This document shows, piece after piece, positions 1 through 64,000 of a stretch of DNA of 64,000 nt. A program made the translations under genes and the position numbers. The notes beneath the pieces are model-generated. The model made no database searches. It saw only the letters and a list, made by a program, of their open reading frames with translations, and was not told the origin of the DNA. The stretch spans positions 620,001 through 684,000 of the forward strand of contig NZ_LT607733.1 of the NCBI RefSeq assembly GCF_900091445.1. The letters are read 5' to 3'. Source of the stretch: Micromonospora echinofusca (GTDB lineage Bacteria > Actinomycetota > Actinomycetes > Mycobacteriales > Micromonosporaceae). The stretch's first letter is position 1; every line of letters starts with the position of its first letter.

Positions 1-963
1 GAGCGTACGGCCGCCGCCATCGCCGGTGGGGATCTCACCCGGCGGGTGCCCGACCCCGAGGAGGGGCAACCCTGCCCCACCTCCGAGCTGGGCCGGCTGT
101 CGCGGGCCCTCAACGCGATGCTCACGCAGATCGAGGTCGCCTTCACCGCGCGGGCCGCCTCGGAGACCGCCGCCCGGTCCGCCGAGGCGGTGGCCCGGGA
201 CGCGGCCGGCGCGGCGCGGGCCTCCGAGGCACGGGCCCGGCGCTCCGAGGAACGGATGCGGCAGTTCGTCGCGGACGCCTCGCACGAGCTGCGGACCCCG
301 CTGACCACCATCCGGGGCTTCGCCGAGCTCTACCGCCAGGGTGCGGCCAGCGCGCCGGAGCAGACCGCCGACCTGTTGCGGCGCATCGAGCAGGAGGCGG
401 CCCGGATGGGGTTGCTGGTGGAGGACCTGCTGCTGCTGGCCCGGCTGGACCGGGAGCGACCGCTCGCCCTCGCCCCGGTGGAGCTGCCGGTGCTGGCCAG
501 CGAGGCGGTCGAGGCCGCCCGGGTGATGGCGCCGGAGCGCCGGATCGAGCTGGAGGTGGCGCCCGGCTCGGGCCCGCTGGTGGTCTACGGCGACGACGCC
601 AGGCTGCGCCAGGTCATCGGCAACCTGATGACCAACGCCCTGACGCACACCCCGCCGGAGGCTGCGGTGACCCTGCGGCTGCGGGTCGAGCCGGGCAACC
701 TGGCCGTGGTGGAGGTGGCCGACACCGGTCCCGGGCTCACCTCGGAGCAGGCGGAGCGGGTCTTCGAGCGCTTCTACCGGGTGGACGCCGCGCGTACCCG
801 GCGGGCCGGCGGCAACACCGGCACCGGGCTGGGCCTGGCCATCGTCGCGGCGCTGGTGCGCGCCCACCATGGCACGGTCGAGGTGGCCGAGACCCCCGGC
901 GGGGGAGCGACCTTCCGGGTCCGGCTCCCGCTGGTGCCGGACGCCGGGGGTGATGGCGAGTGA
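1..963 (+). CDS. sensor histidine kinase, 3' part
   Basis: The gene is cut by the left edge and only its cytoplasmic part is visible. It opens in a HAMP-like linker (GGDLTRRVPD), followed by an Ala/Arg-rich helical stretch. The phosphoacceptor H-box is ASHELRTPL and is followed by an X-region helix. The ATP-binding domain shows an N-box (NLMTNALTH), G1 (VADTGPGL) and G2 (GTGLGLAIVA). These are the marks of an EnvZ/PhoR-type membrane kinase that phosphorylates an OmpR-family regulator, probably encoded just upstream outside the window. The stop lies beside a pair of TTCAG repeats, and an HtrA protease gene follows 62 bases later. Kinase, regulator and HtrA together are typical of envelope-stress systems. 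The specific signal cannot be read from this fragment. Confidence 0.93.
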   Translation, partial: ERTAAAIAGGDLTRRVPDPEEGQPCPTSELGRLSRALNAMLTQIEVAFTARAASETAARSAEAVARDAAGAARASEARARRSEERMRQFVADASHELRTPLTTIRGFAELYRQGAASAPEQTADLLRRIEQEAARMGLLVEDLLLLARLDRERPLALAPVELPVLASEAVEAARVMAPERRIELEVAPGSGPLVVYGDDARLRQVIGNLMTNALTHTPPEAAVTLRLRVEPGNLAVVEVADTGPGLTSEQAERVFERFYRVDAARTRRAGGNTGTGLGLAIVAALVRAHHGTVEVAETPGGGATFRVRLPLVPDAGGDGE

Positions 964-980
964 CTTTCAGCCAACATTCA
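964..980 (+). promoter_or_regulatory. TTCAG direct repeat, likely response-regulator site
   Basis: TTTCAG at 964-969 and ATTCAG at 975-980 form a direct repeat with an 11-base period, starting right after the kinase stop codon and 46 bases before the HtrA start. OmpR/PhoB-family regulators bind tandem half-sites one helical turn apart. The position suggests that the partner regulator of the upstream kinase controls the protease. No clear -10 box can be assigned. Confidence 0.45.
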
Positions 981-1025
981 GGTGGGTTCCAGGCGGATCG
1001 CAGTGGTGCGCGTCAAGGTGGACGC

Positions 1026-2681
1026 ATGACCGAGCACGAGTCCGACCCGCAGCGCCGGCCGGCCCACCCCGACGCCGAGCCGTCGCACCCCACCGCCGAG
1101 CTGCCGCGCGCCGAGCGCGCGCAGTCCGACTCCGCCCCGACCGTCGGCTTCGCCACCACGTCCGGCGACGCCCCCACGGTCGGCCTAACCACGCATCCCG
1201 CCGGCTCGACCGCCCCTGCCGCCGGTGGATCCGTCCCGGTCGGCGGCGACGCACCGCGTACCGGGGAGCCGGGCGCGACCGCCGGCGACGGCGTCCCGTC
1301 CGCCGCCGAGCCGGCCCGCGCCCCCGACGCCGCCGGCCCGCCCGCCCGGCCCGCCCCGCCGGGCCCCTTCGCGCCGGCCCCGCAGTACCCGCTGCCAGGC
1401 CAGTACCAGCCGGGTCAACCCGCCCACCCGTACGCCGCCGGTCAGCCCGGTCACCCGCACCTCGCGGGTCAGCCCGGCCATCCGCAGGCCGCCGGCCAGC
1501 CGGGCGGGCCCTGGTACGGCCAGCAGTCCGGCTGGAGCGGCGGGGGCCAGCCGGGACAGCCGTACGGCCACCAGCCGCACCCCTCCGGCCAGCCGGTGCC
1601 GCCCTGGGCGGCCCCGCAGACGGGCCCCCGGCCCGGCCGGATCGCCAAGTTCGCCGGCGCCGGGGTGGCGGTCTTCGCCCTGATGCTCGGCTCGGGCGTC
1701 GCCGGTGGGGCGCTCGCGCTGGCCGTCGACGGCGACTCGGGCATCACCCGCACCTACTCCGCCGCGCCGATCATCAACAGCGCCGACCTGCCCCGCATCG
1801 CCGCCGCCGTGCAGCCCAGCGTCGTGTCGATCGCGACCGACAACGGCGAGGGCTCCGGCGTGATCCTCACCGCCGACGGCTTCGTGCTCACCAACAACCA
1901 CGTGGTCGCCTCCGCCACGGACGGCAAGGTCGTGGTGACCTTCGCCGACGGCAAGACCGCCCAGGCCCAGATCCGGGGCACCGACCCGAAGACCGACCTG
2001 GCGGTGGTGAAGGCCGACGGCGTCAGCGGCCTGAAGGCCGCCACCTTCGGCGACAGCGATGCGATGCAGGTCGGCGACCAGGTGCTCGCCCTCGGCAGCC
2101 CGCTGGGCCTGCAGGGCTCGGTCACCGCCGGCATCCTCAGCGCCCGGGACCGCACCATCCAGGCGGGCAGCGGCCAGCAGCGGCAGGAGCCCAACCAGGG
2201 CGCCTCCTCGATCGCCGGCCTGCTCCAGACCGACGCGCCGATCAACCCGGGCAACTCCGGCGGCGCCCTGGTCAACACGCGGGGCGAGGTGATCGGCATC
2301 AACACCGCGATCGCCACCGCCGGGCAGGGCAGCAGCGGCAACATCGGCGTCGGCTTCGCGATCCCCAGCAACAAGGCCAAGGACGTGGCCGGCAAGCTCC
2401 AGCGCGACGAGAAGGTCAGCCACCCGTCCCTCGGGGTCAGCGTGACCGCCGCCGAGGGCGGGGGCGCCCTGGTCGCGGCGGTCACCCCGGGCAGCGCCGC
2501 CGAGAAGGCCGGGTTGCAGCGCGGCGACGTGATCACCCGGTTCGGCGACAAGGCGGTCAACGACTCGGACGACCTGGTCGGCGCCGTGCAGGCCGGCAAG
2601 GTCGGCGACCGGGTCGAGGTGACCTACAAGCGCAACGGCACCGAGGCCAGGGCAACCGTGACGCTCGCCGAGACGTCGTAA
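1026..2681 (+). CDS. HtrA/DegP-type serine protease with PDZ domain
   Basis: A membrane-anchored protease of 551 residues. Residues 1-205 are a disordered Pro/Gly/Gln-rich cytoplasmic tail with GQPGHP-like repeats. Residues 206-234 are a single membrane helix. The trypsin-like domain carries the triad His292 (TNNHVV), Asp324 (KTDLAVV) and Ser411 (GNSGGAL). A PDZ domain fills the last 90 or so residues. HtrA proteins of this form degrade or refold damaged proteins outside the membrane. I chose the ATG at 1026 because AAGGTGG lies at a good distance upstream. A GTG at 960 overlapping the kinase stop would add 22 residues. The gene follows the sensor kinase and is likely its regulatory target. 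Confidence 0.93.
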   Translation: MTEHESDPQRRPAHPDAEPSHPTAELPRAERAQSDSAPTVGFATTSGDAPTVGLTTHPAGSTAPAAGGSVPVGGDAPRTGEPGATAGDGVPSAAEPARAPDAAGPPARPAPPGPFAPAPQYPLPGQYQPGQPAHPYAAGQPGHPHLAGQPGHPQAAGQPGGPWYGQQSGWSGGGQPGQPYGHQPHPSGQPVPPWAAPQTGPRPGRIAKFAGAGVAVFALMLGSGVAGGALALAVDGDSGITRTYSAAPIINSADLPRIAAAVQPSVVSIATDNGEGSGVILTADGFVLTNNHVVASATDGKVVVTFADGKTAQAQIRGTDPKTDLAVVKADGVSGLKAATFGDSDAMQVGDQVLALGSPLGLQGSVTAGILSARDRTIQAGSGQQRQEPNQGASSIAGLLQTDAPINPGNSGGALVNTRGEVIGINTAIATAGQGSSGNIGVGFAIPSNKAKDVAGKLQRDEKVSHPSLGVSVTAAEGGGALVAAVTPGSAAEKAGLQRGDVITRFGDKAVNDSDDLVGAVQAGKVGDRVEVTYKRNGTEARATVTLAETS

Positions 2682-2765
2682 CCGGTAACCGAAGACATTC
2701 CTCCTCCCTCCGGCGGCGGGTGGCGGGGCCAAGGGGGTTGGCTCCGTCACCCGCCGCTCACTCTC

Positions 2766-2800
2766 GACGGCGGTTCACCCGGTGCGGGTGAACCGCCGTC
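2766..2800 (+). terminator. hairpin terminator after htrA-like gene
   Basis: A perfect 15-bp inverted repeat (2766-2780 with 2786-2800) and a 5-base loop lie 84 bases after the protease stop. No U-run follows, as is usual for terminators in this GC range. Confidence 0.75.
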
Positions 2801-2858
2801 ACCCGTCGCGCCGGCACCGTCGCAGAGGCAGGACCGGCGAGGCGTACGGAGGGGTGCG

Positions 2859-3530
2859 ATGACCACGGCAGCGGCCGACCGGACGGACGAGCGGATCCAG
2901 CGGGACGTGCTCGACGAGCTGGCCTGGGACGCCCAGGCGCAGCCCAACGAGATCGGGGTGAGCGTCGACGACGGCGTGGTGACCCTGACCGGGCAGGTCG
3001 ACGCGTACGCGCGCAAGTGGGCGGCGCAACGCTGCGCGCAGCGCGTACGGGGGGTGCGGGCGGTCGCCGACGACGTCGAGGTGCGCCTGCCCGGCGAGCC
3101 GGGGCGTACGGACGCCGAGATCGCGATCGCGGCGGGCCGGGCGCTGGAGTGGGACAGCTTCGTCCCGGCGGAGCGGCTGGACGTCACCGTCGCCAACGGC
3201 TGGGTGATGCTCCGCGGCGAGGTCGAGTTCGGCTGGCAGCGGCGTACCGCCGAGCGGGAGCTGCGCCGGCTGCGGGGCGTACGCGGGGTGACCAACCTGG
3301 TCGAGGTGCGGCCCGTCACCCGTCCCGACACCGGTCGGACCCGGCGCGACCTCCAGCGGGCGCTGGGGCGGGGCATCGGCACGGAGCGGGTGACCGTCGA
3401 GCTGGACGGGGACACGGTCGTGCTCACCGGCGTCGTCCGTTCCTGGTGGGAGCGGGACGAGGCGGAGCGGGTGGCCTGGTCGGCCGAGGGGGTGCGGGCG
3501 GTGCGGGACCGTCTTCTCGTGGGCGGGTGA
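2859..3530 (+). CDS. protein with three BON domains
   Basis: This 223-residue protein consists of three consecutive BON modules (about residues 10-80, 83-155 and 160-223). Each has a conserved Gly-rich beta-turn core (VTLTGQV, VMLRGEV, VVLTGVV) and the ending pattern RGVRAV. BON domains bind phospholipid or surface ligands and are common in envelope-stress proteins such as OsmY. No signal peptide or membrane helix is visible, so this form is probably cytoplasmic or membrane-peripheral. It follows the HtrA gene but is separated from it by a strong hairpin, so it likely has its own promoter. Its substrate or partner is unknown. Confidence 0.85.
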   Translation: MTTAAADRTDERIQRDVLDELAWDAQAQPNEIGVSVDDGVVTLTGQVDAYARKWAAQRCAQRVRGVRAVADDVEVRLPGEPGRTDAEIAIAAGRALEWDSFVPAERLDVTVANGWVMLRGEVEFGWQRRTAERELRRLRGVRGVTNLVEVRPVTRPDTGRTRRDLQRALGRGIGTERVTVELDGDTVVLTGVVRSWWERDEAERVAWSAEGVRAVRDRLLVGG

Positions 3531-3540
3531 CCCGCCCACG
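3518..3540 (+). terminator. hairpin with the BON stop codon in its loop
   Basis: A perfect 10-bp stem (3518-3527 with 3531-3540) encloses the three bases TGA at 3528-3530, which are the stop codon of the BON-domain gene. It probably folds as a GC hairpin that ends the transcript directly at the stop. Confidence 0.6.
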
Positions 3541-3657
3541 GCGTCCCGTTTAGTGGTGCCGCCCTCGGGAAACCGTCGCCGATTCCGCCCGCGCGGCCGG
3601 GAGACGGTCGCGGCGGGGTGCCGGTGCTTCACAGCAGTGACCGACTGGGAGGTGCCC

Positions 3658-4776
3658 GTGGCCGTCGACCGTCCGTCGCCCGACCGATCGGCAGCGCGGC
3701 CGTTGCGGATCGCGATGGTCGTGCCGCCGTGGCTGTCGGTGCCGCCGCCCGGCTACGGCGGCCTGGAACAGGTGGTGACCGGCCTGGTGGAGACGCTGGT
3801 CGACCGGGGTCACGCCGTCACCGTCTTCGGGGCCGGCCAGGAGCACGGGACGGCGGCCGCGTTCGTCTCCACGGTGCCCGAACTCCAGTTCGACCGGCTC
3901 GGCGAGGCGCTGCCCGAGCTGGCCCACCTGGCCCGGGTCAACCACCGCGTGCACGCGGGCGACTTCGACGTCGTGCACGACCACACGACGATCGGCCCGC
4001 TGATCGCCGGCCACCGGGCCGTGCCGACGGTGGCCACGGTGCACGGCAACCCGGTGGGTGAGTACGGCGACGTGCTCAGCGAGACCGACCGGGGGGTCGG
4101 GCTGGTGGCCATCTCGCACGCCCAACGCCGCCTGAACCCGGCGCTGGGCTGGGTCGGTACGGTGCACAACGCGATGGACGTCCGGGGCGTGCCGCACAAG
4201 AGCGCACCCGGGCGGGGGCCGGTGCTCTGGCTGGCCCGGTTCAGCCCCGACAAGGGCCCGGACCTCGCCATCCGGGCGTGCCGGGAGGCCGGCCTGCCGC
4301 TGGTGCTGGCGGGCAAGTGCAACGAGCCGGCCGAGCGTCGCTACTACGACCAGGTGGTCCGGCCCCTGCTCGGCGAGGACGTGCGGGTGGTGCTCGACGC
4401 CGACCGGGCCGAGGCCCTGCGGCTGCTGGTCGAGGCCCGTTGCCTGATCATGCCGATCCAGTGGGACGAACCGTTCGGCATGGTGATGGTGGAGGCGATG
4501 GCGACCGGCACGCCGGTGGTGGCGCTGGACCGGGGGGCGGTGCCGGAACTCGTCCGGTCCGGCCGGACGGGCCTGATCTGCGAGCGCGTGGACGAGCTGC
4601 CCGGCGCGTTGCGCGCGGCGACGGAGCTCGACCCGGCGGCCTGCGTCGCGCACGTGGCGGAGAGTTTCTCCACGGAGCGGATGGCCACCGGCTACGAGGA
4701 GGTGTACCGCCGCTTCATCGCACGGACGGCCCCGGACCGGGCGGCCCGGGAGCCGGTCCGGGCCCCGGCCCGCTGA
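3658..4776 (+). CDS. glycosyltransferase family 4 protein
   Basis: A 372-residue GT-B glycosyltransferase. The N-terminal Rossmann domain begins RIAMVVPPW and shows the GGLEQVV loop seen in GT4 enzymes. The C-terminal nucleotide-sugar domain has LWLARFSPDKGPDLAIRA and the E-x7-E acceptor motif region around PFGMVMVEAMATGTPVV. It transfers a sugar from an activated donor to an unknown acceptor. I chose the GTG at 3658 because GGGAGG stands 5 bases before it and the protein fold starts just after. A start at 3553 would add an atypical basic extension. It converges with the kinase gene on the other strand. Confidence 0.9.
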   Translation: MAVDRPSPDRSAARPLRIAMVVPPWLSVPPPGYGGLEQVVTGLVETLVDRGHAVTVFGAGQEHGTAAAFVSTVPELQFDRLGEALPELAHLARVNHRVHAGDFDVVHDHTTIGPLIAGHRAVPTVATVHGNPVGEYGDVLSETDRGVGLVAISHAQRRLNPALGWVGTVHNAMDVRGVPHKSAPGRGPVLWLARFSPDKGPDLAIRACREAGLPLVLAGKCNEPAERRYYDQVVRPLLGEDVRVVLDADRAEALRLLVEARCLIMPIQWDEPFGMVMVEAMATGTPVVALDRGAVPELVRSGRTGLICERVDELPGALRAATELDPAACVAHVAESFSTERMATGYEEVYRRFIARTAPDRAAREPVRAPAR

Positions 4777-4785
4777 CGGCCGCCG

Positions 4786-4789
<4 letters not shown>
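4773..4789. repeat. 17-bp palindrome sharing two convergent stop codons
   Basis: CTGACGGC-C-GCCGTCAG holds the TGA of the glycosyltransferase (4774-4776) and, on the other strand, the TGA of the protein kinase (4786-4788). It may act as a small two-way terminator. Confidence 0.55.
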
Positions 4790-6348
<1,559 letters not shown>

Positions 6349-6535
6349 GGATGGCACCTGCCTCGCTGTGGGAGCGCTATCAGGTTGCGTGAATGTGTCG
6401 GCCCTGTCAACGGTCGGCTACTCGCGGGGCCGGACCCTTCCCGGGCGGCACCCGGACCCGACCGCCGACGCCGCCCGGGCTACCACGCCGGGCGGCACCG
6501 GACGGCCCCTTTCGCGCCCGTGCCAGGATGAAGCC

Positions 6536-7369
6536 ATGTCGCGGGGACCGGTGGCGTTCGTGCTCGGGGGCGGGGGAGTCCTCGGCGCGGTCGAGGTGGG
6601 CATGCTGCGGGCGCTGTTCCGGGCCGGCATCCGGCCCGACGTGGTGCTCGGCACCTCGATCGGGGCGGTCAACGGCGCGCTGGTCGCCGCCGAACCGTCC
6701 GAGGCGGTCACCGACCGGCTGGTCCGGCTCTGGGCCTCGCCGGAGGCGAGCGAGGTGTACGGCGACTCGGTGGCCCGCCAACTGCGCCGGTTCGCCGCCC
6801 GTACCCACCTGCACTCGCCCCGGCCGCTGCGCAAGCTGCTGGAGGCCGAGCTGGGCGCGGAGACCACCTTCGCCGACCTCCAGGTGCCCTTCCGCTGCTG
6901 CGCGGCCAACATCGAGCGGGCCGCCGAGCACTGGTTCGACAGTGGACCGCTGGTGCCAGCCGTGCTCGCGTCCGCCTCGGTGCCGGGGCTGCTGCCGCCC
7001 GCCCGCATCGACGAGCAGCACTACATCGACGGCGGCATCGTGAACTCCATCCCGATCGGCGAGGCGGTCGCGGTGGGCGCCACGCGGATCTTCGTACTCC
7101 AGGTGGGCCGGATCGAACGGGAGCTGAGCCCGCCCCGGCGGCCCTGGGAGATCGCCCAGGTCGCGTTCGAGATCGCCCGGCGGCACCGGTTCGCCCGGGA
7201 GATGGCGGCCCTGCCCGACGGGGTGGAGGTGCACGTGCTGCCCACCGGGGGGTTGGAGCCGCGCGACGACACGCCGTGGGCCTACCGGGACATGGCGGCC
7301 GTGGGGCGTCGGATCAGCCGCGCCTACACGGCCTCCCGGCGCTACCTGGCGACGCAGTTGGAGCACTGA
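6536..7369 (+). CDS. patatin-like phospholipase (RssA/NTE family)
   Basis: This 277-residue protein has all patatin marks: the oxyanion loop GGGGVLG near the N-terminus, the nucleophile elbow GTSIG with its Ser, and the catalytic Asp in DGG (HYIDGGIV). Patatins use a Ser-Asp dyad to hydrolyse acyl chains from phospholipids or other lipids. The ATG at 6536 is preceded by AGGA at a suitable distance. Its stop overlaps the start of an acyltransferase gene (TGATG), so the two are translationally coupled. A lipase and an acyltransferase made together suggest a deacylation-reacylation pair for membrane lipids. This is an inference from context. Confidence 0.92.
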   Translation: MSRGPVAFVLGGGGVLGAVEVGMLRALFRAGIRPDVVLGTSIGAVNGALVAAEPSEAVTDRLVRLWASPEASEVYGDSVARQLRRFAARTHLHSPRPLRKLLEAELGAETTFADLQVPFRCCAANIERAAEHWFDSGPLVPAVLASASVPGLLPPARIDEQHYIDGGIVNSIPIGEAVAVGATRIFVLQVGRIERELSPPRRPWEIAQVAFEIARRHRFAREMAALPDGVEVHVLPTGGLEPRDDTPWAYRDMAAVGRRISRAYTASRRYLATQLEH

Positions 7370-8385
7370 TGCCCCTGCCGCCGCGGTGGGCACGCCGACT
7401 GTTCCTGGCCCCCGGCGTGGTGCTGCTCGCCTTCCTGGTGGTGACGACCCTGCCGGTCTGGGCGCTGCTCGCGGCGGCCGTGTCGCCGCTGGTCCCGGGC
7501 CGGCTGCGCCCGCTGCGCCTGCTCTGGCTCGGCTGCGTCTACCTGGTCTGGGACGCGGCGGCGCTGCTCGCGCTCTTCCTGCTCTGGGTGGCCTCCGGCT
7601 TCGGCTGGCAGGTCCGGTCGCCGGGCTTCCAGCGGGCCCACTACGTGCTCGCCGGCTGGTTCCTGCGGGTGCTCTTCTGGCAGGCCCGCTGGGCGCTGCA
7701 CCTGAACATCGACGTGGTGGGCACCGACCCCGACACGGCACTGCCCGGCCGGCCCGAGCTGGTGCTCTGCCGGCACGCCGGCCCCGGCGACTCGTTCATC
7801 CTGATCCACGCCCTGGTCAACTGGTTCAACCGCGAGCCGCGGATCGTGCTGAAGGACAGCCTCCAGTGGGATCCGGCGGTCGACGTGTTGCTCAACCGGC
7901 TGCCCAGCCGCTTCCTCGCGCCGGGCCCGGAGGGCCGGGGATCGGTGACCGAGCAGATCGGGCACCTGGCGCAGGGCCTGGACGACGACGACGCCTTCGT
8001 GATCTTTCCGGAGGGCGGCAACTTCACCCCCGGCCGCCGGCTGCGGGCCATCGACCGCCTGCGCGGCCTCGGCCTGGAGCGGATGGCGCGGCGCGCGGAA
8101 CGGCTGCGCCACGTGCTCGCCCCGCAGCCGGGCGGGCTGCTCGCGGCGCTGGACGCGGCCCCCGACGCAGGGGTGATCTTCGTGGCGCACACCGGCCTGG
8201 ACCGGATGCTCACCGTCGGCGACGTGTGGCGGGAACTGCCCATGGACAAGCGGATCATCATGCGCTTCTGGTCGGTGCCGCCGGAGGAGGTGCCGGTCGG
8301 TCGGCAGGAGCGGATCGACTGGCTCTTCGACTGGTGGGCCCGGATCGACGAGTGGATCGCGGCCAATCGGGACGGTGCCGCGTAG
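7369..8385 (+). CDS. lysophospholipid acyltransferase-like membrane protein
   Basis: A 338-residue protein with two to three hydrophobic helices in its first 110 residues, followed by a PlsC-like domain. The acyltransferase H-x4-D block is present as HAGPGDS, and FPEGGNFTPGRR matches the glycerol-phosphate binding block. The C-terminus ends in an amphipathic WLFDWWARIDEW segment. Enzymes of this family move an acyl group from acyl-CoA or acyl-ACP to a lysolipid on the inner membrane face. The start codon overlaps the stop of the patatin gene, which supports a shared lipid-remodelling role. The exact acceptor cannot be told from the sequence. Confidence 0.88.
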   Translation: MPLPPRWARRLFLAPGVVLLAFLVVTTLPVWALLAAAVSPLVPGRLRPLRLLWLGCVYLVWDAAALLALFLLWVASGFGWQVRSPGFQRAHYVLAGWFLRVLFWQARWALHLNIDVVGTDPDTALPGRPELVLCRHAGPGDSFILIHALVNWFNREPRIVLKDSLQWDPAVDVLLNRLPSRFLAPGPEGRGSVTEQIGHLAQGLDDDDAFVIFPEGGNFTPGRRLRAIDRLRGLGLERMARRAERLRHVLAPQPGGLLAALDAAPDAGVIFVAHTGLDRMLTVGDVWRELPMDKRIIMRFWSVPPEEVPVGRQERIDWLFDWWARIDEWIAANRDGAA

Positions 8386-8388
8386 GGT
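8383..8388 (+). promoter_or_regulatory. leaderless -10 box for cutA
   Basis: TAGGGT ends 6 bases before the GTG start of cutA, so the start codon would be at or very near the first transcribed base. It overlaps the stop codon of the acyltransferase gene. No good -35 is visible. Confidence 0.4.
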
Positions 8389-8394
8389 GCGCTG

Positions 8395-8715
8395 GTGGAC
8401 CAGATCTGCGTGGTGACGACGGTGGTGGACGCCCGCTCGGTCGCCGACGTGATGGCGGCGGCGGCCGTCGCGGGTCGGCTGGCGGCCTGCGCACAGGTGG
8501 GCGGCCAGGTGGACAGCACCTACTGGTGGCGTGAGGGGGTGGAGACCAGCACCGAGTGGTCGGTGCAGTTCAAGACCGCGCCCGACCGGGCCGCCGCGTT
8601 GGTGGAGCAGATCCGGGCCAGCCACCCGTACGAGGTGCCGGAGATCCTGGTCACCCGGGTGGACAGCGGCGACCCCGGCTACGCCACCTGGGTGCACGAG
8701 CACACCCGGCCCTGA
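8395..8715 (+). CDS. cutA: CutA1 divalent-cation tolerance protein
   Basis: A 106-residue protein with the CutA1 fold: an N-terminal beta strand (CVVTTVVD), the AACAQV segment, the YWWREGVE loop and the C-terminal SHPYEVPEIL motif. CutA proteins form very stable trimers and have been linked to copper tolerance in E. coli, though their general role is not settled. There is no Shine-Dalgarno sequence. A TAGGGT -10 box lies 6 bases before the GTG, so this gene is probably read from a leaderless mRNA. Length matches the family. Confidence 0.93.
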   Translation: MDQICVVTTVVDARSVADVMAAAAVAGRLAACAQVGGQVDSTYWWREGVETSTEWSVQFKTAPDRAAALVEQIRASHPYEVPEILVTRVDSGDPGYATWVHEHTRP

Positions 8716-8762
8716 GTATCCGCACTCTTCTCAGGTGATCTCCCGGCCACCATGATGGCCGG

Positions 8763-11700
8763 GTGCAGAACACCGGCTATCCCTGCCCCGCCTGCGGCGC
8801 GTCGGCCGATCTCGGCTCCGGCTGCTCCGGTTGCGGCCGACCGCCGTACCCGGCCGCCGCCGAGGTGGTCCGGCTCGACCGGGAGATCGTCGCGCTCGGC
8901 GGCGAGGTCGAGCGGGCCCGCGCGGCGTACCAGGGGCTCGTCGACCGGCTGGGCGCGACCCGGCAGCGCCGCGCGGCACTGGCCGCCGCGATCCGCGCGG
9001 AGTTCCCCGTGCCGCGCCCGGCGGCTCCCGCGACCACGGTGCCGGTACGCCCCGCGCCGGGCGCGCCGGTACGCCCCGCGCCGGGCGTGACCCCGCCGGC
9101 CGACACCCCGGCGCCGGCCTGGCCCGGCCGGGGGCCGGTCGCCCCGGTGCCCGTCGGCATCGGCGGGGCGGAGACCTCCACCCGTACGGTGCAGAGCCTG
9201 CTCTTCGTCCTCGGTGGGCTGCTGCTGGGCACCGCCGCGGTGGTCTTCACGGCGGTCGCCTGGGCGGCGGTCGGGGTCGCCGGCCGGGCCCTGATCCTGT
9301 TCGCGTTCACCGCGCTCGCCCTGGCCGTGCCCCTGGTGGCGGCACGGCGCGGGCTGCGCGGCACCGCGGAGACCTTCGCGGCCGTCGGCCTGCTGCTGGT
9401 GCTCCTCGACGGGTACGCCGCCTGGTCGGTGGACCTGGTCGGCGTGGCGGACTGGCCCGGCACCCGGTACGCCGCGCTGGTCGGGGGGGCCAGCGCGGCG
9501 GTCGCGGCCGGGTACGCCCGGCTGAGCGGGCTGACCGTGCCGTGGTTCGCGGCCCTGCTGACCGCGCAGCCGGTGCTGCCCCTGCTCGCTGCCGACGCCC
9601 GGCCGGACGCCGCCGGCTGGACGCTGGTCTTCCTGGGGGTGGCGCTGCTCGACCTGGCGGTGCTGGTCGCGCTGCGCCGCCGGAGCGGCCCGGCGCCCGC
9701 CGCCCCGACTGTCGCCGGCAGCCCGGCCCGTCCGGCGGGCGAACGGCCGGCGGTCCTCGCCGGGCGTGTCCTCGCCTGGGTGGGGCACGCCGGCGCGCTG
9801 CTCGTGGCCGCCTGCTGCGCGCTCGTGCCGTTGACCGTCGGCCGGGCCGCCGGCGTCCCGCTGCTGGCCGGGGCGCCCCTGCTGCTGGTGGCGCTGACGC
9901 TGCTCGGCACCGCGCTGCTCACCGGCGGGGCGGTGTTCCGCGCCGTGGCCGCCGCGCTGCTGGTGCCGGTGCTGGCCGGCGCGGTGGTCCGCCCGCTCGC
10001 GGAGCTGGGCCTGTCGCCGCTGCTCACGGCGCTGGTCGTGGTGGTCCTGGCCGGCGCGGTGCGGCTGCTGCCCGCCGGGTGGCGGACCGGCCCCCGCGCC
10101 GGCGCGCTGCTGGTGGCCGGCGTGACGGCCCAGCTCGCCGTGCTGCTGGCCGTCGCGCTCGCCGGCACCACCGCGGGCCGGTCGCTGCCGCCGTGGCAGG
10201 GGGCCGACGCCGGGCCCGACCTCGGCCGGGGATGGCAACTCCCGGTGGTGATCGCGCTGGCCGTGGCCGCCCTGGCGCTGTTGCTGCCGAGGCCCGCCCG
10301 GCCGGCGCTGGCCGCGATCGGCGGGGCGGCCGTCGCGCTGGCGGTGCCCGCCGGCTGGCCGTCGCCCTGGCCCGCCGTGGTGGCCCTGGACCTGGCGGCG
10401 GCGGTGGGCCTGCTCGCCGTCGCCGTGGGCCGTCCGGGCGTCCGGTCCTGGACGGTCCTGGCGGCGGGGGGCGCCGGGACCGTCCTGCTCGGGCACGCAC
10501 TGGTCGTGGGGTTCGCCGCGCCCGCGGGGGCGGGGGCGGCGCTCGCGGTGGTGCTGGTCGCGGGGACGGCCGTGGCCGCCGCCGGCCGGCGCGGCACGCC
10601 CGCGCAGCGCCGGATGGCCGGCACGGCGCTGGCCGTCGTGCCGCTCGCGGTGCCGGCCGGCGCGGTCGTCGCCCTGCTCGCCGCCGGCGCGCCGGCCTGG
10701 TGGCAGGCGCGGGCGGCGCTGGCCGCCGTCGCGCTGCTGCCCGTCGGGCTGTTCGCGGTCCGCCGGCACTGGCCCGACCTGGGGGCGTACGCCTGCGTCG
10801 GGGTCGCCGTGGCCCTCCCGGCGGTCGGGTTGGCGCCGGTGGTCGTACCGACCGACGAACCCGTGACGCTCTACGCCGCCGTGGCGGTGCTGCTGGCGAC
10901 GCTGGGCGGTGCGGCGCGCGCCGACGTCGCCCTGCGGGTGGCCGGCGTCGGGCTGCTCGTGGTCTCGGTCGTCACCGCCGTACCCGTGACGTTGACGGCA
11001 CTCGTCGCCCCGTACGGCGACGTGCCGCCCTGGTCCGGTGCGCCCACGGTCCGCGCCGATCCGGACGCGCTCCCGGTGGGGCTGGCGCTGGCCGCCCTGG
11101 CGGTGGCCGGGGTGCTGGCCGGCCGGTTCGTGCGACCCGATGCCACCGCCCCGCTCGTCCGGCCCGATGCCACCGTCCAGGAGGCGGTCCCGTCTGCGGG
11201 CGCCGCCTGGTGGCGGGCCGGGCTGGTCGCGGTGCCGTTCGCCGCGGCGGCGCTGCCCGTGCTGCTGGTGGCCGCCGGCGTGCCGTGGCCGGTGCTGCCG
11301 GTCGTCACGCTGCTCGGCGGGGTCGCCCTGGCCCTGGCCGCCGCGCTGGCCGCGCCGCGCCCGCTGCTCGCCCCGGTCGGGGTGCCGGTGGGGCTGGTGC
11401 TGGCGGCGTCCGGGCTGCTCGGGCTGCTCGCGACCCGGGCGGGCACGGTCGCCGGCCTGGGCGTGCTCGTGGTCGCGGCGACGGTGGTCGCCGTGGCCGC
11501 CCGCCGCGACGACGCCCGGTTGTCCGGGGCCCTGGTCGCGGTGGCCGCCGCGACGGGCCTGGCGGTCGTCGCGCCGCTGGCCGGCGGGCTGCCCGTACGG
11601 ACGGCCGCCTTCAGCGTGCTCGCCGTCGCGGTGCTCACGCTGGCCGCCGCGGCTGCCGTACCGGCCCGCCGGGGGCGTCCCGTGGCGGTGGCGCTGGACG

Positions 11701-12341
11701 CGGCGGCCCAGGCGGTGGCGCTGGTCGCGCTGCTGCTCGCGGTGGGCTCGCTGCGCCACGCCGCGGCGGTGTGCGTGCTGTGGGGCGCCGCCGTCGCGCT
11801 GCGGGTGCTGCGCCGGGGCGAGTCGTCGGGCCGACGGTGGGTCTTCGCGGGCATCGCCGGCGGCAGCGAGCTGCTCGGCGGCTGGCTGCTGCTGGCCGCC
11901 GGGGACGTGGCGCTGCTGGAGGCCTACACGGTGCCGGCGGCGGCGCTGGCCCTCGCGGCGGGCGTGGTGGCGCTGCGTACCCGGCCCGGGCTGACCAGTT
12001 GGCTGGCGCTGGGCCCCGGGCTGGCGGCCGCCCTGCTGCCGAGCCTGGTGTCGGTGCTGGTGGCCCCGGACCCCCAGCCGTGGCGGCGGCTGCTGCTGGG
12101 CGTCGCCGCGCTCGGCGCGGTGCTGGCCGGGGCGACCCGCCGCTGGAAGGCACCGGTGCTGCTGGGCGGCGTGACCCTGGCGCTGCTCGCGCTGCACGAG
12201 CTGGTCCGTGGCTGGGACCTGCTGCCCCGGTGGATCTTCCTGGCCGTCGGCGGGCTCGCGCTGATCGGGCTCGCCACCACCTACGAGCGGCGCCGCCGCG
12301 ACCTGGCCCGGCTCCGGGCCGCCCTCGGCCGGATGGGCTGA
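8763..12341 (+). CDS. giant zinc-ribbon polytopic membrane protein
   Basis: I know this only as a conserved actinobacterial membrane protein without an assigned function. It is 1192 residues long. Residues 8-25 form a zinc ribbon with two Cys pairs (CPACG and CSGCG). A short charged helix, probably a coiled coil (about 35-80), follows, then a Pro-rich linker. From about residue 135 to the end it is almost continuous hydrophobic helices, probably more than 30, split by short loops rich in Arg and Pro. A final charged tail (YERRRRDLARLRAALG) lies in the cytoplasm. No transport or enzyme motif is recognisable. The GTG at 8763 is used because the zinc ribbon begins just after it. Extreme GC content makes long open frames on the opposite strand, which are not genes. 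Confidence 0.85.
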   Translation: MQNTGYPCPACGASADLGSGCSGCGRPPYPAAAEVVRLDREIVALGGEVERARAAYQGLVDRLGATRQRRAALAAAIRAEFPVPRPAAPATTVPVRPAPGAPVRPAPGVTPPADTPAPAWPGRGPVAPVPVGIGGAETSTRTVQSLLFVLGGLLLGTAAVVFTAVAWAAVGVAGRALILFAFTALALAVPLVAARRGLRGTAETFAAVGLLLVLLDGYAAWSVDLVGVADWPGTRYAALVGGASAAVAAGYARLSGLTVPWFAALLTAQPVLPLLAADARPDAAGWTLVFLGVALLDLAVLVALRRRSGPAPAAPTVAGSPARPAGERPAVLAGRVLAWVGHAGALLVAACCALVPLTVGRAAGVPLLAGAPLLLVALTLLGTALLTGGAVFRAVAAALLVPVLAGAVVRPLAELGLSPLLTALVVVVLAGAVRLLPAGWRTGPRAGALLVAGVTAQLAVLLAVALAGTTAGRSLPPWQGADAGPDLGRGWQLPVVIALAVAALALLLPRPARPALAAIGGAAVALAVPAGWPSPWPAVVALDLAAAVGLLAVAVGRPGVRSWTVLAAGGAGTVLLGHALVVGFAAPAGAGAALAVVLVAGTAVAAAGRRGTPAQRRMAGTALAVVPLAVPAGAVVALLAAGAPAWWQARAALAAVALLPVGLFAVRRHWPDLGAYACVGVAVALPAVGLAPVVVPTDEPVTLYAAVAVLLATLGGAARADVALRVAGVGLLVVSVVTAVPVTLTALVAPYGDVPPWSGAPTVRADPDALPVGLALAALAVAGVLAGRFVRPDATAPLVRPDATVQEAVPSAGAAWWRAGLVAVPFAAAALPVLLVAAGVPWPVLPVVTLLGGVALALAAALAAPRPLLAPVGVPVGLVLAASGLLGLLATRAGTVAGLGVLVVAATVVAVAARRDDARLSGALVAVAAATGLAVVAPLAGGLPVRTAAFSVLAVAVLTLAAAAAVPARRGRPVAVALDAAAQAVALVALLLAVGSLRHAAAVCVLWGAAVALRVLRRGESSGRRWVFAGIAGGSELLGGWLLLAAGDVALLEAYTVPAAALALAAGVVALRTRPGLTSWLALGPGLAAALLPSLVSVLVAPDPQPWRRLLLGVAALGAVLAGATRRWKAPVLLGGVTLALLALHELVRGWDLLPRWIFLAVGGLALIGLATTYERRRRDLARLRAALGRMG

Positions 12342-12394
12342 CCGGCACGCCCAGGGGTCGGATCCGCTCCCGGAGGCTGCCGTGCTGCACCGCA

Positions 12395-12418
12395 GGGGGT
12401 AGGGCTCGCCCTACCCCC
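12395..12418. promoter_or_regulatory. inverted repeat before desaturase gene
   Basis: GGGGGTAGGG and CCCTACCCCC form a perfect 10-bp stem with a CTCG loop. It lies 53 bases after the membrane-protein stop and 100 bases before the desaturase start. It can be a terminator, or a dyad operator (core GTAGGG-N4-CCCTAC) for the desaturase. The sequence cannot decide. Confidence 0.5.
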
Positions 12419-12518
12419 GACCCGGGGGTGGGCAGGGTTACTCAGCGCAACCGTTCGCCGGAGACTGGGGGCAGGGCGCGCCGACCGGCGCGGGCCGGGA
12501 TCGAGGACGGGAGCCGCG

Positions 12519-13568
12519 ATGGTGCTCGGAGCGGTGGCGGAACCGCCGGTACGGCGGGGCAGTGACTACGCGCAGTTGTCCCGGCGGATCAGCGGGGCGG
12601 GGCTGCTGGAGCGGCGTCCGGGGCGGTACGTGACCCGCATCGCGCTCACGCTGGGCGTCTTCGCGGCGGGCTGGGCGGCGGTCGGCCTGGTCGGCGACTC
12701 GTGGGCGCAGCTGCTGGTGGCCGTCTTCCTGGCCGTCGCCACCACCCAGGTCGCGTTCCTCGGTCACGACGCCGGGCACCGGCAGATGTTCCGGCGGCGG
12801 GGGCCGAGCGAGGCCATCGGCCTGCTCACCGGCAACCTGGCGGTCGGGCTCAGCTACGGCTGGTGGGTCGACAAGCACAACCGGCACCACGCCAACCCCA
12901 ATCACGAGGACGAGGATCCCGACGTCGGGGCCGGCGCGCTGGTCTGGACGTACGAGCAGGCCGCCGCGACGCGCGGCTTCGGCCGCCGGCTGGCCCGCCG
13001 GCAGGCGTGGCTGTTCTTCCCGATGCTGCTGCTGGAGGGGTTCGCCCTGCACGTGGCGAGCGTGCAGGCGATCGTGGGGCGGGACTCCGACGGCCGGTTC
13101 CGCACCCCGATGCGGCACCGCCGGGTGGAGGCGCTGCTGCTGGTCCTGCACGCCGTGGGCTACCTCGGCGCGCTGCTGCTGGTGATGTCGCCGCTGAAGG
13201 CGCTGCTCTTCGTCGCCGTCCACCAGGGGCTGTGGGGGCTCTACATGGGCTGCTCGTTCGCCCCCAACCACAAGGGCATGCCGATGCCCACCGCCGACGA
13301 CGACCTCGACTTCCTGCGCAAGCAGGTGCTCACCGCCCGCAACGTGCGGGGCGGCCGGCTCGTCGACGTGGCACTGGGCGGGCTCAACTACCAGATCGAG
13401 CACCACCTGTTCCCCAACATGCCCCGGGCCAACCTGCGCCGGGCCCGGCCGATCGTCCGCGCCTACTGCGCCGAGCAGGGCATCCCGTACGCCGAGACGG
13501 GGCTGGTCGAGTCGTACCGCCAGGCGCTCGCACACCTGCACGAGGTGGGCCGGCCGCTGCGCGGCTGA
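12519..13568 (+). CDS. fatty acid desaturase
   Basis: This 349-residue membrane protein carries the three histidine boxes of the membrane desaturases: HDAGH, HNRHH and, near the C-terminus, EHHLFP (in NYQIEHHLFPNMP). These bind the di-iron centre that removes hydrogens from an acyl chain. Four hydrophobic helices lie between the boxes. The pattern is that of acyl-CoA or lipid front-end/linoleoyl-type desaturases, as in mycobacterial DesA3 relatives. Position specificity and electron donor cannot be predicted, and no ferredoxin or reductase gene is adjacent. The ATG at 12519 has GGACGGGAG upstream. The stop codon is part of a 15-bp tandem repeat. Confidence 0.92.
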   Translation: MVLGAVAEPPVRRGSDYAQLSRRISGAGLLERRPGRYVTRIALTLGVFAAGWAAVGLVGDSWAQLLVAVFLAVATTQVAFLGHDAGHRQMFRRRGPSEAIGLLTGNLAVGLSYGWWVDKHNRHHANPNHEDEDPDVGAGALVWTYEQAAATRGFGRRLARRQAWLFFPMLLLEGFALHVASVQAIVGRDSDGRFRTPMRHRRVEALLLVLHAVGYLGALLLVMSPLKALLFVAVHQGLWGLYMGCSFAPNHKGMPMPTADDDLDFLRKQVLTARNVRGGRLVDVALGGLNYQIEHHLFPNMPRANLRRARPIVRAYCAEQGIPYAETGLVESYRQALAHLHEVGRPLRG

Positions 13569-13639
13569 CGACGCGCGGGCTGACGACGCGCGGGCTGACG
13601 ACGCGCGGGCTGATGACGCGCGGGTTGACGACGCGCGGA
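13565..13639 (+). repeat. five 15-bp tandem copies carrying the stop codon
   Basis: CTGACGACGCGCGGG is present five times in a row (13565, 13580, 13595, 13610, 13625), the first three identical and the last two with small changes. Each unit holds a TGA in the frame of the desaturase gene, so the stop codon is repeated five times. Confidence 0.9.
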
Positions 13640-13670
13640 CGGGGGCGGCGCCGGTCGGCGCCGCCCCCGT
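13639..13670. terminator. two-way hairpin terminator
   Basis: A perfect 15-bp inverted repeat (13639-13653 with 13656-13670) lies between the desaturase gene and the convergent lipoprotein gene, 16 bases from the end of the latter. It can serve both. Confidence 0.75.
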
Positions 13671-13686
13671 CCGGTTGCGGTCGGGC

Positions 13687-14466
13687 TCAGGAGCCCATGG
13701 ACTCGATCAGCTCCTGCGGCGCCTCCTGCGTGTCGCTCGCGGCGGGCTTCTTCACCGAGACCGGGGCGCCGAAGTCCGAGTACGTGGTGATCATGGTGCC
13801 CAGCGACTCGTGCAGCACCTGGGTGTCGATGGCGAACTCGACGAGCCGGCCCTGGTCGTCGACCCTGGCGGTGAACGGGACGGCCTTGGCCTTGTCACCG
13901 AGGGCCTGGATGGCCTTGTCGTCGGGCTTGGTGCGGGTGTAGTCGAGGATGCCGGAGTAGCTGCCCGGGCCGGTCTTCTCGACGTCCACCACGCTCTGGA
14001 CCATCTGCTTCGCGCCGCCCGGGTCGCCGTCGGGCATCAGGTTGAGCTGGCCGCTCTTGCCGAGCTTGGTGGCGTCCATGTGCATCCACTTCTTCGGCAT
14101 CCCCTGCATGCCGGTGACCTTCAGGTAGACGTCGTTACCGAGCATCAGGATCCGGAAGGTGCCCTCCGCGCCCATCTTCAGCGTCATGTCGCCGGTCTTG
14201 GTGGCCGGGTCCATCACGCCGCTGCCGTTGATGACCGGCGAGGTGAGCTTCATCTTGACGCTCTGCTGGTTGAGCTTCTGCGCGGCGGCGCCCAGTTCGG
14301 CGCGGGCGTCGGCGGGGGCGCTGCTGGCCGCCGCCGCGCCGGTGGTGGTGGCGCCGCCGTCGCCGGCCGGAGCGTCCGCGTCCGTCCCCGTGCCGCACCC
14401 GGTCAGACCGAGGGCGAGCGCGGCGACGAGCGCGACCCCCGTGGTCGCCAGCCGTCGAGTGTTCAT
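13687..14466 (-). CDS. lipoprotein, LppX/LprG-like
   Basis: A 259-residue secreted lipoprotein. It has a basic N-terminus, a hydrophobic core and a lipobox LTGC with Cys24 as the lipidation site. A Thr/Ala-rich linker follows. The body shows alternating beta strands (KMKLTSPVING, GDMTLKMG, DVYLKVTG) as in the LppX/LprAFG family, whose fold holds a hydrophobic cavity for lipids. The ATG at 14466 follows GAGGAG. No Cys other than the lipidated one is visible. The fit to the family is by pattern only, and the ligand is unknown. Confidence 0.82.
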   Translation of the reverse strand: MNTRRLATTGVALVAALALGLTGCGTGTDADAPAGDGGATTTGAAAASSAPADARAELGAAAQKLNQQSVKMKLTSPVINGSGVMDPATKTGDMTLKMGAEGTFRILMLGNDVYLKVTGMQGMPKKWMHMDATKLGKSGQLNLMPDGDPGGAKQMVQSVVDVEKTGPGSYSGILDYTRTKPDDKAIQALGDKAKAVPFTARVDDQGRLVEFAIDTQVLHESLGTMITTYSDFGAPVSVKKPAASDTQEAPQELIESMGS

Positions 14467-14650
14467 CGTGGAATCTCCTCACGCAGGGTTGGCCGGGGGC
14501 GACGCCGTCGCGACCCCGACCGGGCCGCCGGTCAGCCTAACCCCGCGGTCGCACAGCCGCCCATCTATGCCGTGGCGGCCCCCGGAGCGCCGCGCTGCCG
14601 GGTCCGCCACACCTCGCGCCGCTGGTCGGCGTCGTCGCGACCGGCCCCGG

Positions 14651-14656
14651 TAGGGT
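14651..14656 (+). promoter_or_regulatory. leaderless -10 box
   Basis: TAGGGT stands exactly 6 bases before the ATG of the pterin dehydratase gene, the geometry of an actinobacterial leaderless transcript. No Shine-Dalgarno sequence is present. Confidence 0.5.
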
Positions 14657-14662
14657 CTCCCC

Positions 14663-14956
14663 ATGGCAGACGTGCTCACCGCCGAGGCGGTGCGAGACGA
14701 GCTGGGTGGCCTGGCGGGCTGGTCGGGAGACCCCGCGGGGATCACCCGCACCGTGGAGCTGGCCGACTTCCCGGAGGCCATCGCGGTGGTCGACCGGGTC
14801 GCGGTGGCGGCGGAGGAGATGGACCACCACCCTGACATCGACATCCGCTGGCGCACCCTGACCTTCCGTTGCGTCACGCACTCGGTGGGCGGGGTCACCC
14901 GGCGTGACCTGGAACTGGCTCGGCGGATCGACGACATCGTGGGGAGCGTCGGATGA
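14663..14956 (+). CDS. 4a-hydroxytetrahydrobiopterin dehydratase (PCD/DCoH)
   Basis: A 97-residue protein matching the pterin-4a-carbinolamine dehydratase family in length and in the core motif EEMDHHPDIDIRW followed by CVTHSVGG. The His-His-Pro segment holds the active-site histidines. The enzyme dehydrates 4a-hydroxytetrahydrobiopterin, recycling the cofactor of aromatic amino acid hydroxylases. Some bacterial relatives serve in molybdopterin metabolism instead. The ATG of the next gene overlaps this stop codon (ATGA), so the FHA-domain protein is translationally coupled to it. No hydroxylase gene is in the window. Confidence 0.92.
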   Translation: MADVLTAEAVRDELGGLAGWSGDPAGITRTVELADFPEAIAVVDRVAVAAEEMDHHPDIDIRWRTLTFRCVTHSVGGVTRRDLELARRIDDIVGSVG

Positions 14957-16104
14957 GATTCGAGATCAGCAAGGTGCTGGACGCCATCGAGGGCCGGGTC
15001 AGCACCGACCCGTCGCTGGCGCGGGCGGTCATCGACCTGGCGGAGGTGATCCGCTACCAGGACCTCGACGGCGGCCGGCCGGCCAGCCTGCTTCGCCTCG
15101 GCATGGTGATCGACGCCCTCGCCCGTGAGATGGAGGAGGACAGCGTCCCGGTCTACGCGGTGGTCCACCGGGCCCTGCTCTCCGACGCCGACCTCACCTC
15201 CAACGAGCGCATGGTCGTCCGCCGGTGGGCCGACGACGGGCTGGTCGAGGTGCTCGACAACCCGGGCGACCGGATGCTGGAGGTGGCGGACCTGCTCGGG
15301 CTGCCGGTGCTGACCCGGGCGCGGGCCGACGGCCTGCGCGGGCGCTACCCGTGGCTGGTCGAGCAGGCCGGCCGGGTGCTCGCCCCGGTGCCCGGCGCCG
15401 GCGGGCCGGCCTTCGTCGCCCACGTCGGCGGCGGGCACACGCCGGTCGCCGGTGACCGGTCGCCGGCCGGCGCGAAGCTGCTCTCCCGGCGGTGGCGCTG
15501 CGCCGAGCCCGGCTGCGCGCTCTTCGGCGGTGGCGGGGGCGGCGGGGCCTTCGCCGACCTGGCTCGGGTGGTGGAGCGCAGCCCCGCCGGACAGCCGCCG
15601 CCCACGCTGCGCGGCGGCGTGCCCACCTGCCCCCGGCACGGCACCCGGCTCGGCGACGCCGGTCCGCGACCGCGCAGCGCCGTACTCGCCGTGCGGGTGG
15701 GTGGGCTGATCCGCCGCCGCTTCGTGCTCACCGAGGACCAGTCGGCCGTCGTGGGCCGGGCGCCCGAACAGGCCGGCGGGATCGTCCTCGGGCAGTGGCT
15801 CAACGACGAGGCACGGCGCTGGATCAGCCGCAGCCACGTCCGGTTCGAGCTGCGGGTCGGCGAGGTGATCGTGACCGACGTCAGCACCAACGGCTCGGGC
15901 ATCCGTCCGGGCGGGTCGATGGCGGAGGCCGACCGTGTCCCGTTGGCGCCGCAGCAGTCCCGGGTGCTGGCCGAGGGCGACATGGTGGAGCTCTACCCCG
16001 GGGTGCAGATCGGCCGGCCCGACGAGCTTCCCACCGGCGCCCCCTACACGCCGACCTCGGTCATGGCCGAGGCCCCCACGATGGCGATGCGCCTGCCCCG
16101 CTGA
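14953..16104 (+). CDS. FHA-domain protein
   Basis: This 383-residue protein has a helical N-terminal half (1-125) of unknown kind, a middle section with Cys residues in pairs (WRCAEPGCALF and PTCPRHG) that may form a small zinc site split by a Gly-rich loop, and a C-terminal FHA domain (about 245-350). The FHA domain has the classic GR, SRSH and STNG turns (RSHVRFEL, DVSTNGSGI). FHA domains bind phosphothreonine, so this is a likely partner of a Ser/Thr kinase such as the one at 4.8-6.3 kb. That link is inferred. Start overlaps the pterin dehydratase stop. Confidence 0.85.
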   Translation: MRFEISKVLDAIEGRVSTDPSLARAVIDLAEVIRYQDLDGGRPASLLRLGMVIDALAREMEEDSVPVYAVVHRALLSDADLTSNERMVVRRWADDGLVEVLDNPGDRMLEVADLLGLPVLTRARADGLRGRYPWLVEQAGRVLAPVPGAGGPAFVAHVGGGHTPVAGDRSPAGAKLLSRRWRCAEPGCALFGGGGGGGAFADLARVVERSPAGQPPPTLRGGVPTCPRHGTRLGDAGPRPRSAVLAVRVGGLIRRRFVLTEDQSAVVGRAPEQAGGIVLGQWLNDEARRWISRSHVRFELRVGEVIVTDVSTNGSGIRPGGSMAEADRVPLAPQQSRVLAEGDMVELYPGVQIGRPDELPTGAPYTPTSVMAEAPTMAMRLPR

Positions 16105-16121
16105 TCCGCGGGGGAGACGAC

Positions 16122-16155
16122 GGCGGGCGCCGGGACCGTGGTCCCGACGCCCGCC
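16122..16155. terminator. two-way hairpin terminator
   Basis: An 8-bp GC stem (16122-16129 with 16148-16155) continues, after one C/A mismatch, into a 7-bp stem (16131-16137 with 16140-16146). It lies between the FHA gene and the convergent rocD gene. Confidence 0.7.
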
Positions 16156-16170
16156 CTTGTCGTACGGGGC

Positions 16171-17385
16171 TCAGCCGGCCAGCACGGCGGCGAGCTGGGC
16201 GACCGCGTGGTCGATCTCCTCCTCGGTGATGACCAGCGGCGGGGCGAGCCGGATGGTGGAGCCGTGGGTGTCCTTGGCGAGCACCCCGCGCTCGGCGAGC
16301 CGTTCGCACGCCTCCCGGCCGCTCATCAGCGCCGGGTCGATGTCGAGGCCGGCCCACAGGCCCCGGCCCCGCACCGCGAGCAGGCCCCTGCCGACCAGTG
16401 ACCGCAGACCGGCGTGCAGCCGGGCGCCCAGCTCGGTCGAGCGGCGTTGGAACTCGCCGGTCGCCAGCAGCCGGACGACCTCGGTCGCGACGGCGCAGGC
16501 CAGCGGGTTGCCGCCGAACGTGGAGCCGTGCTGGCCCGGCCGGAGCACGCCGAGCACGTCGGTGTTCGCGGCCACCGCGGAGACCGGCACGATGCCGCCG
16601 CCGAGCGCCTTGCCCAGCAGATACATGTCGGGCGTGACGCCCTCGTGGTCGCAGGCGAAGGTCTGCCCGGTCCGGCCCAGGCCGGACTGGATCTCGTCGG
16701 CGACGAAGAGCACGTTGCGTTCCGTGCATACCCGGCGTACGCCCGGCAGGTAGCCCTCCGGCGGCACGACGACGCCCTGCTCGCCCTGGATGGGCTCGAG
16801 CAGCACCGCGACGGTGTTCTCGTCGATGGCGGCGCTCAGCGCGGCCAGGTCGCCGTAGGGGACCACCGTGAAGCCCGGGGTGTACGGCCCGAAGTCGGCC
16901 CGGGCGTCCTCGTCGGTGGAGAAGCTGACGATGGTGGTCGTCCGGCCGTGGAAGTTCCCCTCGGCCACCACGATGTTGGCCATTCCCGGGGCGACGCCCT
17001 TGACCTGGTAGCCCCACTTGCGGGCGACCTTGATGCCGGTCTCCACGGCCTCGGCGCCGGTGTTCATCGGCAGCACGAGGTCCTTGCCGCACAGCTCGGC
17101 CAGCTCGCGGCAGAAGTCGGCGAACTGGTCGTGGACGAACGCCCGACTGGTGAGGGTCAGCCGGTCGAGCTGGGCGTGCGCGGCGGCGATCAGCGTCGGG
17201 TGCCGGTGACCGAAGTTCAGCGCCGAGTAGCCGGCCAGGCAGTCGAGGTAGCGGCGGCCGTCCACGTCGGTCAGCCAGGAGCCCTCGGCGGAGGAGATGA
17301 CCACCGGCAGCGGGTGGTAGTTGTGCGCGGTCCACCGCTCCGCGTCGCGGATCGCCTCCGGCGTCCGCAGCATGTCGTCGATCAC
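16171..17385 (-). CDS. rocD: ornithine aminotransferase
   Basis: A 404-residue class III PLP aminotransferase. It shows GYSALNFGHRHP near the N-terminus, the cofactor-binding NTGAEAVET segment, the Asp of FVADEIQSGLGRTG that holds the pyridine nitrogen, and LLGKALGGG with the PLP lysine. The sequence is typical of ornithine-oxo-acid transaminase, which turns ornithine into glutamate semialdehyde. The GTG at 17385 overlaps the stop of the upstream ddaH gene (GTGA), so the two proteins are made together. The pair acts in arginine and ornithine breakdown. Confidence 0.93.
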   Translation of the reverse strand: MIDDMLRTPEAIRDAERWTAHNYHPLPVVISSAEGSWLTDVDGRRYLDCLAGYSALNFGHRHPTLIAAAHAQLDRLTLTSRAFVHDQFADFCRELAELCGKDLVLPMNTGAEAVETGIKVARKWGYQVKGVAPGMANIVVAEGNFHGRTTTIVSFSTDEDARADFGPYTPGFTVVPYGDLAALSAAIDENTVAVLLEPIQGEQGVVVPPEGYLPGVRRVCTERNVLFVADEIQSGLGRTGQTFACDHEGVTPDMYLLGKALGGGIVPVSAVAANTDVLGVLRPGQHGSTFGGNPLACAVATEVVRLLATGEFQRRSTELGARLHAGLRSLVGRGLLAVRGRGLWAGLDIDPALMSGREACERLAERGVLAKDTHGSTIRLAPPLVITEEEIDHAVAQLAAVLAG

Positions 17386-18203
17386 TGGCTCGCCTTTCCC
17401 TGACGGAGTCGCAACGTGCAGCACTTCGGTCCGCCGCCGGCCTTGCGCAGCTCGGAGAGGTCGACACCGATCGTCTCGTAGCCCCGGTCGCGCAGCTTCG
17501 CGGCCAGGCCGGTGGCCTGCGCCGGCAGCACCACGTGCCGACCGTCGCTGACCGCGTTCAACCCGAAGACCTCGGCGTCGGCCAGGGTGGCGTGCACCGC
17601 GTCGGGGAAGAGCCGGCGCAGCACGGCCTGGCTGCCGGGCGAGAACGCCTCCGGCAGGTACGCCACCGTCCGCTCGTCGAGCACGGTGAGCGCGGTGTCC
17701 AGGTGGTAGAAGCGGGGGTCGACCAGCTGCATGGTCACCACCGGGTAGCCGAAGACCTCCTGGAGCTGCGCGTGCGAGGCGTGCGCGGTGCGGAAGCCGG
17801 TGCCGGCCAGCAGGACGTCGCCGGCCAGCAGGATGTCGCCCTCGCCCTCGTTGACGTGCTTCGGGTCGTACATCTCGAAGCCGGCGGCCTCGAACCAGGC
17901 GCGGTAGGCGGGGGCCTCGTCGGCGCGCTGCGGGTCGCGGAACTGCACGGCCATCGCCTTGCCGTCGATCACGGTGCCGCCGTTGGCGGCGAAGACCATG
18001 TCGGGCAGGCCGGGCACCGGAGCGATCTCCTCGACGGTGTGGCCCAGGTCCCGGTACGTCTGCCGCAGCTGCTCCCACTGCCGCACGGCGAGGTCGGCGT
18101 CGACCGGCGCGGTCGGGTCCATCCACGGGTTGATGGCGTAGTCGACGGCGAAGTACGTCGGCCGGCACATCAGGAAGCGCTGGCTGGTGGCGTCCATCGT
18201 CAT
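17382..18203 (-). CDS. ddaH: dimethylargininase / amidinotransferase-fold hydrolase
   Basis: A 273-residue member of the pentein (guanidino-modifying) superfamily. It has the MCRPTYFAVDY start, FAANGGTV, the Glu/His-containing core (RFYHLDTAL) and the catalytic Cys near the C-terminus in GGGPKCCTL. Enzymes of this group cleave the guanidino group of (dimethyl)arginine or related compounds, giving citrulline or ornithine. Paired with rocD in one operon, it likely feeds arginine catabolism. The true substrate, arginine or methylarginine, cannot be told from sequence. The ATG at 18203 has an AGGA four bases upstream. Confidence 0.88.
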   Translation of the reverse strand: MTMDATSQRFLMCRPTYFAVDYAINPWMDPTAPVDADLAVRQWEQLRQTYRDLGHTVEEIAPVPGLPDMVFAANGGTVIDGKAMAVQFRDPQRADEAPAYRAWFEAAGFEMYDPKHVNEGEGDILLAGDVLLAGTGFRTAHASHAQLQEVFGYPVVTMQLVDPRFYHLDTALTVLDERTVAYLPEAFSPGSQAVLRRLFPDAVHATLADAEVFGLNAVSDGRHVVLPAQATGLAAKLRDRGYETIGVDLSELRKAGGGPKCCTLRLRQGKASQ

Positions 18204-18285
18204 TGTCCTGCTCCCAGGGTCGGGCGCGCCCGGCCACCTTCGGCCCACGGGCTGGCGCCGTTGCTCAACGCTATGCGGCACCGAT

Positions 18286-18362
18286 GGTGGAATCCACCGC
18301 TGGAAGTTGCGCAGGCCGACGGATCGTTGCGTCTGGAGGGTGCTGGACGATGGTTCGTTGCG
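18286..18362 (-). promoter_or_regulatory. candidate operator region of ddaH-rocD
   Basis: A perfect 13-bp palindrome GGTGGAATCCACC (18286-18298) lies 83-95 bases upstream of the ddaH start. Three GTTGCG hexamers (18306, 18326, 18357) follow, 20 and 31 bases apart, about two and three helical turns. Such phased repeats suit an Lrp/AsnC-type regulator, which often controls arginine and ornithine genes. The regulator itself is not in the window. The 333-base gap 18204-18536 otherwise holds only the terminator at 18412. Confidence 0.4.
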
Positions 18363-18411
18363 TATCGAGCCCCGTCGGTGCGTCCCGTCGGGAGCCAGGC
18401 CCGGAAAACAC

Positions 18412-18440
18412 TTCGGGGGCGGCGAACCGCCGCCCCCGAA
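18412..18440 (-). terminator. rho-independent terminator of the gene at 18537-19406
   Basis: A 13-bp perfect stem (18412-18424 with 18428-18440) with a 3-base loop is followed, on the minus strand, by GTGTTTTCC. It lies 97 bases after the stop of the minus-strand membrane-protein gene. Confidence 0.8.
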
Positions 18441-18536
18441 AAGGGTTGCCCGGCTGGTGAACCACCAGGCTGGTCGGGCGTCGCCGGTGCATCACCGGCG
18501 CTGCCGGCGCATCGCCGGCGAGCCGATCAGTGCCCG

Positions 18537-19406
18537 CTAGAAGCGATCCACAAACTGTGAGTCGAGCCACTCGCGGAACCGCTGCACCCAGTCGCCGTCG
18601 GTGGTCGGCCAGTCGAACTGGCCGGTCATCGCCAGCACGCCGAGCACCACCGCGCCGAGACCCAGCGCGATGCCGAGCAGCGCGTCGGTCTTGCCGGCGA
18701 TGTGCCGGCGGCGGGTGGCCATCAGGCCGAACACCGCGAGGACCGCGCCGACGGCGCCGAGCGCGATGCCGTATCCGGCGAGGGCGCCGGTGAGCACGAA
18801 GAGCGCCCCCGCCACGCCGACGATCAACCCCAGCGTGGCGAGCAGGCTGGCCCGGGGCTTCGGGCCGGCGACCACCGGTCGCTCCGGCTCGCGGTCGGCG
18901 ACGCCGTCGCCGTCGCGGTCGACGGACCGCTCCACGGTGCGGTCCGCGTCGAGCGGGCGCTCCCCCGTGCGGTCCCGGTCCGTCCGGGCGGCCAGCGCCG
19001 TCGCGCTGCGGTCCAGGTCGGTCGTCCGGCCGTCGAGGGTCCGTTCGAGGGTCGGGTCGGGGTCGGTGGTCCGGGGGGCGCGCCGGGGACCGTCGTCGGC
19101 GGGTCGAGCCGTGGCGGCCCGGGCGACCGCCGCCCGCTCGGCCGCCCGCCGCTCCGCGTCGCCGTCGCGCCCGTCGGCGTCCGGCGCCGTGCTGCTGCGG
19201 TAGGTCGTCTGCTCGCTGTCCCGCTCCGTCACCACCGGGCCGGCGACCCGGCCGGGGTCGTCGGTCCGGTCCCGGCCGGTGGCCTCCGCCCGGTCCCGCG
19301 CGCTCCCGTCGACCCGCGCGCCCTCCTCGTTCCGGTCCCGGCCGCCGATGTCGTCATCCGTCGGCGTCGGCTCGGTCCGACGTGACAGGGAAGGAATCTT
19401 CACCAC
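18537..19406 (-). CDS. hypothetical membrane protein with disordered charged N-terminus
   Basis: I do not recognise a named family. The 289-residue product has a long disordered part (1-185) rich in Arg, Asp, Thr and Glu with loose DRT/ERT repeats. Three hydrophobic helices follow (around LLATLGLIVGVAGALFVL, IALGAVGAVLAVFGLM and LLGIALGLGAVVLGVLAM), as in DUF4190-like small membrane domains, and a short tail with WVQRFREWLDSQF. The GTG at 19406 has a perfect AGGAGG (19413-19418) upstream, so expression is probably strong. It is divergent from the glycan block. Its role is unknown. Confidence 0.82.
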   Translation of the reverse strand: MVKIPSLSRRTEPTPTDDDIGGRDRNEEGARVDGSARDRAEATGRDRTDDPGRVAGPVVTERDSEQTTYRSSTAPDADGRDGDAERRAAERAAVARAATARPADDGPRRAPRTTDPDPTLERTLDGRTTDLDRSATALAARTDRDRTGERPLDADRTVERSVDRDGDGVADREPERPVVAGPKPRASLLATLGLIVGVAGALFVLTGALAGYGIALGAVGAVLAVFGLMATRRRHIAGKTDALLGIALGLGAVVLGVLAMTGQFDWPTTDGDWVQRFREWLDSQFVDRF

Positions 19407-19641
19407 AACACACCTCCTGAGGCAGACGCGGCCGGACGGAAGTGGTGCGGTCCGCCGCGCGGTAACACGCCCTGCGGTACCCGCCCGCTCTGATCGGTAC
19501 ACCCGCCGACGGCCTGGCCGGGGGCTTGCTTGCCGCCGGGTGAACATCGGTCGTCGACTTGCCGTTCGGCCCGAAGAAGGGGTTCGACCGGCCATAGGAT
19601 CTCCGCGGCCGGCCGGCCACGTCGGCCGGGGAAGGGTGACG

Positions 19642-20991
19642 ATGGAGATTCGAGCCGGAGCCAGGGGCCGGGTGGTCATGCTGGTCGACAACGCGGTCCA
19701 GGGCGACTCCCGGGTGCAGAAGTCGGCCCGGTCGGCCGCCGAAGCCGGCTGGGACGTCACCCTGCTGGGCCGCTCGCCCGACGGCGAGCCGCACCGGTGG
19801 CACATCGGCGACGCCCTGGTGCGGCTGCTGCCGATGGGCCGTCCCGGCGCGCCGGTGCCCCGCACGCCGCGCCGGAACGCGGCGGCGCTGCTCGGGCACC
19901 TCGGCCTGCGGACACCCGTCGAGCGGGCGTACACCCGGCTGTGCCTGCGGCTGTACGGCGACCGCGCCTGGCGCCGGTTGCAGCCGGCACTGTGGAGCTA
20001 CGAGCACGCCTACGGCCCGGTGCTCGACGAGCTGGCGCCCGACCTGATCCACGCCAACGACTTCCGGATGCTCGGCGTGGGCGCGCGGGGGCTGCTGCGG
20101 GCCAGGGCCGCCGGCCGCCGGGCCGCCCTGGTGTGGGACGCCCACGAGTTCCTGCCGGGCATCAAGCCCTGGAGCGACAACGTGCGGTGGCTGCCCGCCC
20201 AGTTGGCGCACGAACGGGAGTACGCCCGCCACGCCGACGCGGTGGTGACCGTCTCGCCGGAGCTGGCCCGCCTGCTGCGACGCGAGCACGACCTGCCCGA
20301 ACTGCCCACCGTGGTGCTGAACGCGCCCGACCGCCGCGAGACCGACCAGCCGGTACGGGCCACGCAGACCCTCCGCGCGGGGTTCGGCCTCGGGCCGGGC
20401 GACCCGCTGCTGGTCTACAGCGGCGCCGCGGCGCCGCAGCGCGGCCTGGACGTCCTGGTCGAGGCACTGCCGCTGCTGCCCGGCGTGCACGTCGCGCTGG
20501 TGGTCAACCATCCAGACGGCGAGTACGTCCGGTCGCTGGCGGCGCGGGCGGCCGACCTCGGCGTCGGTGGGCGCCTGCACGTGCGGGGGTACGTGCCGCA
20601 CGACGAGGTGGTGCCGCTGCTCGCCGGGGCCGACCTCGGGGTGATCCCGATCCAGCACTGGCCCAACCACGAGATCGCGCTAATCACCAAGTTCTTCGAG
20701 TACTCGCACGCCCGGCTGCCCATCGTGGTCAGCGACGTGCGCACCATGGCGGGCACCGTCCGGGCGACCGGGCAGGGCGAGGTGTTCCGGGCCGGGGACG
20801 CCGGGGACCTCGCCCGCGCCGTCCGTGCCGTGCTCGCCGACCCCGGCCGGTACCGGGCCGCGTACGACGATCCGGCCCTGCTGGCCGGGTGGACGTGGGA
20901 GCGGCAGGCCGTGGAACTCGACCGGGTCTACGCCCGGCTGGTGCCGGCGGCCGTCGCCGGCGGGGCGGACGCGTACGGCCGTGTCGGCTGA
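19642..20991 (+). CDS. glycosyltransferase (GT-B, family 4-like)
   Basis: This 449-residue enzyme begins RGRVVMLVDNAVQGDSRVQK, a start common to GT4 glycosyltransferases. It contains HANDFRMLG, LVWDAHEFLPG, a sugar-nucleotide binding domain starting LLVYSGAAAPQRGLDVL, and EYSHARLPIVVSDV near the acceptor Glu region. It probably builds a surface polysaccharide or teichoic-acid-like polymer together with the next gene, whose start overlaps its end. The ATG at 19642 has GGGGAAGGG upstream. The 235-base region before it shows TAGGAT at 19595-19600 as a possible -10. Confidence 0.88.
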   Translation: MEIRAGARGRVVMLVDNAVQGDSRVQKSARSAAEAGWDVTLLGRSPDGEPHRWHIGDALVRLLPMGRPGAPVPRTPRRNAAALLGHLGLRTPVERAYTRLCLRLYGDRAWRRLQPALWSYEHAYGPVLDELAPDLIHANDFRMLGVGARGLLRARAAGRRAALVWDAHEFLPGIKPWSDNVRWLPAQLAHEREYARHADAVVTVSPELARLLRREHDLPELPTVVLNAPDRRETDQPVRATQTLRAGFGLGPGDPLLVYSGAAAPQRGLDVLVEALPLLPGVHVALVVNHPDGEYVRSLAARAADLGVGGRLHVRGYVPHDEVVPLLAGADLGVIPIQHWPNHEIALITKFFEYSHARLPIVVSDVRTMAGTVRATGQGEVFRAGDAGDLARAVRAVLADPGRYRAAYDDPALLAGWTWERQAVELDRVYARLVPAAVAGGADAYGRVG

Positions 20992-22588
20992 CCCGGTGGC
21001 CGTCGACCAGGGGCACCGGGACGGCTCCCCGCCGCCCGACGTGACGGTGATCCTGCCCGTGTACGACACGATGCCGTACCTCACCGGATGCCTGGATTCG
21101 CTGCTCGGGCAGAGCATCGGTCTGGACCGGATGCGGATCGTGGCGGTGGACGACGGATCGACCGACGGCAGCGGCCGGCAGCTCGACCGCTACGCCCGCC
21201 GGTATCCGGGCACCGTGACCGTCGTGCACCAGCCCAACTCCGGCGGCCCGGCGGCGCCCTGCAACCGGGCCCTCGACCTGGCCACCGGGCGGTACGTCTT
21301 CTTCGTCGGCGCGGACGACCGCCTCGGCCCCGAGGCGCTGGAGCGGCTGGTGGCCGCCGCCGACCGGTACGGCTCCGACGTCGTCCTCGGCCGGGTGGTG
21401 GGGGTGAACAGCCGCCACGTCCACCAGGAGGTCTTCGCCCGCACGGCGGTGGACGTCGGGCTGGCCGACTCGGCCCTGCCGCTGTCGCTGGCCAACACCA
21501 AGCTGTTCCGGCGGGAACTCGTCGAGCGGCACCGGCTGCGGTACCCGGAGGACATGCCGATCGGCAGCGACCAGCCGTTCACCCTGGAGGCGTGCCACCG
21601 GGCAGCCCGGGTCACGGTCCTCGCCGACTACGACTACTACCACGCGGTGCGGCGGCTGAACGCCCGCAACATCACCTACCTGAGCCGGGCGGAGGAGCGG
21701 CTCGACTGCGCGCGGCGGCTCGTGGAGTTCGCCGTCGGCCTGATCCCGCCGGGCGACGAGCGGGACGCGGTGCTGCGGCGCTACTTCCGCTTCGAGGTGG
21801 CGGCCCTGCTCGACGACGACTTCCTCCGGCTGGACGCGCCGACCCGGCGGCTGCTGCACGCCGGCGTACGGGAGTTGGCCGGGCGGCACCTCACCGCCGC
21901 CGTACGGGGCCGGCTGCCGGTGGAGACCCGGCTGCGGATCGGGGTCGCCGAGCACGGCACGCCCGACGACCTGGTCGACGTGATCCGGGAGGACGCGGAG
22001 CGCGGCGTGCCGCCGACGGTCGTCGAGGGCGCCCGGCGGTACGCGGCGTACCCGGGCTTCCGGGCGTCGCACGGCCGGCTGCCCGACGACGTCTTCGACG
22101 TCACCGACGCCGTGGACTGGCTGGCCCGCTTCGAGGTCACCGGCATCGGCTGGGACCGCGACGCCGACGCCGGACCGGCTCTCGTCCTCGACCTGCGTAC
22201 GCCCCTGCCCGACCTCGGCCGGCTCTGCCCGGGGCCGCCGCGACTCACCGCCGGCGAGTTGGCCGGCGACGTACGTCCCGCGACGGCCACCGGCGGCACC
22301 ACGCTGCGGGCCCGGATCAGCGTGACCGAGGTGCTGCGCGCCAGCGCGGTGACCGGGCAGCGCCGTGCCGTACACCTGACGCTGCCCGCGCCCGACGGCC
22401 GGCCCGGGAGCGCGCCGCTGCGCGCGCCCCGCCGGGTCCGGTTCCCCCGACCGATGGTCCGGCGGCGGGGACGACGCTGGTACGCGGTGTCGCCGGTGAC
22501 CGACGGCAGCGGCCGGTTGATGATCTCCGTGGTGCCACTGACCCCTCGGCGGGTGCTCGCCCGGCTGACCGCCCGCCGCCCCTCCTGA
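20981..22588 (+). CDS. glycosyltransferase family 2 protein with C-terminal accessory domain
   Basis: A 535-residue GT-A enzyme. The N-terminal domain has TVILPVYDTMPYLTGCLDSL, the donor-binding AVDDGSTDGSG, and the metal-binding FVGADDR. The late SDQPFTLEACHRA region fits the catalytic base area. After residue 300 a helical linker leads to a beta-rich C-terminal part, an order seen in teichoic-acid glycosyltransferases such as TarS. That comparison rests on layout only. The GTG at 20981 overlaps the previous gene; a GTG at 20996 is the alternative. It likely works with the upstream GT4 enzyme in surface-glycan synthesis. Confidence 0.87.
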   Translation: MSADPVAVDQGHRDGSPPPDVTVILPVYDTMPYLTGCLDSLLGQSIGLDRMRIVAVDDGSTDGSGRQLDRYARRYPGTVTVVHQPNSGGPAAPCNRALDLATGRYVFFVGADDRLGPEALERLVAAADRYGSDVVLGRVVGVNSRHVHQEVFARTAVDVGLADSALPLSLANTKLFRRELVERHRLRYPEDMPIGSDQPFTLEACHRAARVTVLADYDYYHAVRRLNARNITYLSRAEERLDCARRLVEFAVGLIPPGDERDAVLRRYFRFEVAALLDDDFLRLDAPTRRLLHAGVRELAGRHLTAAVRGRLPVETRLRIGVAEHGTPDDLVDVIREDAERGVPPTVVEGARRYAAYPGFRASHGRLPDDVFDVTDAVDWLARFEVTGIGWDRDADAGPALVLDLRTPLPDLGRLCPGPPRLTAGELAGDVRPATATGGTTLRARISVTEVLRASAVTGQRRAVHLTLPAPDGRPGSAPLRAPRRVRFPRPMVRRRGRRWYAVSPVTDGSGRLMISVVPLTPRRVLARLTARRPS

Positions 22589-22601
22589 CGCCCCGCCGCG
22601 C

Positions 22602-22619
22602 GCCGGCTCCGGAACCGGC
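22602..22619. terminator. short hairpin between convergent genes
   Basis: GCCGG and CCGGC flank an 8-base centre in the 36-base gap between the GT2 gene and convergent galE. The stem is short and the call is weak. Confidence 0.3.
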
Positions 22620-22624
22620 CGGGG

Positions 22625-23644
22625 CTACCGCAGGGCGAGCGGGGCAGCGGCCAGGTGCCGGCGGTCGTCGAGCGCCCGCCACTCCAGCGCGTGCCGGATG
22701 CCGTCCTCGACGCCGAAGCGCGGCGACCAACCCAGCAGGTCCTGGTAGCGGCGGCTGCGGTTGTAGACCCCCGGCACGTCGCCGGACCGGCGGGGAGCCT
22801 CCCGGTAGGGCAGGGGCCGCCCGGTCACCGCGGCGAACGCGGCCAGCAGTTCCCGCACCGTGGTGCCGACCCCGGTGCCGATGTTGAGCGCGGTGTACCC
22901 GTGCGGGCCGGCGGCCGCCACCTCGTCGAAGCGGGCCAGCGCCGCCACGTGGGCCTGGGCGAGATCCCACACGTGGACGTAGTCCCGGACGGCGCTGCCG
23001 TCGCGGGTGGGCCAGTCCGTGCCGGTGACGCGGAACTCCGTGCCGGTGCTGGCCGCCTCGATCATGCGACCCAGGGCGTGCGTCGGGTGGCGCAGTTGCA
23101 GCCCGGTGCGCAGCAGGGGATCGGCGCCGATCGGGTTGAAGTAGCGCAGCGCCACCGCCCGCAGCTCACCGGCCCGCGCGCAGTCGGCGAGCACCGCCTC
23201 GACCATCGCCTTCGTGCGGGCGTACGGGCTGACCGGGTCGACGGGGGAGGACTCGTCGACCGCGAAGTCCGCACCCGGCCGGTAGACGGCGGCGGTGGAG
23301 CTGAACAGCACCCGACGGCACCCGTTGCGGACCAGGTGACGGACCAGTTCGACGGACTTCGCGAGGTTCTCCCGGTAGTAGCGCAGCGGGTCGCGGGTCG
23401 ACTCGGGCACGACGATGACCCCGGCGCAGTGCACGGTGGCCCGGATCTCGGGATGCTCGGCGAAGATCCGGTCGACCAGGTCCCCGTCGGCGACGTCGCC
23501 CCGGTAGAAGGGGCGGCCGGCCGCGAAGGAGGCCCGGCCGGTCGACAGGTCGTCGAGGATCACCGGCGTGATGCCCCGGTCCAGCAGCGCGGAACCGACG
23601 GTGCTGCCGATGAAGCCGGCGCCGCCGGTGATCAGGTACTTCAC
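22625..23644 (-). CDS. galE: UDP-glucose 4-epimerase
   Basis: A 339-residue extended short-chain dehydrogenase. The NAD-binding loop TGGAGFIGS is at the N-terminus, followed by DDLSTG for ribose binding, SSTAAVY with the catalytic Ser/Thr, and the YxxxK pair in YARTK. The substrate-binding part has RYFNPIGADP and DYVHVWDLAQAH. It interconverts UDP-glucose and UDP-galactose, which supplies the neighbouring glycosyltransferases. The GTG at 23644 follows GTGAGGAAC, only 5 bases after the stop of the upstream GT2 gene, so the two form an operon. Confidence 0.93.
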   Translation of the reverse strand: MKYLITGGAGFIGSTVGSALLDRGITPVILDDLSTGRASFAAGRPFYRGDVADGDLVDRIFAEHPEIRATVHCAGVIVVPESTRDPLRYYRENLAKSVELVRHLVRNGCRRVLFSSTAAVYRPGADFAVDESSPVDPVSPYARTKAMVEAVLADCARAGELRAVALRYFNPIGADPLLRTGLQLRHPTHALGRMIEAASTGTEFRVTGTDWPTRDGSAVRDYVHVWDLAQAHVAALARFDEVAAAGPHGYTALNIGTGVGTTVRELLAAFAAVTGRPLPYREAPRRSGDVPGVYNRSRRYQDLLGWSPRFGVEDGIRHALEWRALDDRRHLAAAPLALR

Positions 23645-23649
23645 GTTCC

Positions 23650-24696
23650 TCACCGTTTCGTCCCGGCCCGCGTCCGCAGCCGGCCCGCCGCGCGGTGCGC
23701 GGCCCGCAGGACCGCCCAGACGAGGTACGCGTCGTGGCGCACCATCCGGTGCTTGAGCCCGGCGATCCCGCCCGGCCGGGGGTAGCCGGCGGGAGGCAGC
23801 CACCGCCGGTAGTCCGCCGCCATCCGGCGGAAGAACGCGCGGCGGGTCTCCGGCGGCAGCCGGAAGTCGTTGCCGACGATGACCAGGTAGTGGTCGAGCA
23901 TGACGCGGAACAGGTCGGGCCCGAAGCGGTCCGGGGCGTCGCCGCCGACGGTGGCCAGCCAGCCGAACACCGAGGCGTACTGGTCGAAGACCTCGAAGTG
24001 CCGCGTACTCAGGGTGGCGGTGATCCGGTCCCGGGGGCGCTGCCGGTAGTGGTAGCAGTCCCGCTCCAGCACGTCGATGCTGCCGGCGGCGATCAGCAGG
24101 GGATGGCTGTAGGCGCAGTCCTCGTACCAGCCGGGCCGGAAGGAGAGCCCCGACTCGGCCAGGAACGCGCGGCGGACGAGCTTGGTGCACGCGGACTGGG
24201 CGAGCATGAGCAGCTCGGGCCGGTCGGCGAGCCGCAGCGGCAGGTGCCGCCCCCCGAGGGCCGCCCCGGACGGCCGGGCCACCACCCGGCCGTCCGGGAA
24301 CACCTCGGCGTGGTCGACGATCAGCACGTCCGGGCGGGTGTCCGCGAGCCGCTCCCGCACCGCCGCGACCGCGCCGGGCGGCAGCCAGTCGTCGCCGTCG
24401 ACGAACCAGAGGTAGTCGCCGGTGGCCCGGGCCACGCCGGCGTTGCGGGCGCCGCCCAGGCCGGCGTTCTCGGCCAGGCGGACCACCCGCACCCGGGGGT
24501 CGCGCGCGGCGTACCGGTCGAGCAGCCGCCCGCTGCCGTCCGGCGAGGCGTCGTCGACCGCGACGACCTCCCCGTCCTCGGCGCCCGGCTGGGCGAGGAT
24601 CGAGTCGAGGCAGGTCGCGAGGTACGCCTCGACGCCGTACACCGGAACGACGACGGACAACGTCGGGCGGTCGGCTGGGGTCTCGGCACCGTCCAC
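23650..24696 (-). CDS. glycosyltransferase family 2 protein
   Basis: A GT-A enzyme of about 348 residues with TLSVVVPVYGVEAYLATCLD at the N-terminus, the UDP-binding VDDASPDGSG, the DxD-like metal site FVDGDDW and a conserved WYEDCAYSHP near the catalytic region. It resembles CDP-glycerol or galactosyl/glucosyl transferases of capsule and teichoic acid clusters. It is followed by galE after 5 bases. The start is uncertain: I take the GTG at 24696, about 12 residues before the first strand, but ATG at 24759 or 24801 would also be open. Its upstream region is shared with the divergent glycosylase gene. Confidence 0.86.
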   Translation of the reverse strand: MDGAETPADRPTLSVVVPVYGVEAYLATCLDSILAQPGAEDGEVVAVDDASPDGSGRLLDRYAARDPRVRVVRLAENAGLGGARNAGVARATGDYLWFVDGDDWLPPGAVAAVRERLADTRPDVLIVDHAEVFPDGRVVARPSGAALGGRHLPLRLADRPELLMLAQSACTKLVRRAFLAESGLSFRPGWYEDCAYSHPLLIAAGSIDVLERDCYHYRQRPRDRITATLSTRHFEVFDQYASVFGWLATVGGDAPDRFGPDLFRVMLDHYLVIVGNDFRLPPETRRAFFRRMAADYRRWLPPAGYPRPGGIAGLKHRMVRHDAYLVWAVLRAAHRAAGRLRTRAGTKR

Positions 24697-24789
24697 GGCT
24701 GGGACTATGCCGAGGCGGCCCGACCGTCCCGCCACGCGCAGGTGAACTCGGCCTGACATTCTGCGAGCCGGCCCGGTCCCCGCGCTGGC

Positions 24790-24795
24790 TATCCT
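24790..24795 (+). promoter_or_regulatory. likely -10 box of the glycosylase gene
   Basis: TATCCT lies 8 bases before the GTG start of the DNA glycosylase gene. With no Shine-Dalgarno sequence, this suggests a leaderless or nearly leaderless mRNA. Confidence 0.4.
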
Positions 24796-24803
24796 TGGCA
24801 CCC

Positions 24804-25613
24804 GTGCCAGAGGGACACACCATCCACCGCCTGGCGGCGCGGCACGCCGAGCTGTTCGGCGGGGACAAGCCGCACGTCGCCAGCCCGCAGGGCCGCTTCG
24901 CCGAGGGCGCGGCCCGCCTCTCCGGCACGGTCCTGGAGGCCACCGAGGCGTACGGCAAGCACCTGCTGCACCACCACGCGGGCGAGCTGACCCTGCACGT
25001 GCACCTCGGGCTCTACGGCAGGTTCGCCGACGGCGCCGGGGAGCCGCCGGAGCCGGTCGGTCAGGTGCGGCTGCGGCTGACCAGCGACCGGCACTGGCTG
25101 GACCTGCGCGGCCCCACCGCCTGCGAGCTGCTCACCCCGCCCGAGGTGGCGGCGCTGCGCGGCCGGCTCGGCCCCGACCCGCTGCGCGCCGACGCCGACC
25201 CCGACCGGGCGTACGCCCGGATCTCCCGCAGCCCGACGCCGCTCGCGGCGCTGCTGCTGGACCAGTCGGTGGTGGCCGGCACCGGGCTGATCTTCGTCAC
25301 CGAGGCGCTGTTCCGGGCCGGTCTGCCGCCGACGCTGCCCGGCCGGCGACTGACCCGCGCCGGCTGGGACGCGCTCTGGGCCGATTTGGTGGCGCTGATG
25401 CGGCTCGCCGTCGGTCGGGGCCGGATCGACACCGTCCGCGACGCGCACCTGCCCGAGGCGATGGGCCGCCCCGCCCGGGTCGACCGGCACGGCGGCGAGG
25501 TGTACGTCTACCGCCGCCCCGGCGAGCCCTGCCACGTCTGCGGCACGCCGGTGAGCCGGGGCGGGCTGGCCGGCCGCAACCTCTACTGGTGCCCCACCTG
25601 CCAACCCGGATGA
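24804..25613 (+). CDS. Fpg/Nei-family DNA glycosylase
   Basis: A 269-residue base-excision repair enzyme. The mature N-terminus PEGHTIHRLA gives the catalytic Pro2 and Glu3, so the GTG at 24804 must be the start; a TTG nine bases earlier would bury the proline. The H2TH domain contains LLLDQSVVAGTGLIFVTEAL with the conserved Asn position as Thr-Gly. A C-terminal zinc finger has two Cys pairs (CHVCG and CPTC) with the Arg-containing loop between them. It removes oxidised bases and cuts the strand by beta,delta-elimination. It is closest in form to actinobacterial Nei2 endonuclease VIII. The genes around it are unrelated. Confidence 0.92.
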   Translation: MPEGHTIHRLAARHAELFGGDKPHVASPQGRFAEGAARLSGTVLEATEAYGKHLLHHHAGELTLHVHLGLYGRFADGAGEPPEPVGQVRLRLTSDRHWLDLRGPTACELLTPPEVAALRGRLGPDPLRADADPDRAYARISRSPTPLAALLLDQSVVAGTGLIFVTEALFRAGLPPTLPGRRLTRAGWDALWADLVALMRLAVGRGRIDTVRDAHLPEAMGRPARVDRHGGEVYVYRRPGEPCHVCGTPVSRGGLAGRNLYWCPTCQPG

Positions 25614-25683
25614 CCGGTGGCCCACCGGGGCCGTGACCACCGCACCGCTGTCGAGCTGCCCCGTCCGTGCGGGCGGGCGGCTC

Positions 25684-26562
25684 TCAGCCCTCGCCGAGCA
25701 GCCAGCGGACCACCTCCACCTGGCGGGGGAACACCTGTCCCTCGGCGATGCTCCAGGCCAGCGTCTGCCCGATCGTCCAGCCGCGTACCCGCTCCCGGTC
25801 GAGCCCCAGCTCCGCGCTGAGCCGGTCCAGCCGGTGCCGTACGGCCTCCGGCGAGTGCCCCAGCTCCGCGCCGCGCACCAGCGGCACCACGCCGAACTCC
25901 CGCTCGCCGGTCAGCGGCTTCGGGTCGATGAGCAGCCACGGCTCCCGGGTCGCCCGCAGCACGTTGCCGGCGTGCAGGTCCTGGTTGACCAGCACCTGAG
26001 TGCCCTGGCTGCCGACGAGGTCCGTCAGCGACCCCAGCGCCGCGTCGACCAGCCGCCGCTCGTACGGCCGGCCCGCCCGCTCCCACTTCGCCGGCAGCCG
26101 TTCCAGCCAGCCGGCGGCCTCCTCGGCGAGGGGGGTGAACGGCGGGCCGGCCGGTCGCCACAGCCGGGGCAGCAGCCCGACCGCCACGTCCAGCGCCGCG
26201 TCGGCGGGCAGGGCGTGCAGCGGCGTGCCGGGCACGCACCGCTCGACCAGCAGCGCCCGCCGCCGCGGGTCGTGCCCGAGCAGCCGGGCCGCCCCCGCCC
26301 CGGCCCAGCACTCCAGCGCCGTCGCCTCGTGGACGCTGTCGGGGTCCGGGTACTGGAGCTTCAGCACCGCCGGCGTGCCGTCGGGCAGCTCCGCAGGCAG
26401 GGCCAGCGACGCGAAGGCGTACGGGAAGGGTGGCCCGAGCCGCAGCGACCAGCGCTCGGCGCAGGCGGCCACCCGCTCCGGCAGCGCCGCCAGCCATTCC
26501 CGCCCGGCCGCCACGTTCCGCACCCAGCCCAGCCCGTCCGGGATCAGGAGTTCCGATTCCAC
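25684..26562 (-). CDS. aminoglycoside/hydroxyurea kinase-like protein (APH(6) family)
   Basis: A 292-residue kinase-fold protein of the streptomycin 6-phosphotransferase/hydroxyurea kinase family. It shows LKLQYPDPDSVHEATAL for ATP-lysine and helix C, the catalytic loop VNQDLHAGNVL with Asp, and LLIDPKPL with the second metal-binding Asp. The family members studied phosphorylate streptomycin or hydroxyurea, but many chromosomal members have no known drug substrate. The GTG at 26562 has AGGA upstream. It converges with the glycosylase gene. The call for the fold is firm and the resistance role is not. Confidence 0.85.
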   Translation of the reverse strand: MESELLIPDGLGWVRNVAAGREWLAALPERVAACAERWSLRLGPPFPYAFASLALPAELPDGTPAVLKLQYPDPDSVHEATALECWAGAGAARLLGHDPRRRALLVERCVPGTPLHALPADAALDVAVGLLPRLWRPAGPPFTPLAEEAAGWLERLPAKWERAGRPYERRLVDAALGSLTDLVGSQGTQVLVNQDLHAGNVLRATREPWLLIDPKPLTGEREFGVVPLVRGAELGHSPEAVRHRLDRLSAELGLDRERVRGWTIGQTLAWSIAEGQVFPRQVEVVRWLLGEG

Positions 26563-26587
26563 CCGCCCATCCTGAACCCCACGCCGC

Positions 26588-26619
26588 CCTCCCGCTGGCC
26601 CACCCTCCCGCTGGCCCAC
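26588..26619. repeat. two exact 16-bp tandem copies
   Basis: CCTCCCGCTGGCCCAC stands twice in a row (26588-26603 and 26604-26619), in the gap upstream of the kinase-like gene and downstream of the WGR gene. It may be a replication-slippage product. Confidence 0.85.
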
Positions 26620-26645
26620 CCACCCACCGCCCGCCTCGGGAGAGG

Positions 26646-28064
26646 TCAGCGGAGGCGGCGGATGTCGCCGTGGGCGCGGTAGAAGCCGCCCCGGCCGGAC
26701 TCACGGACCTGGGTGACCAGGTAGCGCGCGCCGGGCTCGCGGATGCCCTTGGGGAACTGCACGGACCAGTCCCGGTGGTAGCCGGGGGAGACCACGTGCA
26801 CCCGCAGCCGGCCCCGGTCCTCGACGCACTGCACGATGACGCCGCCGTCGACGTCGCTGGTCACCTCGACCGTCGTCCAGGCCGCCGGCTCGGGCATCCG
26901 GGGCGGGGCCTTGACGTCGACCACCTCCGGCACGCTGCCGCCCTCCGCCGCCCGGATCGCCGGCTCGCTGGCGTCGATGCAGGCCAGGTAGCCGCCGGTG
27001 GTGACCACGTAGAGTCGATCCTCGTGGTACTGCATGGAGTAGGCCGAGCCGCAGCCGGTGCCGAGCTTCCACAGCCGGTTGCCGGCCTGGTCGAAGCAGT
27101 AGATCGAGGACTGGCTGTCGCCGGCGAAGACGTACCGGCCGCCCTCGGCCGTGGCGCAGGAGAAGACCGGGGCGTCGCAGCGGTAGCTGCGCTCGGCGCG
27201 GCCGTCCTTCGCGAGGCGCACCACCTCCCGGGTGCCGGTGCCCGCGAACACCGCGCCGGGCTCCTGCCAGCCGAAGAGCACCGAGCCGGTCGGGGTGTGC
27301 CACAGCTCCCGGCCCGTACGCCAGTCGTAGCCGGTCACGCCCCGCGAGTGGCCGTGGTAGAGCGCGTCGGCGTCGCAGCGCACCATCCACGCCGACCGAC
27401 CACGGCCCTGCCGGCGCCAGAGGAACTCGTCCTCGTGGTCGACGGCCACGACGCCGCCGCCCGCGTCGGAGACGCCCAGCACCCCGTCGTGGATGTCCAG
27501 CCAGTAGATGTCGATCTCCGGCGCGATCTCGTAGGCCACCCGGGGCACCTTGCCGGACAGGTCGTAGACGTTGCCGTCGTCGCAGCCCGCGTAGATCCAG
27601 GCGTCGTCGGCGACGATGCACTTCACCCCGTCGGGAAGGCGGACCTGGTTCAGCACCCGGGCGTCGTGGCCGAGTGTGGTGATGACGCCCCGCTCGTTGC
27701 CGACCATGCAGCTCTGCCCGTCGACGAAGATGCCGAAGGCGGGGGCGCCGGAGTCGTAGCGCCACAGCACCGGGGCGGTGCGGGCCGTGGAGCGGGTGCT
27801 GACGATCTGCCGCCGGGAGACGGCGCGCTTCTGCCGCACCCCCGGCACGGCCGGGGCGTAGCCCTTGCGGACCTTCTCGCCGATCTTCTTCGCCGCCGCC
27901 GCGCGGGCCTTGGCGTTGTCGGCGTAGGCCGTGGACTTGACCTGGCCCTGGTCGCCGATCCGGCCGTAGCGGACGGTCAACGCGGCGTCGTCGACGACGA
28001 CCTCGTAGAACTTGTGCGCACCATCCACTTCGGACAGTTCGAGGTAGGTCGTCTCCTGCGACAT
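26646..28064 (-). CDS. WGR-domain protein with beta-propeller repeats
   Basis: A 472-residue protein. Residues 1-75 form a WGR domain with TVRYGRIGDQGQ in place of the usual WGRIG, and a Lys-rich end (KAAAAKKIGEKVRKGY-like). The rest is made of repeated beta sheets of the PQQ/WD-like kind, for example AWIYAGCDDGNVYDLSG, YVFAGDSQSSIYCFDQAG and LYVVTTGGYLACID. WGR domains are best known from PARP enzymes, where they bind DNA, but in bacteria they also sit beside MoxR-type ATPases and sensor proteins. No catalytic domain is present. It looks like a nucleic-acid or protein sensor with a propeller. GGAGG precedes the ATG at 28064. Confidence 0.85.
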   Translation of the reverse strand: MSQETTYLELSEVDGAHKFYEVVVDDAALTVRYGRIGDQGQVKSTAYADNAKARAAAAKKIGEKVRKGYAPAVPGVRQKRAVSRRQIVSTRSTARTAPVLWRYDSGAPAFGIFVDGQSCMVGNERGVITTLGHDARVLNQVRLPDGVKCIVADDAWIYAGCDDGNVYDLSGKVPRVAYEIAPEIDIYWLDIHDGVLGVSDAGGGVVAVDHEDEFLWRRQGRGRSAWMVRCDADALYHGHSRGVTGYDWRTGRELWHTPTGSVLFGWQEPGAVFAGTGTREVVRLAKDGRAERSYRCDAPVFSCATAEGGRYVFAGDSQSSIYCFDQAGNRLWKLGTGCGSAYSMQYHEDRLYVVTTGGYLACIDASEPAIRAAEGGSVPEVVDVKAPPRMPEPAAWTTVEVTSDVDGGVIVQCVEDRGRLRVHVVSPGYHRDWSVQFPKGIREPGARYLVTQVRESGRGGFYRAHGDIRRLR

Positions 28065-28180
28065 GGGGTGCCTCCGAGAGGGTCAGCGACCGGCCCGACG
28101 TGGCCGGCGCGGCGAGCGCGGGCACACGCTAACCGCCACCCCCGACAAAGCCCTGCGCGGGTTCCGGGGGCGCTCCCGCC

Positions 28181-29569
28181 TCAGCGGCCGACAGCGGCCA
28201 AGGCGTCGACGGCCTTGCGGGCGGCGATCAGCACCGGATCCCAGACCGGGGCGTACGGCGGGGCGTAGCCGAGGTCGAGCGCGGTCATGTCGTCCACCGT
28301 CATGCCGTTCCACAGCGCCACCGCGAGGGTGTCGATCCGCTTGGCCGCCTCGGACCAGCCGACGATCTGCGCCCCGAGCAGCCGCCCGCTGGGCTTCTCC
28401 GCGATCAGCTTCACCGTCATGGACCGGGCGCCCGGGTAGTAGCCGGCGCGGTTGGTCGACTCGGCAATCACCGAGACGAACTCGAACCCCGCCGCCGCGG
28501 CGTCCTTCTCGCGCAGCCCGGTGCGCCCCACCTCCAGCTCGCAGACCTTGGTGACGGCCGTGCCGATCACCCCCGCGAAGGTGGCGTACCCGCCGCCGAT
28601 GTTGATGCCGGCGACCCGGCCCTGCTTGTTGGCGTGGGTGCCCAGCGGCACGTGCACCGGCAGCCCGGTGACCCGGTGCACGGTCTCCACGCAGTCGCCG
28701 GCGGCCCAGACGTCCGGCACCCCCTGCACCCGCATCCGGCGGTCCACCCGGATCCCGCCGGTGGTGCCCAGCGGCAGGCCGGCGGCCTCCGCGAGCGCGG
28801 TGTTGGGGCGTACGCCCAGACCCAGGACGACCACGTCGGCGGGGATGGGCCCCTCGGCGGTGACCACAGCGGACACCCGGCCCCCGGTCTCCTCCAGGCC
28901 GGTCACCCCGAGACCGGTACGGATGGTGACGCCGATGCCCCGCATCGCGTCGGTGACCAGTTCGGCCATGTCCGGGTCCACGGTGGCCATCGGCTGCTCG
29001 GCCTGCTCGACCAGGGTGACGGCCAGCCCGCGCTGGATCAGCGCCTCGGCCATCTCCACGCCGATGTAGCCGCCGCCGATCACCACCGCCCGGCGCGGCC
29101 GGGGCTCGGCGTCCAGCCAGGCGCGCAGCGCGGCGCCGTCGTCGAGGGTCTGCATCCCGAAGACCCCGCCGGCGTCGGTGTCGGCCCAGCCGGGCTTCTT
29201 CGGCAGCGCTCCGGTGGCGTACATCAGGGTGTCGAAGCGCTCCCGGACCTCGCCGCCGCCTTCGAGGTCCCGCGCGACGACCTCGCGCCGGTCGAGGTCG
29301 ATGGCGGTCACCTCGTGCCGGAGCCGGACGTCGATGTCGAACTTCTCCCGGAACGTCTCCGGATCGCGGGCGATCAACTGGTCCCGCTCGGGCACCAGCC
29401 CGCTGATCCAGTACGGGATCCCGCACGCCGAGTACGACGTGAAGTGCCCCCGCTCGAAGGCGACGATCTCCAGGTCGCCGCGGTCGCGGCGCCGCCGCGC
29501 CTGGGACGCCGTCGCCATTCCCGCGGCGTCCCCACCGATGACGATCAGCCGTTGCGCCACGGGCACCAT
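28181..29569 (-). CDS. FAD-dependent NAD(P)-disulfide oxidoreductase, CoA-disulfide reductase-like
   Basis: A 462-residue flavoprotein. GGDAAGMATA is the FAD loop, SYSACGIPYW holds the single redox-active Cys, GGGYIGVEMAEAL binds NAD(P)H, and WAAGDCVETV binds FAD again. A C-terminal dimerisation domain follows. The single Cys motif is that of CoA-disulfide reductases and Nox-type enzymes, which reduce CoA disulfide or polysulfide. The stop of the upstream glutamate-cysteine-ligase-like gene lies 4 bases before this ATG, so both are co-transcribed. That suggests a joint role in low-molecular-weight thiol balance. The true substrate cannot be told from sequence. Confidence 0.9.
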   Translation of the reverse strand: MVPVAQRLIVIGGDAAGMATASQARRRRDRGDLEIVAFERGHFTSYSACGIPYWISGLVPERDQLIARDPETFREKFDIDVRLRHEVTAIDLDRREVVARDLEGGGEVRERFDTLMYATGALPKKPGWADTDAGGVFGMQTLDDGAALRAWLDAEPRPRRAVVIGGGYIGVEMAEALIQRGLAVTLVEQAEQPMATVDPDMAELVTDAMRGIGVTIRTGLGVTGLEETGGRVSAVVTAEGPIPADVVVLGLGVRPNTALAEAAGLPLGTTGGIRVDRRMRVQGVPDVWAAGDCVETVHRVTGLPVHVPLGTHANKQGRVAGINIGGGYATFAGVIGTAVTKVCELEVGRTGLREKDAAAAGFEFVSVIAESTNRAGYYPGARSMTVKLIAEKPSGRLLGAQIVGWSEAAKRIDTLAVALWNGMTVDDMTALDLGYAPPYAPVWDPVLIAARKAVDALAAVGR

Positions 29570-29573
29570 CCTG

Positions 29574-30722
29574 TCACGAGCGGTCCGCGCCGCGGGTCTG
29601 CCGCGCGACGTCGGAGACCACGTCCACGAGCTTGCCGGTACGCGCGAAGACCGCCCGCTGGCGGGCCGCCCCGGTGCCGTGCCGGCGCAGCCCCGCGACG
29701 AGGTCGGTCACCTCGTCGAGGTCGCCGTGGCGCTCCAGCGCCGGGCGCAGCCGCTCGACGAACTGGTCGAACAGCTTCCAGGCCGGCCGCAGCTCGCCGT
29801 CGGTCAGGTCGACGCCGTCACCCTCCAGCCCGTCGTGCGCCGCCCGCCAGTGCGCGGCGACCAGCAGGTGGTGGTCGGTGCGCAGGGCGGGCCGCCCGGC
29901 GGCCATGTCGTCCAGCGCGGTCGCCACCATGGCCCGGACCAGGGCGGCGACGAGCACCGCGTCGTCCACGGACGGGCAGACGTCGCCGATCCGGATCTCC
30001 ACCGTCGGGTACTTGGCCGACAGGCGGGCATACCAGTAGAGCATCCCCTCGTCGAGCATCATCCCGCTGGCGATGAGCTGCCCGATCAGCCGCTCGTAGT
30101 GCTCGTGCGACTCCAGGAACGGGGTGGGTGCCACCGACGGCCAGTGTTCCCACTCCACCGACCGCCAGCTCGCGTACCCGGTGTCCTCGCCCCGGGCGAA
30201 GGGGGAGTTGGTGGTCACCGCGTGCAGCACCGGCAGCCAGGGCCGGACGTGGTTGAGCACCTGCACCCCGGTGTCCGGGTCGGGCACCCCGACGTGCACG
30301 TGCATGCCGTTGTTGCCGGGGCCGGGGACCAGCAGGCGGAACCGCTCGATCATCCGGTCGAAGCGGGGCTTGTCGACCACCGGCGGCACGGGACCGTCGA
30401 CCGGCCCGGTGCCGATGGCGAGCAGCCGTACGCCCGCGCGCTCGGCCGCGTCGGCGAGCGCGGCCCGCAGCACGCCGAGGGAGTGCCGGATCGAGGAGAG
30501 CTCCAGGCCGGGCGGGCTGCCGATCTCGATCTGGCTGGTCTGGAACTCCCGCTCCACCTGCCCGCGCAGCTCCGGCGGCACCTGCTCCATGACGAGGTCG
30601 ACGGCGGGCACCGCCGCCCCGGTGTGCGGGTCGACGAGCAGGAACTCCTCCTCGACACCCACCGTGAGCAGGTCGGTCCCCTCAGCCGTACCGCTCGGAG
30701 CCTCCGCCACCTGGCCGGTCAT
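29574..30722 (-). CDS. carboxylate-amine ligase / glutamate-cysteine ligase (YbdK type)
   Basis: A 382-residue member of the GCS2 family. It has TVGVEEEFLLVD at the N-terminus, EIGSPPG, the metal-binding NNGMHVHVGVPD, and the YPTVEIRIGDVCPS segment. These are the marks of YbdK-like gamma-glutamyl-cysteine ligases. Actinobacteria use mycothiol instead of glutathione, so the product could be gamma-glutamyl-cysteine, an ergothioneine precursor, or another gamma-glutamyl amide. It is the first gene of a two-gene operon with a CoA-disulfide-reductase-like enzyme. I chose the ATG at 30722; GTG codons 6 and 9 bases upstream are alternatives. Confidence 0.9.
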   Translation of the reverse strand: MTGQVAEAPSGTAEGTDLLTVGVEEEFLLVDPHTGAAVPAVDLVMEQVPPELRGQVEREFQTSQIEIGSPPGLELSSIRHSLGVLRAALADAAERAGVRLLAIGTGPVDGPVPPVVDKPRFDRMIERFRLLVPGPGNNGMHVHVGVPDPDTGVQVLNHVRPWLPVLHAVTTNSPFARGEDTGYASWRSVEWEHWPSVAPTPFLESHEHYERLIGQLIASGMMLDEGMLYWYARLSAKYPTVEIRIGDVCPSVDDAVLVAALVRAMVATALDDMAAGRPALRTDHHLLVAAHWRAAHDGLEGDGVDLTDGELRPAWKLFDQFVERLRPALERHGDLDEVTDLVAGLRRHGTGAARQRAVFARTGKLVDVVSDVARQTRGADRS

Positions 30723-30874
30723 CGTCACCACCGTCCGTTCGCCCCGGTAGCGGCCCGTCCGCGCCGGTCGGTCAGTGGTTACCCACCGTGTGGAGGCGGG
30801 GAAACGCGGCCCGGCGTGTCGCCCGCCGATCGCCGGCACCAGCCGAACCGGCCGGGCGGCGTGACAACGGGTCC

Positions 30875-30880
30875 TAGGCT
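30875..30880 (+). promoter_or_regulatory. -10 box before the small membrane gene
   Basis: TAGGCT stands 7 bases before the GTG at 30888. This fits a leaderless transcript. It is also the only promoter-like sequence between the divergent ligase gene and this one. Confidence 0.4.
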
Positions 30881-30887
30881 GATCGTC

Positions 30888-31181
30888 GTGCCGGGGCCGC
30901 TGGGGATCGCGTCGGGGATGTGGGCGTACGCCCTCGTCCACCTGACGCTGCTCGCCGATCGCCCGGCCGGGCTGCTCGCGGGGGCCGCGTTCGTCGCGGT
31001 GGCGCTGCTCGCCGTCGCGTTCGCGGCGCACGCGGCCGGCGTCACCGACGTGCCCCGGGCCGGCCGGGCCGCCGCCCTGCGCGCCCGGGCCCGCCATCGC
31101 CGGGTGCCCCGACAGGTCGACCCGGACGCCGCCGGGCGGCCCCGGCCCCGCGCGCCGGGGCCGCACCCCTCGGCCGCGTAG
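30888..31181 (+). CDS. small membrane protein (DUF6412-like)
   Basis: A 97-residue protein with two hydrophobic helices (about residues 8-24 and 27-52) and a basic, Arg/Pro-rich tail. It is small and has no enzyme motif. It lies 93 bases upstream of a YidC-like insertase gene on the same strand, an arrangement I associate with DUF6412 proteins of Streptomyces and relatives. The start is the GTG at 30888, with an ATG at 30918 as alternative. No role is known. Confidence 0.7.
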   Translation: MPGPLGIASGMWAYALVHLTLLADRPAGLLAGAAFVAVALLAVAFAAHAAGVTDVPRAGRAAALRARARHRRVPRQVDPDAAGRPRPRAPGPHPSAA

Positions 31182-31274
31182 CACCGCCGCGCGGTCGATT
31201 CCGCCGTTCACCCGCCCATCCCGGCGACTCCCACCGCCGGGCCGGCATTCCGGAATCGGACCGAGGGGTCACCC

Positions 31275-32009
31275 ATGCTCGCCTTCGCACCTCTGCACGA
31301 CGCCGTCGGCACCGCCGGCCGCGCGCTCACCTGGTTCACCACTCTGCTCGAACCGCTGGCCGGCGGCGCGGCCACGGCCGCCGCCATCGTCGTCCTCACC
31401 GTCGTCGTCCGGTTGCTGATCTCGCCGCTGACCCTCGCGCAGGTGCGCGGGGAGCGGCGCCGCACGGCGCTCGCCCCCGAGGTCCACGCCCTTCAGCGGC
31501 GGTACGCGGACGACCCCGCCCGGTTGCAGGGCGAGTTGTTCGCGCTCTACCGGGCCAACGGCGCCAGCCCGGTCTCCGGCTGCCTGCCGCTGCTGCTCCA
31601 GGCCCCGGTCCTGCTGGTGATGTACCGGCTCTTCACCACCGCCGAGGGCGGCACGGGGCTGCTGGACGAGCGGCTGGCCGGCGTGCCGCTGGGCCACCAC
31701 CTGGGCGACGGGCTGGGCGGCGGGACGCTGCCGCTGTTCGGCGCCCTGCTGGCGGCCCTGCTCGCGCTCGCCTGGTGGACGTCGCGGCGGATGCGGCGTG
31801 CGGCGGCGGCGACGGGAACGGTGGCCGGTACGCCGAGCGAGGGGCCCGGCGCGGCCGTGCTCGGCCGGGTGCTGCCGCTGCTGCCGTACGCGACCGTGCT
31901 GGTGGCGCTGGTGCTGCCGCTCGCCGCGGTGATCTACCTGGTGACCACCACCGCCTGGTCGGCGGCGGAGCAGGCGGTGCTGCGCCGTCCGCGTCCGGTG
32001 CCGGCTTGA
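31275..32009 (+). CDS. YidC/Oxa1-family membrane insertase paralogue
   Basis: A 244-residue protein with the 60KD_IMP fold. It has a first helix (TAAAIVVLTVVVRLLISPLT) that carries the conserved Arg in the membrane groove, a cytoplasmic hairpin (RYADDPARLQGELFALYRANG), and three or four further helices with GCLPLLLQAPVLLVMYRLF. The long N-terminal periplasmic domain of classical YidC is absent, as in Gram-positive SpoIIIJ/YidC2. The housekeeping YidC sits next to rpmH and rnpA, which are not here, so this is a paralogue. It lies behind a small membrane protein gene. Confidence 0.88.
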   Translation: MLAFAPLHDAVGTAGRALTWFTTLLEPLAGGAATAAAIVVLTVVVRLLISPLTLAQVRGERRRTALAPEVHALQRRYADDPARLQGELFALYRANGASPVSGCLPLLLQAPVLLVMYRLFTTAEGGTGLLDERLAGVPLGHHLGDGLGGGTLPLFGALLAALLALAWWTSRRMRRAAAATGTVAGTPSEGPGAAVLGRVLPLLPYATVLVALVLPLAAVIYLVTTTAWSAAEQAVLRRPRPVPA

Positions 32010-32054
32010 CGCCATGCCATCGATGGGGGCCGCGGAACCTTGCCGCAGGACGGT

Positions 32055-32089
32055 GATACCTGTAGGGCATAAAAATACCTGTGTGGTAT
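32055..32089 (+). promoter_or_regulatory. ATACC repeats upstream of chitinase gene
   Basis: A direct repeat ATACCTGT (32056-32063 and 32075-32082) and an inverted repeat ATACC-TGTGT-GGTAT (32075-32089) lie in a 248-base gap whose AT-rich stretches (32069-32078 and 32190-32212) stand out in this GC-rich region. The symmetry fits an operator of a sugar-responsive repressor. It does not match the DasR consensus well. Confidence 0.4.
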
Positions 32090-32257
32090 CGAGCCCAGGG
32101 GACTGTTGCCGTCGACCGTCGAGAGTTCCCGCACAGCCAGTCACGGTGAGTGAAGTGGGCTGTTGTCCGCGCCAGCTCTGGACAGAAACAGTTAACACTC
32201 TTAATAATAGGCGTGAATGTCGATGCCGATGGATGGCGTCCGGGCGTGGAGGGTGTC

Positions 32258-33646
32258 GTGAAACGATCCAGATCTCTGGTTTTCTCGCTGGTCACAGCGG
32301 TGGTCGCGGCGCTCGGCGCGGTGTGGGTGGCGATGCCCGCGTTCGCTGCCGGAGTGACCGCCAGCTTCGTCAAGACGTCCGACTGGGGCTCGGGCTGGGA
32401 AGGGAAGTACACGATCACGAACGGGGGCGGGGCCACGGTCGACGGCTGGACCGTCGCCTTCGACCTGCCGGCCGGGACCAGCGTCGGCAGCTACTGGGAC
32501 GCGCTGCTGACCTCCTCGGGCCAGCGGCACACCTTCACCAACCGGTCCTGGAACGGCCGCATCGTCCCGGGGGCCTCGGTCTCGTTCGGCTTTCTCGGCT
32601 CCGGGCCGGGCGCGCCCACCAACTGCCAGCTCAACGGCGCGGCGTGCGGCGGCGGCACCAGCCCCACCACCGCGCCTCCGACCACCGCACCGCCGACGAC
32701 CCCGCCCCCGACCACCCCGCCCCCGACGAGCCCGCCGCCGAACACCGGCCTGCCGAAGCACATCCTCACCGGGTACTGGCACAACTTCGACAACCCGGCC
32801 GCCGAGCTGCGACTGCGTGACGTGCCCGCCGATTACGACGTCGTCGCGGTCGCCTTCGCCGACGCCACCGCCACCCCCGGCGCGGTCGCCTTCGCCGTCG
32901 ACCCCGGCCTGTCCGCCGCCCTCGGCGGCTACACCGACGCCGACTTCTCCGCCGACGTACGCGCCCTCCAGGCCCGGGGCAAGAAGGTGATCATCTCGGT
33001 CGGCGGCGAGACGGGCCGGGTGGCGGTCAACGACGCCGCCTCCGCGGTCGCGTTCAGCGACAGCGTCCACGCGCTGATCCAGCGGTACGGCTTCGACGGC
33101 GTCGACATCGACCTGGAGAACGGGCTGAACCCGACCTACATGGCGCAGGCGCTGCGTTCGCTACGTGCCAAGGTCGGCGCGGGACTGATCATCGCGATGG
33201 CCCCGCAGACCATCGACATGCAGTCCCCGGGCAGCAGCTACTTCAAGCTGGCGCTCGCCATCAAGGACATCCTCACCGTCGTGAACACCCAGTTCTACAA
33301 CTCGGGAGCGATGCTCGGCTGCGACCGCAACGCCGCGTACGCCCAGGGGACGGTGAACTTCATCGTGGCGCTGGCCTGCATCCAGTTGGAGGCCGGGCTC
33401 CGCCCGGACCAGGTCGGCCTCGGCCTGCCGGCCGGCCCCGGCGCGGCCGGCGGCGGCATCGTCGCGCCTTCCGTGGTGAACGCCGCGCTGGACTGCCTGG
33501 CCCGGGGCACCAACTGCGGCAGCTTCCGCCCGCCGCGCACCTACCCGGGTATCCGCGGCGCGATGACCTGGTCGGTCAACTGGGACGTGACCAACGGCAG
33601 CACCTTCGCCCGCACGGTGGCCCCCCACCTGAAGACCCTCCCCTGA
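32258..33646 (+). CDS. secreted chitinase, CBM2 plus GH18
   Basis: A 462-residue secreted enzyme. A signal peptide of about 33 residues ends at AFAAG. A CBM2 carbohydrate-binding module (about 34-135) contains the Trp residues used for crystalline polysaccharide binding (SDWGSGWEGKYTI, SWNGRI). A Thr/Pro linker with TTPPP repeats follows, then the GH18 barrel with SVGG and the catalytic DGVDIDLE, whose last Glu is the proton donor. It hydrolyses chitin outside the cell. The GTG at 32258 has GGAGG 5 bases upstream. Its upstream region carries ATACC repeats that may mediate induction. Confidence 0.95.
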   Translation: MKRSRSLVFSLVTAVVAALGAVWVAMPAFAAGVTASFVKTSDWGSGWEGKYTITNGGGATVDGWTVAFDLPAGTSVGSYWDALLTSSGQRHTFTNRSWNGRIVPGASVSFGFLGSGPGAPTNCQLNGAACGGGTSPTTAPPTTAPPTTPPPTTPPPTSPPPNTGLPKHILTGYWHNFDNPAAELRLRDVPADYDVVAVAFADATATPGAVAFAVDPGLSAALGGYTDADFSADVRALQARGKKVIISVGGETGRVAVNDAASAVAFSDSVHALIQRYGFDGVDIDLENGLNPTYMAQALRSLRAKVGAGLIIAMAPQTIDMQSPGSSYFKLALAIKDILTVVNTQFYNSGAMLGCDRNAAYAQGTVNFIVALACIQLEAGLRPDQVGLGLPAGPGAAGGGIVAPSVVNAALDCLARGTNCGSFRPPRTYPGIRGAMTWSVNWDVTNGSTFARTVAPHLKTLP

Positions 33647-33687
33647 CCCCTCTCCCGCCCGCCCTCCTCCACCCCACCCGAGCGCCG

Positions 33688-33757
33688 GTCACGCAGTCGT
33701 GGTGGTCCGCAGAAGCCGCGCGAGCGGTCACACCGGGCGCCGCAACTGCATGATCGA
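33688..33757. repeat. degenerate copy of a palindromic element
   Basis: The right arm, 33741-33757, reads as the same CAACTGCATGATCGAC sequence that borders the large palindrome at 47266-47334. The left arm (from 33688) is related but degraded, matching the complement at about 12 of 18 positions. It lies between the convergent chitinase and DedA genes and may serve as terminator. Confidence 0.5.
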
Positions 33758-33789
33758 CGCTGGTGGGGGCGGGAGGGAGCGGGGGTGGG

Positions 33790-34458
33790 TCAGGGGGTGG
33801 CGTCCGCGTGGTCGCGCTGGCGGGTGCGGCGGCGACGGGTCTTCTTGACCGCCCACCAGGCGATCATCACGACGAAGACGGCGATGATGCCGTAGTCGAA
33901 CCACTTGCTGTACTGCTCGATCTGCTGCCAGCGCGAGCCGAGCGCGTAGCCCAGGCCGACGAAGAGCGCGTTCCAGATGCCGCTGCCCAGCGTGGTGAAC
34001 GCGATGAACTCCGGCAGCGGCATCCGGTTGGCTCCGGCGGGGATGGAGATCAGGCTGCGTACCACCGGCATCATCCGGCCGAAGAGCACCGCCCACCGGC
34101 CGTGCCGCTCGAACCAGCGGTCGGCCTTCTCCAGGTCGTCGAGGTCGACCAGGGGCAGCCGGTCGAGCCAGCGCTTGAGCCGGTCCTCGCCGGCCGCCGC
34201 GCCCAGCCAGTAGAGGGCGAGCGCCCCGCCCAGGGAGCCGGCGGTGGCGGCGAGCCCCACCAGCACGACGTTGAAGCGTCCCTCGCTGGCCAGGTAGCCG
34301 GCCATCGCCAGGACGATCTCGCTCGGAATCGGCGGGACGATGCTCTCCAGGGCGACCAGCAGGGCCACCCCGATGGCACCGGCGGCGTCGATCACCCCCG
34401 CCACCCAACCGGTCAGGCCGCCGAGTTCGGTCGGGTCGACGTTCTCGGCGAATGCCAT
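33790..34458 (-). CDS. DedA-family membrane protein
   Basis: A 222-residue membrane protein of the VTT/DedA superfamily. It has the re-entrant loop motif ESIVPPIPSEIVL, a glycine-rich GSLGGALALYWLG and the second conserved block FGRMMPVVRSLISIPAG with the essential Arg. Five or so hydrophobic segments follow the usual order. DedA proteins are needed for membrane integrity and are proposed lipid scramblases or undecaprenyl-phosphate carriers. GAGAGGATCGCG precedes the ATG. It ends next to the palindromic element shared with another locus. Confidence 0.93.
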   Translation of the reverse strand: MAFAENVDPTELGGLTGWVAGVIDAAGAIGVALLVALESIVPPIPSEIVLAMAGYLASEGRFNVVLVGLAATAGSLGGALALYWLGAAAGEDRLKRWLDRLPLVDLDDLEKADRWFERHGRWAVLFGRMMPVVRSLISIPAGANRMPLPEFIAFTTLGSGIWNALFVGLGYALGSRWQQIEQYSKWFDYGIIAVFVVMIAWWAVKKTRRRRTRQRDHADATP

Positions 34459-34543
34459 CGCGATCCTCTCGGCCGGGTCCGATCGGAGTCATCTACCCTG
34501 CGGCCCGGCCGTCACACCTGCCCGTGAGCCGGGCCACCACCGG

Positions 34544-35146
34544 TCACCTCTGCGGGTGCAGTTCGGCGTCGGCCGGCCCCCGCCGCCAGCCGGTGAACCG
34601 GACCCGCAGGCCGGCCCGGGTGGGGGAGCAGCAGTACGGCCCTGCCACCGCCACGGCCTGCGGCGCCAGCGGGGCGAGCCGCACCAGCCGCCACTGCTCG
34701 TCGTCGGCCCGGGCCCGTACGGTCAGCGCGTCCCGGTCGCGGCTGACCCGCACGGTCACCTCCCGCCCGGCCCAGATCGGCACCGGGGCGACCGACCAGT
34801 CGGAGACCTCGCGAGTCACCACGGCACCGACCTGCGGCTGGCCGTCGCTGACCTCCACCCCGGCCTTGACCCAGTTCCGCTCGTCGACCCGGACCAGCAC
34901 GCCGGCCTGGTCGAACTGTTCGCCGTAGTCGAGGACGAAGCTCACCTCCACGGCCTCGCCCGTGGGCAGCGGCGCGAGCAGCGCCGGGGCGTCGTCGTGG
35001 ACGAAGCCGTACGAGGTGTGCCGCCACAGGTCGCTGCCCCCGGCCGGCTGCACCAGCAGGTCGCCCGCCGGCCCGCCCTCGACCAGCACCGGCTCGTTCC
35101 ACCACTCACCCTCGGCCCAGTCGATCGGCCGCTGCCCGTCTCCCAT
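34544..35146 (-). CDS. DUF1349 (concanavalin-like) protein
   Basis: A 200-residue cytoplasmic protein of the DUF1349 family, which has a concanavalin A-like beta sandwich. Recognisable pieces are GDLLVQPAGGSDLWRHTSYG, EQFDQAGVLVRVDERNWVK and a late CCSPTRAGLRVRFTGWR. The first Trp-rich stretch and the DQAG segment are well conserved across the family. It probably binds a carbohydrate, but no ligand is known. There is no signal sequence. It is divergent from the GH13 gene, with a 147-base gap. The ATG at 35146 is the first start with full homology. Confidence 0.82.
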   Translation of the reverse strand: MGDGQRPIDWAEGEWWNEPVLVEGGPAGDLLVQPAGGSDLWRHTSYGFVHDDAPALLAPLPTGEAVEVSFVLDYGEQFDQAGVLVRVDERNWVKAGVEVSDGQPQVGAVVTREVSDWSVAPVPIWAGREVTVRVSRDRDALTVRARADDEQWRLVRLAPLAPQAVAVAGPYCCSPTRAGLRVRFTGWRRGPADAELHPQR

Positions 35147-35293
35147 GCCGGTGACCGTACCGCCGGTGCTCGCCCGGGCGCCGCCCCTCGGGCGCGACGG
35201 CCGGGACGACAGGCAGGCTCGTCCACGTTCACTGACGGGCCGTACCCGGCCCCGGTGTTTGGGGGTACGCGGGATCGGAGACATAAGTTCGGC

Positions 35294-36946
35294 ATGGCTG
35301 ACAGGTGGTACTCGGAGGCGGTCGTCTACTGCCTCGACATCGACACGTACGCGGACTCCGACGGCGACGGCGTCGGTGACATCCGGGGGCTCATCGGCCG
35401 GCTGGACTACCTCGCCCGGCTGGGCGTGACCTGCCTCTGGCTGCACCCCATCCACCCGTCTCCCAACCGCGACGACGGCTACGACGCGACCGACTTCTAC
35501 AACGTCGACCCGCGCTTCGGCACCCTCGGCGACTTCGCGGAGCTGCTGCACCAGGCGCAGAACCGCGGCATCCGGGTGATCATCGACCTGGTCGTGAACC
35601 ACACCTCGAACGAGCACCCGTGGTTCCAGTCCGCCCGCTCGTCGCCCGACTCGCCGTACCGGGACTGGTACGTCTGGGCCGACCACGAGCCGGCCGACCG
35701 GCACCAGGGCATGGTCTTCCCCGGCGAGCAGCACGAGACCTGGACCTACGACCGCACCGCCAAGGCCTGGTACTACCACCGGTTCTACAAGTTCCAGCCG
35801 GACCTGAACATGGCCAACCCGGCGGTCCGTGCCGAGGTCAAGAAGATCATGTCGTTCTGGCTCCAGCTCGGCGTCTCCGGCTTCCGGATGGACGCGGTGC
35901 CGTTCATCATCGAGCTGACCGAGCCGGGCAACCCGGGCTCCCCGAAGGACTTCGAGTTCCTCACCGAGCTGCGCCAGCACGTGCAGTGGCGCCGGGGCGA
36001 CGCCGTCCTGCTCGCCGAGGCCAACGTCGAGCCCGACCAGCTGCCGACCTTCTTCGCCGACAGCGGAGGCTCGGGCAACCGGCTGCACATGCTCTTCGAC
36101 TTCATGCTCAACGGGCGCCTGATGCTGGCCCTCGCCCGGCAGGACCCGGAGCCCATCATCGAGGCGCTGCGGGACACCCCGGCGCTGCCCGAGGGCGGGC
36201 AGTGGGCCACGTTCCTGCGCAACCACGACGAGATCGACCTCTCCCGGCTCACCGCCGAGCAGCGCAACCAGGTGTACGCGCAGTTCGGCCCGGACGAGAA
36301 CATGCGCATCTACGACCGGGGCATCCGCCGCCGGCTCGCCCCGATGCTCGGCAACGACCGCCGCCGCATCGAGCTGGCGTACGCGTTGCAGTTCTCGCTG
36401 CGCGGCACGCCGGTGCTGCGCTACGGCGAGGAGATCGGGATGGGGGAGGACCTCTCGCTGCCCGGCCGGGAGGCGATCCGCACCCCGATGCAGTGGTCGT
36501 ACCAGCCGAACGCCGGCTTCTCCACGGCCGACCCGGAGAAGCTGGTCCGCCCGGTGATCGACAAGGGCGAGTTCTCGTACGAGAAGGTCAACGTGACCGC
36601 CCAGCGCAGCGACCAGAAGTCGCTGCTCGCCTGGTTCGAGCGGATGATCCGTACGCTCCGGGAGGCCCCCGAGGTGGGCTCGGGGTCGACGACCCACATC
36701 GACGTGACGATGCCGCCGGGGGTGCTGGCGCACCGGGCCGACGGCCGCGCCGGCACGATGGTCTTCGTGCACAACCTCGGCACCACCGACGCCGAGGTGG
36801 ACCTCAGCACGCTGGAGCCGGAGGCTGACCTGCCCATCGACGTCCTCGCCGACCGCAACTACGGCGACGTCGGCAAGCTGGACCGCCTGAAGGTGGCCGG
36901 CTACGGCTACCGGTGGATCCGCCTCTGCCGGGGCCGCGGTTTCTGA
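35294..36946 (+). CDS. GH13 alpha-amylase-family enzyme, trehalose-synthase-like
   Basis: A 550-residue GH13 enzyme. The barrel motifs are all present: DLVVNHTS (region I), GFRMDAVPF with the nucleophile Asp (II), LLAEANV with the acid Glu (III) and FLRNHDE (IV). The calcium/first-loop sequence DSDGDGVGD and WYHHRFYKFQPDLN are typical of trehalose synthase and related alpha-glucosyl enzymes. It likely acts on maltose, trehalose or maltosyl compounds in glycogen-trehalose turnover. A dedicated maltokinase gene is not adjacent. A clear Shine-Dalgarno sequence is not seen at the ATG. Confidence 0.87.
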   Translation: MADRWYSEAVVYCLDIDTYADSDGDGVGDIRGLIGRLDYLARLGVTCLWLHPIHPSPNRDDGYDATDFYNVDPRFGTLGDFAELLHQAQNRGIRVIIDLVVNHTSNEHPWFQSARSSPDSPYRDWYVWADHEPADRHQGMVFPGEQHETWTYDRTAKAWYYHRFYKFQPDLNMANPAVRAEVKKIMSFWLQLGVSGFRMDAVPFIIELTEPGNPGSPKDFEFLTELRQHVQWRRGDAVLLAEANVEPDQLPTFFADSGGSGNRLHMLFDFMLNGRLMLALARQDPEPIIEALRDTPALPEGGQWATFLRNHDEIDLSRLTAEQRNQVYAQFGPDENMRIYDRGIRRRLAPMLGNDRRRIELAYALQFSLRGTPVLRYGEEIGMGEDLSLPGREAIRTPMQWSYQPNAGFSTADPEKLVRPVIDKGEFSYEKVNVTAQRSDQKSLLAWFERMIRTLREAPEVGSGSTTHIDVTMPPGVLAHRADGRAGTMVFVHNLGTTDAEVDLSTLEPEADLPIDVLADRNYGDVGKLDRLKVAGYGYRWIRLCRGRGF

Positions 36947-36950
36947 CCGG

Positions 36951-38540
36951 TCATTCCCGCCAGCCGGCCAGCTCGACGCCCTTGGCGAGCTCGACCCGGA
37001 AGCCCAGGGTGATCTCCCCGCTCTCCCCCGGCCCGAGCCGCAGCCGCCAGGTCAGCTCGCCCAGCTCCGTGCGCTCGGCCGGGGGCGGGACGAGGGTCGG
37101 TTCCCGTACGACCACTGCCTCGTCGCGCGACACCGGAAGCTGGTCGCGCACCTCCACGGTCGCCGGACGGGGCGTGTGGTTGGCGACGCTGATCCGGTAC
37201 TCCACGTCGCGCCGCCGGGTCGAGCCGAGGGTGGCGCGGGTGTCGGAGCGTCGGCTGAGCTCGCGCTCCACGCGGACCCGGTCGTCCACCCCGAGGGCCA
37301 GTTCGGTCTCCTCGCCGGGCGCCCACGTCGGCAGCCGGGTGGCCGCGACGAAGTCGGCACCGTGGAAGACCGCCGCCGGGCCGGGGAGCAGCGTGTGCGA
37401 CGAGGTGTTGCGTACGGTCGCCCGCAGGTGCGCCTCGGTCGCGCGGACCGGCGCGGTCACGTGGTCCAACCGGGCCGGCAGCTCCAGCACGGCGATGGTG
37501 GCCCGGTGGGCGCTGCCGTCCGCCGGCACCGCGACGGGGCGGGCCGGCCGGTAGGTGGCCGCCGTGACGCCCTGCTCGACCGTGGCCGCGCTCTCGCGCA
37601 CCTTGGGGCGTGGCGGGCCGGACCGGGCCACCGCGCCGGCGGGTGCCGCGCCGGGAGCCGCGGGCGCCGGCATCGCGCCGAAGCCCGCCGCCGCCGCCAT
37701 CGGCATCGGCGGCGGCACCGGCCGGACCCGGTCGAGGTACCAGGGCGTCAGCTCGGGTACGCGGGTCGCCGTCGCCGGGCGGGCCGTCGAGAGTTCGAGT
37801 GCGCACTCCGGCCAGTCCTCGCCGGTGTCCTGGCTGACCAGGCCGAACCAGGTGACGGTCACGGCGTCGTCGACGAGCCGCACGTCGTAGGAGGGCTGCC
37901 AGCGGGCCCCGTCGACCAGGTAGGTCAGTTCCAGGTCCAGCTCGACGTCGTCGGCGTCCACCGACACCGTCACCTCGGCGGCCAGCCGGTCCGGTGCCCG
38001 CTTGCCGCTCGCGGCCTCCAGCTCCCGCTCGACGGCCGCCCGCTCCTCGGCCAGGTCGGTACGCCGCCGGTCCAGCCCGCGCCGACGGCGCCGGGAGTCG
38101 GCGAGCTGGCCCGCCACCGAGTCGGCGAAGGCGGCCACGTCGGTCGGGGCGGCGTCGCCGGAGGCAAGCGCGCGGGCGTACGTGGCGCCGGCCCGGTCGG
38201 CCAGCCGGGCGAGGAACTGCCCCCGCTGCGTCTCGATCTCGTACGCGTCGTCGACCTCGGCCAGCTCGTCGGCCAGCTCTCGGCTGCGCTGCTCCAGCGC
38301 GCGGACCTGCCCGTCGGCGCTGCGTGCCTGCCGCCAGGTCGTGACGTCCACGCCGAGTACGGTGGCCGCGCCCCGGCCGCCGACGCGCAGCGAGTCCCGC
38401 CGCACGCCCAGCGGCAGCGGCGCGACGCGTACCCGGTGCTCGCCGGCGCCCAACCTGGTGCTACCCCGGCGGGTGACCCGGGCCCGGTCCGGATAGACGG
38501 TGACACCGACGACGGGTGCTTCGATCTCCACTGCCTCCAC
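36951..38540 (-). CDS. DUF4139 (MuiA-like) protein
   Basis: A 529-residue protein with the layout of DUF4140-DUF4139 proteins. The N-terminal beta domain begins VTVYPDRARVTR. A coiled-coil hairpin (about 80-195) with heptad-like Arg/Glu patterns follows. The C-terminal DUF4139 domain contains YLVDGARWQPSYDVRLVDD and SQDTGEDWPECALELST and ends in beta strands. The Pro/Ala-rich loop after residue 270 is longer than usual. Family members include a mucoidy inhibitor of plant pathogens. No mechanism is known. It converges with the GH13 gene 4 bases apart and is divergent from the reductase gene. Confidence 0.85.
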   Translation of the reverse strand: MEAVEIEAPVVGVTVYPDRARVTRRGSTRLGAGEHRVRVAPLPLGVRRDSLRVGGRGAATVLGVDVTTWRQARSADGQVRALEQRSRELADELAEVDDAYEIETQRGQFLARLADRAGATYARALASGDAAPTDVAAFADSVAGQLADSRRRRRGLDRRRTDLAEERAAVERELEAASGKRAPDRLAAEVTVSVDADDVELDLELTYLVDGARWQPSYDVRLVDDAVTVTWFGLVSQDTGEDWPECALELSTARPATATRVPELTPWYLDRVRPVPPPMPMAAAAGFGAMPAPAAPGAAPAGAVARSGPPRPKVRESAATVEQGVTAATYRPARPVAVPADGSAHRATIAVLELPARLDHVTAPVRATEAHLRATVRNTSSHTLLPGPAAVFHGADFVAATRLPTWAPGEETELALGVDDRVRVERELSRRSDTRATLGSTRRRDVEYRISVANHTPRPATVEVRDQLPVSRDEAVVVREPTLVPPPAERTELGELTWRLRLGPGESGEITLGFRVELAKGVELAGWRE

Positions 38541-38680
38541 GGCGGCGAGCGTAGCCGGACGACGCTCGTGACCTCGTCGGCCGCGACGGGGCCACGGGAG
38601 CCGGCGTCCCGCGTCGGGCCGGCGCCGCGTACGCCTGGGTTAAGCTCCTTCGATCGAGCGCAAGTTACCGGGAGGTAGGC

Positions 38681-39439
38681 ATGTCGGAGGAGCAGCGGGT
38701 CGCCATCGTCACGGGGGCGGCGCGGGGGATCGGGGCGGCCACCGCCCGGCGGCTGGCGGCCGACGGCCTCGCGGTCGCCGTGGTCGACATCGAGGAGTCC
38801 GCGACCAAGGAGACCGTGGACGCCATCGTCGCCGCCGGCGGCCGGGCGCTCGGCGTCGGCGCGGACGTGTCCGACCGGGCCCAGGTGGAGGCGGCCGTGC
38901 AGCGGGTCGCCGCCGAACTGGGCGCCCCGACGGTGCTGGTCAACAACGCCGGCGTGCTCCGCGACAACCTGCTGTTCAAGATGACCGACGCCGACTGGGA
39001 CACGGTCATGGGCGTGCACCTGCGCGGCGCGTTCCTGTTCAGCCAGGCCGCCCAGAAGCACATGGTCGAGGCGAAGTGGGGCCGGATCGTCAACCTCTCC
39101 AGCACCTCGGCGCTCGGCAACCGGGGGCAGGCGAACTACTCGGCGGCGAAGGCCGGCCTCCAGGGCTTCACCAAGACCCTCGCCATCGAGCTGGGCCCGT
39201 TCGGGGTGACCGTCAACGCGGTCGCGCCCGGCTTCATCGTCACCGACATGACCGCCGCCACCGCCGCCCGGATGAAGGTCGACTTCGAGGCCCTCCAGAA
39301 GCACGCCGAGTCGGAGATCGCGGTACGCCGGGTCGGCCGCCCCGAGGACATCGCGCACACCATCTCGTTCCTCGCCAGCGAGGGTGCCTCCTTCGTCTCC
39401 GGCCAGGTCATCTACGTGGCCGGCGGCCCCAAGGACTGA
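38681..39439 (+). CDS. SDR-family 3-oxoacyl-ACP reductase-like enzyme
   Basis: A 252-residue short-chain dehydrogenase. The cofactor loop TGAARGIG is at the N-terminus, followed by NNAG, the catalytic Ser in NLSSTSALG, and the YSAAK pair (Tyr-x3-Lys). The sequence is typical of FabG-like or beta-ketoacyl-reductase-like enzymes using NADPH. It is a stand-alone gene, not in a fatty-acid operon, so the actual substrate may be different. GGGAGG stands 6 bases before the ATG. TAAGCT at 38640-38645 could be its -10 element. Confidence 0.87.
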   Translation: MSEEQRVAIVTGAARGIGAATARRLAADGLAVAVVDIEESATKETVDAIVAAGGRALGVGADVSDRAQVEAAVQRVAAELGAPTVLVNNAGVLRDNLLFKMTDADWDTVMGVHLRGAFLFSQAAQKHMVEAKWGRIVNLSSTSALGNRGQANYSAAKAGLQGFTKTLAIELGPFGVTVNAVAPGFIVTDMTAATAARMKVDFEALQKHAESEIAVRRVGRPEDIAHTISFLASEGASFVSGQVIYVAGGPKD

Positions 39440-39452
39440 CCCCCCGCGTACG

Positions 39453-39478
39453 CCCCGGCGGGCACCCGCCCGCCGGGG
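39453..39478. terminator. two-way hairpin terminator
   Basis: A perfect 11-bp stem (39453-39463 with 39468-39478) with a 4-base loop fills the gap between the convergent reductase gene and the membrane-protein gene at 39480. Confidence 0.8.
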
Positions 39479-39479
39479 A

Positions 39480-39899
39480 TCAGGCCGCGGCGGGGCGGGT
39501 GCGCCAGAGCCAGAGCAGGCCGAGCACCGGGAGGACCAGCGGGATGTAGCCGTACCCGCTGCCGAACCGCGACCAGACCGTCTCGTCGGGGAAGAGTTCC
39601 GGCTCGACGAGGCTGAGGGTGCCGACGCCGAGCACCCCGGCCAGCTCCACGGCGCAGCACGCCAGGGCGACGCGCCGGCCGGCCGCGCCGGCGCGGGCCA
39701 GCCCCACCGCCGCGACGACGTAGATGGCCGCGGCGAGGGCCGAGAGCAGGTACGCCACGGGCGCCTCGTCGAACTTCGTGGCGATCTGGAGGCCGGCGCG
39801 GCTCGTCGCGGCGATCGCGAAGAGCAGGTAGACCGCGATCAGCAGCCGTCCGGGGCCGGCGTTGGTCCGCTTCCGTTCCGGGGCGCGTACGTCAGCCAC
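39480..39899 (-). CDS. hypothetical four-helix membrane protein
   Basis: A 139-residue protein with a short basic N-terminus and four hydrophobic helices (LLIAVYLLFAIAATSRAG, VAYLLSALAAAIYVVAAVGL, VALACCAVELAGVLGVG and YIPLVLPVLGLLWLW). The conserved feature is the FPDETVWSRFGSGYGYIPL loop before the last helix. I know it as a conserved actinobacterial membrane protein with no assigned function. The GTG at 39899 overlaps the stop of the upstream gene, and GGGAGGTG precedes it, so the two form a coupled pair. Confidence 0.8.
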   Translation of the reverse strand: MADVRAPERKRTNAGPGRLLIAVYLLFAIAATSRAGLQIATKFDEAPVAYLLSALAAAIYVVAAVGLARAGAAGRRVALACCAVELAGVLGVGTLSLVEPELFPDETVWSRFGSGYGYIPLVLPVLGLLWLWRTRPAAA

Positions 39900-40296
39900 C
39901 GAGCACCTCCCACGTCTGCTGGAGTCGTACGACGACCACCGGCGTGACGAGGCAGACCGCGCAGACGATCGCCGAGCCCCAGCGCGTCGGCTCCATCCGG
40001 GCCAGCACCCAGGCCAGCGGCGGCAGGCACACCAGCGTCGCCAGGTACCCGAAGAAGGCGCCCGGCTCGTCCGGCCGTTCACCGCCGCCGAGGGCGACCA
40101 GCGCCACCACCGCCAGCGCGAGCAGCGCCACCTCCAGCGCGGCCAGGCCGGCGAGCTGCACCCGGTCCGGCGCGCGGTGCCGCAGCGTGGCGACCAGCGC
40201 CCAGGCGGCGACGAGGAGCGACGACACGATCGAGGCTGTCGCGAGGAGCCCGTCCACCGGCGAACCCGCCGTCGCTGCGCTGGTCACCGGGGCCAT
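39892..40296 (-). CDS. hypothetical membrane protein
   Basis: A 134-residue protein with four predicted membrane helices, separated by short loops, and an RHRAPDRVQLAGL loop in the first half. It is translated first in a pair with the protein at 39480-39899, overlapping it by 8 bases. The two proteins may form one complex. I recognise no domain. The minus-strand -10 TAGGCT lies about 33 bases upstream, just past the start of the intergenic gap toward 40606. Confidence 0.78.
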   Translation of the reverse strand: MAPVTSAATAGSPVDGLLATASIVSSLLVAAWALVATLRHRAPDRVQLAGLAALEVALLALAVVALVALGGGERPDEPGAFFGYLATLVCLPPLAWVLARMEPTRWGSAIVCAVCLVTPVVVVRLQQTWEVLGG

Positions 40297-40500
40297 CCGG
40301 AGTGCGGTTCGGTCACCGGCACAGCCTACTAACCCGCGTAGTACACCCCGCCACCCGCCGCCCCGCCTCGGCGACCCGGCGGCGTCGGTGCCGGGTCGAC
40401 GGATCCGGTCCCCGGATGTCCGGCATCCGCCCGGTGTGGGTTCGGGCGAGCGTGGGTATGGGTCCGGCCGAGGCGACGACTGTCGTGAAGGGACAGTGCA

Positions 40501-40593
40501 CCCCTATCGACCCCTATTTATGCGTAAGGACGCCGTTGCGGAGCGTTATCCTCTGACGACGTCGCCGACCTCTGACGGCAAGCCCGTCTGACG
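40501..40593 (+). promoter_or_regulatory. direct repeats upstream of GT2 gene
   Basis: CCCCTAT occurs twice with a 10-base period (40501-40507, 40511-40517), leading into an AT-rich TTTATGCGTAAG. Downstream, TCTGACG occurs three times (40552, 40571, 40587). Heptamer repeats one turn apart are a known binding pattern for SARP-type activators, although the spacing of 10 rather than 11 and the sequences do not prove it. The 309-base gap 40297-40605 holds no other feature I can see. Confidence 0.35.
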
Positions 40594-40605
40594 GAGAGGA
40601 TCGCC

Positions 40606-42018
40606 ATGTCGTTGCCCACCATCCCTGCGGGGCTGAGCGTGGTGATGCCGACGTACCAGGACCCGCAGTGCCTCGCGCTGACCCTCAGGGCGCTGACCCG
40701 CCAGACGTTGCCGCCGGAACGCTTCGAGGTCATCGTGGTCCGGGACGGTGGCTCGTCCGACGGGTACGCCGAGGCCCTCGCCGAGGGCGCCGGTCTCCGC
40801 CTGCGCGTGCTGGAACTCGCCCAGCGCAAGGGCCGCTCCGTCGCCCGCAACGAGGGGGCGCGCCGTGCCTCCGCGCCCCTGCTGGTCTTCCTCGACGCCG
40901 ACTCGTGGGCGGTGCCCGACCTGTTGGAGCGGCACCTGGCCTGGCACAGCACGCCCGGCAACGCGGCGGTGCTGATCGGCCGGCGGGACGAGATCGGCCT
41001 CGCGGACCTGCCCGCCGTGCTGGCCGGGGAGTCGCACGCGATCGCGCGCGCATTCCCGCACGGCGGCGACCTGCGCTTCGGGACGGGGCTCCCGGACGAC
41101 GGCGGCGAGTGGCTCCGGGCCGGCTGGGTCATCGCCTACACGCACAACATCTCGCTGTCCAGCGCGCACTTCGCGCAGGTCGGTGGCTACCGGGAGGCGT
41201 TCGGCCTGAGCTACGGCGTGGAGGACGTCGAGCTGTTCTACCGCGTCGACCGCAGCCTGCCCGACGGCGTCAACTTCGGCTACGACGACGATGCCCGGGT
41301 CGTCCACCTGCCGCACCACAAGAACATCACCCGCAACTGGATGGAGATGAAGGCCAACTTCCAGCAGGCCGCCCGGCTCTATCCGTGCCTCGAGTGGGAG
41401 TTCCTCACCGCCGTCATGGGGTACGAGGCGATCCGACGGATCCTGCACTACCGGGCGCTCATCGACGAGTGCGTCGAGCGGTCGGCCTGCGCCATCGGGC
41501 CCGCCGCCGCGCGCCTCGCCGGCCAGTTGCGGGGGCACCGCACGCTCTGGATCGGCACCGGCCGCGCCGAGTCGGGGTTGCCCGCCTCGGCGCTGACCTT
41601 CGACTACGCCGCGCCCATCGGCCGGACGAACTTCCACCTGCTCGGCGTCGCCCCGCCCATGCCGCCGGGCAGCCTGGACGCGGTGATCAGCGTGGACTTC
41701 TGGCGGTACCTGCTGTGGCCGGAACTCTGCCAGTTCATCTCCGCCTCGCTGCTGCTGGCCGGCGAGGTCCACCTGGTCGCCACCGCCGACTCGACGCCGG
41801 GGATGTGCGCCGCCGACCCGCAGACGCTCGACTACCTGCGCCAGGCGCAGGCCGCGGCGTGCACGGCCGAACTGCGCGCGGTCGAGGGGCTCGGCCACGT
41901 ACTGACCCTGCGGGCCCTCCAGCCCGCGGCCGGCGCCACGCGCCGGGTACCCGCTCGGACCGCCGTCAAGGCGCGACCCCCGGCACTGGCGCCGGGGCGT
42001 TCCACGACGCGGGGATAG
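40606..42018 (+). CDS. GT2 glycosyltransferase with C-terminal methyltransferase-like domain
   Basis: A 470-residue protein with two parts. Residues 10-265 form a GT-A domain with LSVVMPTYQDPQCLALTLRA, IVVRDGGSSDG, FLDADSW (DxD metal site) and GGYREAFGLSYGVEDVELF with the catalytic ED. Residues 300-435 look like a Rossmann SAM-methyltransferase fold: TLWIGTGRAESGLP, FHLLGVAPPMPPGSLDAVIS and CQFISASLLLAGEVHLVATAD. The loop GTGRAES replaces the usual GxGxG, so the domain may have lost activity. The fused order suggests a sugar added and perhaps modified by one protein. GAGAGGATCGCC precedes the ATG. Confidence 0.82.
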   Translation: MSLPTIPAGLSVVMPTYQDPQCLALTLRALTRQTLPPERFEVIVVRDGGSSDGYAEALAEGAGLRLRVLELAQRKGRSVARNEGARRASAPLLVFLDADSWAVPDLLERHLAWHSTPGNAAVLIGRRDEIGLADLPAVLAGESHAIARAFPHGGDLRFGTGLPDDGGEWLRAGWVIAYTHNISLSSAHFAQVGGYREAFGLSYGVEDVELFYRVDRSLPDGVNFGYDDDARVVHLPHHKNITRNWMEMKANFQQAARLYPCLEWEFLTAVMGYEAIRRILHYRALIDECVERSACAIGPAAARLAGQLRGHRTLWIGTGRAESGLPASALTFDYAAPIGRTNFHLLGVAPPMPPGSLDAVISVDFWRYLLWPELCQFISASLLLAGEVHLVATADSTPGMCAADPQTLDYLRQAQAAACTAELRAVEGLGHVLTLRALQPAAGATRRVPARTAVKARPPALAPGRSTTRG

Positions 42019-42037
42019 CAGATCGACGGTGCGGCCG

Positions 42038-42059
42038 GGCCCGACAAGGGTGTCGGGCC
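42038..42059 (+). terminator. hairpin between two glycosyltransferase genes
   Basis: GGCCCGACA and TGTCGGGCC form a 9-bp stem with loop AGGG, 20 bases after the stop of the GT2 gene and 49 bases before the GT1 gene. It may end or attenuate the first transcript. Confidence 0.55.
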
Positions 42060-42107
42060 TGTCCCACCACGCCCGGATCCGCCGTAAAAGACGGGAAGGC
42101 GAGTGTC

Positions 42108-43331
42108 ATGCGTGTACTGCTGTCGACTCTCGGGTCGCGTGGCGACGTCCAACCACTGGTGGCGCTCGCGTCGCGCCTGAAGGCCCTCGGCCTTCAGGTC
42201 CGCCTCTGCGCCCCGCCGGACTTCGCCCGCTGGGTGGCCACCTTCAGGATTCCCTTCGTACCCATCGGCCCGCCCTGGCGCAGGTCGGCGGCGCCCAGGT
42301 CGCGGGCCGCCGTGCCCAAACCCTCGCCCGCACAGGTGCGCAAGCTGGCCGAGTCCTCCATCGGCATCCAGTTCGAGGTGCTGTCGGCCGCCGCCCGGGA
42401 CTGTGACGTCCTCGTCGCGTCGACCGGCCTCCAGATCGCCGCCCGTACCGTGGCGGAGAAGCGCGGCATCCCGTACGTCTTCGCGGCGCTCTGCCCGGCG
42501 GCCCTGCCCTCACCGCACCACCCTCCGCTACCGCTGCCAATGCTCGGGGAGGCGCCGGCGCCCGCGTCGGCCGACAACCGCGACCTGTGGGCCGCCAACC
42601 TGCGGCACGTCAACGACACCTTCGCCGCGCCCCTCAACGCGCTGCGGTCGGCGGTGGGGCTGGGCACCGTCGACGACGTCAGCGACCACATCCACACCGA
42701 CCAGCCGTGGCTGGCCACCGACCCGACCCTGGCACCCTGGCCGGACGCCGCCGATCCGGCCGTCTTCCAGCCGGGTGCCTGGCTCCTGCCGGACGAGCGG
42801 GCCCTGCCCGCCGAGTTGACGACCTTCCTGGACGCCGGTGGGCCGTGCGTCTACGTCGGATTCGGCAGCGTCGCCGCACCACCGGGCCTGCTGGAGACGG
42901 CCGTGCAGGCCGTGCGTGCGGTCGGCTGCCGGTTGATCGTCTCGCGGGGCTGGGCGCCGCTCTCGCTGAGCGATCGGGCACCCGACTGCCTGGTGGTCGG
43001 CGAGGTGAACCAGCAGGCGCTGTTCAGGGAGGTGGCCGTGGTGGTCCACCATGGCGGCTCGGGCACCACGACCACGGCCGCGCGGGCCGGGACGCCGCAG
43101 GTCGTCGTCCCGCAGGTGTACGACCAGCACTACTTCGCGCGCCGGGTGTCCGCGCTCGGCATCGGCACCGCACACCCCGGCTCGGTGCCGACCGTCGAGT
43201 CGCTGACCGAGGCTCTCGGCGCCGCGCTGCGGCCGGAGGTGGCCGCCCGGGCCCGCGAGTTCGCCGGCGTCGTACGCACCGACGCGGCGCAGGTCGCCGC
43301 GAAGCGGTTGACCGTCGCCCTGGGGGCCTGA
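42108..43331 (+). CDS. GT1-family (UGT/macrolide-type) glycosyltransferase
   Basis: A 407-residue GT-B enzyme. The N-terminus RVLLSTLGSRGDVQPLVALA and the C-terminal donor-binding block HHGGSGTTTTAARAGTPQVV with the Asp-Gln (YDQHYFA) are diagnostic for UDP- or TDP-sugar glycosyltransferases of natural products and sterols. It could make a glycosylated metabolite, or inactivate a macrolide as Mgt/OleD enzymes do. Its position near an erm and an ere homologue favours the second idea, but a surface-glycan role is open. The ATG at 42108 has AAGGCGAG upstream. A strong terminator follows the gene. Confidence 0.88.
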   Translation: MRVLLSTLGSRGDVQPLVALASRLKALGLQVRLCAPPDFARWVATFRIPFVPIGPPWRRSAAPRSRAAVPKPSPAQVRKLAESSIGIQFEVLSAAARDCDVLVASTGLQIAARTVAEKRGIPYVFAALCPAALPSPHHPPLPLPMLGEAPAPASADNRDLWAANLRHVNDTFAAPLNALRSAVGLGTVDDVSDHIHTDQPWLATDPTLAPWPDAADPAVFQPGAWLLPDERALPAELTTFLDAGGPCVYVGFGSVAAPPGLLETAVQAVRAVGCRLIVSRGWAPLSLSDRAPDCLVVGEVNQQALFREVAVVVHHGGSGTTTTAARAGTPQVVVPQVYDQHYFARRVSALGIGTAHPGSVPTVESLTEALGAALRPEVAARAREFAGVVRTDAAQVAAKRLTVALGA

Positions 43332-43342
43332 GCGGGCGGCCC

Positions 43343-43369
43343 GCCCCGCCGGTCCAGGACCGGCGGGGC
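43343..43369 (+). terminator. perfect 13-bp hairpin after GT1 gene
   Basis: GCCCCGCCGGTCC (43343-43355) and its exact complement (43357-43369) surround one central A, 11 bases after the stop of the GT1 gene. It should give a very stable terminator hairpin. Confidence 0.8.
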
Positions 43370-43495
43370 CCAGCCGCCACGACCCTGGCAACCGGTCCCG
43401 GACGCTGCGGCCGGGCGCGCCCCCGACTTCCGACACGGGCCCGGCGCGACTCCCGGCCGCGGGTACCGTGGTGTGACGACGACGTGGAGGTTCTC

Positions 43496-44401
43496 GTGGT
43501 GCGGTTCGGGTTGTTCGGCACCGGTCACTGGGCGGCCGAGACGCACGGCGCGGCGCTGGACGCGCACCCGGGGGTCACGTTCGCCGGTGTGTGGGGCCGG
43601 GACCCGGGCAAGGCCGCCGCCCTGGCCGAGCGCTACGGGGTGCCGGCGTTCGACGACGTCGACGCGCTCGTCGACGCCTGCGACGCGGTCGCCGTCGCCC
43701 TTCCGCCGGACGTCCAGACCGACATCGCGGTCCGCGCGGCCACCGCCGGCCGGCACCTGCTGCTGGACAAGCCGCTCGCGTTGAGCGTGACCGACGCCGA
43801 CCGGGTGGTGGACGCCGCGCAGGCGGCGGGCGTCGCCTCGGTGGTCTTCTTCACGGGCCGCTACCAGCCCGACGTCGCCGCCTTCCTCGCCTCGACGGCC
43901 GCCGTCGGCGGGTGGCACACCGCCAGGGGGGTCCGGTTCGGGTCCATCTTCCGGCCCGACAGCCCGTACGCTGCCTCGTCCTGGCGTCGGGAGCACGGCG
44001 CGCTGTGGGACATCGGCCCGCACGCGCTGTCGCTCATCCTGCCGGTGCTCGGGCGGGTCATCCGCGTCGCCGCGATGGACGGGCCGCGCGGGCTCGTCCA
44101 CCTGCTCCTCACCCACGACGGGGGCGCGACCAGCACGGTGTCGCTGACCCTGGACGCCCCGCAGGAGGCGGTGAGCAGGGAGTACGTCTTCTACGGCGAG
44201 AACGGCGTCGAGACCGTTCCGGCCGGCGACGGCAGTCCGGCGACCGCCCTCGGGGTGGCGATCGACCAACTGCTCGAGGAGATCGGGTCGGGCACCCGGG
44301 ACCACCGCTGCGACGTGCGCTTCGGCCGCGAGGTCGTCGCCGTGCTGGCCGCCGCCGAGACCGCCCGCGCCGAGGGCCGCACCGTCGACCTGCCGGTCTG
44401 A
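43496..44401 (+). CDS. Gfo/Idh/MocA-family oxidoreductase
   Basis: A 301-residue NAD(P)-dependent sugar-type oxidoreductase. The N-terminal Rossmann fold has RFGLFGTGHWAAETHGAAL. The cofactor-side motif EKP is present as DKPLAL with the catalytic Lys. The C-terminal domain begins near GGWHTARGVRFGS, with the His-containing WDIGPHALSL that binds substrate. Such enzymes oxidise or reduce sugars and cyclitols, or serve in deoxysugar synthesis. The start is one of two GTG codons at 43496 and 43499; GGAGG stands at the right distance from the first. It lies between the GT1 and erm genes with its own terminator before it. Confidence 0.85.
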   Translation: MVRFGLFGTGHWAAETHGAALDAHPGVTFAGVWGRDPGKAAALAERYGVPAFDDVDALVDACDAVAVALPPDVQTDIAVRAATAGRHLLLDKPLALSVTDADRVVDAAQAAGVASVVFFTGRYQPDVAAFLASTAAVGGWHTARGVRFGSIFRPDSPYAASSWRREHGALWDIGPHALSLILPVLGRVIRVAAMDGPRGLVHLLLTHDGGATSTVSLTLDAPQEAVSREYVFYGENGVETVPAGDGSPATALGVAIDQLLEEIGSGTRDHRCDVRFGREVVAVLAAAETARAEGRTVDLPV

Positions 44402-44428
44402 GCCGGAGGCGCCGGGGCCCGCCGAGGC

Positions 44429-44468
44429 GGAAAAGCGGTCGCCTCCCGCCGGCGGGCGCGGTTAGGGT
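44429..44468 (+). promoter_or_regulatory. promoter of the erm leader
   Basis: TAGGGT at 44463-44468 is a good -10 box, and its transcript would begin at the leader ATG at 44475 (6 bases on). A small A-rich patch (44431-44434) lies just upstream of where the -35 would be, followed by a weak GTCGCC. That order resembles WhiB7-type promoters. A perfect CCCGCCGGCGGG dyad (44445-44456) lies between -35 and -10. Confidence 0.45.
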
Positions 44469-44474
44469 CGCCGC

Positions 44475-44588
44475 ATGTCCGCGTACGCTCTGATCGAGGC
44501 GGTCGGTACGCCGGCCGCATTCGGGCCGCCGCCGGTGGCCCGCCCGCGAGTCCGGCGTCCGGCCCTGGCCGGCGCGACCCGCGACTGA
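44475..44588 (+). CDS. leader peptide of erm (37 residues)
   Basis: A short open frame read from a leaderless start: TAGGGT, six bases, then ATG, with no Shine-Dalgarno sequence. It encodes 37 residues. Residues 23-28 are RPRVRR, which includes Arg-x-Arg motifs like those on which macrolide-bound ribosomes stall in Erm leader peptides such as ErmDL. The stop is at 44586-44588. The reading frame of the erm gene starts 253 bases later. A small hairpin (44559-44572) in the leader coincides with codons just after the Arg motif, so a stalled ribosome would melt it. Together with the downstream hairpins it looks like a drug-sensing attenuator. Expression is inferred. Confidence 0.6.
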   Translation: MSAYALIEAVGTPAAFGPPPVARPRVRRPALAGATRD

Positions 44589-44612
44589 CCTCGCACCGCA
44601 CGCGCGGCGCCC

Positions 44613-44633
44613 CGCCCGGGTGACCCCCGGGCG
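44613..44633 (+). promoter_or_regulatory. hairpin in the erm 5' untranslated region
   Basis: CGCCCGGG and CCCGGGCG form an 8-bp stem around the loop TGACC, 24 bases after the leader stop codon. It is one of three hairpins between the leader and erm. Confidence 0.6.
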
Positions 44634-44772
44634 CGACGCCGCCCCCGCCACTCGTCCGGGTGCCGACCCGGGGCTGATGCCGCCCGGTCGTGCCCGCCGG
44701 CGTGGCGCCTGTGGTGCGCCGCCGATCCCGCGTTCCGCGTCCCGCCCAGGGCCGTCCGAGTCCCCGAATCCT

Positions 44773-44832
44773 CGGACAGGCCCGCGCTCGCGGCTGCCTG
44801 TCCGCTCCGTCGCCGCACGGCGACAGACAGGA
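44773..44832 (+). promoter_or_regulatory. alternative hairpins controlling the erm ribosome-binding site
   Basis: CGGACAGGC (44773-44781) pairs with GCCTGTCCG (44796-44804), and the stem is prolonged by CCGCG/CGCGG inside. The same strand segment CCTGTC (44797-44802) can instead pair with GACAGG at 44826-44831, which overlaps the AGGA (44829-44832) that serves as ribosome-binding site for the erm GTG at 44842. A third stem GTCGCCG/CGGCGAC (44809-44824) lies between. Two exclusive pairings that free or hide the Shine-Dalgarno sequence are the mark of translational attenuation. Confidence 0.5.
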
Positions 44833-44841
44833 CGACGACCC

Positions 44842-45639
44842 GTGGCGCCCCGCCGTACCCGAGCAACCGAACGCGACCGGTCCCGTCGCGTACTGTCCCA
44901 GAACTTCCTCGCCGACCCGGCCGCGATCGCCCGCGTGGTGCACGCCGCCCGGCCCGGACCCGACCGGCTCCTACTGGAGGTGGGTGCCGGCCGGGGCCAG
45001 CTCACCCGGCCGCTCGCCGCCCGCTGCCGGCACCTGACGGCGTACGAAGTGGACCCGGCCGCCGGCGCCGAGCTGGCCCGGCTCTGCGCCGCCCTGCCGA
45101 ACGTGACGCACCGGCAGGCCGACTTCCTCACCGCAGCGCCGCCGCCGGAGGAGTTCGACGTGGTCGGCAACATCCCCTGGTCGCTGACCTCGGCCGTGGT
45201 GCGCTGGTGCCTGGCCGCGCCCGGCCTGCGCGCGGCCACCCTGCTCACCCAGTTGGAGTACGCCCGGCGACGCGGCGGCGACTACGGCCGGTGGACCAGG
45301 CTGACCGTGCTGACCTGGCCGGAGTTCGGCTGGCGGCTGGTCGGGCGGGTGCCCCGCACCGCGTTCCGGCCGGTGCCGAGGGTCGACGCCGGCATCCTGC
45401 GGATCGAGCGGCGCCCGGAGCCGCTGCTGGCCGCGTCGGCGCTGCCCGCGTACCGCCGGATGGTAGAGATCGGCTTCGACGGGGTCGGCGGCTCGCTCGC
45501 GGCCTCGCTCGCCCGGCATTACCCGCGGGCGCGGCTGGCGGCGGCGCTGCGGGCGACCCGGCTCGACCCGGCCACCCCGGTCGGGCACGTCTGGCCCGAG
45601 CAGTGGCTGGTGCTGTTCCGGCTGCTGCACGCCCGCTGA
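44842..45639 (+). CDS. erm: 23S rRNA (adenine-N6) methyltransferase, Erm family
   Basis: A 265-residue Erm methyltransferase. It has the N-terminal LSQNFLADPAAI, the SAM-binding EVGAGRGQLT (residues 46-55), the acidic AYEVD (Glu69), the ADF (Asp94) and the catalytic NIPW (110-113), plus FRPVPRVDAGIL near the C-terminus. These enzymes methylate A2058 of 23S rRNA and give macrolide-lincosamide-streptogramin B resistance. The GTG at 44842 fits the usual basic N-terminus (RRTRATERDRSRR). A longer ORF from 44620 would add residues with no family similarity. The 5' region carries a leader peptide and alternative hairpins, suggesting drug-induced translation. An ere homologue lies 350 bases further on. 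Confidence 0.92.
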   Translation: MAPRRTRATERDRSRRVLSQNFLADPAAIARVVHAARPGPDRLLLEVGAGRGQLTRPLAARCRHLTAYEVDPAAGAELARLCAALPNVTHRQADFLTAAPPPEEFDVVGNIPWSLTSAVVRWCLAAPGLRAATLLTQLEYARRRGGDYGRWTRLTVLTWPEFGWRLVGRVPRTAFRPVPRVDAGILRIERRPEPLLAASALPAYRRMVEIGFDGVGGSLAASLARHYPRARLAAALRATRLDPATPVGHVWPEQWLVLFRLLHAR

Positions 45640-45643
45640 GGGA

Positions 45644-45835
45644 TCAGGCCAGGGTGTTCAGGGCCTCGCTCAGCTCGGCGGGGGAGCCGAACTCCTCCGC
45701 CGGCAGGGCCCGCAGCGTCTGGAGCATCTCCGTGCTGGCCCCGTTCTCCTGGCCCCAGCGGACCAGGTCCTCGCGGGAGACCGGGTAGTCGAGCCCGGCC
45801 AGGTACTCCTGCAACTGCACGCCGGTGACGGTCAT
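45644..45835 (-). CDS. DUF2795 protein
   Basis: A 63-residue protein of the DUF2795 family, with VQLQEYLAGLDYPVSREDLVRWG at the front and a short helical end. The family is small, widespread in actinobacteria and uncharacterised, and some members are longer and act with stress genes. The ATG at 45835 has no Shine-Dalgarno sequence and sits exactly at the foot of a 12-bp hairpin. That hairpin and the first codons are duplicated just upstream (copy 2 has its own ATG and a stop codon after 16 codons). It converges with the erm gene 4 bases apart. Confidence 0.85.
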   Translation of the reverse strand: MTVTGVQLQEYLAGLDYPVSREDLVRWGQENGASTEMLQTLRALPAEEFGSPAELSEALNTLA

Positions 45836-45932
45836 GCCGGCGGGCTACCCGTTGAGCCCGCCGGCACACGCCTGCGGCACGCCGGTGACGGTCATGCCGG
45901 CGGGCTACCCGTTGAGCCCGCCGGCACACGCC
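45818..45932 (-). repeat. 60-bp tandem duplication of a start-codon hairpin
   Basis: A 55-base segment at 45818-45872 is repeated exactly at 45878-45932, period 60. Each copy contains the start ATG of the DUF2795 frame with the codons for Met-Thr-Val-Thr-Gly-Val, and a perfect 12-bp hairpin (45835-45846 with 45855-45866, and 45895-45906 with 45915-45926) with an 8-base loop. The upstream ATG at 45895 opens a 16-codon frame ended by TAG, in phase with the real gene. Confidence 0.95.
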
Positions 45933-45952
45933 CGCCGATCGACGATCGGCGG
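45932..45952. promoter_or_regulatory. 21-bp perfect palindrome between divergent genes
   Basis: CCGCCGATCG-A-CGATCGGCGG lies between the DUF2795 gene and the ere homologue on opposite strands, right after the duplicated segment and 33 bases before the ere start. It is followed by TTT. It could be an operator, for example of a TetR- or MarR-type repressor, or a hairpin. Confidence 0.5.
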
Positions 45953-45984
45953 TTTGCCCGGCGGCGCGCCGGGTAGCCGCCCCC

Positions 45985-47241
45985 ATGCTGGTTCAGCGGC
46001 TCGGCGCGCCGAGCGACTTCGACCCGTTGCTGGAGCGCGTCCGGGACGCCCGGATCGTGATGATCGGCGAGGCGACGCACGGCAACTACGACTACTACCG
46101 GCTGCGCGAACAGCTCACCCGCCGGCTGATCGCCGAGTGCGGGTTCTCCTTCGTGGCGGTGGAGGGGGACTGGCCCGACTGCGACCGGGTGCACCGCTCG
46201 GTGACCGCCGCCCCGGGCGGGGCAGCCGACCCGCGTGTCGCGCTGGAGCGCTTCGAGCGCTGGCCGACGTGGATGTGGGCGAACGCCGAGGTGGCCCGCT
46301 TCTGCTCCTGGCTGCGGGCGTGGAACGTGGAGCGGCCCGAGGGCGCCCGGGCCGGCTTCCACGGGCTGGACGTCTACAGCCTCTGGGAGTCCATGCAGGC
46401 GATCTTCGACTACCTCGGCGAGGAGGACCCGGGCTCGCTGGAGGCGGCCCAGGACGCCTACCGCTGCTTCGAGCCGTACGGCAAGCGGGTCGAGGAGTAC
46501 GGCATGGCGAGCCGGTTCGTCTCGGCCCGCTGCGAGGAGGAGGTCGTACGGCTGCTGGCGCGTACCCGCGAACAGGCCGCCGCGGACGGCCCGGACAGCT
46601 TCTCGGCCTGGCAGAACGCGGAGGTGGTGGCCGGGGCGGAGCGCTACTACCGGGCGATGGTGCGCGGCGGGCCGGAGTCGTGGAACATCCGGGACACGCA
46701 CATGGCGGACACCCTGGACCGGCTGCTGGAGCGCTACGGACCGGGCGGGCGGGGCGTCGTCTGGGCGCACAACACGCACGTGGGCGACGCCCGGGCCACC
46801 GACATGGCCGCCGACGGGATGGTCAACGTCGGCCAGTTGGCCCGCGAGCGGCACGGCGCGGACGAGGTGGTCCTGGTCGGCTTCGGCGGCTACCGGGGCA
46901 CGGTGCTCGCCGCGCCCCGCTGGGGCTCGCCGGCTGAGGCGATGGTGGTGCCGCCGGCCCGCCCCGGTTCGGTCGAGCACCGGTTGCACGAGCTGATGCC
47001 CGAGCGGGCCGTGCTGGTCTTCGGCGGCGACGACCAGCCCGGCTGGGTCACCGGGACCGCCGACCACCGGGCGATCGGGGTGGTCTACGACCCGTCCTTC
47101 GAGTCGTGGGGCAACTACGTGCCGACCCGCCTGGGGGAGCGCTACGACGCCTTCGTCTGGTGCGACGAGACGACCACCCTGCACCCCCTCCCGGCCCTGA
47201 CGACCCCGGGCGAGATGGAGACCTACCCGGCGGGCGTCTGA
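45985..47241 (+). CDS. erythromycin esterase (Ere) homologue
   Basis: A 418-residue protein of the erythromycin-esterase family (PF05139). The metal/nucleophile-activating set is IGEATHGNYD with Glu29 and His32, VEGDWPD with Glu60, and WAHNTHVGD with His262. The Glu-x2-His pair and the 31-residue distance to the second Glu equal those in EreC (Glu43, His46, Glu74). Ere enzymes open the macrolactone ring by hydrolysis. Many family members outside plasmids have no known drug substrate, so the activity here is inferred, but an erm gene stands next door. The ATG at 45985 has no strong Shine-Dalgarno sequence. It is transcribed away from the DUF2795 gene. Confidence 0.85.
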   Translation: MLVQRLGAPSDFDPLLERVRDARIVMIGEATHGNYDYYRLREQLTRRLIAECGFSFVAVEGDWPDCDRVHRSVTAAPGGAADPRVALERFERWPTWMWANAEVARFCSWLRAWNVERPEGARAGFHGLDVYSLWESMQAIFDYLGEEDPGSLEAAQDAYRCFEPYGKRVEEYGMASRFVSARCEEEVVRLLARTREQAAADGPDSFSAWQNAEVVAGAERYYRAMVRGGPESWNIRDTHMADTLDRLLERYGPGGRGVVWAHNTHVGDARATDMAADGMVNVGQLARERHGADEVVLVGFGGYRGTVLAAPRWGSPAEAMVVPPARPGSVEHRLHELMPERAVLVFGGDDQPGWVTGTADHRAIGVVYDPSFESWGNYVPTRLGERYDAFVWCDETTTLHPLPALTTPGEMETYPAGV

Positions 47242-47265
47242 CCGCGTCCCCGCTCCGCTCCCGCT

Positions 47266-47334
47266 GATCATGCAGTTGTGGTGCCCGTTCCAGCCGGCTT
47301 CGCCGGTTGTGCGGGGCACCACAACTGCATGATC
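47266..47334. repeat. 21-bp perfect inverted repeat, dispersed palindromic element
   Basis: The arms 47266-47286 and 47314-47334 are exact complements. The 27-base loop holds a second hairpin (CCGGC-TTC-GCCGG). The right arm's CAACTGCATGATCGAC also occurs, with a decayed partner, at 33741-33757. Both copies lie between convergent genes. It can act as a two-way terminator and seems to be a repeated chromosomal element of the REP kind. Confidence 0.85.
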
Positions 47335-47351
47335 GACCCGGGCGGGCGGGG

Positions 47352-49571
47352 TCAGGCGCGGGCCGGGGACCTGTCGTCCAGGTGGGCGCGCAGGCCCTCG
47401 CCCTCGATGTCGACGTTGGGCAGGATCCTGTCAAGCCAGCGGGGGAGCCACCAGGCCCGCTTGCCGAGCAGCGACATCACGGCCGGCACGATGGTCATCC
47501 GGACCACGAACGCGTCGATGGCGACGCCGATCGCGAGCGCGAAGCCCATCGACTTGATGACCGGGTCGTCGAGGAAGACGAAGCCACCGAAGACCGAGAT
47601 CATGATCAGCGCGGCGGCCGTCACCACCCGGGCACCGTGCCCCATTCCGTTGATGGTCGCCTGCTGCGCGGTGTCGCCGTGCACGAAGTCCTCCCGCATC
47701 CGGGAGACCAGGAAGACCTCGTAGTCCATCGCCAGGCCGAACAGGATGCCGATGAGCAGGATCGGCAGGAAGCTGACCAGCGGGCCCGGCGTGTCCAGGC
47801 CGACCAGGTCGGCGAGGTGGCCCTGCTGGAACACCGCCACGGTGATGCCGAAGGTGGCGGCGACGGTCAGCAGGAAGCCCAGCGCCGCCTTGACCGGCAC
47901 CAGCAGCGAACGGAAGACCAGCATCAGCAGCAGCACCGAGAGGCCCACCACCAGCAGCAGGTACACCGGCAGGGCGTCGGAGAGCTTCTCGGAGACGTCG
48001 ATGCCGATCGCGGTCGCGCCGGTCAGCAGCACCTCGACGTCGCGGAACTCGCCCACCTTCGCGCGTACGTCGTTGACCAGGGTCTCGGTGGCCTCGTCGG
48101 TCGGGCCGGTCTTCGGCACCACCCCGAGCAGCGCGGTGCGGCCGTCCGGGCTGAGCTGCGGCGGGGCCACCGCGAGGACGTTCTCGGTGCCCTGGACGAG
48201 CGCGGTGACCTGCGGGATGGCGGCCGAGGTCGCCTGCGGGGTGTCCCCGGCGACCACCACCGCGAGCCGGCCGGTGAAGCCCGGCCCGAAGCCCTCGGTG
48301 ATCAGGTCGTTCGACGCCCGCGCCGGCGAGCCGACCGGCGCGGTGCCCGCGTCGGGCAGCGCCAGGCGCATGTCGGGCGCGGGCAGCGCGAGCAGCCCCA
48401 GCCCGATCAGCCCGACCAGGATGACCGGCACCCGGAACCGGGTGACGAGACGCGCCCAGCGGAACCCGAAGCCCGACCGGTCCTCGGCCGGCGTGGTGCC
48501 CGCCTCGGCGGCGTCGGCCGCCCGCTCCCCGGACGCCGCGTCCCCGGCCGGCACGGTGGTGCGCAGCTTGCGGGGCAGCACCCGGCGGCCGGCGAAGCCG
48601 AGCAGGGCCGGCTGGAGGGTGATCGCGACCAGCACCGCGACGGTGACCGTACCGGCGGCGGCCAGACCCATCACCGTCAGGAACGGGATGTTCACCACGG
48701 CCAGCCCGGCCAGCGCGATGACCACGGTGGCGCCGGCGAAGACCACGGCCGAGCCGGCGGTGCCCACGGCACGGCCCACCGCCTCGTCCGGCGGCAGCCC
48801 CTCCATCAGGTTCTGCCGGTAGCGGGAGGTGATGAAGAGCGAGTAGTCGATGCCGACCGCGAGGCCGAGCATCAGGGCGAGGATCGGGGCGGTGCTGCTC
48901 AGGTCGACCACACTGCTGATCGCGAAGAGGCCCGCCATGCCGACGCCCACGCCGATCAGCGCGTTGAGCATCGTCATCCCGGCCGCCACCAACGAACCGA
49001 ACGTGACCACCAGGACGATCGCGGCGACCGCCACACCGATCGCCTCGGTCGAGCCGACCTCCGGCACGCTGCTGAGCACCTCGCCGCCGGGCGCGACCTC
49101 CCAGCCCTGGGCCTCGACCCGCTCGCCGACCTTCTCGTACGCGTCGCGCTGGGCGTCGGTCACCTCGTCGGCGCCGGTGGCGAACTGGACCTGGACCAGC
49201 GCGTACCGGCCGTCGGGGGAGACCGCCCCCACCTGGAACGGGTCGACGGCGCCGACGACGCCGGGCAGCGTCGCGGCCTCCTGGGTGAGTTCCTTCACCA
49301 CGGCCTGCCCCTGCGGGCTGGCGAGCGCGCCGTCGGCCGGCGCCTTGACCGCGATCGTGCCGGTCGCGCCGCTGGCCGCCGGGAACTGCTCGGCGAGCAG
49401 GTCGAGGGCGCGCTGCGACTCCGTGCCGGGCATGGTGAAGTTGTCGGCTATCGGGCCGCGCAGGGTCGCGGCGGCGAGGCCGAGACCGACGAGTACGACG
49501 AGCCAGATCGCCGCGACGAGTCGCCGCCGGCGCATCGAGCCCCGGCCGAGCCGGTAGAGCAGGGTGGCCAT
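47352..49571 (-). CDS. MMPL-family RND transporter
   Basis: A 739-residue transporter of the MMPL branch of the RND superfamily. It has twelve hydrophobic segments in the usual order, one helix before each of two large outside loops and five after each. The helix-4-like segment GIDYSLFITSRYRQNL and the second-half GLAMDYEVFLVSRMRED hold the Asp-Tyr pairs of proton translocation. Such proteins export lipids, siderophores or drugs. It follows a TetR gene by 38 bases, transcribed in the same direction, so that regulator probably represses both. AAGGAACTC precedes the ATG at 49571. Confidence 0.92.
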   Translation of the reverse strand: MATLLYRLGRGSMRRRRLVAAIWLVVLVGLGLAAATLRGPIADNFTMPGTESQRALDLLAEQFPAASGATGTIAVKAPADGALASPQGQAVVKELTQEAATLPGVVGAVDPFQVGAVSPDGRYALVQVQFATGADEVTDAQRDAYEKVGERVEAQGWEVAPGGEVLSSVPEVGSTEAIGVAVAAIVLVVTFGSLVAAGMTMLNALIGVGVGMAGLFAISSVVDLSSTAPILALMLGLAVGIDYSLFITSRYRQNLMEGLPPDEAVGRAVGTAGSAVVFAGATVVIALAGLAVVNIPFLTVMGLAAAGTVTVAVLVAITLQPALLGFAGRRVLPRKLRTTVPAGDAASGERAADAAEAGTTPAEDRSGFGFRWARLVTRFRVPVILVGLIGLGLLALPAPDMRLALPDAGTAPVGSPARASNDLITEGFGPGFTGRLAVVVAGDTPQATSAAIPQVTALVQGTENVLAVAPPQLSPDGRTALLGVVPKTGPTDEATETLVNDVRAKVGEFRDVEVLLTGATAIGIDVSEKLSDALPVYLLLVVGLSVLLLMLVFRSLLVPVKAALGFLLTVAATFGITVAVFQQGHLADLVGLDTPGPLVSFLPILLIGILFGLAMDYEVFLVSRMREDFVHGDTAQQATINGMGHGARVVTAAALIMISVFGGFVFLDDPVIKSMGFALAIGVAIDAFVVRMTIVPAVMSLLGKRAWWLPRWLDRILPNVDIEGEGLRAHLDDRSPARA

Positions 49572-49609
49572 GAGTTCCTTGTCCTCGGTCGTGGATGGTG
49601 GAAACGGGA

Positions 49610-50155
49610 TCAGTCGACGGGCTCCAGGGCCCGTCGGGCGAGTGCCAGCAGGGCGTCGCGCAACTCCTCGTCGCCGACGTCGGCGAACTCCCCGCAGGTC
49701 TCGGAGATGCCGGCGAGCAGCACCAGCGCCGTGATCCGGGCGGACGGGCGTTGCGGGTGCCCGGCGAGCGCGTCGACCAACCGCTCGGAGATCCGCTGGA
49801 TGTGCGCGAAGGCGGGTTGCTGGAGCAGTTCCGGGAACTCGCCCCGGAGCAGGGCGATCTCGCGCCGGAAGCGGACCGCGAGGTCGACGAAGCCCTCGGC
49901 GGCGACCTGCTGGGCGGCCGCGCCGCGTTGGGCGCGGATCCGCTCGTCGAGCGCCTGGAGGACGCCGATCGCCGGAGCCATCAACTCGGTGAGGATGGCT
50001 TCCTTGTTGGCGAAGTGGTAGAGCACCGCCGCCTTGGAACAGCCCACCTCGCGGGCGATGTCCTGCAACGAGGTGCCCCGGTAGCCGGTCGCGGCGAAGC
50101 GCCGAGCCGCCGCCACGAGGATCTCGTCGTGCGTCTCCGGAACCATCCGCGCCAT
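49610..50155 (-). CDS. TetR-family transcriptional regulator
   Basis: A 181-residue repressor. The N-terminal helix-turn-helix (about 15-60) reads ILVAAARRFAATGYRGTSLQ and VGCSKAAVLYHFANKE, the standard TetR signature. The C-terminal domain is helical and would bind an effector. Two identical 16-bp palindromes CTGACCGATCGGTCAG lie 28-62 bases upstream of its ATG, which fits negative autoregulation. The MMPL exporter gene follows downstream and is probably co-transcribed. The inducing ligand is likely a substrate of that exporter. Confidence 0.93.
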   Translation of the reverse strand: MARMVPETHDEILVAAARRFAATGYRGTSLQDIAREVGCSKAAVLYHFANKEAILTELMAPAIGVLQALDERIRAQRGAAAQQVAAEGFVDLAVRFRREIALLRGEFPELLQQPAFAHIQRISERLVDALAGHPQRPSARITALVLLAGISETCGEFADVGDEELRDALLALARRALEPVD

Positions 50156-50182
50156 GCCGGCCCACCTCCCCGACCAGCATGC

Positions 50183-50217
50183 CTGACCGATCGGTCAGAC
50201 CCTGACCGATCGGTCAG
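50183..50217. promoter_or_regulatory. twin TetR operators
   Basis: CTGACCGATCGGTCAG is found twice, exactly (50183-50198 and 50202-50217), centres 19 bases apart, so one full copy sits on nearly the same face of the helix two turns later. It is the candidate operator of the adjacent TetR protein. Confidence 0.85.
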
Positions 50218-50291
50218 ATCGGGGGCGTGGCGTTCCCCACAGGCGGCCGGGGTTTACCGGTCCACCGGTGGCTCGGCCGGTCCGGGCCGCC

Positions 50292-50744
50292 TCAGGCGGG
50301 GGTTCCGTCGCCCTGGGCGGCCGCGCCGTGTGCCCGGTCGTACGCGGCCCGGGCGTCGGCGACCGCGCTCCGGTGCCGCTCCGCCCACCTGGTCAGCGCG
50401 ACCAGCGACCCGTAGAGCTCCAGCGCGATCGGCGTGGCCGTGTACTCCACCTTCGGGACCGTCGGGTAGACCCTACGGTGCAGCAGTCCGTCGCGTTCCA
50501 GGTTGCGCAGGGTCAGCGTGAGCATCCGCCGGCTGATGCCCTCCACGCAGCGCTCCAGTTCGGTGAAGCGCACCGGGCCCGGGGAGGCGGCGACCAGGAT
50601 GCCGATGCTCCACTTGCCGCCCACCCGGTCCAGCACCTCGCGGACGGTGCACGCCTTGGCCTGACCGGGCGTGCAGGGCTCGCCGACCGCCCCGTACGCC
50701 TGCGCCGCCCGGCCGACGGTCGCGTCGCTGTTCCCCTGGGACAT
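50292..50744 (-). CDS. HxlR-family transcriptional regulator
   Basis: A 150-residue winged-helix regulator. It contains VLDRVGGKWSIGIL, RFTELERCVEGISRRMLTLT and LERDGLLHRRVYPTVPKVEY, all typical of HxlR. Cys residues occur in GEPCTPGQAKACTV just before the DNA-binding part; HxlR relatives such as HypR and YodB sense electrophiles with a Cys at this place. The ATG at 50744 follows GAGGAGA. A palindromic site lies 45-70 bases upstream, and the gene is divergent from the LigD polymerase gene. The regulated targets are not clear. Confidence 0.9.
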   Translation of the reverse strand: MSQGNSDATVGRAAQAYGAVGEPCTPGQAKACTVREVLDRVGGKWSIGILVAASPGPVRFTELERCVEGISRRMLTLTLRNLERDGLLHRRVYPTVPKVEYTATPIALELYGSLVALTRWAERHRSAVADARAAYDRAHGAAAQGDGTPA

Positions 50745-50788
50745 GGAAGTTGTCTCCTCACGCTCCGCCTCATGGTCACAGAGGGTCG

Positions 50789-50836
50789 CCCCGGTAACAA
50801 ACCGTGTACCGGGGAGGCCCGCCCTCGTGGCGGGCC
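50789..50836. promoter_or_regulatory. dyads upstream of the HxlR gene
   Basis: CCCCGGTA and TACCGGGG form an 8-bp inverted repeat around ACAAACCGTG (50789-50814), centred about 58 bases upstream of the HxlR start, with a core GGTA-N10-TACC usual for HxlR-type operators. A second, pure-GC hairpin (50816-50836) follows and is more likely a terminator-like stem. Confidence 0.5.
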
Positions 50837-50938
50837 CCACGGTTCTCGACGCCGGCCGGGCGGGTGACGATCCGTTCGTCGCGGTTCGCACCGCCGCGTC
50901 CGGTTGACCGCCGGTCCACGGGCCGCGAAGGTGGTCGG

Positions 50939-51898
50939 ATGAGTGGCGCTGACGCGACCCGCGACGGGGTGTCGCTGACCAACCTCGACCAGCCGCTGTT
51001 CGACGGCGCCGACGCGACCAAGCGGGACCTGGTCGACTACCTCGACGCGGTCCACGAGCGGATCCTGCCCCAGTTGCGGGGCCGACCGCTGTCGGTGATC
51101 CGGGTCCGGCCGGGGCAGCCGCCGTTCATGCAGAAGAACCTGCCGAAGTACACCCCGGACTGGGTGGCCCGCACGCCGGTCTGGGCCGAGGCGTCGCACC
51201 GCGAGATCTCGTACGCGCTCTGCGACGACCGGCGCACCCTGCTCTGGTTCGGCAACCAGCGTGCGGTGGAGTACCACCCCACCCTCGCCACGGTCGACGA
51301 CCTGCACCGCCCCACCCACCTGGTGCTGGACCTCGACCCGCCGGAGGGGGACTCCTTCGCGCTGGCGGTCGCCGCCGCACGGCTGGTCCGGCAGGCGCTC
51401 GCCGACGTGGGGCTCGCCGGAGCGGTCAAGACCAGCGGCGCCAAGGGCGTACACGTCTTCGTGCCCGTGGCGCAGGGTGCCACGGTCGAGGACATGGCCG
51501 CCGCCACCCGCGCGGTGGCGGCCCGCGCCGAACGGCTGGATCCGGCGCTGGCCACCACCGCCTTCATCCGCGAGGACCGGGGCGGCCGGGTGTTCGTCGA
51601 CTCGACCCGGGCCGGCGGCGCGACGGTGGTGGCCGCCTACAGTCCCCGGCTGCGGCCGGGCGTGCCGGTCTCCTTCCCCGTCGACTGGGCCGACCTGGGC
51701 GACGTGGTCCCGGCGGACTTCACGATCCGTACCGCCCCGGCGCTCGTCGCCGAGCGCGATCCCTGGGCCGAGCGGCTGCCCGCGCCGCAGCTGCTCCCGG
51801 CGGACCTGGTCGCGGAAGGGCACACCATCCCGATCGCCCGGGTGCAGGCCATGCACGAGGGCAAGCGCCGGGCCCGCGCCCGTCGCGCCGCCGACTGA
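50939..51898 (+). CDS. stand-alone LigD-type DNA polymerase/primase
   Basis: A 319-residue protein of the archaeo-eukaryotic primase superfamily, as in the polymerase domain of LigD. It has PPFMQKNLPKYTPDWV, the catalytic LDLDPPEGD with Asp131 and Asp133, KTSGAKGVHVFVP with the nucleotide-binding Ser-Gly-Lys-His set, and ATVVAAYSPRLRPGVPVS. These enzymes add ribonucleotides to broken DNA ends in non-homologous end joining. No ligase or nuclease domain is fused, and no ku gene is adjacent. AAGGTGG stands before the ATG at 50939. It is divergent from the HxlR regulator. Confidence 0.9.
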   Translation: MSGADATRDGVSLTNLDQPLFDGADATKRDLVDYLDAVHERILPQLRGRPLSVIRVRPGQPPFMQKNLPKYTPDWVARTPVWAEASHREISYALCDDRRTLLWFGNQRAVEYHPTLATVDDLHRPTHLVLDLDPPEGDSFALAVAAARLVRQALADVGLAGAVKTSGAKGVHVFVPVAQGATVEDMAAATRAVAARAERLDPALATTAFIREDRGGRVFVDSTRAGGATVVAAYSPRLRPGVPVSFPVDWADLGDVVPADFTIRTAPALVAERDPWAERLPAPQLLPADLVAEGHTIPIARVQAMHEGKRRARARRAAD

Positions 51899-52194
51899 CG
51901 TACGCGCACCGTCCTCCCCGGGGCCGTCGCCCTCCGCCCGCCGCCCGTCCTGCCCGCCTGTCGTTCGCCGCCGACCGCGTCGGTCTGTCCGCCGTGTCGG
52001 TGTGTCGGCCCGGCTACGTCGGGAGGCGGTCCCCGGCTGCGTGGACGGGCGACCGGGCCGGGTCCCCGTACGTCCTCAGGCGACCCCGCCCTCGCGCCTG
52101 CGGGCGGCAGACGGGCGGCGGCGGCCGACCTAGCGTCGACGACGACCCAGCGGACGGCGTCGGGACCGGCGTCGACGGACCGGCAGGAGGACCC

Positions 52195-52698
52195 ATGACC
52201 CGCGACAGGCTGACCTGGGCGGTGCTCGTCGCTCTGGTGTGGACGGCGATGATGTCGTTCGGCGGCGTGGCCGCCGAGACCGTGATGCTCTACCCGAACA
52301 TCTTCGGCGACCCGCCGGCGTCGCTGGACCGGGCCCGCGAGTTCCTGGTGGCGGGCGGCCCGAGCGACTACTTCCCACCGCTCGGCGCGTCCGTCGTGCT
52401 CACCTGCCTCGCGGCGGCGGTGCTCACCTGGCGCGACCGCCGGCTGCGCTGGTGGGTGGCCGGCGCGGCGGTGGTCTTCGTGGCCTGCGAGTTCCTGTTC
52501 TCCGTCTTCTTCTTCTGGCCGCGCAACGAGATCATGTTCGTGGACCCGGTCGGCACGCACTCCCCGGAGTACCTGCGTCAGGTCGCGGCCGAGTTCGTCG
52601 CCGGGCACCGGGTGCGGCTGGTGGGCGGGGCGGTGACGGCGGCGCTGGCGTTCACCGCGCTGCTGCGCTGGGCGCGCACGACCGCGTCCCGGCCCTGA
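52195..52698 (+). CDS. four-helix membrane protein, DUF1772-like
   Basis: A 167-residue protein with four hydrophobic helices (about 8-28, 62-80, 87-110 and 140-162). The loop after the second half has a conserved PRNEIMFVDPVGTHSPEYL segment. Architecture and length suit DUF1772/anthrone-oxygenase-like membrane proteins, but key residues are not certain, so no activity is assigned. A perfect AGGAGG (52185-52190) gives strong translation. The 296-base gap before it has no gene; the only sign is TAGCGT at 52131-52136, a possible -10. The gene ends in a strong terminator. Confidence 0.78.
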   Translation: MTRDRLTWAVLVALVWTAMMSFGGVAAETVMLYPNIFGDPPASLDRAREFLVAGGPSDYFPPLGASVVLTCLAAAVLTWRDRRLRWWVAGAAVVFVACEFLFSVFFFWPRNEIMFVDPVGTHSPEYLRQVAAEFVAGHRVRLVGGAVTAALAFTALLRWARTTASRP

Positions 52699-52708
52699 CC
52701 GAGATGAA

Positions 52709-52740
52709 CGAAGGGCGGACGCGTCGGCGTCCGCCCTTCG
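52709..52740 (+). terminator. 14-bp rho-independent terminator
   Basis: CGAAGGGCGGACGC (52709-52722) pairs exactly with 52727-52740 around the loop GTCG, and TGTCGTCTTCTCTT follows. It terminates the membrane-protein gene and lies downstream of the tRNA gene on the other strand. Confidence 0.92.
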
Positions 52741-52755
52741 TGTCGTCTTCTCTTG

Positions 52756-52827
52756 TGCCCCCGGCAGGATTCGAACCTGCGCCCCCGCCTCCGGAGGGCG
52801 GTGCTCTATCCCCTGAGCTACGGGGGC
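52756..52827 (-). tRNA. tRNA-Arg (anticodon CCG)
   Basis: Reading the minus strand gives a 72-base cloverleaf: acceptor GCCCCCG/CGGGGGC with discriminator A, D-arm GCTC/GAGC, anticodon stem CCGCC/GGCGG with loop CTCCGGA, a 4-base variable loop and T-arm GCAGG-TTCGAAT-CCTGC. The anticodon is CCG, which reads CGG. The 3' CCA is not encoded. A minus-strand -10 TAGTCT lies at 52842-52847, about 15 bases upstream of the 5' end. Confidence 0.97.
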
Positions 52828-53047
52828 TCAGCGACTGGAGAAGACTAGCAAACGCCTCCCCGGAATGCCGAATCGGTATCCGGCGTCCGCCCTCGTGTCG
52901 CCCGTGCCCGTGCCCCCTGCGCCGAGCGCCGCCAGACGCGGCTGACGGAAGCCTCCGGGCAGCGCGAGTGGAACCTCATGGTCGGCTCCCGACGCCGGCT
53001 GCACCCCTGACGTTCCACCCGCCCATGCCGTCGGCCGGCGTTGGCGG

Positions 53048-53767
53048 TCAGGCGGCGACGGCGCGGCCGCAGCTCGGCAGCGGGTGCAGCACGATGCGGC
53101 GGGGCAGGCGGCGGGGCCACTCGTTGCGGGGCCAGGAGCCGTCGACGATGAGGTGCACCGTCCGCTGCTCCTCGCCGCTGAGCCGCAGCACGAAGTCGCG
53201 GGGGAGCGGCGGGTCGACCGACGGCGTGGTGATCATGAAGCGTACGCGGCCCCGGGACGAGACGGCGGAGATGACGTCCGCCGCCGGCATCGTCCCGCGC
53301 AGGCGTACGCGGCCGATCCAGTAGACCTCGGCGAGGTGCTCCTGGGCCGCCCGGGTGATGGCCGGGTACTCGCTGCGTACCCAGCGCTCGACGGCGCCGA
53401 CGCAGAGGCCGCAGGCGCGCTCGCGGGGTTCGCGCGGGCCCAACCCCCAGGCCCGCAGGTACGCCCCGACCGCCCCGGCGTCCATGGGAGCCTCGAACCG
53501 GCGCTGGATGAGGGCGTGCAGGCTCTGCCGCGTCCACAGCTCCTCGTCCAGGCCCAGCTCGTCGGGGTAGACGCCCCGCAGGACGTCGATGAGTTCGAGC
53601 TCCTGTTCGCGACTGAGCGTTCCCGGCTCGCCCTGCCGCTGTCCGCGACGGACGGCTGCCACCGCCCCGTCACCGCCGATGGTGTGGCGCCGGCACCAGC
53701 TGGTGACCGAACGCCGTGCGTCTCTCAGTGCAACCCCCACGTCCTGCGCAACGAGCCCGAATCGCAA
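53048..53767 (-). CDS. IS630-transposase-derived protein, probably domesticated or decayed
   Basis: A protein of about 239 residues. Residues 5-115 look like the DNA-binding half of an IS630 transposase (VGVALRDARRSVTSW, GQRQGEPGTLSREQ, ELWTRQSLHALIQRRF, VGAYLRAWGLGPREP). Residues 160-235 look like part of the DDE domain (VISAVSSRGRVRFMITT, RTVHLIVDGSWPRNEWP, RRIVLHPLPSC) with the second Asp in VDGS. The middle, with the first Asp, is missing, and the chain ends before the Glu. So the protein cannot be an active transposase, but it stays open and in one frame. The start is a TTG and is uncertain. Upstream are CTTAGTG/CACTAAG inverted repeats (53797-53803, 53832-53838). Confidence 0.6.
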   Translation of the reverse strand: MRFGLVAQDVGVALRDARRSVTSWCRRHTIGGDGAVAAVRRGQRQGEPGTLSREQELELIDVLRGVYPDELGLDEELWTRQSLHALIQRRFEAPMDAGAVGAYLRAWGLGPREPRERACGLCVGAVERWVRSEYPAITRAAQEHLAEVYWIGRVRLRGTMPAADVISAVSSRGRVRFMITTPSVDPPLPRDFVLRLSGEEQRTVHLIVDGSWPRNEWPRRLPRRIVLHPLPSCGRAVAA

Positions 53768-53890
53768 CTGGTCACGATATGTGTGGAGAAAACTCTCTTA
53801 GTGTCGCAATCGGTCGGACCGCTCGTCACGTCACTAAGTCCGTCAAACCGGACATGGGGCGCGCCGAGCCGACCGGTGGCGGGACGGCGA

Positions 53891-53933
53891 GAGGTCCGTG
53901 GCCGCCGGGGTGAACCGGCGGCGCACGGACCTC
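53891..53933 (-). terminator. long hairpin terminator after the DUF305 gene
   Basis: GAGGTCCGTG (53891-53900) pairs with 53924-53933, and GCCGCCGG (53901-53908) with 53915-53922, with one unpaired G and loop GGTGAA. It lies 30 bases after the stop of the minus-strand DUF305 gene. Confidence 0.85.
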
Positions 53934-53963
53934 CTCGTCGAAAGGGCGGTGCGGCGGGGCGGG

Positions 53964-54626
53964 TCAGCCACCCAGCCGCTGGAGCGCGTTCTGGAGGTTG
54001 GTGAGGTCGTTGCGCTGGGTGTTCTTCATGGTCTGCGCCGTCCTGACGACGTCGGGCTCGTCGCTGACCTCGAGGATGCCGTCGATCATGTGGATGCCAC
54101 CCAGGTGATGCTTGATCATCAGTTGCAGGAAGAGGACGTCCAGCTCCCGGCCCTGCGCCGCGTGCAGCTTCGCCATCTCCTCGGGGGTCGCCATGCCCGG
54201 CATCAGGCCGTTCTTGACCAGGCCGGCGCCGTCGGACATCCACGACATCGACGGCTCGCTGCCCGCCGGGTCGAGCCCCCACGAACGCAGCCACGTGTGC
54301 ATGGTGCCGATCTCGCCCTGCTGGGCGGTGGCGATGTCGCCGCCGATGCTGCGGACCTCCGGGTCGCTGCCCTTGTCGAAGGCGACCAGACCCATCTCCA
54401 CCGCCTGCGCGTGGTGGGTCATCATGTCCCGCGCGAAGCCCGCCTCCGCCGAGGCGTCGCCCGGCCGGGTCAGCCGGGGCGTCAGCAGGCCGCCGGCGTA
54501 CCCGAGGAGCAGCCCGACCACGACGGCCAGGGCCAGTGCGGCCGTGCCCCAGCGGGCCGGTCGGCGCCGCTGCTCCGGAGCCGGGCTGGCCGGCTCACTG
54601 GTCTCGGTCATGGTCGGGATGCTCAT
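53964..54626 (-). CDS. DUF305 membrane-anchored protein
   Basis: A 220-residue protein with an N-terminal membrane helix (GTAALALAVVVGLLLGYAGGLL) and an outside ferritin-like four-helix DUF305 domain. It has the paired histidine motifs DMMTHHAQAVEM and LMIKHHLGGIHMI that are the family's hallmark and probably bind metal. DUF305 proteins often stand next to DUF3105 proteins, as here, and have been associated with copper handling in some bacteria. It is 8 bases downstream of the DUF3105 gene and is co-transcribed with it. It ends at a strong hairpin terminator. Confidence 0.9.
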   Translation of the reverse strand: MSIPTMTETSEPASPAPEQRRRPARWGTAALALAVVVGLLLGYAGGLLTPRLTRPGDASAEAGFARDMMTHHAQAVEMGLVAFDKGSDPEVRSIGGDIATAQQGEIGTMHTWLRSWGLDPAGSEPSMSWMSDGAGLVKNGLMPGMATPEEMAKLHAAQGRELDVLFLQLMIKHHLGGIHMIDGILEVSDEPDVVRTAQTMKNTQRNDLTNLQNALQRLGG

Positions 54627-54634
54627 CGCTCTCC

Positions 54635-55501
54635 TCAGCCCTGCGGCATCTGCTGGGCGTCGTCACGCGGGGTGGTGCCGGTGGCGGTGATGCCCTGGCT
54701 GCACAGCGCGGTCGGGCCCTCCACCGAGGCGTTGACCTTCAGCGTCTTGATGAACTCGTCGATCCGGCCGTCGTCGGCGTTGTCGACCTTGAGCTGATAG
54801 CCCCACGCCTGGAGCGAGATCGGCTTGTCCAGCCCCTCGAACGGGCTGAGCATCAGCTTCTCCTTGCCCCGCACCTTGTCGGCGAGCTTCGTCACCTGGT
54901 CGGCGGGCAGGTCGGGGCGGTAGGTGATCCAGACCGTGCCGTGCTCCAGGCTGTGCACCGCGTGCTCGTTGGCGATCTGGGCGGGGTAGACGTCACCCAT
55001 GCAGTTCTGCCAGGCCGCGTTGTGCGGGCCGGCCACCGGCGGCAGCACCGTGTAGGTGATGGGGCCCGTCTTGTGGTTGCCGCCCGCCACGAGGTCCTTG
55101 TCCTTCTCGCGGTAGTTGACGATGCCGTCGATCGCGTCCGCCCGGTCCTCCCACGGCTTAGCACCCTGGAACGTCGCCCAGGCGCCGTAGCCGATGATCG
55201 CCACGGCCAGCACACCCACGGCGACGAAGAGCGCGATCGGGCCCCACGAGCGGCCCTGGCTCACCTTCACCGGGGCGATGGGCTTGCGGCCCTTGCCCCC
55301 GGCGCCGGGGCGGGTGCCCACCGGCTTGCCGGACCCGGCCCTGGCACCGGTGGACCCGGTCTTCGCGCCGGTGGAACCGGGCTTGGCGCCGCCGGACCCG
55401 GCCTTGGCGCCTGCTGCCGGCCGGCCCGCCGCCGGCTTCTTGCCGGTGCTGACCACGTTCGGGCGCCGCTCGGGGCCGCCACCCGGTGTGCTGATGCTCA
55501 T
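54635..55501 (-). CDS. DUF3105 membrane protein
   Basis: A 288-residue protein. The first 80 residues are disordered, with several imperfect GSTGAKTGS-like repeats. One membrane helix follows (WGPIALFVAVGVLAVAIIGYGAW), then an outside DUF3105 domain with the conserved Cys in NCMGDVYP, the HSLEHGTVWITYRP motif and a Cys-containing end (ALCSQG). The HSLEHG motif suggests metal binding. It is the first gene of a two-gene operon with the DUF305 protein, a pairing seen in many actinobacteria. It is divergent from argS. The function of the pair is not established. Confidence 0.88.
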   Translation of the reverse strand: MSISTPGGGPERRPNVVSTGKKPAAGRPAAGAKAGSGGAKPGSTGAKTGSTGARAGSGKPVGTRPGAGGKGRKPIAPVKVSQGRSWGPIALFVAVGVLAVAIIGYGAWATFQGAKPWEDRADAIDGIVNYREKDKDLVAGGNHKTGPITYTVLPPVAGPHNAAWQNCMGDVYPAQIANEHAVHSLEHGTVWITYRPDLPADQVTKLADKVRGKEKLMLSPFEGLDKPISLQAWGYQLKVDNADDGRIDEFIKTLKVNASVEGPTALCSQGITATGTTPRDDAQQMPQG

Positions 55502-55589
55502 CGTGCCTCGTCAGGTCGGTCGGTCAGGGGATCCGGCGGGCCGGTCTCACACACTGGGTCGCCGCCGCGGGTGCCGAGTCTACCCCCGA

Positions 55590-55595
55590 TAACAT
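55590..55595 (+). promoter_or_regulatory. leaderless -10 box of argS
   Basis: TAACAT ends 6 bases before the GTG start of argS, the same geometry as at four other genes in the window. No Shine-Dalgarno sequence is seen. Confidence 0.45.
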
Positions 55596-55601
55596 GGATC
55601 G

Positions 55602-57266
55602 GTGACTCCCGCAGAACTCGCCGAGGTCGTCCTCTCCGCAGCCCACGCCGTCTTCACCGAGCGTGGCCTCGACCGCTCCGCCCTGCCGGAGCGGACGGTG
55701 GTCGAGCGACCCCGCAACCCCGAGCACGGCGACTACGCCTCCACGCTGGCCCTCCAGCTCAGCAAGAAGGTGGGCGTCCCGCCGCGCGAGCTGGCGACGG
55801 CCCTGGCCGACCAGCTCGGCCGCGCCCCGGGGGTCAAGTCGGTGGAGATCGCCGGCCCGGGCTTCCTCAACATCCGGCTCGACGCGGCCGCCGCCGGCCA
55901 GCTGGCCCGCGCGATCGTCGAGGCGGGCGAGGCGTACGGCCGCAGCGACCGGCTCGCCGGCCAGCGGATGAACCTGGAGTTCGTCTCGGCGAACCCGACC
56001 GGCCCGGTGCACATCGGCGGCGTCCGCTGGGCGGCGGTCGGCGACGCGCTGAGCCGGCTCCTGCGTGCCACCGGCGCCGAGGTGGGCACGGAATACTACT
56101 TCAACGACGCGGGCTCCCAGATCGACCGGTTCGCCCGTTCCCTGCTCGCCGCCGCCAAGGGCGAGCCGGCCCCGGAGGACGGCTACGCGGGGGCGTACAT
56201 CAACGAGATCGCCGACGCCGTGCGCGGCATCCGGCCCGACGTGCTGGAGCTGGACGACGACGCCGCCCAGGAGGTCTTCCGGGTCGAGGGGGTGCAGCTC
56301 ATGTTCGCCGAGATCAAGTCCTCGCTGCGCGGCTTCGGCGTCGAGTTCGACACCTACTTCAACGAGAAGGACCTGCACGACCGGGGCGAGCTGGACCTGG
56401 CCCTCCAGCGACTGCGCGAGCAGGGCCGGGTGTTCGAGTCCGACGGCGCGACCTGGCTGCGCACCACCGACTTCGGCGACGACAAGGACCGGGTGCTGCG
56501 CAAGTCCAACGGCGAGTGGACCTACTTCGCCGCCGACTGCGCCTACTACCTCGACAAGCGGGAGCGCGGCTTCGAGCGGGTCGTGATCATGCTGGGCGCC
56601 GACCACCACGGCTACATCGGCCGGATGAAGGCGATGTCGGCGTGCTTCGGCGACGACCCGGAGCGCAACCTGGAGATCCTGATCGGCCAGATGGTCAACC
56701 TCGTCCGCGACGGCGCGCCGGTCCGGATGAGCAAGCGGGCCGGCACGGTCGTGACCCTGGAGGACCTGGTCGACGCCATCGGCGTGGACGCCGCCCGCTA
56801 CGCGCTGGCCCGCTACTCCAGCGACTCCCCGATCGACATCGACGTGGAGCTGTGGACCCGGGCCACCCGCGACAACCCGGTCTACTACGTGCAGTACGTG
56901 GCCGCCCGGACGGCCAGCGTGGGCCGCAACGCCGCCGAGGTGGGGCTGACCCGGGGCGACGCCGAGGCGTTCCGGCCGGAGCTGCTCGGTCACGAGAAGG
57001 AGAACGAGCTGCTCAAGGCGCTCGCCGAGTTCCCCGCCGTGGTGGCAGCGGCGGCCGAGCTGCGGGGCCCGCACCGGGTCGCCCGCTACCTGGAGGAGCT
57101 GGCCGGGGCCTACCACCGGTTCTACGACGACTGCCGGATCCTGCCGCGCGGCGACGAGGAGACCACCGACCTGCACCGGGCCCGGCTCTGGCTGAACGAC
57201 GCCACCCGCACCGTCATCGCCAACGGCCTGCGCCTGCTGGGCGTCTCGGCGCCGGAGAGGATGTGA
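55602..57266 (+). CDS. argS: arginyl-tRNA synthetase
   Basis: A 554-residue class I aminoacyl-tRNA synthetase. The additional N-terminal domain (1-110) reads tRNA-Arg's D-loop. The HIGH motif is [11 protein letters not shown] and KMSKS is MSKRAG. The anticodon-binding helical domain fills the C-terminus, ending LGVSAPERM as typical of ArgS. It charges tRNA-Arg, one of which is encoded 2.8 kb upstream. It is the first gene of the argS-lysA-hom-thrC order common to actinobacteria. A GTG start with a leaderless promoter is likely. Confidence 0.97.
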
Positions 57267-57329
57267 GCGCCGTGCGAGCGCGACGAGTGAGCTTGCGAGC
57301 CCCGCAGTCGCGAAGCGGAGACAGCTGAG

Positions 57330-58742
57330 ATGCGTGCTCACGAGGCCGGTGCGCTGCACGGTGACATCGGCAGCCGGGGGCCGGCGTGGCTGCGTGCCCC
57401 GGCCGACGTCAACGCCCTCGTGCCGCAGCTGTGGCCGCGCAACGTCGCGCGCGGCGGCGACGGCGTGCTCGCGGTGGCCGGGCTCGGCGTGCGCGACATC
57501 GCGGCCGAGTTCGGCACCCCGGTGTACGTCCTCGACGAGGACGACCTGCGCTCGCGCGCCCGGGACTTCCGCACCGCCTTCGACGGCCTCGACGTCTACT
57601 ACGCCGGCAAGGCGTTCCTCTGCCGCGCGGTGGTCCGGATGATCGCCGAGGAGGGCCTGCACCTCGACGTCTGTACGGGGGGCGAGCTGGCCACCGCGCT
57701 GTCGGCCGGGATGCCGCCCGAGCGGATCGGCTTCCACGGCAACAACAAGTCGGTACGCGAACTGACCCGCGCGCTCGACGCCGGGGTCGGCCGCATCATC
57801 CTCGACTCGTTCGACGAGATCGACCGGCTCACCGCGCTGGCCCGCGAGCGGGGCGTCCGCCCCCGGGTGATGATCCGGGTCACGGTCGGTGTCGAGGCGC
57901 ACACCCACGAGTTCATCGCCACCGCCCACGAGGACCAGAAGTTCGGCTTCTCCCTCGCGGGCGGGGCGGCGGCCGAGGCGGCCTTCCGGGTGCTCGACGA
58001 CGGCGTGCTGGAGCTGCGCGGCCTGCACTCGCACATCGGCTCGCAGATCTTCGACGCCAGCGGCTTCGAGGTCTCCGCCCGCCGGGTGCTCGGCCTCCAG
58101 GCGCAGATCCGCGACGCGCGTGGGGTGGAGCTGCCCGAGCTGGACCTCGGCGGCGGCTTCGGCATCGCGTACACGACCCAGGACGACCCGGCCGCACCGC
58201 AGGACCTGGCGAAGCGGCTGCGTCGCATCGTCGAGTCGGAGTGCGCCGCGGAGCGGCTGGCGGTGCCGCACCTGTCGGTCGAGCCGGGCCGGGCGATCGT
58301 GGGACCCGCCGTGTTCACCCTCTACGAGGTCGGCACGGTCAAGTCCGTGCCGGTAGGCACTGGTGGTGACGGAGCGGACGGGCGTCGTGCCTATGTGAGC
58401 GTCGACGGCGGGATGAGCGACAACATCCGGACGGCCCTCTACGACGCGTCCTACTCGGCGACGCTGGCGTCCCGGGCGTCGGCCGCCGAGCCGATGCTCG
58501 CCCGCGTGGTGGGAAAGCATTGTGAGTCCGGGGACATCGTGGTGAAGGATGAATTCCTGCCCGCCGACGTGCAGCCCGGAGATCTTGTCGCGGTGCCCGG
58601 CACCGGTGCCTACTGCCGGAGCATGGCCAGCAACTACAACCACGTGCCCCGCCCCCCGGTCGTCGCCGTGCGCGACGGCCAGGCGCGCCTGATCGTCCGG
58701 CGGGAGACCGAAGAGGACCTGCTCGCCTTGGATGTGGGTTGA
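57330..58742 (+). CDS. lysA: diaminopimelate decarboxylase
   Basis: A 470-residue fold-III PLP enzyme. The PLP lysine is Lys94 in YAGKAFLCRA. GGG-type phosphate-binding (LGGGFGIAYT), HSHIGSQIFD and the C-terminal dimer residues in KHCESGD with the catalytic Cys are intact. It converts meso-diaminopimelate to lysine, the last step of that pathway. The gene's TGA stop lies 1 base inside the right end of a TnpB element (TTGACATC), so the original last codon(s) may have been lost; the remaining end EEDLLALDVG is near normal length. A 63-base GC-rich spacer separates it from argS. Confidence 0.95.
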   Translation: MRAHEAGALHGDIGSRGPAWLRAPADVNALVPQLWPRNVARGGDGVLAVAGLGVRDIAAEFGTPVYVLDEDDLRSRARDFRTAFDGLDVYYAGKAFLCRAVVRMIAEEGLHLDVCTGGELATALSAGMPPERIGFHGNNKSVRELTRALDAGVGRIILDSFDEIDRLTALARERGVRPRVMIRVTVGVEAHTHEFIATAHEDQKFGFSLAGGAAAEAAFRVLDDGVLELRGLHSHIGSQIFDASGFEVSARRVLGLQAQIRDARGVELPELDLGGGFGIAYTTQDDPAAPQDLAKRLRRIVESECAAERLAVPHLSVEPGRAIVGPAVFTLYEVGTVKSVPVGTGGDGADGRRAYVSVDGGMSDNIRTALYDASYSATLASRASAAEPMLARVVGKHCESGDIVVKDEFLPADVQPGDLVAVPGTGAYCRSMASNYNHVPRPPVVAVRDGQARLIVRRETEEDLLALDVG

Positions 58743-58860
58743 CATCGTCCGCCGCCCTGATGGGCGGGGACTCCTTCGGTCACCCGAAGGTGTTCCTGCT
58801 TCGTCGCCGACTGCCCGTAGGGAGAATCCCGTGAGGTGTTACGTCAGCTCGACAGGCGTT
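58739..58860 (-). ncRNA. omega-RNA (reRNA) scaffold at the right end
   Basis: The region between the tnpB stop and the element end, read on the minus strand, folds into two hairpins: CCTTCGG-loop-CCGAAGG (58773-58790) and CCGCCC-loop-GGGCGG (58752-58767), ending with ATGTCAA at 58739-58745. This is the plan of a TnpB guide RNA, whose 3' part then runs into the flank. The guide would be the complement of the lysA 3' end from 58738 downward. The 5' extent is not known and may include part of the tnpB coding sequence. Confidence 0.6.
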
Positions 58861-59973
58861 TTACCTCTCCGCAAGCCCTGCGGCGAGAATGTTGTTGGCG
58901 GCGTTGACGTCCCGGTCGTACGTGGTGCCGCAGCTGGGGCACGTCCAGACGCGGACGCCGAGGGTGAGTTTGGTGTTGATGCGTCCGCACGCCGAGCAGG
59001 TCTTCGACGACGGGTAGAACCGGTCGACGGCGATCACGGTGCGGCCGTACCAGGCTGCCTTGTACTCCAGCATGTTGCGCAGTTCCGACCAGGCCGCATC
59101 GGAGATGGCCCGGGCCAGCCGATGGTTGCGAAGAATGTTGCGTACGCTGAGATCCTCGATCATGACCGTTTGGTTCTCGCGGATGAGTCGAGTGCTCAGC
59201 TTGTGCAGATGATCGCGTCGCCGGTCGGCGATGCGGGCATGGATACGGGCCACCTTGACGCGGGCCTTGGCCCGGTTCGCGGACCCCTTCTCCTTACGGG
59301 ACAGGTCCCGCTGTGCTATGGCCAGCTTCCGCCGCTCGACGCGCTCGTGACGCGGGTTGGTGACCTTATCTCCGGTGGAAAGGGTCACCAGGCTGGTGAG
59401 GCCGGCGTCCACACCAACCACGCTGGACGAGGGCGGCAGCGGGACGACGGTCGGGTCTTCCACCAGCAGGGACACGAACCAGCGACCGGCCGTGTCTCGG
59501 GACACCGTCACCGTGGACGGATTCGCGCCTTCGGGCAGGGGCCGGGACCACACGACAGCCAGCGGCGCGTGCATTTTCGCCAAGGTGAGCTGACCGTCGC
59601 GCCAGCGAAACGCCGACCGGGTGTACTCCGCCGACGCGCGCGATTTGCGCTTGGACTTGAATCGGGGGTATCGGGCGCGCTTGTCCCAGAAGGCGGCGAA
59701 AGCACTTTGCAGATGTCGCAGCGTCTGCTGCAACGGCACCGACGACACCTCGTTGAGGAACGCCAGGTCGTCGGTGCGTTTCCATTCCGTCAACCACGCC
59801 GAGGACTGCACGTAGCTGGTGCGCTGCCGGTCGTTGGCCCATGCCCGAGTGCGCGCTGCCAACGCCCGGTTGTAGACCAGACGCACGCATCCGAACGTCC
59901 GGTTCAACTGTTCGGTCTGCTCAGGGGATGGATAAAAGCGGTACTTGTACGCCCGCTTCACTACCTCACCCAC
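58861..59973 (-). CDS. tnpB: TnpB RNA-guided endonuclease
   Basis: A 370-residue full-length TnpB. The N-terminus AYKYRFYPSPEQ with its Cys-Val-Arg-Leu-Val-Tyr-Asn helix is typical. The RuvC residues are all there: Asp189 (VVGVDAGL), Glu273 (MIEDLSVRN) and Asp353/Asp355 (TYDRDVNAANNI). A zinc finger uses Cys326/329 and Cys345/348. TnpB is the ancestor of Cas12 and cuts DNA guided by the RNA from the element's right end. The protein is intact, so the nuclease may be active. It is coded opposite to lysA and hom. Confidence 0.94.
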   Translation of the reverse strand: MGEVVKRAYKYRFYPSPEQTEQLNRTFGCVRLVYNRALAARTRAWANDRQRTSYVQSSAWLTEWKRTDDLAFLNEVSSVPLQQTLRHLQSAFAAFWDKRARYPRFKSKRKSRASAEYTRSAFRWRDGQLTLAKMHAPLAVVWSRPLPEGANPSTVTVSRDTAGRWFVSLLVEDPTVVPLPPSSSVVGVDAGLTSLVTLSTGDKVTNPRHERVERRKLAIAQRDLSRKEKGSANRAKARVKVARIHARIADRRRDHLHKLSTRLIRENQTVMIEDLSVRNILRNHRLARAISDAAWSELRNMLEYKAAWYGRTVIAVDRFYPSSKTCSACGRINTKLTLGVRVWTCPSCGTTYDRDVNAANNILAAGLAER

Positions 59974-60007
59974 GCCTCATATCTTACCGGTTTGAGAACA
60001 CTCACCG

Positions 60008-60034
60008 AGGGGAGGGAGCGGCGTTACCTCCCCT
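60008..60034. repeat. left-end palindrome of the TnpB element
   Basis: AGGGGAGG (60008-60015) and CCTCCCCT (60027-60034) form an 8-bp stem with an 11-base loop, 35 bases upstream of the tnpB start. IS200/IS605 elements have such an end hairpin that TnpA would recognise. Confidence 0.55.
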
Positions 60035-60068
60035 GCCTGGAGGCCGGGGTATCCACGCCGCGACACCG

Positions 60069-61394
60069 ATGACGTCACCTGTGCGCCTGGCACTGCTCGG
60101 CTGCGGCACGGTCGGTAGCGAGGTGGTCCGGCTGCTGCACGGGCAGGCCGCCGACCTCGCCGCCCGGATCGGCGCCCCGCTGGAGATCGCCGGCATCGCC
60201 GTACGCCGTCTCGGCCGCGACCGGGGTGACCTGCCGGTCGACCCGACCCTGTTCACCACCGACGCGCTCGGCCTGATCAAGCGCGACGACGTGGACGTGG
60301 TCGTCGAGGTCGTCGGCGGCATCGAGCCGGCGCGGGGCTGGCTGGTCGAGGCGCTGCGGGCCGGCAAGAGCGTGGTCACGGCCAACAAGGCGCTGCTCGC
60401 CGAGGACGGCGCCGCCCTGCACGACGCGGCGGCCGAGGGCGGCGGCGACCTCTACTACGAGGCGTCCGTGGCGGGCGCGATCCCGCTGCTGCGCCCGCTG
60501 CGCGAGTCGCTGCACGGCGACCGGATCAACCGGGTCACCGGCATCGTCAACGGCACCACCAACTTCATCCTCTCCGCCATGGACGCCACCGGCGCCGGCT
60601 TCGCGGAGGCGCTGGAGGAGGCCACCGAGCTGGGCTACGCCGAGGCCGACCCGACCGCCGACGTGGAGGGCTTCGACGCGGCGGCGAAGGCGGCCATCCT
60701 CGCCTCGCTGGCGTTCCACACCCGGGTCGGCGCGGCCGACGTGCACCGGGAGGGCATCACCGAGGTCACGGCGGCCGACGTGGCCAGCGCCAAGGCGATG
60801 GGGTGCACGATCAAGCTGCTCTGCATCGCCGCCCGGGGCGCCGACGCCGCCGGCCGGGAGGCGGTCAGCGTGCGGGTGCACCCGGCGATGATCCCGCTGG
60901 GCCACCCGCTGGCCAGCGTCGGCGACGCGTTCAACGCCGTCTTCGTGGAGGCCGAGGCGGCCGGGCCGCTGATGTTCTACGGCCGGGGCGCGGGCGGCGC
61001 GCCGACGGCCAGCGCGGTGCTGGGCGACGTGGTGGCGGTCTCCCGCAACCGGCTCGCCGGGGTGCGCTCGCCCAGCGAGAGCGCGTACGCCGACCTGCCC
61101 GTACGGCCGATGGGGGAGGCGCTGACCCGCTACCACATCAGCCTCGACGTGGCCGACCGGCCGGGTGTGCTGGAGGCGGTGGCCGGGGTGTTCGCCCGGC
61201 ACGACGTGTCGATCGCCACCGTGCGGCAGGGCCCGGCGGGCGGCGGCGCGGCCGGCCGGGGCGAGGACGCCGACCTGGTCATCGTCACCCACGTGGCCCC
61301 GGACGCGGCGCTCGCCGCCACCGTGGGGGAGCTGCGCGGGCTGGACATCGTCCGGTCGGTGGCGAGCGTGCTGCGGGTCGAGGGCGGGCTCTGA
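60069..61394 (+). CDS. hom: homoserine dehydrogenase
   Basis: A 441-residue enzyme. The NAD(P) fold starts RLALLGCGTVGSEVV. The catalytic region has GIVNGTTNFIL and EATELGYAEADPTADVEGFDAAAK with the substrate Lys/Asp set. A C-terminal ACT domain (RYHISLDVADRPGVLEAVAG) binds threonine for feedback control. It reduces aspartate semialdehyde to homoserine. The ATG at 60069 has no visible Shine-Dalgarno sequence, and the TnpB element ends about 10 bases before it, so the normal upstream signals may have been displaced. Threonine synthase follows. Confidence 0.95.
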   Translation: MTSPVRLALLGCGTVGSEVVRLLHGQAADLAARIGAPLEIAGIAVRRLGRDRGDLPVDPTLFTTDALGLIKRDDVDVVVEVVGGIEPARGWLVEALRAGKSVVTANKALLAEDGAALHDAAAEGGGDLYYEASVAGAIPLLRPLRESLHGDRINRVTGIVNGTTNFILSAMDATGAGFAEALEEATELGYAEADPTADVEGFDAAAKAAILASLAFHTRVGAADVHREGITEVTAADVASAKAMGCTIKLLCIAARGADAAGREAVSVRVHPAMIPLGHPLASVGDAFNAVFVEAEAAGPLMFYGRGAGGAPTASAVLGDVVAVSRNRLAGVRSPSESAYADLPVRPMGEALTRYHISLDVADRPGVLEAVAGVFARHDVSIATVRQGPAGGGAAGRGEDADLVIVTHVAPDAALAATVGELRGLDIVRSVASVLRVEGGL

Positions 61395-61480
61395 CCGACC
61401 GGCCGGTGGGTGGGCTCGCGGGCTGACCGGCCGGTGCCTCCGGCTCCCGGGCTGACCCGTCCGGTGGCTCCGGGTCGCGG
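61392..61480 (+). repeat. imperfect 29-31 base tandem repeats after hom
   Basis: Three related segments, each starting TGACC and containing CCGGTG and GGCTC-like parts, begin at 61392, 61423 and 61452. The region is part of the 250-base spacer between hom and thrC. No riboswitch or attenuator is visible in that spacer. Confidence 0.5.
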
Positions 61481-61644
61481 CCCGGGCGGCCGGTGACGGT
61501 GCCGCCCGACGCCCCGGCGGGGCGGGCGCCCACGCGTCTCGCCTGGTGGTTAACTGCGGGTGCGGCGGCGGCGACCGGGCGATGCTGGTCCAGGCTCAAG
61601 GGGCACCCCGCGCGGCGGGGCGGTACGAGGCGAGGGAGAACGAC

Positions 61645-62694
61645 ATGTGGCGGGGTCTGATCGACGCGTACCGGGACCGGCTGCCGGTCACCGACGCCAC
61701 CCCGGTCGTGACCCTGCACGAGGGGAACACCCCGCTGCTGCCCGCTCCGGTGCTCTCCGCCCGGCTCGGTTGCGACGTGCACCTGAAGGTGGAGGGGGCC
61801 AACCCGACCGGCTCGTTCAAGGACCGGGGCATGACGCTCGCGGTCTCGAAGGCCGTGGAAGCGGGCAACAAGGCGATCATCTGCGCCTCCACCGGCAACA
61901 CCAGCGCCTCCGCCGCGGCGTACGCGGCCCGCGCCGGCCTGACCTGCGCGGTGCTCGTGCCGCAGGGCAAGATCGCGCTAGGCAAGCTGGCCCAGGCGCT
62001 CGTGCACGGGGCGAAGCTGCTCCAGGTCACCGGCAACTTCGACGACTGCCTTTCGCTGGCCGCCAAGCTCGCCCAGGACTACCCGGTGGCCCTGGTCAAC
62101 TCGGTCAACATCGACCGGCTGCACGGCCAGAAGACGGCCGCGTTCGAGATCGTCGACGCGCTGGGCGAGGCGCCCGACATCCACTGCCTGCCGGTCGGCA
62201 ACGCGGGCAACGTCTCCGCCTACTGGATGGGCTACTGCGAGGAGCTGCGGGACGGCAACGCCACCCGCACCCCGAAGATGTACGGCTTCCAGGCGGCCGG
62301 CGCCGCCCCGATCGTCAGCGGGCAGGTGGTCCGCGAGCCGTCCACGATCGCCACCGCTATCCGGATCGGCAACCCGGCGAGCTGGACCAGGGCGGTCGAC
62401 GCCCGCGACGCCTCGGGGGGCGTGATCGCCGCCGTCACCGACCGGGAGATCCTGGCCGCGTACCGGCTGCTGGCCCGCGAGGTCGGGGTCTTCGTCGAGC
62501 TGGGCAGCGCGGCCAGCGTGGCCGGCCTGCTCCAGCAGGCCGCCGCCGGTCGGGTCCCGGCCGGCTCGACGGTGGTCTGCACGGTCACCGGCCACGGCCT
62601 GAAGGACCCGGAGTGGGCCATCTCCACCGCTCCCGTGCCGACCACCATCGCAAACGACCCCCTGGCCGCCGCCCGTTGTCTCGACCTGGCCTGA
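61645..62694 (+). CDS. thrC: threonine synthase
   Basis: A 349-residue PLP enzyme of the threonine synthase/serine dehydratase fold. The PLP lysine is Lys59 in GSFKDRGM, the phosphate loop is [10 protein letters not shown], and STGNTSAS binds substrate. It converts phosphohomoserine to threonine. GAGGGAGAACGAC precedes the ATG at 61645, and the protein then starts [15 protein letters not shown] as in relatives. A homoserine kinase gene (thrB), which often follows thrC in actinobacteria, is not here; the next gene is an RND exporter. Confidence 0.95.
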
Positions 62695-62866
62695 GCCCCG
62701 GGGGCCGCGCCGAGGTCGGCCGGGCCGACGGTGGCGGGGAGGGACGCCGCGCGGCGGAAGCGAGTCCTGTGCATCGGACGGGGGCAGGGGCGAGCGGGGC
62801 CGCCCGCGCGGGGTGGGGGAGAATCCGTACCCCGCCAATCGCCTTTTCCAGGAGTGAGTCACGCCG

Positions 62867-64000
62867 ATGTCGCTGCTCGCCAGATTCAGCCTCGCCAACC
62901 GGGGGCTGATCGCCCTCATCGCGGTGGTGACCACGCTGTTCGGGGCGTTCGCCGTACCGTCACTGAAGCAGCAGCTCCTGCCGTCGTTGGAGTTCCCGGC
63001 CGCGTTCATCGTGGCGGTCTATCCCGGCGCCGGGCCCGAGGTGGTCGAGTCGCAGGTCACCGAGCCGATCGAGAACAGCCTCCAGGGCATCCCCGGGCTG
63101 GACCAGGTCACCTCGACCTCCCGCGAGGGATCGGCGACCGTCCAGGTCCAGTACGAGTTCGGCACCGACCTGGACGACGTCGTCAACAAGATGCAGACCG
63201 CGCTCAACCGGATCGACGCGCAGTTGCCGGAGGGGGTCGACCCGCAGGTCATCGCCGGCAGCACCGACGACCTGCCCGCGGTGGTGCTCGCCGCCTCCGG
63301 CGGTGACGACCAGCGCGTCCTCGCGGAGAAGCTGCGGGGCACGGTCGTGCCGGAGCTGGAGGCGATCGAGGGGGTACGGACGGTCGAGCTGACCGGTGCC
63401 CGCGACGACGTCGTGGTGGTCACCCCGGACCCGGCCAAGATGGCGGCCGCGAAGCTCCAGCCCACCGCCCTCGGCGCGGCGCTGAAGACCAACGGCGTGA
63501 CGGTGCCGGCCGGCGCGGTGACCGACGGCACCCGTGCCCTCCCCGTGCAGGTCGGCACCCGGCTGGCGACGCTGGACGACCTGCGGGGCGTCGTCGTCGC
63601 GCCGGCGGCGGGCCGGGCGGCCCCGGTCCGCCTCGGCGACGTGGCCACCGTCGAGCAGCAGCTCGCCCCGGCCACCGCGATCACCCGCACGAACGGCAAG
63701 GACAGCCTGGGCATCGCGATCACCGCGGCCCCGGACGGCAACGCGGTGGAGATCTCCCACGAGATCCGTGACCGCCTCGCCGACCTGCGGGGGGCCTCCG
63801 GCGCCGAGCTGACCGTCGTCTTCGACCAGGCGCCGTTCGTCGAGAAGTCGATCGAGACCCTGACCACCGAGGGCCTGCTGGGCCTGGTCATGGCCGTCGT
63901 GGTCATCCTGGTCTTCCTGCTGTCGGTCCGCTCCACGATGGTCACCGCGGTCTCCATCCCGCTCTCGGTGGTGGTCGCGCTGCTCGCCCTCTGGATCGGC
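62867..64000 (+). CDS. efflux RND transporter, N-terminal part (cut by window end)
   Basis: The gene runs off the right edge; 378 codons are visible. The first helix is NRGLIALIAVVTTLFGAFAV, followed by the large outer porter domain with AVYPGAGPEVVESQVTEPIE and the PN1-like VQVQYEFGTDLDD, and the second to third helices start at about residue 340 (LLGLVMAVVVILVFLLSVRS). This is the AcrB/HAE-type plan, as opposed to the MMPL protein at 47.3 kb. AcrB-type pumps export drugs or lipids by proton exchange; in single-membrane actinobacteria they act alone or with MFP partners. AGGAGTGA precedes the ATG at 62867. Confidence 0.9.
   Translation, partial: MSLLARFSLANRGLIALIAVVTTLFGAFAVPSLKQQLLPSLEFPAAFIVAVYPGAGPEVVESQVTEPIENSLQGIPGLDQVTSTSREGSATVQVQYEFGTDLDDVVNKMQTALNRIDAQLPEGVDPQVIAGSTDDLPAVVLAASGGDDQRVLAEKLRGTVVPELEAIEGVRTVELTGARDDVVVVTPDPAKMAAAKLQPTALGAALKTNGVTVPAGAVTDGTRALPVQVGTRLATLDDLRGVVVAPAAGRAAPVRLGDVATVEQQLAPATAITRTNGKDSLGIAITAAPDGNAVEISHEIRDRLADLRGASGAELTVVFDQAPFVEKSIETLTTEGLLGLVMAVVVILVFLLSVRSTMVTAVSIPLSVVVALLALWIG

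Follow-up and report, generated by a model that had tools for sequence, protein, structure and literature searches.

In Micromonospora echinofusca, an erm gene lies within the stretch of DNA analysed here (the window, 64,000 nucleotides of contig NZ_LT607733.1). Its product scores 348.1 bits against the NCBIfam model NF000337 (cut-off 320), and its closest named relatives are from Micromonospora. In the 7.0-Mb genome, no second Erm-like gene was found except for one weak match (36% identity, E 1.1e-17), which probably represents the 16S dimethylase RsmA. A glycosyltransferase gene on the upstream side of erm (42105-43331) has a product similar to Rgt, which inactivates rifamycin (392 bits, under the cut-off of 800); it is flanked by genes for a family-2 glycosyltransferase and a GFO/IDH/MocA oxidoreductase. 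Downstream, a DUF2795 gene is encoded on the minus strand (45644-45835); a 60-nt tandem duplication (45817-45936, 97% identical) covers its start, so that a second copy of the start region stands just upstream of it. Beyond this gene, an erythromycin-esterase family protein is encoded at 45985-47241 (411 bits against PF05139, 26 of 750 bits against the EreB model). The features of the erm region are the following:

44430 to 44444, plus strand: WblC/WhiB7-type box, GAAAAG (44430-44435) and the -35-like TCGCCT (44439-44444), with 2 mismatches to the consensus
44463 to 44468, plus strand: -10 element TAGGGT, assigned by sequence and spacing, with the transcription start expected at or next to the ATG
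44475 to 44588, plus strand: leaderless leader ORF of 37 codons, MSAYALIEAVGTPAAFGPPPVARPRVRRPALAGATRD, assigned by sequence and conservation
44541 to 44555, plus strand: predicted stall site, the overlapping +X+ motifs R23-P24-R25 and R25-V26-R27, from leader conservation
44560 to 44568, plus strand: segment A, CGGCCCTGG, codons P29-A32, pairing with segment B
44589 to 44745, plus strand: spacer portion that varies among relatives and has additional hairpins; the relatives with the shortest spacers (112-122 nt) lack it
44746 to 44754, plus strand: segment B, CCAGGGCCG, complementary to A, with 95.8% of cells paired over 79 rows
44754 to 44777, plus strand: hairpin 1:2, GTCCGAG (44754-44760) with CTCGGAC (44771-44777), extended by GGGCC/GGCCC, no covariation
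44773 to 44804, plus strand: helix 2:3, 44773-44780 with 44797-44804, compensatory changes at two pairs (13 cells)
44809 to 44824, plus strand: local hairpin GTCGCC/GGCGAC (44809-44814 with 44819-44824) beside the Shine-Dalgarno (SD) sequence, compensatory U-A to C-G change in 4 rows
44826 to 44834, plus strand: segment 4 with the SD sequence AGGA (44829-44832), its GGACG pairing with 44799-44803 in the naked fold
44842 to 45639, plus strand: erm, 23S rRNA A2058 methyltransferase of the ErmE/ErmH/ErmO/ErmR family (NF000337), GTG start

The original prediction for this DNA had described a TAGGGT followed, after 6 bases, by the ATG of a 37-codon frame carrying RPRVRR, with a gap of 253 nt before erm. 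Re-reading of the bases confirms every one of these elements: TAGGGT occupies 44463-44468, the ATG stands at 44475, the stop codon ends at 44588, and the gap runs to the GTG at 44842, the leader start being 367 nt upstream of erm. Comparison with related genomes, proposed at that time as a check, has shown that relatives keep the leader together with its leaderless spacing, as well as the Arg-X-Arg motif and the alternative pairing 2:3. In the same genus, an erm match at E <= 1e-30 has been found in 99 of 160 genomes; since the other 61 have no such match and three genomes (G147, G123, and G021) carry partial or broken-up matches alone, erm appears to have been both gained and lost among members of the genus. 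The upstream regions compared number 153, from 92 of the 99 genomes (three fragmentary and four at 38-40% identity left out) and from 61 of 72 relative loci (11 distant or fragment matches, L092-L096 and L098-L103, left out), two sets that overlap. The Arg motif, searched in any frame and with no promoter required, occurs in 123 of the 153, and in 122 of these 123 an in-frame ATG follows TANNNT at 5-8 nt; in the remaining one, L121, the sequence breaks off 7 nt upstream of the ATG. These 122 leaders correspond to 88 that are distinct over the first 200 nt, with 6 nt (21 leaders) or 7 nt (67 leaders) between the -10 element and the ATG. Among the 31 regions lacking this leader type, 24 contain another leaderless frame beginning with ATG (with Arg-X-Arg in 23) and seven have none. 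For three of the seven, the reason is a contig end less than 350 nt away, and L057 and L160, two of the three, are probably one place. The Streptomyces locus L075 has a leaderless GTG frame with RPR, and no leaderless leader frame was found upstream of erm in L082, L164, and L165; in L082, a Micromonospora erm, there is no such leader anywhere in the 6.7 kb examined. A GTG-started leader of the type GLGRG...RMRRGPGALTGPG has been observed in L187, L189, and L191-L194, all from one other genus, and in the Streptomyces contig L075, and constitutes a second conserved leader family.

The leader is a short ORF with Arg/Lys-X-Arg/Lys upstream of erm, as in ErmDL-type leaders, with Trp at position 25 as the exception in 3 of the 88 genus-type leaders. 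R23 and R28 are invariant in all 88, residue 25 is Arg in the other 85, R27 is Arg in 87 and Gln in one, and position 26 is free, with nine residues. Codons 23 and 25 each use four synonymous Arg codons among 85 leaders, which had been selected for Arg-X-Arg; this variation, together with the free position 26, is the pattern that would be expected of a +X+ motif. Over 81 leaders, pN/pS amounts to 0.95 for the whole frame and 0.87 for codons 2-22 but drops to 0.146 in codons 23-29, and constraint at the peptide level is therefore clear only at the Arg motif, being weak elsewhere; for codons 28-32, part of the constraint may act on the RNA. Trp replaces Arg25 (RPW) in L045, L059, L152, and L068, the last from Phytohabitans flavus, and these leaders possibly have an altered inducer range or have lost sensing. 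For ErmDL, stalling at Arg6-Leu7-Arg8 has been reported with telithromycin, for which the motif is essential, and with erythromycin, for which it is largely dispensable (PMC8298421). The latter weakens RxR as the sole determinant of the inducer and may explain the leaders with Trp at position 25.

A chance origin of the leader has been rejected, given its conservation, the promoter boxes, and a background nearly empty of such ORFs. In 463,740 nt (both strands of the window, its flanks, and the reverse strands of 34 Micromonospora-type loci), TANNNT is followed by an ATG at 5-8 nt in 7 places, and in one of these the ATG opens an ORF of 10-45 codons, the leader of the window itself. In the erm upstream regions of the 34 loci (30,600 nt), there are 29 ATGs so placed and equally many such ORFs, of which 27 carry +X+.

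The WblC/WhiB7 box upstream of the leader had been missed in the earlier analysis. In Streptomyces coelicolor, the WblC promoter consensus is GAAAWY, TKGM, 16-19 nt, and TANNNT (PMC7157823). The promoter elements of the window are of this type, with 18 nt between TCGCCT and the -10 element. At most 2 mismatches to the consensus are found in 93 of 105 loci versus 1.6% of composition-shuffled sequences (105 of 108 loci were scanned, three having too little upstream sequence), and an A/T triplet begins at -38 to -27 of the -10 element in 102 of the 105. A sigma-70 promoter was also sought by consensus scan, and none was found. As most start sites reported in the same source are 7-8 bp below the -10 element (PMC7157823), the start is expected at the A of the ATG or the next base; the erm mRNA would then start at the leader ATG, as judged from the -10 spacing. 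Six WhiB-family matches are present in the genome, and one of them carries GVWGG together with an RGRPR AT-hook. This combination is the mark of WhiB7, and activation of the erm promoter by WblC/WhiB7 is predicted.

Similar leaders are found across the class. In a sample of 394 genomes, 70 have an Erm above the family cut-off, and 67 upstream regions remain once three that belong to the genus set are removed. In 58 of the 67, erm is preceded by a leaderless frame that starts with ATG or GTG and contains Arg/Lys-X-Arg/Lys, and 48 of the 58 have the WblC box within 2 mismatches; the other 9 regions lack such a frame. The 67 reverse strands give one frame and none with the box, and 20 dinucleotide shuffles average 2.05 and 0.05. 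The 58 leaders come from eight families and 26 genera. At least two of the 67 regions, L208 and L214, repeat the contigs of L081 and L076 in the genus-relative set, and the leader of L236, with 51 codons and 5 mismatches in its promoter box, appears to be a chance hit. Many of them end in IRIRRS, IRPRRA or alike. The leader of L173, MTASMRLRTA, has Arg6-Leu7-Arg8 as in ErmDL, and that of L238, from another family, has RPRVRRPAL as in Micromonospora. It is very improbable that WblC/WhiB7 alone controls erm, the leader simply resulting from the leaderless start or encoding a small protein that serves a different purpose. This would agree with the WblC box at most loci and with the increase of an erm(O)-type mRNA by WblC in S. 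coelicolor (PMC7157823), but it leaves without reason the Arg motif, its codon pattern, the repeated occurrence of +X+, and the conservation of A:B and 2:3.

The helices have been compared in an alignment (A1) of 79 of the 85 genus leaders (L163, L010, L122, and three with spacers over 330 nt being out). The pairing of the leader codons with the attenuator (A:B) had escaped the original prediction. A:B, 2:3 and the local hairpin can all form at the same time, and 97.0% of their cells are paired over the 79 rows, versus 28.9-43.5% in slid registers. Changes on both sides of a pair occur in 17 cells of these three helices versus 1.7 in shuffled alignments, and the pairs with two-sided change are 3, a number reached by 46 of 500 shuffles, so that the covariation rests on few pairs. 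A:B in this register has no two-sided change among the 79 rows. In ten leaders with CCCCGG for CCCTGG, B reads GCCGAGGGCC or GCCGTGGGCC and pairs in a shifted register, and L104 is a mixed case, with the new B and the old leader.

The segments between which the original prediction had proposed a choice of partners have been confirmed, namely CCTGTC (44797-44802), GGACAGG (44774-44780), and GACAGG (44826-44831), which covers the AGGA at 44829-44832. Of the two pairings of CCTGTC, the one within helix 2:3 covaries, and this helix is an alternative to both 1:2 and sequestration of the SD; the other, CCTGTC:GACAGG, has 97% of its cells paired, as has 1:2, with no covariation in either, and it loses a pair in 8 of the 79 rows. 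For this reason CCTGTC:GACAGG has been set aside as the sole helix hiding the SD. The shorter, overlapping register GTCC:GGAC, by which the naked fold hides the SD, is invariant in the alignment, and segment 4, CAGACAGGACGA, is invariant save for an additional A that some rows carry. Compensatory changes in 2:3 go along with a weaker 3:4. In L047, L055, L136, L147, L153, L154, L155, and L157, segments 2 and 3 have jointly become GGACCGC/GCGGTCC, with the SD segment unchanged. The hairpins that had been described after the leader are predicted by folding, but those in 44589-44745 are variable, and as they are missing from the relatives with short spacers, the first hairpins of the spacer have been set aside as the switch.

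In the predicted fold, the spacer consists of a large branched domain, a small hairpin, a hairpin at 44749-44783, and a further one in which the GTG and part of the SD are sequestered. The z-score is -3.1 for 44589-44850; for 44745-44850, where the GTG lies buried together with the GGA of the SD, the fold has -58.2 kcal/mol and a z-score of -4.2. The SD is held there in the register UGUCC (44799-44803) with GGACG (44830-44834), which overlaps with, and is not identical to, CCTGTC:GACAGG. Thus, mutually exclusive helices, one of which hides the SD, are present by sequence and prediction, with covariation for 2:3 and the local hairpin only. At the gathering threshold of Rfam, no known RNA is matched here, the sole match being a tRNA elsewhere.

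The reading that we prefer, with a probability of about 60%, is that a leaderless +X+ leader under a WblC/WhiB7-type promoter frees the erm SD by drug-dependent stalling. The promoter would produce an mRNA beginning at the leader ATG, on which ribosomes would accordingly load without a Shine-Dalgarno sequence. In the absence of drug, the leader would be completed, and 1:2 and the hairpin hiding the SD and the GTG would fold (OFF). A macrolide-bound ribosome would instead stall at R23-P24-R25, with its front edge just short of A; A would pair with B, 1:2 would be weakened, 2 would pair with 3, and the erm SD would be freed (ON). A ribosome protects about 15 nt beyond the first base of the P-site codon. 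With P24 in the P site, protection is predicted to extend to 44559, and A, which starts one base on at 44560, would be left free to pair with B. In this model, the position of the mRNA start, the reading of the leader by ribosomes, their stalling in response to the drug, the sequence of the steps, and the induction of erm are inferred.

A ribosome stalled two codons later, at R25-V26-R27, would cover A and push the switch the opposite way, and equilibrium folding of 79 of the 85 genus leaders (L009, L056, L163, and three with spacers of at least 330 nt being out) illustrates this dependence. When leader nt 1-85 are blocked, A:B pairs rise from 3.5 to 5.2 on average over the 79 loci, and from 2.2 to 7.9 in the window, while 1:2 pairing falls from 4.15 to 3.67; when nt 1-91 are blocked, A:B is lost (0.33) and 1:2 goes up to 4.68. 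The wiring therefore depends on which of the overlapping motifs stalls the ribosome. An opposite wiring, with the stall at R25-V26-R27, 1:2 formed, and 2:3 inhibitory, is unlikely, even though it agrees with the effect of blocking nt 1-91, the free residue is position 26, the typical X of +X+, and compensation keeps 2:3 even where CCTGTC:GACAGG is broken. With 1:2 formed, however, segment 3 is left free for the SD, and GTCC/GGAC is invariant; moreover, Phytohabitans maris (L066) and Paractinoplanes rishiriensis (L071) keep the first +X+ alone. As a test of the switch itself, equilibrium folding gave no clear result, since the accessibility of the SD barely moves: its mean unpaired fraction is 0.25 in the naked RNA, 0.28 with a stalled ribosome, and 0.25 with a polysome. 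Between the stalled and polysome states, accessibility goes up by more than 0.1 in 13 of the 79 loci and down in 2, and in the window itself these calculations leave it unchanged on stalling.

Beyond the genus pattern, the segment past the first +X+ has been compared with the spacer in 75 other leaders, including that of L163, a genome of the genus whose erm is only distantly related. In a comparison designed after the genus pattern had been seen, and with loci that are related, the complementarity has a mean z of -1.03, with p <= 0.05 in 20 leaders, and an upstream control segment has a mean z of -0.03, with p <= 0.05 in 2 of 72. Several short leaders of the RIRRS type show no excess complementarity past +X+, and the window's own segment A reaches z -0.38 (p 0.31 versus shuffles).

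It is also conceivable, though improbable, that the switch acts on transcription, through ribosome-controlled termination or Rho, or on mRNA stability, and not on SD access. Attenuators lacking a U-tract have been reported in actinomycetes (PMC8079986) and a transcriptional attenuator on whiB7 itself (PMC10727445). On the other hand, no intrinsic terminator was found in 44300-45000 by a consensus scan, which misses terminators without T-runs, and the conserved element ends on the SD, with the SD and the GTG hidden in the naked fold. Control of SD access by the stalled leader is the preferred reading, a mechanism that is well motivated and predicted, for a leader that is real, conserved, and more general than was known when it was first noticed.

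Several known systems share parts of this arrangement. The ErmDL/ermD system of Bacillus has the Arg-X-Arg stall motif and a long intergenic region of 276 nt (PMC8298421), and by analogy a macrolide-bound ribosome is predicted to stall on the Micromonospora leader with X in the P site. Unlike in ErmDL, the motif lies at codons 23-27, the ORF is leaderless, the promoter is of the WblC/WhiB7 type, and part of the leader's own coding sequence pairs with the attenuator. In staphylococcal ermC, alternative helices reportedly decide the access to the erm SD as well (PMC10219788), whereas the Micromonospora system differs in its leaderless leader, another stall motif, a fifth segment (A), a high-GC RNA, and a 253-nt spacer. 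WhiB7 controls erm41 of Mycobacterium abscessus and erm(38) (PMC10727445, PMC13393426). Both SCO6089 of S. coelicolor (PMC7157823), with which the promoter elements are shared, and erm41 (PMC10727445) are likewise erm genes targeted by WblC/WhiB7, but for neither is a leader peptide between the promoter and the erm gene mentioned in the excerpts of these papers. Leaderless leader peptides are known from the amino-acid operons of S. lividans (leuL, trpL, and ilvL), several without a classical terminator (PMC8079986), and candidates exist in mycobacteria (PMC4633059); leuL, trpL, and ilvL sense the supply of amino acids, whereas the Micromonospora leader is predicted to sense a drug. Stalling by antibiotics on a uORF in an actinomycete resistance circuit has been described for whiB7/wblC (PMC4128351, PMC10727445), although that uORF is SD-led, is followed by a rho-independent terminator, and acts on the regulator, one step above erm. 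A survey of about 250 bp upstream of erm genes with ORFfinder has detected uORFs in part of the family and no universal pattern (PMC11264731); the Micromonospora leader would be missed by it because of its start 367 nt upstream. Among the literature matches listed, with subscription papers outside their scope, none describes a leaderless erm leader or a Micromonospora erm leader. Older work is said to treat the tlrA/ermSF and ermSV leaders of Streptomyces, a later functional paper reportedly deals with the mycobacterial polycysteine ORFs, and work by Lee from 2022 reportedly concerns the whiB7/wblC uORF. The ingredients are known separately, and their combination and spread appear to be new.

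There is slightly better than an even chance that a leaderless Arg-X-Arg leader driven by WblC/WhiB7 is the standard, and probably ancient, control of erm in actinomycetes, with two sensors in series and with codons of the arrest peptide doubling as a strand of the RNA switch. If so, WblC/WhiB7 would sense stress for transcription and a drug-specific stall on the first codons would act on translation, the switch strand sitting at the front edge of the stalled ribosome. This would be of biological significance because actinomycetes are the likely source of many erm genes, and their control would proceed by an arrangement undescribed in the literature searched. The leaderless leader would place the sensor at the very first codons of the message, and from the +X+ motif one could predict, in a form open to testing, which macrolides and ketolides act as inducers. 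Together, the 88 leaders of the genus and the 58 of the class would form a natural series for the evolution of arrest peptides, including the Trp-25 variants, which may behave differently. Finally, the arrangement would explain how erm can be drug-specific in species where it is controlled by WhiB7, despite the response of WhiB7 to many stresses.
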